Below, in pieces: positions 1-38,206 of a DNA stretch of 38,206 bases; position 1 is the stretch's first letter, and every line of letters begins with the position of its first letter. The notes under the pieces were generated by a model. The model was not told the DNA's origin and did no database searches. It saw only the letters and a program-made list of their open reading frames with translations. The stretch covers positions 1-38,206 of the forward strand of contig JACQDB010000137.1 in NCBI GenBank assembly GCA_016201275.1, read 5' to 3'. This DNA is from Acidobacteriota bacterium (GTDB lineage Bacteria; Acidobacteriota; Blastocatellia; UBA7656). Position numbers and translations under genes: made by a program.

Positions 1-2
1 CG

Positions 3-107
3 TTCTTGGTTCAACACGCGAAACTATTGGGCGTGGTGAAAGCCAAGCGCAAGCGACATCGAGAACGGGAAGCACAAAATCAAATGATCTGGAACGGCTT
101 AACTTGA
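3..107 (+). CDS. C-terminal end of an unrecognised protein (partial)
   Basis: An open frame runs in from the left edge and stops at TGA 105-107, giving 34 residues rich in Lys, Arg and His (KAKRKRHRERE in the middle). It could be the basic tail of a transposase or other DNA-binding protein, because palindromic repeats follow at once. Nothing in the visible part is diagnostic. The other two frames are also short, so coding status is uncertain. Confidence 0.25.
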   Translation, partial: FLVQHAKLLGVVKAKRKRHREREAQNQMIWNGLT

Positions 108-109
108 CA

Positions 110-196
110 CCAATGCCACAGAGAGTCGCCCCTTGTTGAAATTCATTAGCTTTCAAGGAGGGGCGACCACAGAGGGTCGCTCGTACAGGGCATTGG
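110..196. repeat. REP-like palindromic element
   Basis: The outer ends are inverted (CCAATGCC at 110-117, GGCATTGG at 189-196). Inside is a long imperfect hairpin: 125-141 pairs with 151-167 (GTCGCCCCT against AGGGGCGAC, 15 of 17 bases). A second small palindrome lies at 161-182 (GGGCGACC against GGGTCGCTC). The GGGCGACCAC..AGGGTCG core recurs at 20140-20162. The element lies downstream of the copper operon on the minus strand and could also act as its transcription stop. Confidence 0.6.
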
Positions 197-218
197 AAAA
201 TCGCTCAAGTCTTGCAGG

Positions 219-240
219 TTATTTCATCCACCATCCTTAC
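219..240. repeat. Solo copy of a MITE terminal repeat
   Basis: This 22-base stretch (core TTTCATCCACCATCCTTAC) matches the reverse complement of 12579-12600 at 21 of 22 positions. It also resembles 12689-12710, the other end of the inverted-repeat element there. It lies just past the cupredoxin stop codon. No partner end was found nearby, so it may be a solo end or part of a compound element with 110-196. Confidence 0.6.
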
Positions 241-261
241 TTTTTACTTTTGCCTTGCTAC

Positions 262-642
262 TCATTTCGGTTCAACGATCAGCTTGCCGCGCAGCATATT
301 CATGCCGCAGGTAAAGATAAATTCGCCCGATTTATTCGGGGTGAATTCAACCGCCGTGGTTTTGAAGGCAGGCAGATGGCGCGCTATGCCGAAGTCGCCG
401 AAGATCACTTGCTCGCTGCACGTAGAAGTTTCGTCACGATAAAAATTCACGCGCACGGGTTTGCCTTCTGCGACTACCAGCACATCCGGCGAATAGCCGC
501 CTTTGACCGTGACGTTGACTTCTTGAATCCCTTGCTCGGTGATGGCCGCCGCAGCGCGACGGCGTTTGCCAAAGAAAAACCACAACACCGCAGCGATCAA
601 CATCACGCCGCCAACGATCACCAAGATTTTCGTCGTATCCAT
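262..642 (-). CDS. Membrane-anchored cupredoxin-like copper protein
   Basis: This 126-residue protein has one N-terminal membrane segment (about residues 6-24), then a basic stretch (KRRR) and a single cupredoxin-like domain (about 40-126) predicted to face outward. Candidate copper ligands are C75, H89, C112, M114 and M116. The ending TCGMNM is typical of the Cupredoxin_1 type found beside copper ATPases, rather than the His-Cys-His-Met set of plastocyanin. The start has a good ribosome site (AAGGAGA). It is the third gene of the merR-copA operon, 42 bases after copA, so a role in binding copper exported by CopA, or passing it on, is likely. The exact role is inferred. Confidence 0.8.
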   Translation of the reverse strand: MDTTKILVIVGGVMLIAAVLWFFFGKRRRAAAAITEQGIQEVNVTVKGGYSPDVLVVAEGKPVRVNFYRDETSTCSEQVIFGDFGIARHLPAFKTTAVEFTPNKSGEFIFTCGMNMLRGKLIVEPK

Positions 643-684
643 TTTTCAATCTCCTTTTCGCAAACGCAAAACTTGCTCAAGCAC

Positions 685-3357
685 TCAAGCGCGAAAACCG
701 CGCAGGCGTAAACTGTTGGTCACCACCGAGACGCTCGACAGCGACATAGCGGCGCTGGCAATCACCGGCGACAGCAACCAACCCGTGAACGGATAGAGCA
801 AGCCTGCGGCAATCGGTATGCCTATGACGTTATAGATGAACGCCCAGAAGAGATTCTGTTTGATGGCGCGAAGGGTTGCCTTTGATAACGCAATCGCTTT
901 GACCACGCCGTGCAAATCGCCTTTGAGTAAAGTAATGTCCGAGGCTTCGATGGCCACATCCGTGCCAGTTCCGATGGCTATGCCTACGTCGGCTTGCGCC
1001 AATGCGGGCGCGTCGTTAATGCCGTCGCCGACCATTGCCACGACCTTGTTTTCCTGTTGCAGCCGCTTCACCTCTGCGGCTTTGGCGTCGGGCAAAACTT
1101 CGGCGAGGACGCGATGAATGCCTACTTGACTGGCTACGGCTTCGGCAGCGCGACGATTATCGCCGGTCATCATCACCACTTCGATTCCCATGTGCTGCAT
1201 CGCGGCGATGGCGGCGTGCGATTCGGCTTTGATTTGATCGGCCAGCGCCAGAACTACGGCGAATTTCCCATCCCTCGCCGCGTACATCAAGGTCTTGCCT
1301 TGCGCCGTCAATTCAGCAGCGCGACTGTCAAACTCCGCGACCGAGACGCCGCGTTCACGCATCAAGCGGACGTTGCCGATGATCCATTGATGCGCCTCGA
1401 CCTGCGCTGCAATGCCGTGTCCGGCGATGGCTTGGAAATTGGTCGCCTCGGTCAACTCAAGCTTTCTTGCTTTTGCGCCGCGCACGATGGCTTCGCCCAA
1501 AGGGTGTTCGCTGCGACGTTCGGCGGAAGCGATGAGCCGGAGCAAGGCATTTTCATCCGCGCCATCAATTGCGAACACATCGGTCAAAGCCGGTTTGCCT
1601 GCGGTTATCGTGCCGGTTTTGTCCAACACGATAGTTTGAATTTTGTGAGCCGTCTCTAAACTCTCGCCGCCTTTTATCAGCACGCCGTTTTCCGCGCCTT
1701 TGCCAGTGCCGACCATAATCGCCGTGGGCGTCGCCAGTCCCAAAGCGCAAGGGCAGGCGATAATCAACACCGAAACGAAATTGACCAGCGCCGTGGTGAA
1801 GCGTGTATCAACCGGCGCGACTACGAACCAGATGACAAAGGTAGCAATGGCGATGATGATGACGATGGGCGTGAAGACGCCGCTGATGGTATCTGCGAGT
1901 CGCGCTATGGGGGCTTTCGAGCCTTGCGCGTCGGCGACCATCTTGACGATTTGTTGCAACACGGTGTCGCGCCCGACTTTCGTAGCGGTGAATTGGAACG
2001 CCCCGGTTTTATTGATGGTCGCGCCAAAAACTTCATCGCCCACCTGTTTTTCAACCGGCAGACTTTCGCCAGTCAGCATCGCTTCATCCACCGCTGAAGC
2101 GCCTTCGATAATCACGCCGTCAACGGGAATCTTTTCGCCCGGTCGGACGAGTATCGAATCACCAACCGCGACCTGCTCAATCGGCAAATCCATTTCGTTG
2201 CCGTTGCGGATGACGCGAGCGGTCTTGGCCTGCAAACCGGCCAAACGGCGTATCGCTTCAGAGGTGCGCCCGGTGGCTTTGGCTTCGAGCATTTTACCCA
2301 ATAAAATCAGGGCAATGATGACACTCGCCGCTTCAAAATAGACCGGCGGACGCATCATCATTGGCGCGTGGTCGGCGCTTGTCGTCATAAAGAAATTCGG
2401 CGCGATGGTCGCCGCTGTCGAATACAAAAACGCTGCGCCTGTGCCGATGGCAATCAGAGTGTTCATATCGGCGAAGCGATTGCGAAGCGCCAGCCATGCG
2501 CCGCGATAAAACTGCCAGCCGGAATACCCAACCACAGGCGTCGTCAAAGCCAGTTGCAGCCATTCGACACCGGCAAAATTCAAGGCGGCAATTTTTCCAT
2601 GCGCCATAGCGATGACCAGCACCGGCAAGGACAGCACCGCCGCGATGAGAAATTTGCGTTTCAAAATTTGATACTCTTCTTCGTGTGCGGTGTCGGCAAA
2701 ATCGGCGGCGGCAAGTTCATCGGCGGAAAATTCGCGCACTCCGTAACCAGTCTCTTTCACTGCTTCCATCACTTTGCGAAGGTCTGTGCTGTTCGGGTCA
2801 TAACCGATGGTGGCTCGTCCCGTGGCATAATTCACGGCGGCGCGATGGACGCCCGTTGTAGCTTGCAATTTCTCTTCAATGTGTCGAGCGCAGGAGACGC
2901 AAGTCATGCCGCTGATCGGCAAGGTGACGATTTCGCCGGACGCCTGCGCCTCCTCGGTTGTTTGCGGCTGAGGCGTAGCGGTTGCCAATTCCACCAACGG
3001 TGATGGGGTTGGCGAATCCGGCGTGCGATTTTCTGTCGCAGGTTTGGCGTTCAACTGCACGATATTGGCGGCGACAGGTTTAGCACCTGCGGAGGCGCGC
3101 TTCGCGTTGGCGCTCGGTTGCGATGGGGAAGGCTCGCCCGACGATGGCGGCGTGCGCGGTGTGAACGCGCCGAGTTGCACCAGGTTGGGGCTTGTTGGCG
3201 CTGGCGCGGCGGGGGTGAAGCGCGCCAACGAGGCGTCAAATTTCTGCTTGCAACCAAGCGAGCAGAAATATTCGGTCTTGCCATCGTGAAGGGTTTTGCC
3301 CACGGCGGTTTCCGTATCAACGGTCATTTTGCAAATCGGATCAATTGCTTTACTCAT
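685..3357 (-). CDS. copA: Copper-exporting P1B-type ATPase with N-terminal YHS domain
   Basis: Inner-membrane pump that hydrolyses ATP to move Cu+ out of the cytoplasm. Domains in order over 890 residues: a YHS/TRASH-type metal domain (about 5-47; C9, C32, C36), a Pro/Ala/Ser-rich linker (about 48-140), one heavy-metal-associated domain (about 144-209; MTCVSC with C153 and C156), then the P1B core. The core shows the TGES actuator loop (429-432), the membrane metal site CPC (535-537), the phosphorylation motif DKTGT (579-583) and GDGINDAP near the C-terminus. CPC is the hallmark of Cu+ pumps. A Met/His-rich stretch (HAPMMM, about 330-335) lies between two membrane helices. The gene overlaps merR by four bases (ATGA), indicating coupled translation, with AGGAG before the start. 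Ag+ is a possible second substrate. Confidence 0.95.
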
Positions 3358-3908
3358 TTTCTTCTCCTCAATTTCGGCCTCGCATTTTGCGAAGCCTGCT
3401 GTAACGTCCGTGCGGCTTTATGTTGATGATGCGCGATGGCGGACGGCAGATGTCGTTTCGGCAACGGCTGCGTCATCGTGGTGCTTTCAATCAAGCCACA
3501 AATTGCGCCTTCCTTCTCTTCGGCGTCGTCCCATTCGGCTAAAGCGGCAGCCAGTTCTTTGCGATAGCGGCGCATCTCTTTCATGCGTTCGTCGAGTTCC
3601 TGCAAACGCGAGCGGACGATTTCGCGCACTTCAAAACAAGGGCTCTTGCCGCTCTCTTTCTCTTTGATAAGGTGGGCGATTTCGGCCAGCGAAAAACCCA
3701 GCACCTGAGCGCGTTTGATAAATTCCAGCCGCTCCAATACGTCTTCGCTATACATTCGATAGCCGCTCTGGGTGCGCGTCGCGTGATTGAGCAAGCCCTG
3801 CTTTTCATAAAAGCGCAATGCTTCGATGCCTATGCCGCTGTGTTTCGAGACTTCGCCAATTCGCAACCAATGCGGGGCCTGTGCCACGATTTTCAATGCG
3901 CTTTTCAT
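3354..3908 (-). CDS. MerR-family heavy-metal regulator (copper operon)
   Basis: This 184-residue protein starts with a MerR winged-helix domain (about 14-82; [21 protein letters not shown]), followed by the long dimerisation helix. Candidate metal ligands are C91 at the start of that helix (SPCFEV) and C137 (GAICGLIE). The pattern resembles metal-sensing MerR proteins but is not the exact CueR C-x7-C loop, so the metal cannot be fixed from sequence; copper is inferred from the linked copA. The C-terminal tail (about 145-184) is basic and His-rich and extends past the usual family length. The start is supported by AAGGAGA. It is the first gene of the operon and probably controls its own promoter at 3942-3973. 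Confidence 0.88.
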
Positions 3909-3941
3909 CTCTGTTCTCCTTTTCCTCGTTTCTCATCTTCT

Positions 3942-3973
3942 ATTGTAAACCCTGTAGTCTGGTACAGAGTCAA
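3942..3973 (-). promoter_or_regulatory. MerR-type promoter and operator of the copper operon
   Basis: Read on the minus strand there is a -35 box TTGACT (3968-3973) and a -10 box TACAAT (3942-3947), separated by 20 bases. This long spacer is characteristic of promoters that MerR proteins activate by DNA distortion. Within the spacer lies the dyad CTGTA-N6-TACAG (3952-3967), where the regulator dimer should bind. It sits about 35 bases before the merR start codon. Confidence 0.85.
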
Positions 3974-4035
3974 GCCCTGTGGCGTTTTTTTTCTTGCATG
4001 GCGATTCAGAATTTCGGGTGCTATGCTAGGGCTTG

Positions 4036-5151
4036 ATGAAAAGCGATGTATTGATTGTTGGCGGCGGCGTCATCGGCTGTGCGCTGGCCTTGAAGTTAGC
4101 CGAAGCCGGTTGCAAAGTCCTCTTGATGGAACGCGGACGACTGGGTTGCGAAGCCTCAAGCGCGGCTGCCGGAATGCTTTCGCCGCAGACCGAATCGTTG
4201 CAACCTGATGAATTTTTCAACCTCTGTATCAAGAGCCGTGCGCTCTATAAAAACTTCGTGGCGCACCTCAAGGAAGCCTCCGACATAGACGCGCAGTTGC
4301 GCGAAGAAGGCACCTTGTTTGTCTCGCTACCACACCTTCAAGACCACGCCGATGAATGGGCGCAATGGCAACTCGAAGCCGGTTTGCGAGTTGAAAGAAT
4401 TCCCGCCGAGGAGCTAGAGAGATTGGAGCCTGCAGTCACCAAACAGGCTACCAGAGCCATTTTCATGGCAGATGACTTACAGGTGGAGAATCGGTTGTTG
4501 ATGCTGGCGTTGGCGGTGGCCATACGGCGAGCCGGGGTCACGGTCATCGAAGGCGAAGCCGTCACCGAGGTATTGCTCGACCATCAACAGGTTGCCGGAG
4601 TGGTTTGCGGCAGCGCAAAAATTTATGCAGGAGCGGTGGTGATTGCCGCCGGTAGCTGGTCTGGCGCTTTGCTGGAAAAATTCGGCGTCGAGGCGATCAC
4701 CATTCCGGCTCGCGGCCAGATGATAGCGGTGCAGAGTGCGGCGATTCGCCACGTACTGCATTCCAGCCAGGTCTATCTGGTGCCGCGCAACGACGGGCGT
4801 TTGTTGATTGGCGCGACCGTTGAATACAGCGGTTTTGAAAAAGGCAATACGGCAAAGGGGATTCGGGCCTTGCTGGATGCGGCAATCGAATTGGTGCCAG
4901 AGGTCGCCGACGCAGAGATTGTCGAAACCTGGTCGGGATTGCGCCCCGACACGCCCGACCATTGGCCGATTATCGGCGAATCGGGAATTGCGAATCTGTG
5001 GCTGGCGACCGGGCATTTCCGCAACGGCATTCTGCTGGCTCCGATTACCGCCGAGTTGATGATGCAATCCCTGTTGCTCAATCGCACCGTTGACCAATTG
5101 CAGCCGTTTGGCCTGCACCGCTTCGCCACTTTGCCAGCGCTGCATTCGTGA
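4036..5151 (+). CDS. thiO: Glycine oxidase ThiO
   Basis: FAD-dependent amine oxidase (371 residues) of the DAO family. ThiO oxidises glycine to iminoglycine, the precursor of the thiazole half of thiamine. Visible evidence: the dinucleotide-binding motif VGGGVIGC at residues 8-15, and the family C-terminal block with WSGLRPDTPD and TGHFRNGILLAP. An in-frame TTG lies at 4033, but ATG 4036 gives the normal family start. No Shine-Dalgarno sequence is seen. A TATGCT hexamer (4022-4027) ends eight bases before the ATG, so the message may be leaderless. It diverges from the copper operon and no other thi gene is in the window. Another small-amine oxidase is the main alternative. Confidence 0.85.
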   Translation: MKSDVLIVGGGVIGCALALKLAEAGCKVLLMERGRLGCEASSAAAGMLSPQTESLQPDEFFNLCIKSRALYKNFVAHLKEASDIDAQLREEGTLFVSLPHLQDHADEWAQWQLEAGLRVERIPAEELERLEPAVTKQATRAIFMADDLQVENRLLMLALAVAIRRAGVTVIEGEAVTEVLLDHQQVAGVVCGSAKIYAGAVVIAAGSWSGALLEKFGVEAITIPARGQMIAVQSAAIRHVLHSSQVYLVPRNDGRLLIGATVEYSGFEKGNTAKGIRALLDAAIELVPEVADAEIVETWSGLRPDTPDHWPIIGESGIANLWLATGHFRNGILLAPITAELMMQSLLLNRTVDQLQPFGLHRFATLPALHS

Positions 5152-5666
5152 TTGGGTTGCAGTCGTCGGCCATCTGCTTTTTTTTCATGCGTCACATTTT
5201 TTTCTAATGGCAAGACTTCGCCTGAAACTTGAGAGGACAAACAGCTTGCCAATCAGCAATCAGATGCCGCCCTTCTTCAGCTACGCTTAAACCAACTCCG
5301 GCCAAATAACATTACAATTGACAACTCTGTTTTCCTATGTTTGAATTCGGCTATCTAAGCTCAAGCAGCCCCATAGACTTTTGAATTTCGGCAATCGTAG
5401 CGTTAGTTTTGCCCTAGCTGTGCAGCCCACACAGCTTGATCGGGCAGCGGTTACGAGAGCGAATTCTTGAGTCAAGCCCCTCGCCATTAACGAACTTGAG
5501 GTTCAAGGGATAAGGCGGAAATTGCGCGAGTTTAAGAAGCGAAGCCAGCAGGTTTATCTCACATATTTTTATCACCGCTGGTAGGTGGGAACGCATCGGA
5601 TGCTCTGGCATTATCCCAGCAAATGTTACCGAAGAAGGCAAGCGGCCTTCTCTGGGAGGTTGAATT
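5152..5666. other. 515-base intergenic region, no gene seen
   Basis: No reading frame here has a plausible start site or recognisable product. Structure present: two T-runs just after thiO (near 5178 and 5200), a hairpin at 5416-5436 (AGCTGTG against CACAGCT, inside an outer GCCC/GGGC pair), and a short hairpin at 5634-5650 (GAAGGC against GCCTTC) directly before the ribosome site of the next gene. The last could influence its translation. No known riboswitch was recognised. Confidence 0.5.
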
Positions 5667-8600
5667 ATGTGTCGCGTTCTAAATCATAAAATATTCGGCT
5701 TACTATTTTTCTTTGCGCTTCTCTTTATAGCGATTCCACCGGTTACGGCAACCACCGTAATCATGCCCACCGATGACAACATGGTAATCGGCAGTCGCGC
5801 CATCGTGCGCGGCAGAGTGTTGAATGTCGAGAGCGCTCTCGATAGTCAAAGCAATCGCATTTATACCTACATCACCTTGCGCGTACAGGAAGTCTTCAAA
5901 GGCAAAATCAAAGACCGACGCATTGTTTTGAAACAGGAAGGCGGACAGATCGAAGGGCGCGGCAGCATCGTCTTCGGCACGCCGCAATTTACTCCCGATG
6001 AAGAGGTGTTGTTGTATCTGGAAAGTTGGGCGGACGGTTCGTTTCGCGTCCATCAATATTTTCTCGGCAAATTTGACATCGTTACCGATACCGCTAATGG
6101 GCAAAGACTCGCCGTGCGTTCCGAGATGAGCGATGGCGTCGTCGTCATGCAGAATTACTCGCGCCTTGCCGAGGGCGACGGCATCACCAATCGCCTGGAA
6201 CTTTCGGCTTATGTGGCAATGCTGAAAGATAAAATTGCCGCCAACGCTGAACAATCGCAAAGCTTCGAGCAAACCTATTACAGCAACGTGCCTATGAATG
6301 CGCGTCCACAGGAATATACCGACTTGGCGCGCCGAGGCAATCTGCAACCCCAATGGACCTACATTCATTCGGCGCATCCGCGTTGGTTCGAGCCGGACAG
6401 CGGTCAGCCTGTGGTCTTTCATGTGAATCAGGCGGGAGCGCCGAACCAGCAAATCAACAACGATATTGCGGCGGCTATGAATGTTTGGTCAATCGTGCCG
6501 GGTTGCTCTTTGCGCGTCGCCGTAGGCAGCAACACCGATGCCTGTTTTCCCGATAGCACCAACAATACCATCATCTTCAATAACTGTGACGGCAGATGGT
6601 CGGGAAGCGCCGGAAGTTGTCAAGGCGTGTTGGCATTGGGCGGTTTGAATTGGAACGGCAACAGCAAAATAATCAATGGCGTCACTTTCTCGCAGGCCAG
6701 CGGCGGCTTCATTTCGTTCAATCCGTTTGCCGCTTGTAGCTTTGGCAATAGCTGCAACGTGCAGGAGATCACCACGCACGAACTGGGTCACGCTCTGGGG
6801 CTGGGGCATTCGGCGGATACTTCTGCGACCATGTACGGCATCGCGCATTTCGACGGGCGTTGCGCTTCGGTCAGACCGGATGATGCAACCGGCATAGCGT
6901 TTATCTATCCCGGACAGGGTGGCGGCGGCGGCCCGCTTGCCATCACCACGGCTTCACCCTTACCGAATGCCAATGTCGGTTCGGCCTTTTCGCAAACCAT
7001 CATTGGAACCGGCGGCTCTACGCCTTATACTTGGAGCATCGTCTCCGGGGCCTTGCCTACAGGGTTGAGCTTGAACGCGCAGACCGGCGTCATCAGCGGC
7101 ACACCGACCACCGCGACCACCGCAAACTTTACCGTGCAGGTGCGTGACAACACGCAGGCGACAGCGCAAAAACCGTTCACGTTGACGGTGGCAAACGCCT
7201 CCTCGCCATTGGATTCGCAGTTCGTCTCCTGGACCGTGCCAACCTCTGTGCAGCCCGGCCAGGTGTTTCAGATCAACGTGAAATATAACAACACAGGGAC
7301 GCAGGGCTGGGTCTCGTCCTTCACCACCGATTATTATCTAGCGTCGCAGAATCCGGCGTTGAATACGATTTGGGGCGGCAACGGCGTATCCATTGCCAAT
7401 TTCCCCACGCAGGCCGGTCAACAACTTGATTTAACCTTCACAGTGACCGCGCCCTCCACCTCGGGCAATTACAATTTCCAATGGCAGATGTATCAAAACG
7501 GCGGCATAGGTTTCTTCGGACAGTTGACACCGAACGTCGTCATACAAGTTGGCAGCGGCGGCCCAACCCCGCTGGCGATTACCACCACCAGTTTAGCAGG
7601 CGGCACAGTCGGCACGGCTTATTCGCAAACACTAGCGGCCACAGGTGGAACCACGCCTTATAGCTGGAGTCTGATTTCGGGGACATTGCCTGCGGGTTTG
7701 ACACTGAATGCTGCAACCGGAGCCATCAGCGGTACACCGTCGGCATCGGGAACGGCGACCTTCACCATGCAAGTACGCGATAGCGCGCAGACGACGGCAA
7801 CGCGCCAACTCAGCATACAGGTCAATCCGGCCACGCCACCGCCGCTGGCGATTACCACGACCAGTTTAGCAGGCGGCACGGTCGGCACGGCTTATTCGCA
7901 AACACTGGCGGCCACAGGCGGCACCTCGCCTTATACTTGGAGTCTTGCTGCTGGCACGCTGCCTGCAGGTTTGACGCTCAATGCCAACGGCACACTCAGC
8001 GGCACACCGACAACGGCAGCCTCTTCGACTTTCACAATGCAGGTGCGCGACAACGCTCAAATCACCGCCCAGCGCCAATTCACTGTGCAGATCAATGCCG
8101 GCACCCCGTCGCTAAATGACGCGACGTTTGTATCGCAAACCGTGCTTTCGACGATGACCGCCGGACAGACCTACAGCGTCACCGTGGTGATGCGAAACTC
8201 CGGCACCACGACTTGGACAACCGCTACCTACAAACTCGGTTCACAAAACCCGCAAGACAACACCACTTGGGGCTTGAACCGCGTCAGCCCGTTATCTTCT
8301 ACAATACCGGGCGCAAACGCGACCTTCACCTTTACGATCACCGCGCCCGCCACCGCAGGCAACTACAATTTCCAGTGGAAGATGTTTGATGGTAGCGCGT
8401 TTTTTGGTGCGGCCAGCACCAATGTCGCGGTCAGCGTCACCAGCAGCAGCAGTTGCCCAAGTGGGGGAACCGATAACTCGCAATTCATGTCTCAGGATTT
8501 GCGTGTTGGCGCAAATAATTCAGCCGGGCAAATTGTCACGAATAATCATGTAACGGCGGGGGGACGCTATACGCTCAATCTCAGTTTCAAAAACACCGGA

Positions 8601-9668
8601 ACCAGTTATTGGAATGTTCAGAACGGCTATGAACTCGGTGCCCAAAGCCCGTTAAGCAATACGTTCTGGGGCAAAGATAAAGTAGAGATCGGCAATTGTA
8701 TAGCCCCTGACACGGAGCCGAATCCACGGTTCGCCATCAACATTATTGCCCCGCCAGTCTCCGGCAAGCCTTATAACTTGCAATGGCAGGTGTACAAGAA
8801 CGGCTCGCCCATAGGCGTTGCATCGGCCAGCGTAATGTTAACCGTTGATGCCGATTCCAATGACCGCGACAATGACGGTATCCCCAATAATCTGGAGGCA
8901 GGGGTTGGCAAAAACCCTGACTTGAAAGATAACAATGTCCTGGAAAACAACACCATGTTTGTCAATCAGGCATACCGCGACTTGCTCTATCGTGAGCGCA
9001 ATTCGCAAACCGATGGCAACTATTGGATAGATCAACTCAACAACGGTTCGATGACGAGAGCCGAGATCGTGGCGCGCTTCTTTGAAGCGGCAGAGTTTTA
9101 CCAGAACAAAGCGGTCATCGTTAAGCTGTATCAGGAATGTTTCAACCGCCTGCCGGATTACGAAGGCATACGATATTGGCTCGATCAAGCGGCAGGAGGA
9201 ATGACGGCTGAACAAATTGCCGCCGCCTTTATCAACTCGGATGAATTTTCCAGAAGGTGGGGAACCCTGAGCAACGAAGCTTTCGTGCAGCGCCTATTTG
9301 CCAATGCCTTGGGGCGTGCGGCGACCGATGCGGAACTCGCCGCACGCCTCACCCAACTCAGCAGCGGCACCTCAAGAGGCGCGGTCGCTGTCGCCTTGAC
9401 CAATCCCAGCAATGCGCTCTACAGAGAGTTCGATCTGCGCGTCACCATACAGGTACAGATTGTCGAGATGTACATGGTCATGCTGCTGAGAATCCCGACC
9501 AGCGTGGAGTACAATTACTGGGCGAATACGGTATGGGCGGGAGTGGACGCCGGTATTGAAGATCAGAAGCGGCAAAAGCGCATCGAGATGGCCAATATCA
9601 TCATGAACGGCGCGCACAGTTCCGTTACTTCGCCGTACTCGTATCGAGAGCGCTTTTACCTGAATTAA
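5667..9668 (+). CDS. Secreted modular metalloprotease (matrixin-like, He_PIG, Ig-like, DUF4214)
   Basis: A 1333-residue exported protein. A signal peptide (about 1-28, hydrophobic FGLLFFFALLFIAIPP) is followed by an N-terminal domain of unknown role (about 30-190). Next comes a matrixin/metzincin-like protease domain with zinc motif HELGHALGLGH at 371-381 and a likely Met-turn TMYG at 388-391; E372 would be catalytic. Downstream: three He_PIG putative Ig domains (about 415-505, 635-722, 726-812) interleaved with three NBR1-like Ig domains (about 510-628, 815-925, 936-1060; motif LGSQNP..NTTWG), then an Asp-rich calcium-type segment (about 1061-1080, DRDNDGIPNN) and a C-terminal DUF4214 region (about 1099-1320). 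GGGAGGT supports the start. It is probably surface-attached or released and degrades extracellular protein. The substrate is unknown. Confidence 0.85.
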   Translation: MCRVLNHKIFGLLFFFALLFIAIPPVTATTVIMPTDDNMVIGSRAIVRGRVLNVESALDSQSNRIYTYITLRVQEVFKGKIKDRRIVLKQEGGQIEGRGSIVFGTPQFTPDEEVLLYLESWADGSFRVHQYFLGKFDIVTDTANGQRLAVRSEMSDGVVVMQNYSRLAEGDGITNRLELSAYVAMLKDKIAANAEQSQSFEQTYYSNVPMNARPQEYTDLARRGNLQPQWTYIHSAHPRWFEPDSGQPVVFHVNQAGAPNQQINNDIAAAMNVWSIVPGCSLRVAVGSNTDACFPDSTNNTIIFNNCDGRWSGSAGSCQGVLALGGLNWNGNSKIINGVTFSQASGGFISFNPFAACSFGNSCNVQEITTHELGHALGLGHSADTSATMYGIAHFDGRCASVRPDDATGIAFIYPGQGGGGGPLAITTASPLPNANVGSAFSQTIIGTGGSTPYTWSIVSGALPTGLSLNAQTGVISGTPTTATTANFTVQVRDNTQATAQKPFTLTVANASSPLDSQFVSWTVPTSVQPGQVFQINVKYNNTGTQGWVSSFTTDYYLASQNPALNTIWGGNGVSIANFPTQAGQQLDLTFTVTAPSTSGNYNFQWQMYQNGGIGFFGQLTPNVVIQVGSGGPTPLAITTTSLAGGTVGTAYSQTLAATGGTTPYSWSLISGTLPAGLTLNAATGAISGTPSASGTATFTMQVRDSAQTTATRQLSIQVNPATPPPLAITTTSLAGGTVGTAYSQTLAATGGTSPYTWSLAAGTLPAGLTLNANGTLSGTPTTAASSTFTMQVRDNAQITAQRQFTVQINAGTPSLNDATFVSQTVLSTMTAGQTYSVTVVMRNSGTTTWTTATYKLGSQNPQDNTTWGLNRVSPLSSTIPGANATFTFTITAPATAGNYNFQWKMFDGSAFFGAASTNVAVSVTSSSSCPSGGTDNSQFMSQDLRVGANNSAGQIVTNNHVTAGGRYTLNLSFKNTGTSYWNVQNGYELGAQSPLSNTFWGKDKVEIGNCIAPDTEPNPRFAINIIAPPVSGKPYNLQWQVYKNGSPIGVASASVMLTVDADSNDRDNDGIPNNLEAGVGKNPDLKDNNVLENNTMFVNQAYRDLLYRERNSQTDGNYWIDQLNNGSMTRAEIVARFFEAAEFYQNKAVIVKLYQECFNRLPDYEGIRYWLDQAAGGMTAEQIAAAFINSDEFSRRWGTLSNEAFVQRLFANALGRAATDAELAARLTQLSSGTSRGAVAVALTNPSNALYREFDLRVTIQVQIVEMYMVMLLRIPTSVEYNYWANTVWAGVDAGIEDQKRQKRIEMANIIMNGAHSSVTSPYSYRERFYLN
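7571..7918. repeat. Near-identical 273-bp-spaced repeat inside the protease gene
   Basis: Bases 7571-7645 and 7844-7918 match at 72 of 75 positions and are in phase (91 codons apart). They encode the start of the second and third He_PIG domains (LAITTTSLAGGTVGTAYSQ). The first He_PIG domain at about 6930 is much more diverged. This points to recent internal duplication and a possible site for domain gain or loss. Confidence 0.85.
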
Positions 9669-9696
9669 TTGAGGCAAAAATCAACCCGAAGTGGTT

Positions 9697-9745
9697 GAGC
9701 GGCGCAAAGCTCTTGCTTGATTATAGAGCCTTGCGCCGCTCTTTT
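9697..9745 (+). terminator. Intrinsic terminator of the protease gene
   Basis: A perfect 11-bp stem (GAGCGGCGCAA at 9697-9707, TTGCGCCGCTC at 9731-9741) contains a second inner stem (GCTCT/AGAGC) and is followed by TTTTCTGTT. It lies 29 bases after the stop codon. Confidence 0.9.
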
Positions 9746-9886
9746 CTGTTACGGAGATGCGGGGAGGAATTCCTTGCGCGCTTGGGGTATCATGCTGCTT
9801 CATTTGAACCGGCAACTCTTCCCTCAACCGAGGCAAGGGTTTCGGCAGAATGAGAAATTATCGCAGCAGGGGAGCGCCGGAGTTTG

Positions 9887-11026
9887 ATGAAAATCGGTTT
9901 TGTCCTTGAGCATTTTTACCCGCACATTGGTGGCGGCGAGACCATGTTCAAAGAGTACACCTCGCGGCTTGTCGAATTGGGGTGTGAAGTAAAAGTCGCC
10001 ACCAGCAATTCCGGCGGCGTGACCGGGCGTGCGGTTTATGAGGGCGTGGAAGTGCAGCACTTTCCCTGGCGCGGTTTCTTCGGACATCCCATACCCAGGC
10101 CCCGGGATATTGATGAAGTTGCGGCATGGGCAGACATTCTTCACGGGGCAATTTTTCCCGCCGCCCCAGTGACGCTGCACGCCGCCAGGAAATTCCACAA
10201 GCCCTGTGTGGTAACGGTCTATGAAGTGTGGGGCAATAAATGGTTCTGGGTAGAAAAAAATTTCCTCAAAGCCGCGCTCTTTTACGCCTTTGAACAATTC
10301 ATCATTCACCGCAATTATCCGCTCTGTCACACCATCTCGCAGGCTACGGAAAAAGACCTGCACCAGTATGGCAAAAAGCATCAACCGGTGATTACCATTT
10401 ATCCCGGTTTGAAAAGCCATCTCGCAGACTACGTGCCAACCACACCACCCGCAAGCGTCCCTCAGAAGACCTTTCTGTATTACGGCAGGCCGGGCAAAAC
10501 CAAAGGCTTATTCGTTCTCTTCGAGGCCATCAAAAGAGTCGCCACGGTGCTGCCCGATGATTGCAAATTTGTCTTCATACTGGCGAACGATCCGATACAG
10601 GAGAAGCAAAAATTCATTAAATTGGTCGCGCAGCATCAGCTCACCAATCGCGTGCAGATTTGCGACCCGCTGCCGGAAATGGCCTTACTTGAGGCGATTC
10701 AAAAAGCCTACTGCATCATCGTGCCTTCGATAACCGAAGGGTTCGGCTACACGGCGGCGGAATCCTGTGCGCTGGGCAAGCCGGTCATCTCTAGCGATGG
10801 CGGTTCCCTTCCCGAAGTGGTATCAGGTCAAGCCTTGTTTTTTCAGAATCGCAACAGCGCCGATTTAGCGCGCCAGATTTTACTGGCCGCCGAAGGTCGG
10901 TTCGAGCAAATCCCCAGCAAGGTTTTCGACTGGGCCGCCTCAACCCAAAAACTACTCGGCGTCTATGAAGACTTGCTGAAGCAACATGGCAAAGCCAATG
11001 CAGCGGTCGTCACAGAAAACGCTTGA
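9887..11026 (+). CDS. Glycosyltransferase family 4
   Basis: Retaining GT-B-fold enzyme (379 residues) predicted to move a sugar from an activated donor to a growing glycan on the cytoplasmic face. Residues 1-20 show the family start with a glycine-rich acceptor-side loop (FYPHIGGGE). The donor-side domain has YYGRPGKTKGL and the EX7E-type block PSITEGFGYTAAESCALGKP near the C-terminus. ATG 9887 (preceded by GGAG) fits better than the in-frame TTG at 9884. It is the first gene of the glycan region and stands alone on the plus strand. Donor and acceptor cannot be told from sequence. Confidence 0.9.
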   Translation: MKIGFVLEHFYPHIGGGETMFKEYTSRLVELGCEVKVATSNSGGVTGRAVYEGVEVQHFPWRGFFGHPIPRPRDIDEVAAWADILHGAIFPAAPVTLHAARKFHKPCVVTVYEVWGNKWFWVEKNFLKAALFYAFEQFIIHRNYPLCHTISQATEKDLHQYGKKHQPVITIYPGLKSHLADYVPTTPPASVPQKTFLYYGRPGKTKGLFVLFEAIKRVATVLPDDCKFVFILANDPIQEKQKFIKLVAQHQLTNRVQICDPLPEMALLEAIQKAYCIIVPSITEGFGYTAAESCALGKPVISSDGGSLPEVVSGQALFFQNRNSADLARQILLAAEGRFEQIPSKVFDWAASTQKLLGVYEDLLKQHGKANAAVVTENA

Positions 11027-11050
11027 AGGGTCAACGCCAAACAAGCAGGC

Positions 11051-11181
11051 GCTAGAGCGGTTTTTGTTTGAGATTACGGAAACCTCAAACCCGTTGAGCG
11101 ACGGTCAGAGAGCGTCGCACGGTCGAAGACCGCTGCTCAACGCCAGGGGGTTCCGTACACACATATGAAAACCGCTCTAGC
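11051..11181. mobile_element. 131-bp MITE-like element
   Basis: The ends are perfect 14-base inverted repeats: GCTAGAGCGGTTTT at 11051-11064 and its complement at 11168-11181. A second paired motif (TACGGAA near 11075, TTCCGTA near 11151) lies further in. The centre is itself palindromic (GTTGAGC..CGGTC at 11093-11106 against GACCG..GCTCAAC at 11128-11141). It has no coding capacity and sits between two converging genes. A related fragment (CTAGAGCCGTTT) occurs near 20114. No clear target-site duplication was found. Confidence 0.7.
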
Positions 11182-11284
11182 GGAAGGCAACCTCTCTCTT
11201 TTGGTTTTCATAGTTGATGGCGCACCCTGCACACCGCTATGCCGAGAAGAAGAAGAAACTGTAGAGTCCGTATGCCGCGCTGCT

Positions 11285-12442
11285 TCATCGGCGCTTGAGG
11301 CCGAGAACGCTGAGGAAAAAGGAGGAGAGAACGGTTTGACAACCCAACATCAGCGCCGTTACCGAAGGAATGATGATTCGCAGCGTCCGCGAAGAATCGA
11401 GCGAACCAAACGCACTGCTTTCCCAGAACCACACGGCATACAGCGAGCCCGCCAATCCCGCCAGCACCAGTATGACGCCAACCAATAATCCGACTTCCAG
11501 AGTGAGAAACTGGTACAGCCGGTTCAGGCGTTCATCTTCCGGCAGCAAGCCTTCACTGATGGCAAAAACCTTGGTGAAGATGGCGAAGACAATGGCCTGA
11601 AAGCCAATGACGATGGCCAGCGCCGCATACAGCAGAGTCTGCACATCAAAGCCCATGTTGCCGATGATAATCGGCCCCTGCAACAGCCAGCCGCCGAAGA
11701 TCAAGCCCGTCAACATCAAAGCCAGTCCCGGATACAGAAAGAGCCAGCGCGGGCTGTAAAGCAGCAGAAAGCGCAAATGTCGCCAGCCATCGCGCCAACT
11801 TCGCAGGTGCGGCGGTCGCGTGCGACCATCCGGCGATAACGTCGTTGGCACTTCGGCAATTCGCATTTTGTGGAGCGTGGCTTTGACGACCATTTCGCTG
11901 GCAAACTCCATCCCTGTGGTCTTCAAATCCATCTTCAACACCGCCGCCTTGCTGAAGCCGCGCAACCCGCAATGAAAATCTCCGCAGCCGCTGCGAAAGA
12001 AAAGTCGTCCGATGCCACTCAACACGGGGTTGCCCAAATAGCGGTGCAGCGGCGGCATAGCTCCGGGTTTGATGCCGCCTTGAAAACGATTGCCCATCAC
12101 CAGGTCGTAGCCATCGCGCAGTTTTTCCACAAACGGCCCCAGCTTGGTGAAGTCATAACTGTCGTCGGCATCGCCCATAATGATGTACGCGCCGCGTGCT
12201 GCCAGTATGCCGCCCAGCAACGCCGCGCCATAACCCTTTGTGGTCACTGTCACGACGCGTGCGCCGCAGCGTTCGGCAATCTGTAGCGAGTCATCCGTGC
12301 TGCCGTTATCGGCAATAATGACTTCGCCTGTCACTTTGAGTTCACGCAATGAGCGTTGCGCTTTTTCAATGCAGACGGGCAAGGTCTCGGCCTCGTTCAA
12401 ACAAGGCATGACAATGGATAGTTCTATGGTCTCCTCGGTCAT
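11285..12442 (-). CDS. Family 2 glycosyltransferase with C-terminal membrane helices (DPM1/dolichyl-phosphate-glucose synthase-like)
   Basis: The first ~230 residues form a GT-A fold with the family-2 start LSIVMPCLNEAETL, the ADNGSTDDS nucleotide-binding loop and a GDADDSYDF metal-binding motif. About four hydrophobic helices follow. This resembles enzymes that transfer a sugar from a nucleotide donor to polyprenyl phosphate for later use across the membrane. The start is uncertain: ATG 12442 precedes the conserved fold directly, while an in-frame TTG at 12467-12469 has GAGGG only three bases upstream. It lies on the same strand as the GT-C-like and GT2 genes upstream, separated from them by a MITE-like element. 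Confidence 0.88.
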   Translation of the reverse strand: MTEETIELSIVMPCLNEAETLPVCIEKAQRSLRELKVTGEVIIADNGSTDDSLQIAERCGARVVTVTTKGYGAALLGGILAARGAYIIMGDADDSYDFTKLGPFVEKLRDGYDLVMGNRFQGGIKPGAMPPLHRYLGNPVLSGIGRLFFRSGCGDFHCGLRGFSKAAVLKMDLKTTGMEFASEMVVKATLHKMRIAEVPTTLSPDGRTRPPHLRSWRDGWRHLRFLLLYSPRWLFLYPGLALMLTGLIFGGWLLQGPIIIGNMGFDVQTLLYAALAIVIGFQAIVFAIFTKVFAISEGLLPEDERLNRLYQFLTLEVGLLVGVILVLAGLAGSLYAVWFWESSAFGSLDSSRTLRIIIPSVTALMLGCQTVLSSFFLSVLGLKRR

Positions 12443-12578
12443 GGAATTTTTTGAGTCAGTGTGGTGCAATTGCCCTCTATCACGTCAACCAATAGGTGTT
12501 CCTCAGCGGTTGCTACGGCTCATCCAGTTTGACGGGTGCTGCCGTGTTGTGGAAATTCTCAAGGCTTTGCCACAAGCG

Positions 12579-12710
12579 GTAAGGATGGTGGATTAAATAA
12601 GACACAGTTTTTGCGGTTCAGAGTTACGCCTTTCGGCGTGAGTTGACGCAGGCGCTTCACGCCGAAAAGCGTAACTCTGAACTTGCACTTGATTTCATCC
12701 ACAATCTTAA
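12579..12710. mobile_element. MITE-like element with a 26-bp central hairpin
   Basis: Two 26-base arms (12616-12641 and 12657-12682) are complementary at 25 of 26 positions; each holds GTTCAGAGTTACGC or its complement, with a 15-base loop. The outer ends (12579-12600 and 12689-12710) are imperfect inverted repeats around GTGGAT-AAAT. The outer repeat recurs at 219-240. The element is non-coding and ends three bases before the stop codon of the next gene on the minus strand, so it could also terminate or stabilise that message. Confidence 0.75.
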
Positions 12711-12713
12711 GCT

Positions 12714-14753
12714 TTACGGTTGAATCTCGTAAATCGAGAAGTTCCCCGAAGCCGCAGCATACAGAAGAGTCAGCTCATCCGTCTTGATTTTACCTTGCGC
12801 CTCGCCAAGCGCCAGAACATAGCGCGCCCCCATTGCCTTCAAGAGTGGAGCGTGAGGGGACACCGAGACGGTGACCGTATCCTCTTGCGGATTGCTGAAC
12901 TGGATGCCCTGATTGCGCTCGGCGTAATCCAACTGCACAAGCGCGTAGCGATTATATGCCGATTCGTAAAGTTTGAACGGATCGAATTTGTGCCACAGAG
13001 ATAATTGCGGCGGCCAATGTTGTCCAGCAAGCGACCTGCCGCCCAGCACCGTTACCAGCATTCCGGTATTGACGCCGCCATAGCAAAGCCACAACGGACG
13101 CTCCGGTGAACGCTTGTTGAAGTAGAGAATTTGTTGAGCAAGTTCAGAGTCATAGAGATGATCGAGATTCGTGGCCAGTGGGTTAAACAGCGCCGTTGTA
13201 GCCACGATGACAACGCCTAATACGCCGCAAAAAATTGCCCGTCTGCCGCGCAGCAAACCATACGATACCACTCCCGCCAGCACAGCGGCGAGACCTACGG
13301 CAAGCGGCGACAGAAAGGTTCCGGTCAACTTCCTGAAAGCCAAACCGTGCCAGACAAAGAGCAGCACCATCAGGCCGCTGACCACCCACGGCATCCAGCC
13401 TTCCCACTTGCTCCGCGCTTCACCAAGCGGTTTTTCCGCACGCGCCAGCGCCAGCATACACAGGAAAATTGAGGTCAGGCCGATGGCCGGATCGGCGCGG
13501 TAAGGCGGCACGTAGCTCAGAAAAGTCAGCTTGGCCAACACTGGCGGCAGACCAACGAAAAGAAAAACCAGCAGCACTATCAGGTAAAAAGCCAACAACC
13601 AACCCAACACTCCCAGTCGCAAGAAAAATTTCCTCGACAAGGCCATTGCCAACATCACCGCCGGAAACAGGTAATAAAACGAGGCCGATTCGGTCTGGTT
13701 AATCAATCCCAGAGGGGTTTGATAGATGGTCTTCAGGTTATACATCCCTTCAAACAATAAGGCGAAAGAATAATCGCCGCCTAGTGAAACTCGTTTGCCG
13801 GGGTAAACTGTGGCCGCCATGATTTTCAGGTCGGGCCAGCAGGTGTGCAAATACGCTGTGATAATCAAGCCCGCCAAGGTCAGCGCTCCAAGCAACGCCA
13901 GAAGGCGATACCGATACAGCGACCGGAAGGAATGATGCAGCTTATCGCGTATGAAGAGTCCGACAAACACCAGCAGAAAGAGATAACCCAGCGATACCTG
14001 CCAAGGCGGATACAGAATCATCACAAAGCCCGGTATGCTGAGGCCGAGAAGAATTGCCCAGACAATCAAGGTGGAACGCTTCTCGGTTTGCAAGATGTGA
14101 TAAGCCGATAAACAACTCAAGGCCAGAAAAAAGGTGAGATAAGCAGGCCAGTTCGACCAGCAGACCAGATAGGCCGAACCGCCATACCAGAACGCGCCAA
14201 ATGCCGCCAACTCTGGCTTGCCCTGCAAGAGAATTTCCAATAGCAGGCACAACACCGTGAAGCATGAAAAAGGTTGGAACCACCAGTACCAGGCCAGTCC
14301 TCGCTGCGCCCCGAACATAAAATAGCCCCAGGTGGCCGGTCTGGATAAGCTCGCCAGATGCCAGACCGGTACGTGTTGGTTGATCAGCATATTCTGCCCA
14401 ATGCCGATGTTGGTGTTGATGACCGGAAATTTCGGCTGGTGCGACAACTGGCTCAGGGACAGCGACGTAGAGGTCATCAATTCATCCCAACGAATCCAGC
14501 GAGCGTGTGCCATCAACAGGTCGCTGCGAAAATCCAGTTGAGGATTGGTCGCATCCGTATTTTGCGGCGGCGGATTCCACAATAAATATCCCGTATAAGG
14601 TTTTTCCGGCGACCACCAACCGGCAGTCACACCGGTTGAAGAACCATGTATGCCAAAAGCAACCAACAAAAAAAATAATGCCCATAAGCCCAACAGGGCT
14701 TTGGTTCTCAATCTATACCTCACCAACGGATGAATCAGAAAACGGTTTATCAT
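12714..14753 (-). CDS. Large multi-pass membrane protein, possible GT-C glycosyltransferase
   Basis: A 679-residue protein with roughly a dozen hydrophobic helices. Helix 1 is at about 18-36, followed by a large loop (about 40-160) rich in Trp, Pro and Asn with acidic residues (WSPEKPYTGYLLWNPPP; RSDLLMAHARWIRWDE). The C-terminal ~130 residues are soluble. This layout fits GT-C-type enzymes that take sugars from polyprenyl phosphate on the outer face, and its two polyprenyl-type GT2 neighbours support that. No family motif was recognised with certainty, so function is inferred from topology and context. No Shine-Dalgarno sequence precedes the ATG. Confidence 0.75.
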   Translation of the reverse strand: MINRFLIHPLVRYRLRTKALLGLWALFFLLVAFGIHGSSTGVTAGWWSPEKPYTGYLLWNPPPQNTDATNPQLDFRSDLLMAHARWIRWDELMTSTSLSLSQLSHQPKFPVINTNIGIGQNMLINQHVPVWHLASLSRPATWGYFMFGAQRGLAWYWWFQPFSCFTVLCLLLEILLQGKPELAAFGAFWYGGSAYLVCWSNWPAYLTFFLALSCLSAYHILQTEKRSTLIVWAILLGLSIPGFVMILYPPWQVSLGYLFLLVFVGLFIRDKLHHSFRSLYRYRLLALLGALTLAGLIITAYLHTCWPDLKIMAATVYPGKRVSLGGDYSFALLFEGMYNLKTIYQTPLGLINQTESASFYYLFPAVMLAMALSRKFFLRLGVLGWLLAFYLIVLLVFLFVGLPPVLAKLTFLSYVPPYRADPAIGLTSIFLCMLALARAEKPLGEARSKWEGWMPWVVSGLMVLLFVWHGLAFRKLTGTFLSPLAVGLAAVLAGVVSYGLLRGRRAIFCGVLGVVIVATTALFNPLATNLDHLYDSELAQQILYFNKRSPERPLWLCYGGVNTGMLVTVLGGRSLAGQHWPPQLSLWHKFDPFKLYESAYNRYALVQLDYAERNQGIQFSNPQEDTVTVSVSPHAPLLKAMGARYVLALGEAQGKIKTDELTLLYAAASGNFSIYEIQP

Positions 14754-14864
14754 ATTTACAAAAGTGAAGAGGGATGGAACACCGGCGTCAGAAAAATCGC
14801 TGAGGATGATTGCTGCCCCTCGTCAATCCCGCGCCAACAAAAACTTGCTCAGGGTCGCGAGGAA

Positions 14865-15800
14865 TTACTTCGGCGTCTCCTGAATGTCGAGAACGATGGC
14901 CTGCAACAGCAGTTGAAAGCCTAAAATCAACGGCAACAGCGACAACATAATCGTCCCCGTAGGAGTAAAACGACCGGTCAACATGGTTTCAATCCATAGA
15001 TAAATGCCGAAACCGAAGCCCCAACTGAAAAGCATCAGCCCTAAAAACAAAAAGAGCGCGATGGGCGAAAAATCCCGCAACACATATTTGTGATAGACGC
15101 GATAGAAAAACCGCCGGATTAACAGGAAGGGAAAGGACAGGCCAATCTGAAAGGGATTGAGATCCGATACCTCCTGACCATAGTAAGCGGGAATCGCAAC
15201 ATCGGTGACCCGCTTCTTAAAAAAGTTCAGATGAATCAGCATATCATTCTCAAAAAAGAAACGCTGATGCACGGCATTGAGATCAATGGCGCGCAAGGCG
15301 TCTCGCTTAATCGCCGTGTAGCCGTTTTGCGGGTCGAAAACATTCCAGTAGCCGGAAGCCAGTTTGGTTAAAAAGGTCAGCACCACATTGCCCCAGAGCC
15401 GGTGTCTGGGCATGGCAAGCAGCGATTCGCTGTGCAAAAAGCGATTGCCTTTGGCGTAATCATAGTTCTGCTCGATCAAGGGGTCGAGCAACGCCGACAA
15501 GTAGTCAGGAGGCATCTGCCCGTCGCCATCCATCTTGACGATAATGGCGCTGTCGAGTTCGAGAGCTTGGCGATAACCGCAAATCGTCGCGCCTCCGACG
15601 CCCTGATTCTGCGCGGATTTCAACACCCTCAAGCGTTGGTCGGCACACCCCAACGCGACTTCGTAGGTGTCATCTTTGCTGGCATCGTCAACCACGATGA
15701 TGTGGTCAACGAAATCCGGCATACCCTTGATGACCTCAGCAATGTGATGCGACTCGTTATAGGCTGGCACGACGATTACAATGCGCTGGTCTTTATACAT
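14865..15800 (-). CDS. Family 2 glycosyltransferase, polyprenyl-phosphate type (GtrB/ArnC-like)
   Basis: 311 residues. The N-terminal GT-A domain has VVPAYNES, VVDDASKDDT and the metal-binding motif KMDGDGQMPP. Its middle contains NGYTAIKR and the FFFENDMLIHL block typical of polyprenyl-phosphate sugar synthases. Two membrane helices end the protein (about 245-268 and 280-303). Probably loads a sugar onto polyprenyl phosphate at the inner membrane. It lies 111 bases upstream of the GT-C-like membrane protein on the same strand; donor-loading enzyme plus GT-C transferase is a common pairing. The ribosome site is weak. Confidence 0.88.
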   Translation of the reverse strand: MYKDQRIVIVVPAYNESHHIAEVIKGMPDFVDHIIVVDDASKDDTYEVALGCADQRLRVLKSAQNQGVGGATICGYRQALELDSAIIVKMDGDGQMPPDYLSALLDPLIEQNYDYAKGNRFLHSESLLAMPRHRLWGNVVLTFLTKLASGYWNVFDPQNGYTAIKRDALRAIDLNAVHQRFFFENDMLIHLNFFKKRVTDVAIPAYYGQEVSDLNPFQIGLSFPFLLIRRFFYRVYHKYVLRDFSPIALFLFLGLMLFSWGFGFGIYLWIETMLTGRFTPTGTIMLSLLPLILGFQLLLQAIVLDIQETPK

Positions 15801-16022
15801 TCGCTGGTCTGCTACTCCTTATGGCGTGATGTCCGGTTTTGTCAACGAAAGCCAAAGCCGAAACCTGCGCCTGATTGCCAGTCACAGGGGCAAGGGCAAA
15901 AGGCTTCTGGAAGTTTCCGCTTTTGCAGATTGTCGTCTCTCCTGTACGATAATCTGCTACTGCTTTATAAGCGATTTGGGTTTGCTTTATCAATTCCACG
16001 AGGATAAAAACACACGAAAAAC

Positions 16023-17123
16023 ATGGAGAAAATCTTTCACCCGACACTCGCGGCACAAGCACCCTTTCCTTCGCCTCAGCCCCGGCGCGCCAGTATCATC
16101 ATTGTCAGCTACAATGCCAGAGAAAAACTCATACACTGTCTCACTACAGTTTTGCAAACCCTTCCCGATGAAGTTGAAGTGCTGGTCGTGGACAACGCCT
16201 CTGCGGAAGGCAATGCAGAGATGGTTGACAAGCAGTTCCCCGAAGTCACACTCATCCGTTCATCCAGCAATCTGGGGTTTGCCGGGGGCTGTAATCTGGG
16301 GGCGCGGCAGGCGCGTGGAGCCTTTCTGGTTTTTCTCAATCCCGACACCCTTGTAGAAAAAGGCTGGCTGGAATCTCTGCTCAAACCCTTCGACGAGCAT
16401 GAAAAGATCGGCCTCGTAACCGCCAAAATCGTCCTGCTGGATCCGCCCAATCAGTTGAACACCTGCGGTTGTAATATTCACATCACCGGACTGACTTTAT
16501 GCAGAGGGATGGGAATGCCGCGCCAGACCTATTCACAACCCGATGAAGTGAGCGCCGTTTCAGGAGCCGCCTTTGCCATTCGCCGGGAATTGTTCGAGAG
16601 TTTGGGCGGCTTCGATGAAGTTATGTTTCTCTACATGGAAGACATTGATCTGTCATTGCGTGCGCGCCTCGCCGGTTGGACGATTTGTTATACGCCCGAC
16701 AGTCTAGTGGTTCACGATTATCAATTGCGCGTCACGCCCTTGAAAATTTTCTGGCAGGAGCGCAATCGTTATGTGATGCTGCTCAAAAATTTCAAATGGC
16801 GCACCTTGATATTGCTTCTGCCGGTCTATGTGCTGGCGGAAATCATCACTTGGAGTTTTGTGCTTCTCAATGATCGCCAGCACCTGAGCAACAAGCTGCG
16901 CGCCTACCGCTGGCTCAAGGCTAACTGGTCTCTGGTGTTGAGCAAGCGAACTGAGACGCAAAGGCTCAGAGTCGTAGCCGACCGCACGCTGTTGAAAAGC
17001 CTGTGTGTCAAACTCGACTTCGGGCAAGCTACCGAGGGCTTGGTGGCGACCCTGGCAAACCTGTTGTTTACGCCGTTGTTTTTTATTTGGCGGAGCCTCT
17101 TATTGCTGGCCGTGTGGTGGTAG
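16023..17123 (+). CDS. Family 2 glycosyltransferase, rhamnosyltransferase-like (WbbL type)
   Basis: 366 residues, predicted to be cytoplasmic with C-terminal membrane association. Visible motifs: IIIVSYNAREKL, VVDNASAEGN, SNLGFAGGCNLG, LNPDT (metal-binding), the acceptor-site block GAAFAIRRELFESLGGFDE and MEDIDLSLRA. This set is typical of WbbL/RfbN-like enzymes that add rhamnose or similar sugars to lipopolysaccharide or cell-wall glycans, but donor specificity is not fixed by these motifs. Hydrophobic stretches follow at about 260-280 and 345-365. The gene diverges from the GtrB-like gene across 222 bases; a weak promoter (TTGCAG 15923-15928, GATAAT 15948-15953, 19-base spacer) lies there. 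Confidence 0.88.
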   Translation: MEKIFHPTLAAQAPFPSPQPRRASIIIVSYNAREKLIHCLTTVLQTLPDEVEVLVVDNASAEGNAEMVDKQFPEVTLIRSSSNLGFAGGCNLGARQARGAFLVFLNPDTLVEKGWLESLLKPFDEHEKIGLVTAKIVLLDPPNQLNTCGCNIHITGLTLCRGMGMPRQTYSQPDEVSAVSGAAFAIRRELFESLGGFDEVMFLYMEDIDLSLRARLAGWTICYTPDSLVVHDYQLRVTPLKIFWQERNRYVMLLKNFKWRTLILLLPVYVLAEIITWSFVLLNDRQHLSNKLRAYRWLKANWSLVLSKRTETQRLRVVADRTLLKSLCVKLDFGQATEGLVATLANLLFTPLFFIWRSLLLLAVWW

Positions 17124-17221
17124 CCAGCCGGATAAAACGGTGAATCCTCTGTCGGCTTGCGGCTACAACCGCACACCGATTTTCCGTTCTGCTATTCAGG
17201 ATAATCTTAAAATCATTGTCG

Positions 17222-17236
17222 CCCTTTTATAAAGGG
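17222..17236. terminator. Palindrome between converging genes
   Basis: CCCTTTTATAAAGGG overlaps the kinase stop codon (17227-17229) and faces the end of the glycosyltransferase gene. A second small hairpin (TGCGG/CCGCA) lies near 17158-17173. Together they may form a weak bidirectional stop. No strong T-tract is present. Confidence 0.35.
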
Positions 17237-18702
17237 ATTCGTAAACGCGCTTCGCAACCTTGCCGGTCGCGGCGGTTCTCCAGAGTCAAGGAGCCGCCGT
17301 GAGCTTCGGCGATTTGCCGACTCAACACCAGACCAATGCCTGAGCCGCCCGGTTTGGTAGTAAAGAACGGCACAAAGAGATTGCCCGGATTGACGATGCC
17401 CGGCCCTTCGTCGTGAACCACGATTTCCAAAAAGCCGCCGACCTTCTGCCAGTGAATCTCGACTTTGCCAGCGGTCTCCAACGCCGCATCAACGGCATTT
17501 CGCAAAAGATTAATCAGCAGTTGTTCCAATTGGTCGCCATCGGCTTGAATGATGACTTCCGCATTCGTCACGCCGTGTATGGTCAGGCGCTTTTCCAATT
17601 CGACCAGGCGTTGAATCAAAGCGTTGATATTGACGCTACGATATTTCGGTTGCGGCAAACGCGCCAGCCTCGCGTAAGACTCCATGAAACGACTGAGGGC
17701 GGCGGCGCGTGTGGCTATAACATTCAAACCGCGCTTCATATCTTCGCGCCAATCATCGGGCGGTTGCGTTTTGGCGACCAGGCTCTCCAAACTTCCGGCG
17801 ATGGATTTAATCGGCGTCAGCGAGTTGTTCAATTCATGACTCAACACCCGCACCAGACGTTGCCAGGCCAGGCGTTCTTCTTCGCGCAAGGCGCGGCTCA
17901 AATTGGAAAGCACCAGCAACTGCAGAGGCGCGCCGCCTTCCCGAAAAGCGCTGCGCCGCACTTCCCACTTGCCGTTGCCGTTGGGAAAATCGGCCTGTAT
18001 GGTGCGCGTTTCTTCGCCCGTCAGACAATCGCCAAGCCCCAATTCATTGGCCTCGCGCCCCAGCAAACGCTCTACCGGTTGCGCCAGCAAACGCTCGGCG
18101 GCGCGATTCGCCAGACGTACTTTTTTCTCGCCATCGAAGGCGAACACCGCCACCTCGATTTCCGCCATCACGCGACTGAGCAAGGCCGTCGCCTCCAAAG
18201 CGCTGAGGCGTTGTTCGCGTAACACTTGGCTCAAGGAATTGACTTCGATTAACACGTCGCCGAGCGCGTCATCGTGCCTTGCGCCGCGAGCCCGTATCGA
18301 GAAATCGCCTTCGCGCAAGGCCGCCAATAAATTGGCAATGGTTTGCAGTGGACGCACGAGGCGCGAACGCATGGCAAAGGCATAGCCCAGCCATATCGAA
18401 ACCAGAAAGACCGTCAACGTCCACTGCACTTTCGGGGTGTAGTTGCCGCTCCATAAAAAAATCAGGGACACCAGAATGGCAGGCGTGCCGGAGGTTAGCG
18501 CCATCAACAACATCAAGGTGTCGTGGCTCCATCGTGATTGCGGTGGTTTGCGTGAAGCGTAGTGGCGGCGGCGTTCGGCGGCAGCTCTGGCCTTGAGTTT
18601 TTGCAGGTCTGACGCGGACAGCGCGAAACTCTCTTTGGCGTCAACCGGCGCGCCTTCCGGCCCGCTACGCGAAAGCGTGAACTGCCATCCCCATAATTTC
18701 AT
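17227..18702 (-). CDS. NtrY-like sensor histidine kinase
   Basis: 491 residues. A cytoplasmic N-terminal stretch (1-60) is followed by two membrane helices (about 63-84 and 94-111) joined by fewer than ten residues, so there is essentially no periplasmic sensor domain. Then come a HAMP domain (about 112-165), a PAS-like domain (about 172-265), HisKA with phospho-acceptor H289 (LSHELNNSLTP) and a HATPase_c domain (N box LLINLLRNAVDAA, G1 DEGPGI, FFTTKPGGSGIGL). The HELNNSLTP form is typical of NtrY. The signal is therefore probably sensed inside the membrane or cytoplasm. The gene overlaps its regulator by four bases (ATGA) and is the last of the minus-strand locus. Confidence 0.93.
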   Translation of the reverse strand: MKLWGWQFTLSRSGPEGAPVDAKESFALSASDLQKLKARAAAERRRHYASRKPPQSRWSHDTLMLLMALTSGTPAILVSLIFLWSGNYTPKVQWTLTVFLVSIWLGYAFAMRSRLVRPLQTIANLLAALREGDFSIRARGARHDDALGDVLIEVNSLSQVLREQRLSALEATALLSRVMAEIEVAVFAFDGEKKVRLANRAAERLLAQPVERLLGREANELGLGDCLTGEETRTIQADFPNGNGKWEVRRSAFREGGAPLQLLVLSNLSRALREEERLAWQRLVRVLSHELNNSLTPIKSIAGSLESLVAKTQPPDDWREDMKRGLNVIATRAAALSRFMESYARLARLPQPKYRSVNINALIQRLVELEKRLTIHGVTNAEVIIQADGDQLEQLLINLLRNAVDAALETAGKVEIHWQKVGGFLEIVVHDEGPGIVNPGNLFVPFFTTKPGGSGIGLVLSRQIAEAHGGSLTLENRRDRQGCEARLRIPL

Positions 18703-20069
18703 AGTTCATAGCGTTGCAGGCGACGATAAAGCGCGCTGCGACTGAGTCCCAATTTTTCTGCGGCACGGCTGACATTGCCTTCGCATTGCGTCAGAGTTTT
18801 TTGAATCAAAAAGGCTTCGACCTCTTCCAGACTCATGTCTTCCAATCGTCTGGCGGCTTCGCGTCCTCGCTGCAATCCTAAATCAGTTGCCTCGATCTTG
18901 TCGCCTTGCATCATCAACACGGCGCGTTCAATGGCGTGGTCGAGTTCGCGCACATTGCCCGGCCAGGCGTGCTTTATCATCGCCTGCATGGCCGCATCCG
19001 TAAAGCCCTGCACCTCTTTGCGGTAACGCCGGGTGTGCTGCTGCACAAAGTGGGTCGCCAAGCGTGCCAGGTCTTCGCGGCGGTGACGCAGCGGCGGCAG
19101 TGGAATCTCGACGGTGTTCAAACGAAACAGCAGGTCTTGACGAAAGCGCCCGGCTTCGACCTCTTGATGCAAATCGGCATTGGTCGCCGAGATGATGCGC
19201 GCCTGTGCCCGGCGCGTCTTCGAGGAACCGACGCGCTCGAATTCGCCGGTCTCCAGCACACGCAGCAGTTTCGGTTGCTGCGGCAACGGCAGGTTGGCAA
19301 TTTCATCAAGAAATAAAGTGCCGCGCTCGGCCAACTCGAAACGGCCTACGCGGTCGGCTTTGGCATCGGTGAAAGCGCCTTTGATGTGGCCGAACAATTC
19401 GCTTTCAAACACGCCTTCCGATAAACCGCCGACATTGACCGTCACCAGTGGTTTCGCAGCGCGTGGCGAAATCGCGTGAAGCGTGGCGGCGATGACGCCT
19501 TTGCCTGTACCGTTTTCGCCGGTAATCAAGACGTTAGCTTCCGACGGGCCAACGCGCTCGATGATTTGCAATACCGGCTGCATGGATGGTGAATCGGCAA
19601 TCAGCACAGGCCGTTTGCTATCGCGCAGCAAACGATTTTCGGCTTCGAGGCGTTGCCCTTTACGCAGCGCCTGCCCCAATTCAATCTGTGTGCGAAGCGT
19701 CGTCAAGAGGCGCGCATTGTCCCAAGGCTTCTGCACAAAATCGCGCGCCCCGCGACGTATGGCTTCAACGGCAAGTTCGACGCTGCTCCACGCCGTCATC
19801 ACGATGAGGGGCAAGGTATTGTCGAAGGCTTGAATTCGGGTGATTAAATCCAAGCCCTCTTGGCCGGAGGTGGTATCTCTGGCGTAATTCAAATCCATCA
19901 ACAGGACATCACAATCCTGTGTTTCGAGGGCTTGTAAAATCGCCGCCGGTGACGAGGCCGAAGTGATTTGGTAGCCTTCCGATTTAAGCAACAATCGCAA
20001 AGCCTCCAGCACATCCGGCTGATCGTCGGCAATCAATATTCGGCTGTTGGCAAAATCCTGTGCGCTCAT
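18699..20069 (-). CDS. NtrC-family sigma-54-dependent response regulator
   Basis: 456 residues from ATG 20069; an upstream in-frame ATG at 20114 adds 15 residues before the conserved receiver start. Receiver domain with phospho-acceptor D59 (LLMDLN), AAA+ domain with Walker A GENGTGKG (184-191) and Walker B GTLFLDEI, and a Fis-type DNA-binding helix-turn-helix at the C-terminus (NVSRAAEKLGLSRSALYRRL). The sigma-54 contact loop reads GAFTDA instead of GAFTGA (231-236). Such proteins activate promoters with -24/-12 boxes. The partner is the overlapping NtrY-like kinase. Position at the end of the ABC locus suggests, without proving, that the transporter genes are the target. Confidence 0.93.
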   Translation of the reverse strand: MSAQDFANSRILIADDQPDVLEALRLLLKSEGYQITSASSPAAILQALETQDCDVLLMDLNYARDTTSGQEGLDLITRIQAFDNTLPLIVMTAWSSVELAVEAIRRGARDFVQKPWDNARLLTTLRTQIELGQALRKGQRLEAENRLLRDSKRPVLIADSPSMQPVLQIIERVGPSEANVLITGENGTGKGVIAATLHAISPRAAKPLVTVNVGGLSEGVFESELFGHIKGAFTDAKADRVGRFELAERGTLFLDEIANLPLPQQPKLLRVLETGEFERVGSSKTRRAQARIISATNADLHQEVEAGRFRQDLLFRLNTVEIPLPPLRHRREDLARLATHFVQQHTRRYRKEVQGFTDAAMQAMIKHAWPGNVRELDHAIERAVLMMQGDKIEATDLGLQRGREAARRLEDMSLEEVEAFLIQKTLTQCEGNVSRAAEKLGLSRSALYRRLQRYEL

Positions 20070-20139
20070 CTTGTACCGTCGGCTATAGGCAAATGCTCTT
20101 GCGGGCTTTGCCACTAGAGCCGTTTGTGCTTGCTTGTAC

Positions 20140-20162
20140 GGGCGACCACCGTAGGGTCGTCC
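20140..20162. repeat. REP-like hairpin related to 161-182
   Basis: GGGCGACC (20140-20147) pairs with GGTCGTCC (20155-20162). The core GGGCGACCACCGTAGGGTCG is nearly the same as that at 161-179. It is preceded at about 20114 by CTAGAGCCGTTT, resembling the end of the MITE at 11051. It lies between the second ATPase gene and the regulator gene and may form a stop or mRNA-stability hairpin. Confidence 0.55.
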
Positions 20163-20180
20163 GCACCTTCATTGAAAGCT

Positions 20181-20846
20181 TTACGCTTTGGCAATCCAGC
20201 CATCGAACAAGCGTATAACCTTGCGCCCGTAAGCAGCGTTTTCTTCCGAGTGCGTCACTTGAATAATCGTCGTTCCCTGTTCATTCAAGCGCGTAAACAA
20301 TTCCATAATCTCGCGGCCTTGACTTGAATGCAGATTGCCGGTTGGTTCGTCGGCAAGAATCAGTTTCGGATTGCCAATCACGGCTCTGGCGATGCCTACC
20401 AATTGTTGCTGTCCGCCCGATAGTTGCGATGGATAGAGGTCTTTTTTGCCGACGATTTGAAAGCGGTCGAGAATGTCGCCGACCATTGCCTGGCGGTCGG
20501 CTTTCTTCACATCACGATAAGACAGCGGAATGTCTAGGTTTTCATAGACCGTCAGATTGTCAATCAGATGGTACTGTTGAAAGACGAAGCCTATATATTT
20601 TTTGTTCAGTTCAAGGCGCTGTTTGGCATTCAATTTATGCACGGCATTGTCGAACAAAAAATACTCGCCGCGCCACGCCGAATCCAACAGCCCGAGGATA
20701 GCAAGCAAAGTGGATTTGCCGGACCCCGATGGCCCCATCACCGAAATAAAATCGCCTTCGGCAACGTCCAGATGAATGCGCCGCAACACGAAATTTTCTT
20801 CGTGTCCCGCTTGATAAGACTTCTCCACATTGCGTAATTGAATCAT
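20181..20846 (-). CDS. ABC transporter ATP-binding protein (MacB/LolD type) with altered motifs
   Basis: A 221-residue cytoplasmic ATPase expected to power FtsX/MacB-type permeases. Walker A is GPSGSGKS (38-45), Walker B is LILADE and the switch histidine is in THS (199). Two positions deviate from the family: the signature helix reads [14 protein letters not shown] (142-155), with L149 and G151 where LSGGQQQRVAIARA is normal, and the D-loop reads GNLHSSQ with H173 in place of the usual Asp. Activity may be altered, or it may depend on pairing with a normal subunit. It follows the first permease by 73 bases. The ribosome site is weak. Confidence 0.92.
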
Positions 20847-20919
20847 GGAATGGTTCTCGTCGTGAAAATTTTATTCTAACCCCTTGAACGGAGTATCGTA
20901 ACAGATTTCTCCTGCCTTT

Positions 20920-23382
20920 TTATTCGTATCTGAGCGCCACCATCGGATCAACCTTCGCTGCACGGCGCGCTGGCACCAAACAGGCTACCATAGCCACTCC
21001 TGTCAAAAGCGCGGCAACCGCAGCAAAGGTCAGAAGGTCTGTGGCGCTGATGCCAAAGAGCAGACTCGACATCAAGCGCGTCAAAAAAATCGAAGCCAGT
21101 ACACCGATGCCTATACCAGTGATAATCAGCCGCATTCCTTGCCCGACAACCATCTTCAAGACCTCGCCGGTTTGGGCACCGAGCGCCAAGCGTATGCCGA
21201 TCTCGTGGGTGCGTTGGGTGACTGAATAAGCCATCACCCCGTAAATGCCTACGGCGCTCAAGACCAACGCCACGCCAGCGAATATGCCAAAGAGTAAAGC
21301 CGTAAACTTCGGTTGAGCGACGGCTTTGCCGATGTACTGATGCATCGTTTTGATCTCGTAAAGCGGCAATTCTTTGTCAAGCATAGCGACTTCGTTCTGC
21401 AGCGCTTTTGCCAGTGAACGCGGCTCTGTGTCTGTACGCACGACAAGACTCATCTGGTTGAAAAACGGTATCTGTGCGTAGGGTATATACATCTCTGAAT
21501 CCGTAGCGCGACTAAACGAGGCGCGCTGTTTGACATCCTTGACCACACCGACGATTTCAACCGATGTGCCCTCTTCATCTTCTGAAATCGGCAGACGGAG
21601 ATGCTTGCCTAAAGGGTTCTCATCAGGGAAATGCTGTTTGGCGAAGGTCTCGTTGATAATCACGACCGGCGGCGCTTTCAGATGGTCTGAAGCCGTGAAG
21701 TCGCGCCCAGCGACGAAAGCTATTTTCATGGTCTTAAAGTAATCAAGATTGATCCAACAAAAATCTGTTTGCGGTTCTTCGCCTTGTGGGGCAAGGCGAC
21801 CTTCGATTTGAAAGCTGCCTGTCGCATCATTGCCGCTAACTGGCAAAGGCATTACCCCGCTTGCGGAATGGACTCCCGGCAACGTCTTCACACGCGCCAG
21901 TAGTTGCTGGTAGAAAGCTATTTTCTGTTCGGGCTTAGGGTATTGTGTGGCGGGCAATTCGACTGTTGCGGTCAATATATTACTGCTGTCGAATCCTAAA
22001 TCAACGCGCTGAAGTTTCATAAACGTCTGTCCCAGCAAGCTGGCGCTAATCAACAGCACAAGGGCGATGGCGATTTCGGCGATGACCAGCGTACTGCGTA
22101 GCCAGGCGCGGCGATGGCTACCGGAGTTGCCGTGCGCCCCCTCTTTCATCACTTCATTCAAATCGGTCTTCGAGCCTTGAATCGCCGGAATGACACCGAA
22201 TAAAACGCCTGTGACCAGGGAGAGCAAAAAGGTAAAGCCTAAGACCCAGCGATCAAGTTTGATTTCCGACAAACGTGGCAGGTCTTCGGGAATGAGTTTG
22301 AGTAAAATCTCAAGGCCCCACCACGCCAGCAGCAAGCCTAGCAAGCCACCGATAAGCGATAGCAAAACGCTTTCGGTGAGCAGTTGCCGTATGAGTCGCA
22401 AACGGCTTGCCCCCAGCGCCGCACGCACAGCGATTTCTTTATAGCGCGTTGTCGTCCGTGCCAGCATCAAGTTAGCGACATTGGCGCAGGCGATTAACAA
22501 GATGCAGCCAACCGCGCCTAAGAGGATAAGCAGCGCAGTGCGGTAATCGCTTACCAAATCGTCGTGAAAAGGGATGAGGCGTATGCCTGCGGCAAAGTTG
22601 TTATCGGGGTATTCTTCTGCGAGAGCGTTGGCAATGGCATTCATTTCGGCTTGCGCTTGTTGAATTGTCACCTCAGATTTCAGGCGAGCGATGCCTTGCA
22701 GAAGGCGGAAGCCGCGCCTCTCGGTTATGGCTTTATTCTCAGCATCGGGTTCCGAATCAATCGCCGAGGTGACCCAGATTTCGACCGGGTCGGCTTGAAT
22801 TGGGAATTGCAAGCCCGCTGGCATCACGCCAACAATCTCAAACGGTTTTCTATCAAGCGTGATCGCTTGACCGATAACCTTGAGGTCGGCAGCAAACTGC
22901 CTTTGCCATAGGCTATAGCTGATGATAGCCGCACGGCTGGACTGAGCGCCGCGAACTTTTTCGTCTTCGCGTTTGAAGCTGCGCCCGATATGCGGTTTGA
23001 CCTGTAGCAGATCAAATAACTCTGCCGAGACGATCTGTCCGCTGAGTTGAACAGGTTGCCCCGCGCCGCTCATCGAAAAAGCTGCGCCGCGATAGACCGC
23101 GACGTTCTCTAATGATTGATTGCGTTCGCGCCAGTCAAAGAAGTCTGGGTAAGAGATGGAGCGTTTGCTCTCCGCCTTGCGGCTGTCGGATTCCCAGACC
23201 GCGACTAGGCGCTCCGGCTGGTTGTAAGGCAACGGTCTGAGCAGCACAACATTGACGACGCTAAAGATTGCCGTGTTCGCGCCTATCCCCAGAGCGATGG
23301 CAATTATCGCAGCGGCGGTGAAGCTCGGATTCTTGAAGAGCATTCGTGCGCCATAACGCAGGTCTTGTAGTAATGTCTGCAT
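20920..23382 (-). CDS. ABC permease, ADOP type (permease 1)
   Basis: An 820-residue inner-membrane permease made of two fused FtsX/MacB units. It opens with the ADOP hallmark [18 protein letters not shown], then TM1 (about 20-42), a large periplasmic domain (about 50-270), three helices (about 275-400) around the cytoplasmic coupling stretch [18 protein letters not shown], a second periplasmic domain (about 450-690) and three C-terminal helices with [14 protein letters not shown]. It ends PMVALRYE. Such permeases use a separate ATPase; ABC genes lie at both ends of the array. Substrate is unknown (peptide, lipid or antibiotic export is known for MacB relatives). Its 3' 161 bases are almost identical to permease 2. 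Confidence 0.92.
20924..21084. repeat. 161-bp 3'-end repeat shared with permease 2 (copy 1)
   Basis: By eye this differs from 23518-23678 at only four positions (about 97% identity), ending sharply at TCAA, beyond which the genes diverge. A 41-base stretch within it is also identical in permease 4 (near 28584-28625). It covers the final three-helix region, the tail [17 protein letters not shown], and little else. Confidence 0.88.
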
Positions 23383-23513
23383 CAGTACCTCTTTCTCATT
23401 TAGGATTTTGCCTTGACGGGCAAAAGATTTCTCGCCTTACGTTTCATCGTTTCGCCTTCTTCAATAGAAATTGCAGCAAGAGTTGAAGCCAAAATCTAAA
23501 CTCCAAAATCGTT

Positions 23514-25964
<2,451 letters not shown>

Positions 25965-26104
25965 CGTTACCTCCTAATCAACCGAGGCGGCGACAGAGAA
26001 ACAAAGCGGCGCCGCGAAAGATGCTTTAAGCCTGTCACTCGCCGCCTCACCATGCCGCCGCGTCTCCGCGTCGCAGTATCTTCGCGTCGTCGTGTCACCT
26101 TATC

Positions 26105-28531
26105 TCATTCGCAGCGCAGCGCCACCATCGGATCAACTTTTGTCGCTCGTCGCGCTGGCAGAAAACAGGCAAGGAAGGCAACCAGCGCGAGCAACAAAGA
26201 GATGCCAATAAAAGTCAAAGGGTCAGTCGCCGAGACGCCGTAAAGAATCCCCGACATGGCGCGAGTCAAGGCGATGGCTCCCGCAAATCCCAACCCCAAA
26301 CCGATGCCTGTCAGCAACAAGCCTTGCCCGACTACAAGTTTAAAAATGTTGCCGGAGGGCGCGCCTAAAGCCAGACGGATGCCGATTTCATGGGTGCGCT
26401 GCGAAACCATATAAGACATCACGGCATAGATTCCGACGGATGCCAACAACAAAGCGATGAGCGCGAAAAAGCCCAATAAAAATGCCGTCAAGCGTTTCGG
26501 AGAGAGTCTTTCGCCGATAACATTGCTCATCGTTTTCACATTGAAAACCGGCAAATCTTTATCGAGCGCGTTTACTTCGCTGCGAATTGCTGCGGTCAAC
26601 AAGGTTGGCTCAGAGTTTGTGCGAACTACCAAATCCATTGCCCTGTAGGAAGCTTGTGAATAAGGAAGGTACATACTCCATTGCGCTTTATCGTCCATAT
26701 CATCATTCATCACGTTTGCCGCTACGCCGATGATTTCAAGCGGCGCGCTCTGGTCACCTATCATCTTGAAATGTTGCCCCAGAGGATTTTGATCCGCGAA
26801 AAACCGCTGCACAAAGGCTTCGTTGACAATCACCACTCCGGTAGATTTTTGGTCATCTTGTTCAGTGAAATTGCGCCCCTTGAGAAGGGCTGTGCCCATC
26901 GCTGCAAAATAACTTGGAGTCACCACGCGAAGATCAATGTTGGGTTCTTTGCCCGCTTGGAAAACTGTTTGCGAGATACTTTGCAGACTGCGGCTGGCGC
27001 TGCTGCCGCCCATCGGTAGATCGCTAATGACGCCTGCATTCGCCACTGTGGGAAGAGATTTTATGCGGCTCAAAAGCTGTTGATAAAAATGAATTCGCGC
27101 TTCGTCCTTGGCATATTTCTCGGTGGTCAGCGAAATACGCATGGTCAAAACATTCTCCGGTTTGACTCCCAGATTGGCGCGCAATAGTTCAACAAAACTT
27201 CTAATCATCAGCCCCGCGCCGATTAACAAAACAAGCGACAGCGCGACTTCGGAAATCACCAGCCAGCTACGGGTGCGATGGTGCGCGCCTTTGCCCGGTG
27301 CACCTTTGCCGCCTTCTTTCAAAGCTTCATTGAAGTTGGTCTTGGTCGTTTGCAAGGCTGGCACAAGTCCGAATAACAAGCCTGTCACTACAGAAATAAG
27401 GAGTGTGAAAACAAAAGCCATTTGATTGAGTCCGAGTTTATGCCAGCCTGGAATGAACTCGGAAAACTCTTGCGGGATGCCGCGCGCCAAGGCTTCAACG
27501 CCCCAGATCGAAAGCAGCAATCCACACGCGCCACCAACCAAAGCCAGCAACAAACTTTCTGTGAGCAATTGCCGAATCAGACGAAAGCGGGTAGCTCCCA
27601 TCGCCAGACGAATAGCAATCTCTTTTTGCCTTGAAGCGCCGCGCACCAGTAAAAGATTCGCCACGTTGGCGCAGGCAATCAACAACACGAAGCCTACAGC
27701 GCCCAGCAACACAGGCGAATAGGTCTTGGAGTGACGCACCATATCGTCGCTCATAAAAGCGGTGAGCACCGTCCTGCCGCTGTTGCTCTGGGGATATTGT
27801 TGTTGCGAACGCAGAGCGATTGAGTTGAGGTCTGCGCTCGCTTGCTCAAGCGTCACGCCGGGCTTGAGCATCGCCAAAACTTGCAAGTAGTGATGCTTGC
27901 GTTCGGCTTTGAGTTTCGCGTCGAAGACCAGTGGAACCCACATCTCGCCCCGATTAAAAGGGAAGTTGAAATCCGGCGGCATCACGCCAAGCACCACGTA
28001 GCTCTTGCCGTTGAGTGTGAGTGTTTGATTGATGATGTTTGGGTCGCTGCCAAAACGACGTTGCCAGAGGCTATGCTTTAAGACCACAAACTGATGATTA
28101 TCAGGTTGCACATCTTGGGTAGTGAAGACGCGACCATGTGCGGCTTGCACTCCTAGGGTCTCGAAAAACTCCGGTGAAACGTCATAACCTAAAAACCGCT
28201 CCGGCTCGCTTCCATCGGTTAAATCGAAATAGCTTTGGTCAATGGCTACGACTTGCTCAAGCGTCTGGTTTTGCTCTCGCCAATCGTTGAAATTTCCCGG
28301 CGCAACCTCGCCATGATCTATGTCCACCTCAAGATTCTGTTCCCAGAGCATCAACAGTCGCTCTTGATTGGCGAAAGCGAAAGGGTGCAGCACAAGCGTA
28401 TCAATGGCGCTGAAGATTGTCGTGTTGGCGCCAATGCCTAACGCCAGGGTAAGCACAGCAAGGAGCGTGAAGCCGGGGTTTTTCAACATGGCGCGAAGCG
28501 CAAAGCGCAGGTCTTGAATTATTGTATTCAT
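26105..28531 (-). CDS. ABC permease, ADOP type (permease 3)
   Basis: 808 residues, the most diverged at its ends: it begins IIQDLRFALRAMLKNPGF instead of [10 protein letters not shown] and ends PMVALRCE. The FtsX-type coupling stretches are RQKEIAIRLAMGATRFRL (centre) and [18 protein letters not shown] (C-terminal unit). Its stretch before the first central helix includes QSNSGRTVLTAFMSDDM. The start codon follows TAGGAG-N5, in which the TAG is the stop of permease 4, so translation is probably coupled. The 140 bases after it are GC-rich, with an inverted repeat GAGGCGGCGA (25984-25993) / TCGCCGCCTC (26039-26048), and separate it from permease 2. Substrate unknown. Confidence 0.92.
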   Translation of the reverse strand: MNTIIQDLRFALRAMLKNPGFTLLAVLTLALGIGANTTIFSAIDTLVLHPFAFANQERLLMLWEQNLEVDIDHGEVAPGNFNDWREQNQTLEQVVAIDQSYFDLTDGSEPERFLGYDVSPEFFETLGVQAAHGRVFTTQDVQPDNHQFVVLKHSLWQRRFGSDPNIINQTLTLNGKSYVVLGVMPPDFNFPFNRGEMWVPLVFDAKLKAERKHHYLQVLAMLKPGVTLEQASADLNSIALRSQQQYPQSNSGRTVLTAFMSDDMVRHSKTYSPVLLGAVGFVLLIACANVANLLLVRGASRQKEIAIRLAMGATRFRLIRQLLTESLLLALVGGACGLLLSIWGVEALARGIPQEFSEFIPGWHKLGLNQMAFVFTLLISVVTGLLFGLVPALQTTKTNFNEALKEGGKGAPGKGAHHRTRSWLVISEVALSLVLLIGAGLMIRSFVELLRANLGVKPENVLTMRISLTTEKYAKDEARIHFYQQLLSRIKSLPTVANAGVISDLPMGGSSASRSLQSISQTVFQAGKEPNIDLRVVTPSYFAAMGTALLKGRNFTEQDDQKSTGVVIVNEAFVQRFFADQNPLGQHFKMIGDQSAPLEIIGVAANVMNDDMDDKAQWSMYLPYSQASYRAMDLVVRTNSEPTLLTAAIRSEVNALDKDLPVFNVKTMSNVIGERLSPKRLTAFLLGFFALIALLLASVGIYAVMSYMVSQRTHEIGIRLALGAPSGNIFKLVVGQGLLLTGIGLGLGFAGAIALTRAMSGILYGVSATDPLTFIGISLLLALVAFLACFLPARRATKVDPMVALRCE

Positions 28532-28539
28532 AAAAACTC

Positions 28540-30990
28540 CTATTCGTATCTGAGCGCAATCATCGGATCAACTTTCGCTGCACGTCGCGCTGGCACCAAA
28601 CAGGCTACCATAGCCACTCCTGTCAAAAGTGCGGAAACTAGGACAAAGGTCAAAAGGTCTGTGGCGCTGACTCCGTACAGCACGCTCGACATCAATTGCG
28701 TCACCGCTAACGCCGCAAGTAAACCTAGCGACACGCCGAGCAAAGCCAGAGTGACGCCTTGCTTGAGAACCATCTTCAAGACCTCGCCAGCCTGTGCGCC
28801 AAGCGCCATGCGTATGCCAATCTCGCGGGTACGTTGGGCAACCGAATAAGCCATCACCCCGTAAATGCCTATGGCGGCAAGCAACAAAGCAAGCAATCCG
28901 AAACTGCCCAGAAGAAGCGCCGCAACACGCGCCGGAAAGAGGGAAAAGCCCATGTGTTCGGTCAACGTCTTGACACTAAATACCGGCAGAGTTTCATCCA
29001 GCGTTTGAAACTCCTGACGAATCGCAGAGATTAAACTGCGCGGCTCGACAGACGTGCGAACCACCAGCGAGACGCTGGCATTATAAGATTGCAGCAAGGG
29101 CGAATAGGCAAACGGTTGCGGCGCTTCGCCTATCGTCCAATATTTTCCGTCGCCAGTGACGCCAACGATTTGTATGAAAGGACCTGCAACACCTTGAAAG
29201 CTGAAGCGTTTGCCTATAGCCTCTTGCACGGAACCAAGCTCAGGGATGAGGCGACGGACAAAGCTTTCATTGACGATAGCTACCTGCGACGCTTTGTCGT
29301 TATCTTGTTCGGTAAACGAGCGTCCGGCAAGCAGAGCAATCTCCATAGTTGAAAAGTAATCAGCACTCACAGAAGAGACCATCGCGCTAGGCACTTCGGC
29401 TCCGCGCACAGGCGGTTGCCCTTCGACATAGACAGTGTTGCCTGAATAGTTGCCGCTCAGAGGCAAGAGGTCTGTAAGCGCCGCAGAACGGACTCCCGGA
29501 AGCGCCCTGACACGCTCAATAATCTGCTGTTCAAAACGCTTGCCTTTGACTTGATCGTAACCTTGCAAGCCTAAATCGAAAGACATAATCAAGCCATTTT
29601 CCGTAGCAAATCCGGGGTTCATAGTTTGTAGATGTTGCAAAGAACGCAGCGCCAAACCCGCCGCAATCAACAACACCAACGACAGCGCAATCTGCAAAAC
29701 CACCAAGCTGCTACGCAACTTTGAGCGCCGATAACCGCCTATGGTGGTTTCATCTTTTAATGCCGAAACTACCTGAGACTTGGTCGCTTGTAGCGCCGGA
29801 ATGAACCCGAACAACAAGCTCGTTCCTAACGATAGCAAGAGCGAAAAAAGCAGCACCCGCCAATCCATCTGCAAGTCTATGGTGATGGGAAAATCAACCG
29901 GCGGTTTGAAAGCCACTACCAACTCAATAATCCAAATCGCCAACAGCAACCCCGCCGCCCCGCCAAGCAGAGAGAGCAAGAGGCTTTCGGTCAACAACTG
30001 ATGAATCAGTTGCGCCCGACTCGCGCCCAACGACAAACGTATAGCAATCTCTTTGCGACGTTTGGTGGCGCGCGCCAACATCAGACTGGCGATGTTGGTG
30101 CAGGCAATCAGCAGCACTAGCGCCACAGTAGCAAGTAGAATTGTCGAAAAGCTTACGAAAGCGTCTCTGATATTTGGCAACACAAAACCCGGTTGGGTTA
30201 AGACGATGGACAAGCCTTCGTTTTCATTGGGGTACTCTTGCCCTAGTTGCTGCGACAGCAAATTTAAAGAGGCTTCGGCTTGTTCGCGGCTTACTTCTGG
30301 TTTCAGACGACCCGTGACAAAAATGTTTTGTGTACTGCGCCGCTCCAACCAAGCGTTGCCCGGCTCTATCCATTCCTGCATGGTCATAGGCACCCAGACT
30401 TCCGGCAGAAAGATCAACTCGGTGCCGACAAAACCTGGCGGCGCAACGCCTATAATCTGGAAGCTATGCCCGTTGATGATTACCTTGTTGCCGATAATAT
30501 CGGGGTCGCTGGCAAAGCGTCTCTGCCAACACCCATAGCTCAGTACGGCTAAGGGATTGGCAAGCGGCACGCGGTCTTCTTCGGAGGTAAACATTCGCCC
30601 TTTCACGGCTTGGACGCCGAGAACTTGGAAATAATTTCCGCTCACTTCATAGCCCCATATACGTTCGTTGTTGCCGTTGTGGCTCAACCCCATAGGCGTG
30701 ATGCGCGAGGCGTAGATGCCCGCTAGAACCTCGTTGCGGTCTCGAAAATCCACATAGTTTGGATAAGAGAAAGCCGCCATTGAGCCGCCCTTGCTTTGCA
30801 CATTAAGGGCTTGCAGTTGATGCGGCTGCTCTACCGGCAAGGGGCGCAACAAAACGGTGTTGACCAAGCTAAAGATTGCCGTGGTCGCGCCGATGCCTAA
30901 CGTCAAGGAGAGCAGCGCGATGAGTGAAAAGCCGGGGTTTTTGCGTAATAAGCGAGCGCCGTAGCGCAGGTCTTGCCAGAGTGTTTGCAT
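28540..30990 (-). CDS. ABC permease, ADOP type (permease 4)
   Basis: 816 residues with [18 protein letters not shown] at the start, central coupling stretch [19 protein letters not shown]-terminal RTREIGIRMALGAQ and the end PMIALRYE. Its first periplasmic domain contains the FSYPNYVDFRDRN box shared in form by many ADOP permeases. Only eight bases separate its stop from the permease 3 start, and 11 bases separate it from permease 5; in both junctions the stop codon overlaps the next ribosome site (TAGGAG). Its 5' end and upstream junction are copied at permease 5 (see 30956-31013). Confidence 0.92.
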   Translation of the reverse strand: MQTLWQDLRYGARLLRKNPGFSLIALLSLTLGIGATTAIFSLVNTVLLRPLPVEQPHQLQALNVQSKGGSMAAFSYPNYVDFRDRNEVLAGIYASRITPMGLSHNGNNERIWGYEVSGNYFQVLGVQAVKGRMFTSEEDRVPLANPLAVLSYGCWQRRFASDPDIIGNKVIINGHSFQIIGVAPPGFVGTELIFLPEVWVPMTMQEWIEPGNAWLERRSTQNIFVTGRLKPEVSREQAEASLNLLSQQLGQEYPNENEGLSIVLTQPGFVLPNIRDAFVSFSTILLATVALVLLIACTNIASLMLARATKRRKEIAIRLSLGASRAQLIHQLLTESLLLSLLGGAAGLLLAIWIIELVVAFKPPVDFPITIDLQMDWRVLLFSLLLSLGTSLLFGFIPALQATKSQVVSALKDETTIGGYRRSKLRSSLVVLQIALSLVLLIAAGLALRSLQHLQTMNPGFATENGLIMSFDLGLQGYDQVKGKRFEQQIIERVRALPGVRSAALTDLLPLSGNYSGNTVYVEGQPPVRGAEVPSAMVSSVSADYFSTMEIALLAGRSFTEQDNDKASQVAIVNESFVRRLIPELGSVQEAIGKRFSFQGVAGPFIQIVGVTGDGKYWTIGEAPQPFAYSPLLQSYNASVSLVVRTSVEPRSLISAIRQEFQTLDETLPVFSVKTLTEHMGFSLFPARVAALLLGSFGLLALLLAAIGIYGVMAYSVAQRTREIGIRMALGAQAGEVLKMVLKQGVTLALLGVSLGLLAALAVTQLMSSVLYGVSATDLLTFVLVSALLTGVAMVACLVPARRAAKVDPMIALRYE

Positions 30991-31013
30991 AAGAATTTCT
31001 CCTATTCGTAGCG
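30956..31013. repeat. 58-bp permease junction repeat (copy 1)
   Basis: Contains the first ~11 codons of permease 4, its ribosome site, and the last codons of permease 5 (LRYE plus TAG). It matches 33367-33424 at 57 of 58 bases; the single change (30999 against 33410) lies in the ribosome site, AGGAG here and AGGAC there. Confidence 0.9.
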
Positions 31014-33401
31014 TAGCGCAATCATTGGATCAATTTTAGTGGCGCGGTGCGCTGGCCCGAAACAGGCTACCAGAGCCACTCCTGTCAATATCACGGCAAC
31101 CACAGCAAAGGTTAGAGGGCCTGTCGAACTGATGCCGAACAGGAAACTCTGCATCAAGCGCGTCATCGCCAAAGCGCCAAGTGAACCCAGCGCCAAGCCA
31201 ATCAAGACCTTCATCATGCCTTGTCTTAAAATCAGTTTCAGCACCTCGCCCGGTTTTGCGCCAAGCGCCAGACGAAGGCCGATTTCATGAGTGCGTTGCG
31301 TGACCATGTAAGACACGACGCCATAAATGCCAATCACGGCCAAGAGCATTGCCAATGCCGCAAAGGCGGTCAGCAGCCAGGTTGAGAAGCGGCGATCCGC
31401 GCTCAATTCGGCCACCGATTGACTGAGCATTTTGAAGGAGTGAATCGGTTGCTTGTTGTCTATTGCGCCAAGTTCTTGGCGCATGGCTGGCCGCAGTCTC
31501 ATCGGGTCGCTCAACGATGAACGAACCATCAACGCCATTGCTGCCCCCGGCTCCTGCTGATAGGGAAGATAGACGCGCGGGAACCATTCATTGCTGTTAA
31601 AGGTGTAGCGTCTCCAAGCTCTTGTGGCACCAACCACGCCGACTATCTCCCGCGCCGTATCCTCGAACTGTAGATGTTTGCCCAGAGGGTTTTCGTTGGG
31701 GAACAGACGCTGCGCCAGTGTTTCATCAATGATGGCGACTGACGGAGCGCCTTTTACATCAAGGTTGGTGAACCAGCGTCCAGCACGTAGCGGAATTCCC
31801 ATTGCACTAAAATAATCCGTATTCACTGGATGGCGTGAAGCCAGCGGTCTTTGTTCTTCCGGCACGCTGGCGTGTTCTGCGATGGCAATTCGCCAACCCT
31901 TTTCCCAACTGTTGACGATGCCCACTTGCTGTACGCCGGGAATGGCAGCGACTCGTTCAACCAGTTGCTGATAAAATCTCACCACCTGATGCGGCTCACG
32001 GTATTGGTCGCCCGACAAATCAATCTTTGCCGTCAGCACCCCCGCTGAATCAAAACCGCGATTCACATGGGTTAAGCGCCAGAAACTTTTGAGCATCAAC
32101 CCTGCACCCACCAATAGCATCAGGGTCAGCGCCACCTCAGTCACGACCAGCAAAGAACGCAAGCGAGGTTGCCCTCTCCTTGGACTATCGCTACGCCCAC
32201 CTTCTTTCAACGCCTCGTTGAAGTTTACCTTTGAGGTTTGGAAGGCCGGAACCAATCCACAGAGAAGCGTCGTCAACAAAGCCAGTGCCAAGGTATAGCC
32301 GAGCGCCCAGCCGTCAATCTTCAATACGGCGACATTCGCGTTTTTCGCCGCCACAGATTCTGGCAAGCCGCTAATCAATAACCCCAGACACCAGTCCGCC
32401 AACAGCAAACCACCTGCACTGCCGATGAAGGCAAGCATTGCACTCTCGACCAACAATTGCTGAACAAGTCGCCAACGTCCTGCGCCAAGCGCCAAGCGAA
32501 TAGCCATTTCCTTACGGCGCGTTGCGGCGCGTGTCAGTAACAAATTGGCGATATTGACACAAGCGATGAGCAGGACAAAACCGGCAGCAGCGAACAGTAT
32601 GAACAGCATTTGCCGTTCGCCTATGGTCAACACCGTTTGCAGCGGTTTCACTACAGCGCGAAGCTTTGCATTCGGATTCTCGGTGTAAGGGCGCAAAAGA
32701 TTTTCGACCTCCGCCTGTATCTGTTCAGTTGCAACGCCGAGCTTGCGGCGGGCAAGCTGATGCAGGTAGATTTTATTGCGCCCTCCTTGTTCTGCAATGC
32801 AAGGCAGCGTCGTCCATACATCGGTCTGCAAAATAAAATGGAAATTGGCAGGCATCACGCCGATGACCTTGTAGGCCGAGCCATTCAGGAAGATAGTTTG
32901 CCCAATCATTCCTGGATTCCCCGCAAACCGGCGTTGCCACAAATCATAGCTGATGACCACCACGCGGTCGTTTACGGATGATTCCTCTTCAAAGGTTCGT
33001 CCTTGTATTGCCTTGATGCCCAGCACCTGAAAAAGATTCGCCGAGACTTGAAATCCTTGCAGTCTTTCCGCCTCACCCTGAACCGTCAGATTAGCCGCCC
33101 AGCCATCATTCCCCCAAGCGGCAACGTCGGTGAAAACGCGATTGTGATTCTTCAAATTCAGATACGCATCTAGTCCTAAAAGCCCCTCCTCTTCACCTTG
33201 TGCATTCGTAAACGAGAACATCACCAACTCATTGGCATTTTGATAAGGCAACGATTGCAGCAACACCGCATTGACTATACTGAAGATCGCCGTGTTCGCA
33301 CCGATACCGAGTGACAGTGTAAGGATTGCCGTGAACGTGAACCCCGGACTTTTGATCAGCTTCCTCGCGCCGTAGCGCAGGTCTTGCCAGAGTGTTTGCA
33401 T
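31002..33401 (-). CDS. ABC permease, ADOP type (permease 5)
   Basis: 799 residues, the shortest intact copy. N-terminal [20 protein letters not shown]1 (about 20-42), central coupling stretch RRKEMAIRLALGAGRWRL, C-terminal RTHEIGLRLALGAKPGEV, end PMIALRYE. It is the first intact permease in transcription order. Directly upstream lies the remnant of a lost gene's stop codon and a vapBC pair on the other strand, so it may now depend on read-through past vapBC or on a new promoter; none was recognised. Its ribosome site (AGGAC) is one base poorer than that of permease 4. Confidence 0.92.
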   Translation of the reverse strand: MQTLWQDLRYGARKLIKSPGFTFTAILTLSLGIGANTAIFSIVNAVLLQSLPYQNANELVMFSFTNAQGEEEGLLGLDAYLNLKNHNRVFTDVAAWGNDGWAANLTVQGEAERLQGFQVSANLFQVLGIKAIQGRTFEEESSVNDRVVVISYDLWQRRFAGNPGMIGQTIFLNGSAYKVIGVMPANFHFILQTDVWTTLPCIAEQGGRNKIYLHQLARRKLGVATEQIQAEVENLLRPYTENPNAKLRAVVKPLQTVLTIGERQMLFILFAAAGFVLLIACVNIANLLLTRAATRRKEMAIRLALGAGRWRLVQQLLVESAMLAFIGSAGGLLLADWCLGLLISGLPESVAAKNANVAVLKIDGWALGYTLALALLTTLLCGLVPAFQTSKVNFNEALKEGGRSDSPRRGQPRLRSLLVVTEVALTLMLLVGAGLMLKSFWRLTHVNRGFDSAGVLTAKIDLSGDQYREPHQVVRFYQQLVERVAAIPGVQQVGIVNSWEKGWRIAIAEHASVPEEQRPLASRHPVNTDYFSAMGIPLRAGRWFTNLDVKGAPSVAIIDETLAQRLFPNENPLGKHLQFEDTAREIVGVVGATRAWRRYTFNSNEWFPRVYLPYQQEPGAAMALMVRSSLSDPMRLRPAMRQELGAIDNKQPIHSFKMLSQSVAELSADRRFSTWLLTAFAALAMLLAVIGIYGVVSYMVTQRTHEIGLRLALGAKPGEVLKLILRQGMMKVLIGLALGSLGALAMTRLMQSFLFGISSTGPLTFAVVAVILTGVALVACFGPAHRATKIDPMIALRYE

Positions 33402-33424
33402 AAGAATTTGTCCTATTCGTAGCG
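33367..33424. repeat. 58-bp permease junction repeat (copy 2, with ghost stop codon)
   Basis: Partner of 30956-31013. On the minus strand the first bases read CGCTACGAATAG, that is R-Y-E-stop, although no permease gene now precedes it; the homology ends there and unrelated sequence begins. Confidence 0.88.
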
Positions 33425-33526
33425 CAGATATTGTAAGAATGTTTGCAGGGTTTTCCTTCTCAATCTCGAATTTGCCTAGTGATTTTGTTATCCTCTGTTC
33501 GCCCCAAAGGCAAAGGGAGATTTGTT

Positions 33527-33772
33527 ATGAACACTGCTGAAACTGGTCTCAACAGCACAATTGACCTCGCCGACTTCAAAGCGCATTGCCTGGAAGTTCT
33601 GGAGCAACTCGTCGCGCCCGGACTCATTGTCACTAAAGAAGGCCGTCCGCTGGTCCGCATCACGCCCGTAGCCGCGGTCAACAACGAGCCGCTGATCGGT
33701 TCAATGAAAGGGCAGATCGTCATCCACGGCGATGTATTCTCAACCGGAATCGAGTGGGATACTCAATCTTGA
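33527..33772 (+). CDS. vapB: Type II antitoxin, Phd/YefM-like (VapB partner)
   Basis: An 81-residue protein with the Phd/YefM-type N-terminal DNA-binding region (STIDLADFKAHCLEVLEQL, then VTKEGRPLVRITP). The C-terminal part (about 50-81, GQIVIHGDVF..WDTQS) would wrap the toxin. ATG 33527 is chosen because GGGAG precedes it by eight bases; an upstream frame extension lacks a ribosome site. It overlaps the toxin gene by 41 bases. Such antitoxins neutralise the toxin and repress the pair's own promoter. It lies opposite to all surrounding genes. Confidence 0.85.
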   Translation: MNTAETGLNSTIDLADFKAHCLEVLEQLVAPGLIVTKEGRPLVRITPVAAVNNEPLIGSMKGQIVIHGDVFSTGIEWDTQS

Positions 33773-34118
33773 TACGCACATTCTGATCTACCTGCTCGAC
33801 GGCAACCTGAATGCGCGTGAGCATCAATTGGTCGTGCAGGAACCCCTGGCAATCTCCGACATTGTCTTGTGGGAGCTTGCCAAACTGGTTCAGCCTGGGC
33901 GTATCACGCTTGATCTGAGCAACCCGTCCTTTCAGGTATGCCTGAAGCAATTAACCGTCATTCCCATCAGCCTCAACATCGCACACACCAGCACACAGTT
34001 GGGCTTCCGCTCCGATCCCGCCGATGAATTAATCGCCGCCACCAGCATCGTCGTAGGCATTCCGTTGCTGACGTGCGATCATAAAATCCTAGGCTCTCAG
34101 CTTGTGCCATTCGCTTAA
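33732..34118 (+). CDS. vapC: PIN-domain toxin (VapC family)
   Basis: A 128-residue PIN-fold ribonuclease. Metal-binding acidic residues fit D14 (LNLDTHILIYLLDG), E48 (SDIVLWELAKL), D95/D98 (RSDPADELIAATS) and D116 (LLTCDHKIL). VapC toxins cleave specific RNAs such as initiator tRNA or the ribosomal sarcin-ricin loop; which one cannot be read here. ATG 33732 lies inside vapB and is the only in-frame start before the fold. All core acidic residues are present, so it looks intact. It ends two bases before the relic permease. Confidence 0.88.
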   Translation: MYSQPESSGILNLDTHILIYLLDGNLNAREHQLVVQEPLAISDIVLWELAKLVQPGRITLDLSNPSFQVCLKQLTVIPISLNIAHTSTQLGFRSDPADELIAATSIVVGIPLLTCDHKILGSQLVPFA

Positions 34119-34120
34119 CC

Positions 34121-34295
34121 TCACTCGTATCGTAGCGCCACCATCGGATCAACTTTCGTCGCCCGTCGCGCTGGCACGAAACAGGCTACCAGAGCCATTC
34201 CTGTCAAAATTAGCGGAACTCAATAGCGACTAAAGTGAACAAAGGTTATTGGAAAAGCCTTCTCGCGCCATAACGCAAGTCTTGCCAAAAATCAT
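34121..34295 (-). pseudogene. Collapsed ADOP permease (head and tail only)
   Basis: On the minus strand 34249-34287 encodes [13 protein letters not shown], the ADOP start motif, directly followed by TAA. The next part (from ACCTTTG at 34240-34246, then 34213 down to stop 34121-34123) encodes [16 protein letters not shown] and DPMVALRYE, the ADOP tail. About 2.2 kb of the expected 2.4 kb gene is missing. The head is frameshifted relative to its ATG (34293-34295) by loss of a base. It sits between vapC and the ATPase gene in the array's order and strand. It is not functional. Confidence 0.88.
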
Positions 34296-34412
34296 GAATT
34301 TTCTCTGACCCATTTCCTCAAGTAGGTTTTTGAGTCGCTTCTTTTACCTGTGGCTGGGTGGATATTTTCAATTCAAAAAAGCGAGAGGAATGGCACAGGC
34401 TCTTTGCTGAAT

Positions 34413-34433
34413 AGAGCGCGGCTACCTCGCTCT
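34413..34433 (-). terminator. Weak hairpin after the ATPase gene
   Basis: AGAGCG and CGCTCT form a 6-bp stem with a nine-base loop directly after the ATPase stop codon. No T-tract follows, so it may only slow or partly end transcription into the permease array. Confidence 0.3.
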
Positions 34434-35132
34434 TTACACCTTCAACATATCTTCTTCTTCGACAACGCGACCATCGAACAAATAGATGTTTTTGTCGGCG
34501 TGGCGAGCGTAGCGCGGGTCGTGCGTGACCATGCAAATAGTCGCGCCGCCTCTGTGCAATTCGCGCAGCAAATCCATTACCGCTTCGCCATTGGTAGAAT
34601 CGAGATTGCCCGTAGGCTCATCGGCAAGCAAGATAGTCGGGTCGCCAGCCACAGCACGAGCGACGGCGACGCGCTGTTGTTGACCGCCGGATAATTGCGA
34701 TGGCAGATGTTTCGCCCGATGTGCCATGCCAACCCGCTCCAAAGCACTGAGAACTTTTTTCTTGCGCTCGGACGCTTTCAAGCCGCGATAGGTGAGCGGC
34801 AATTCGACATTCTCATACACCGTCAAATCGCCAATCAAATTGAAGCTCTGAAAAATGAAACCGACTTCGCGGTTGCGTATGCGGGCGCGTTCGGAGATCG
34901 GCAAATCGGCGACCGCATGACCGTTGAGCCAATACTCGCCATCCGAGGGCGAATCCAGCAGCCCTAGTATCGAAAGCAAAGTGGATTTGCCGCACCCGGA
35001 GGGGCCGGAGATGGAAATATAATCGCCTTTGTTGATCTCCAGATGAATGCCATCCAGAGCGTGGGTTTCTACTTCGTCGGTGTAAAACACTTTTCTTACG
35101 TCGGTAAGGTGAATCAGTGGGTGGTCGCTCAT
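34434..35132 (-). CDS. ABC transporter ATP-binding protein (MacB/LolD type)
   Basis: A 232-residue ATPase with all motifs canonical: Walker A GPSGCGKS (43-50), Q-loop FQSF, signature LSGGQQQRVAVARA (147-160), Walker B ILLADE (167-172), D-loop GNLDS and switch His in THD. The length and the GLLDSPSDGEYWLNG block place it with the ATPases that partner FtsX/MacB permeases. AGGAG precedes the start. It lies 189 bases downstream of the adaptor gene and is presumably the main motor for the permeases that follow. Confidence 0.95.
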   Translation of the reverse strand: MSDHPLIHLTDVRKVFYTDEVETHALDGIHLEINKGDYISISGPSGCGKSTLLSILGLLDSPSDGEYWLNGHAVADLPISERARIRNREVGFIFQSFNLIGDLTVYENVELPLTYRGLKASERKKKVLSALERVGMAHRAKHLPSQLSGGQQQRVAVARAVAGDPTILLADEPTGNLDSTNGEAVMDLLRELHRGGATICMVTHDPRYARHADKNIYLFDGRVVEEEDMLKV

Positions 35133-35227
35133 GTTTTCTCCTGTCGAAATTTAGGCTCAAATCCAAGGTCCAGAATCCGATGTCCGCCCTCCGTCCCTGC
35201 CGCTTTATCGAATCCGTCTCCGCCTTG

Positions 35228-35250
35228 AAACCGGCTACAGTAGCCGGTTT
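35228..35250. other. Perfect inverted repeat between adaptor and ATPase genes
   Basis: AAACCGGCTA and TAGCCGGTTT flank a three-base loop. It lies in the 189-base gap inside the presumed operon. In the minus direction the T-run after the stem is only three bases, so an mRNA-processing or stability hairpin, or a weak attenuator, is as likely as a terminator. Confidence 0.5.
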
Positions 35251-35321
35251 GGTGTCATAGTGTTTTTTCAACAGCGTGGTTTGGCAGTCGCCGCCGGAGC
35301 TTAGATGCCGCACCTTTCCGC

Positions 35322-36575
35322 TTAATTCAAACGCAGATACTCGGTGTTGTCGTAAGCCGCCGTGTCGGACAAAATCACTTTGTCGCCCTCGTGCAAGCCG
35401 TCAACAATTTCAATAGTGCTGACCGAACTGCGCCCCAGCGTCACGCTGGTACGCACCGCGCTTTTGCCGCCCTCTTCAAGTTTGAAGAGGCTGATTTTGC
35501 TGTGGTCTTTGCCTTGCACCGGGCGACCGACATACAAAATATTTTCGAGGCGTTCGATTTCCACCGTGCCGTCCACGGTTAAATTCGGGCGCGCTCCATT
35601 GGGCAACGCGCCTTCCAGCGACACGTCTATGGTGAAGGTGCCGTTTTGCGCCGCCGGGTCTATGCGCGAAACTTTGCCGGGGATCAAACCGTTGCGCGTA
35701 TCAATGCTGACGGTCTGGCCGATCAAGAGGTCTTTGACTTGCGTTTCGTTGATTTTCAATTCGGCTTTCAAACGTGTCGGGTCAACAACGCGAGCCAGAT
35801 TGGTTCCCGAAGTGACCTGCTGCCCGACCTGCACTTCAACGGCCTGCAACACGCCGCTGGTTCCGGCGCGCACGGTCAACGCTTCGACTTCATTGCGCCG
35901 CAGTTGATACAGAGCGCGGCGTTGATCCAGTTGTGCCTGTTGCGCGGCCAGTTGTGTCTTCACCTCTTCGGCAAAGATGCTCAAACGCTTCAACTCAATT
36001 TCATTGCGCGTCGCCAACTCCTCGGCTTTGACTTTCGAGGTGCGCCAGAGAATTTCCGCCAGCAAGCCCTGTTTGTAAAGCGTCTCGTTGACCTCTGCCT
36101 GCATCTTCGCTTGACTGAAATCGGACTGCACAGTGGCCGCTGCCGCCTTCTGATCCAAGACCTGACGTTCCAGGCGGACTTTCAAACTCGCATAGTCGGC
36201 TTCGCTGGCCTGTAGTTGCGAACCGGCCTCCATTGCCGTCTGCTCCAATTGCGGATTACTCAATTTAATCAACACCGTATCGGCTTTCACTGCGACCCCG
36301 GGTTTGAGCGGAATCGCTTCGACGCGCCCTTCGTTGCGCGCCGGTATCAAGCGTATGTCTTCCGGCACCAAAGTGCCCAAGCCACGCACCTGGCGCAGCA
36401 TAGAGCCGCGCTTGACCGTGTCGGTCAATACGGTAGAGGCTTCGACGCTGGGCGCAGCGGGTTTGAGGCGTGCGACGCCAAAGGTGATTAAGCCAACGGC
36501 GACGACCAGCAAGGTGCCAAACACCAGACGCTTGAGCAAGCGTTTCCGAGCAGCTGATTTGCGTGGTATGTCCAT
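35322..36575 (-). CDS. MacA/HlyD-type periplasmic adaptor protein
   Basis: A 417-residue membrane-fusion protein. One membrane anchor (about 17-37), then first half of the biotinyl-lipoyl-like domain (about 70-108; VEAIPLKPGVAVKADT), a long coiled-coil hairpin rich in Gln, Ala and Glu (about 108-235), the second lipoyl half (about 237-265; TVRAGTSGVLQAVEVQVGQQV), a beta-barrel domain and a membrane-proximal domain. Such adaptors bridge an inner-membrane ABC permease to an outer-membrane channel; no TolC-like gene is in the window. GGGAG precedes the start. It is the first gene of the minus-strand export locus. Confidence 0.92.
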   Translation of the reverse strand: MDIPRKSAARKRLLKRLVFGTLLVVAVGLITFGVARLKPAAPSVEASTVLTDTVKRGSMLRQVRGLGTLVPEDIRLIPARNEGRVEAIPLKPGVAVKADTVLIKLSNPQLEQTAMEAGSQLQASEADYASLKVRLERQVLDQKAAAATVQSDFSQAKMQAEVNETLYKQGLLAEILWRTSKVKAEELATRNEIELKRLSIFAEEVKTQLAAQQAQLDQRRALYQLRRNEVEALTVRAGTSGVLQAVEVQVGQQVTSGTNLARVVDPTRLKAELKINETQVKDLLIGQTVSIDTRNGLIPGKVSRIDPAAQNGTFTIDVSLEGALPNGARPNLTVDGTVEIERLENILYVGRPVQGKDHSKISLFKLEEGGKSAVRTSVTLGRSSVSTIEIVDGLHEGDKVILSDTAAYDNTEYLRLN

Positions 36576-36595
36576 AAATTCTCCCTACGTCTGTA

Positions 36596-36611
36596 TGAAA
36601 GTTGTGTGCCA
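36596..36611 (-). promoter_or_regulatory. Candidate sigma-54 (-24/-12) promoter of the export locus
   Basis: On the minus strand TGGCACA-N4-TTTCA lies 20 bases before the adaptor start codon. The -24 box is a full match to TGGCAC; the -12 box is TTTC where TTGC is expected, so the conserved GC is TC. Spacing between the boxes is correct. The NtrC-type regulator at the far end of the locus makes it a plausible target. Confidence 0.35.
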
Positions 36612-37049
36612 GCCAGAGCGTCCGAACCTATCTTTCAATCGTACAGCAGGTTAAGCAAATCGCCCGAATTTTCGAGACTTTTTCGCTGTTTCACTTTTGG
36701 GATTGGGCTGTCCGTTTGTGAACACCAGAGCGCACCTTTAGAGCGCTTGGAGAGGATTGCCGGGGGCCGGTGTGAGTCACACTTGATGCTTGATGAGGAA
36801 GAGTATCTTAACACCTCTTGGCGACTTGGTGATGTAGCGCGAAAGCTGATGTTGAGGCGCTCCAGGAGCAACCACGAAATTACTTCATCACGAAGCACAC
36901 GAAGATTACGAAACCAAAGAAGCGCTCAAGCACCTTGATGTTTTGGGTCTTCTTCGTGATAGGGAAACGGATTTTATTTTCCATTCGCAAACCTCAGCGG
37001 CTACCGCATAGGCTCAACTCCTGCCCACACCTGACTATCGAGTTATTTC
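36612..37049. other. 438-base intergenic region, no gene seen
   Basis: No credible gene. It includes a stretch with repeated CACGAAG-type words (36888-36905) and an inverted pair ATCACGAAG (36887-36895) / CTTCGTGAT (36952-36960). A second inverted pair, CAACTCCTG (37015-37023) / CAGGAGTTG (37051-37059), overlaps the end of the Crp/Fnr gene and might act as a weak stop for it. Activator sites for the adaptor promoter would be expected here but no clear one was identified. Confidence 0.45.
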
Positions 37050-37769
37050 TCAGGAGTTGCTCAAGGCCTGTAGCGCCTCTTGATTGCAGAGGATGAGGGT
37101 TGCGCCTTTTACATAGATCAACTGCTGGCGTTTGAATTCGCTGAACAAGCGCGTGACGGTTTCCCGCGAGGCACCGATCAGTTGAGCGATCTCTTCATGG
37201 GTGAGAGAGAGTTTCAGCATCACGCCGCGTTCGTCCGCTTTGCCGAATTGCGCGCCCCATTCGAGCATCACCTGCGCCAGTTTACTTGCCGCAGAGTTTG
37301 CCAGGCCAAGCGACCGCGCCTGCTGGTGAGACTGCCTGCAGGTATGGCTCAATTGCTCGGCGGCGTGCATACAGGCGAGGTTGTGTTCGGCTAAAAAGCG
37401 TACTATCTCATCGCGCTTGATGAAGTTGATTTGGCAGGGCGCGAGGGTTTCGGCGGTGACTTCGTAAGGCTTGCCGGAAATCGCAGCGCTGAGTCCGAGC
37501 AGTTCCCCGGCTTCGGCGATCTGCGTGATCAGCGCTTTGCCATCGGTCGAAGAGATAGAGAGTTTAACGCGACCGGTGCAAAGCATGAAAACGCCGCGTG
37601 GAGCTTGACCTTCAACATACAGGATTGCGCCTTTGGGAAAGACCGTAGCGTATTTGAGCGCCTCGAAGTCGCGCAGCAAGTCGATAGGGAAAGCACAAAA
37701 ATAGTGACTCCCGCGCCGCTGACAAGTCTGGCACTGTTCAATAATTTCGATTCCATAAGGTGAGTGCAT
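37050..37769 (-). CDS. Crp/Fnr-family transcriptional regulator
   Basis: 239 residues from ATG 37769, chosen because AGGAGGGGC lies directly upstream; a frame extension to 37940 has no such site. Near the N-terminus three cysteines (C13, C16, C25: CQTC..FC) precede the cyclic-nucleotide-type beta-roll (about 35-150; FPKGAILYVEGQAPRGVFMLCTGRVKLS). The C-terminal winged helix has LTHEEIAQLIGASRETVTRLFSEFKR. The cysteines, plus one in MLCTGR, could hold an iron-sulfur cluster as in FNR, making it a redox or oxygen sensor, but spacing (C-x2-C-x8-C) differs from E. coli FNR. Targets are unknown; it is not clearly linked to the export locus. Confidence 0.92.
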   Translation of the reverse strand: MHSPYGIEIIEQCQTCQRRGSHYFCAFPIDLLRDFEALKYATVFPKGAILYVEGQAPRGVFMLCTGRVKLSISSTDGKALITQIAEAGELLGLSAAISGKPYEVTAETLAPCQINFIKRDEIVRFLAEHNLACMHAAEQLSHTCRQSHQQARSLGLANSAASKLAQVMLEWGAQFGKADERGVMLKLSLTHEEIAQLIGASRETVTRLFSEFKRQQLIYVKGATLILCNQEALQALSNS

Positions 37770-38017
37770 CGCCCCTCCTGACCAGAAGAATTTCTTCCCC
37801 TGTCGCCATCGTGAAAAAGGAAACGAACTCGGTAAGAGCAAGAAAAGTGCCGCAACCGATAAGGGCGATTTTGCGGCAATCGCGCCGCCAAACAAGCAAT
37901 GATTGTGTAAAGTTCCCCACACGCTGTGGAAATGCCTCAAGGCCGCGCAACCTTGCAGGCACGGGCAAAGGCCGCAGGGTGAATCTCATCGAGCGCTCAA
38001 CGCCTTATCGTGATCGA

Positions 38018-38057
38018 AATAGCAAAAGGCCACTCCGAAGAATGACCTTTTGCTATT
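38018..38057 (-). terminator. Hairpin terminator after tRNA-Asp
   Basis: AATAGCAAAAGG (38018-38029) pairs with CCTTTTGCTATT (38046-38057) around a 16-base loop. It begins nine bases past the tRNA 3' end on the minus strand. The stem's descending arm supplies a CCTTTTGCTATTT run. Confidence 0.7.
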
Positions 38058-38066
38058 GGCTAATAT

Positions 38067-38143
<77 letters not shown>

Positions 38144-38187
38144 GCGTTGAAATTCAAACTCGCTCAGGATTTTTGAAGCATCGGTGA

Positions 38188-38206
38188 TGGGCAGTACTGG
38201 ACTCGA
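38188..38206 (-). tRNA. 3' end of a second tRNA, truncated by the window edge
   Basis: On the minus strand TCGAGTCCAGT followed by ACTGCCC and a discriminator A fits the end of a T-loop, T-stem and acceptor stem. CCA is not encoded (TCA follows). The partner strand and anticodon lie outside the window, so the amino acid is unknown. It would be co-transcribed with tRNA-Asp, 44 bases downstream. Confidence 0.55.

Follow-up and report, generated by a model that had tools for sequence, protein, structure and literature searches.

Probable copying of a gene junction into the start of an adjacent gene in a tandem array of ADOP family permeases

Templated insertion and short non-allelic gene conversion between tandem paralogues are known processes, as is the formation of gene relics by microhomology deletion within tandem arrays. 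On the evolution of ADOP permease arrays or on the structure described below, no literature was found among the top-ranked titles and abstract openings. The window, i.e. the whole stretch of DNA that was analysed, comprises the complete contig C34 with 38,206 bases, from a draft genome of 6.84 Mb in 162 contigs. It resembles other ADOP permease arrays (TIGR03434) in that two ABC ATPases enclose five intact ADOP genes and an HlyD-type adaptor heads the array, but it differs from them in that the array head carries a relic, a toxin-antitoxin cassette and what is probably a copied junction. The gene order on the minus strand is HlyD-type adaptor, ABC ATPase, P5, P4, P3, P2 and P1, and beyond P1 lie a second ATPase, a sigma-54 response regulator and a histidine kinase.

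35322..36575, minus: HlyD-type membrane-fusion adaptor (PF13437; TIGR01730 above cut-off)
34434..35132, minus: MacB/LolD-type ABC ATPase, head of the array (PF00005; listed NCBIfam matches all below cut-off)
31002..33401, minus: P5, intact ADOP family permease, 799 aa (TIGR03434, 900.7 bits, cut-off 622.3)
28540..30990, minus: P4, ADOP family permease, 816 aa, probable donor of the P5 start (TIGR03434, 974 bits)
26105-28531, minus: P3, intact ADOP permease
23514-25964, minus: P2, intact ADOP permease
20920-23382, minus: P1, intact ADOP permease

All five permeases exceed the TIGR03434 cut-off of 622.3 with 900.7 to 1042.7 bits (model positions 1-803), which confirms the ADOP family name for P1 to P5. 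The ABC ATPases at 20181-20846 and 34434-35132, which flank the array, share 77% identity over a 120-base stretch; the flanking ATPase may also be a duplicate. A scan of 33380-34460 returned zero promoters and zero terminators.

The end of P5 and the start of P4 form a junction that recurs upstream within the start of P5 itself.

33367..33424, minus: repeat, consisting of a “ghost” ADOP end, an 11-base spacer and the first 35 bases of P5 (57/58 identical to 30956-31013)
30956..31013, minus: P5-P4 junction from P5 end to P4 start, the likely source by sequence comparison

Read on the minus strand, both copies have the form CGCTACGAATAG-GASAAATTCTT-ATGCAAACACTCTGGCAAGACCTGCGCTACGGCGC, and their sole difference is S, which is G at 31013-30956 and C at 33424-33367. 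The first-pass annotation had reported a junction repeat with one difference in 58 bases, and this repeat is real. A 74-base query from the ghost region had 13 matches across all 162 contigs (6.84 Mb) of the genome, among which full junction copies were found only twice, at the ghost and at the P5-P4 junction, the latter matching the query over 60 bases with 97% identity. Three partial matches (25933-25964, 28504-28548 and 23349-23385) fall on further ADOP starts or junctions within this array, and the remaining eight, elsewhere in the genome, are 14 to 22 bases long. With two full copies in the genome and one start-plus-end fusion in 62 sources, a common 5′ leader was rejected as the origin of the repeat. 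The first 35 bases are identical (35/35) in P5 and P4 only, among 823 same-genome ADOP pairs (115 genes from 12 genomes; the other 13 of the 128 ADOP genes, from short single loci, were dropped), and at least 94% identity over these bases is reached by 13 of the 823 pairs, P5/P4 included. By this comparison the match goes beyond the conserved ADOP start motif. Because the first 35 bases are identical, yet bases 40-99 of P5 and P4 are only 52% identical, the start of P5 is a copy of the P4 start, or the reverse, and not the outcome of whole-gene shared ancestry.

The first-pass annotation overlooked an ADOP gene start that abuts the ghost end and is fused to it in frame.

33413..33448, minus: start-plus-end fusion of 12 codons including the stop, CTG ... 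TAG, LQTFLQYLRYE-stop (start part profile-scored)
33428..33448, minus: ghost ADOP gene start, codons 1-7, with start codon CTG and the near-invariant Asp7 changed to Tyr (profile score)
33449..33462, minus: 14-base leader of the ghost start with a Shine-Dalgarno-like AGAAGGA (11/14 match to an ADOP leader of genome G002)

The bases CTG CAA ACA TTC TTA CAA TAT stand directly before LRYE-stop and give xQTFLQY-LRYE-stop, with LRY at codons 8-10, which is the usual 7-residue spacing of ADOP starts. On a profile of bases 2-21 from 128 ADOP starts (genes with a start codon 7 residues before the [LIVM]R motif and a P...R end, other spacings being excluded), the ghost start ranks sixth among 76,352 window positions, behind five real ADOP starts. 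It scores 18.47 with all 128 training genes, which include the window's own, and whose lower quartile is 18.34; with a profile of 122 genes, none of them from this genome, it scores 18.34. Under the 122-gene profile 118 of 1,665,748 positions in 41 sources score at least as high as the ghost (itself included; overlapping stretches are counted twice in these totals), and 112 of the 118 then show [LIVM][RK][YFHL], as ADOP starts do, being called starts from this motif and not from gene models. Several of the other six resemble ADOP starts by eye. Asp7 occurs in 127/128 ADOP genes and is Tyr in the ghost, and the start codon is ATG in 123/128, GTG in three and TTG in two, compared with CTG in the ghost. 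The G002 leader is the best match among 128 ADOP leaders, and random 14-mers of the window reach 11/14 at a frequency of 0.0045. A start profile of 21 residues (threshold 14) passed over the ghost, since its ADOP-like codons are the first ten only. The sequence CAAATTCGAG upstream of the ghost was considered as an ADOP leader and rejected, as homology to a cassette of genome G011 assigns the bases from 33463 onwards to the cassette described below. With CTG as start codon and Tyr in place of Asp7, the ghost start is a decayed ADOP start. Chance offers no reasonable account of it, because the ghost end presets the site, with both its reading frame and the usual distance of 7 residues.

The ghost end itself (33413-33424) equals the last 12 bases of P5. 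Compared with the ADOP end DPxxALRYE-stop it has LRYE-stop and lacks DPxxA; slippage from ALRYE to LRYE was dismissed as its origin after the bases upstream proved to fit an ADOP start. Strings of the form [LIVM]R[YFCH][ED]-stop in 62 sources (973 kb, overlaps counted) comprise 199 ordinary ADOP ends and 15 others, which were sorted by eye into two ADOP-end-like strings with a changed residue, 12 chance-like strings and the ghost, the only one of the 15 placed after an ADOP start motif. In 162 genomes, a strict pattern for a start-plus-end fusion found no second case; it fixed Gln-Asp and Leu/Arg codons ending in G or C and would miss the ghost itself, which has Gln-Tyr. Isolated ADOP ends were also seen at L025 around 16886 (minus) and L054 around 2251 (plus), after sequence off the ADOP profile, and look as if short tails had been copied or left behind.

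Upstream of the ghost lie a toxin-antitoxin cassette and the remains of a permease.

34121..34299, minus: relic A, internally deleted ADOP permease, 179 bases (profile and translation)
33459..34123, plus: toxin-antitoxin cassette including the flanking CTCA (homology to G011; empty site)
33527..33772, plus: Phd-like antitoxin, 81 aa (TIGR01552, 20.3 bits, just under the cut-off of 20.8; no Pfam match)
33732..34118, plus: PIN-domain toxin, 128 aa (PF01850, E 4.6e-10, above cut-off; no NCBIfam match)

The start region of relic A has ATT for ATG and an in-frame TAA and is fused out of frame to approximately the last 32 codons of an ADOP gene, of which the terminus, ALRYE-stop, is complete. With both ends of an ADOP gene retained, relic A shows that a permease was truly lost upstream of P5. 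The first-pass annotation had proposed such a loss, and it holds on different evidence, namely this 179-base relic. The annotation had rested the loss on the R-Y-E-stop of the repeat as the last codons of a vanished gene. These codons were indeed copied from a real ADOP gene end and are no common leader, but they are no evidence by themselves of a lost gene, being fused to an ADOP start and part of a 47-base excess. Insertion of the cassette with target duplication was also considered as source of the ghost end and discarded, as relic A has its own complete ALRYE-stop, which is not the ghost end.

The frames of antitoxin and PIN toxin overlap and form a putative type II Phd/PIN pair between relic A and the ghost. 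CTCA is found on both sides of the cassette (33459-33462 and 34120-34123), possibly as a 4-base target duplication, although it could be due to chance. DNA homology to the G011 cassette starts at 33463, and therefore the cassette brings its own upstream region. When the flanks are joined without the cassette, the relic A stop is followed by 11 bases and the ghost start; the P5-P4 spacing is also 11. The nearest relatives of the toxin in 38 other genomes are found in G031:C43 (72%), G011:C170 (79-80%, two pieces) and G028:C19 (60%). An ADOP match starts about 0.3 kb from the G011 pair, a single 447-codon frame stands between the G031 pair and an ADOP gene, and in G028 the pair sits in a different tandem gene array. 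Related Phd/PIN cassettes occupy 33463-34119 of the window, L069 10883-11615, L037 1238-1829 and L070 9733-10288, and such cassettes may favour paralogue arrays. The G011 relative of the toxin (L069 11088-11615) consists of two matching pieces about 130-145 bases apart in one open frame and seems, from this layout, to carry an in-frame insertion.

In six other genomes of the family, none of the matches scored (up to 40 candidates per genome) revealed an alignable locus; those listed fall within the query's two ADOP-like parts, except for one 31-base match to the toxin region, in G002. A scan of genome contigs, which may omit records very near this genome, found no orthologous locus, two distant relatives only (33% and 22% identical). 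Among the 38 relatives there was no other genome of the same genus.

The junction repeat can also be described as a unit of 47 bases.

33381..33427, minus: 47 extra bases, the edges of which can slide inside the word CTGCGCTACG (period 47 in both junctions)

The word CTGCGCTACG stands at the ghost and, 47 bases on, at codon 8 of P5, and CGCTACG repeats at the same distance in the P5-P4 junction. Removal of the 47 bases lets the ghost start read in frame into P5 as an open, normal-looking ADOP start, LQTFLQYLRYGARKLIKSPGF. LRY stands near both ends of ADOP genes, at codons 8-10 and again as the three residues preceding the last Glu, and the two ends of P5 also share the DNA word CGCTACG. From these features we infer that P5's own start received, by insertion, a single 47-base copy of the P5-P4 junction and that no gene was lost there, a reading that we hold with about half confidence. 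Its strongest competitor, which we consider a serious contender though somewhat short of an even chance, is that unequal exchange at the start motifs of P4 and P5 duplicated P5 and that the first copy was lost by an in-frame deletion from LRY to LRYE, so that a permease did disappear at this site. The second P5 copy would then carry P4's first codons. The same two joints account for every base, tandem duplications are common in bacteria, and relic A is another permease lost through internal deletion. This history requires two events of 2.4 kb with edges coinciding on one word, and long identical twins normally disappear through ordinary recombination without leaving a fossil. In 11/128 ADOP genes the two ends have a 7-base in-frame run in common, and in none a longer one, so that the deletion is possible but not strongly driven. 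The insertion is preferred because it is one event requiring both edges on the same word, compared with two large events that share the word by chance. The ADOP-like score of the ghost start, the uniquely identical first 35 bases of P5 and P4, and the 11-base spacing at the empty cassette site also speak for it. It is weakened by the fact that an in-frame LRY/LRYE join is also expected from clean deletion of a whole permease, and relic A shows that permeases of the array do get deleted; moreover, no second case was seen in 62 sources or, by the strict pattern, in 162 genomes.

Very unlikely, in our judgement, is an independent permease X that was no twin of P5, whose junction with P5 was homogenised by gene conversion before X was reduced to its two ends. 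In favour of X, the ghost start is unlike the present P5 start (15/21 bases alike, counted by eye), and such starts fit any ADOP gene; against it, both conversion and deletion are needed, and no further sequence of X remains. An assembler misled by near-identical junctions is conceivable in a draft of 162 contigs and yet barely credible here, as the copies differ at one base, the ghost start carries private changes, and exact identity extends over runs of just 14 and 43 bases.

We propose the following course for the insertion of the 47-base junction copy. Cistron P5 would originally have started at 33448, 11 bases past the stop of permease A. Template switching or a short non-allelic conversion would have carried the copying from the start of P5 to its end 2.4 kb away, on for 47 bases across the P5-P4 junction, P4 start included, and back to the P5 start at the next LRY word. 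The stretch copied into the neighbouring start probably left the old P5 start as a tiny fossil, shortened to 12 codons by the copied stop, while P5 would have acquired a second start from P4 with its own ribosome-binding site, which kept the gene intact. The fossil start may have decayed later (CTG; Asp to Tyr). Separately, permease A would have been cut down to 179 bases and the Phd/PIN cassette inserted between A and P5.

In conclusion, the locus holds a small trace of reshuffling in rows of duplicated genes and not a new kind of system. A ghost stop codon alone is no evidence of a lost gene, since a copied junction can plant one, which matters where gene losses in large paralogue arrays are deduced from junction repeats. 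The locus also suggests a route by which start signals move between tandem paralogues with both genes staying open. We speculate that the LRY/CGCTACG words make a stop-spacer-start unit of about 47 bases portable, so that starts and translation signals are swapped harmlessly, and that the fossil with its ribosome-binding site acts as a coupled leader tuning P5, although we consider this improbable. Similar to templated insertion or non-allelic conversion, the tract is short, bounded by microhomology and drawn from a site of the same array at a distance of 2.4 kb; it differs in that it consists of stop, spacer and start and gives its target a new start instead of breaking it, by a mechanism that we infer. 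Similar to relics of microhomology deletion, the start and end of one family are fused, and the adjoining relic A keeps both ends of one gene, whereas the ghost has only 12 codons and the same letters can arise without a lost gene.
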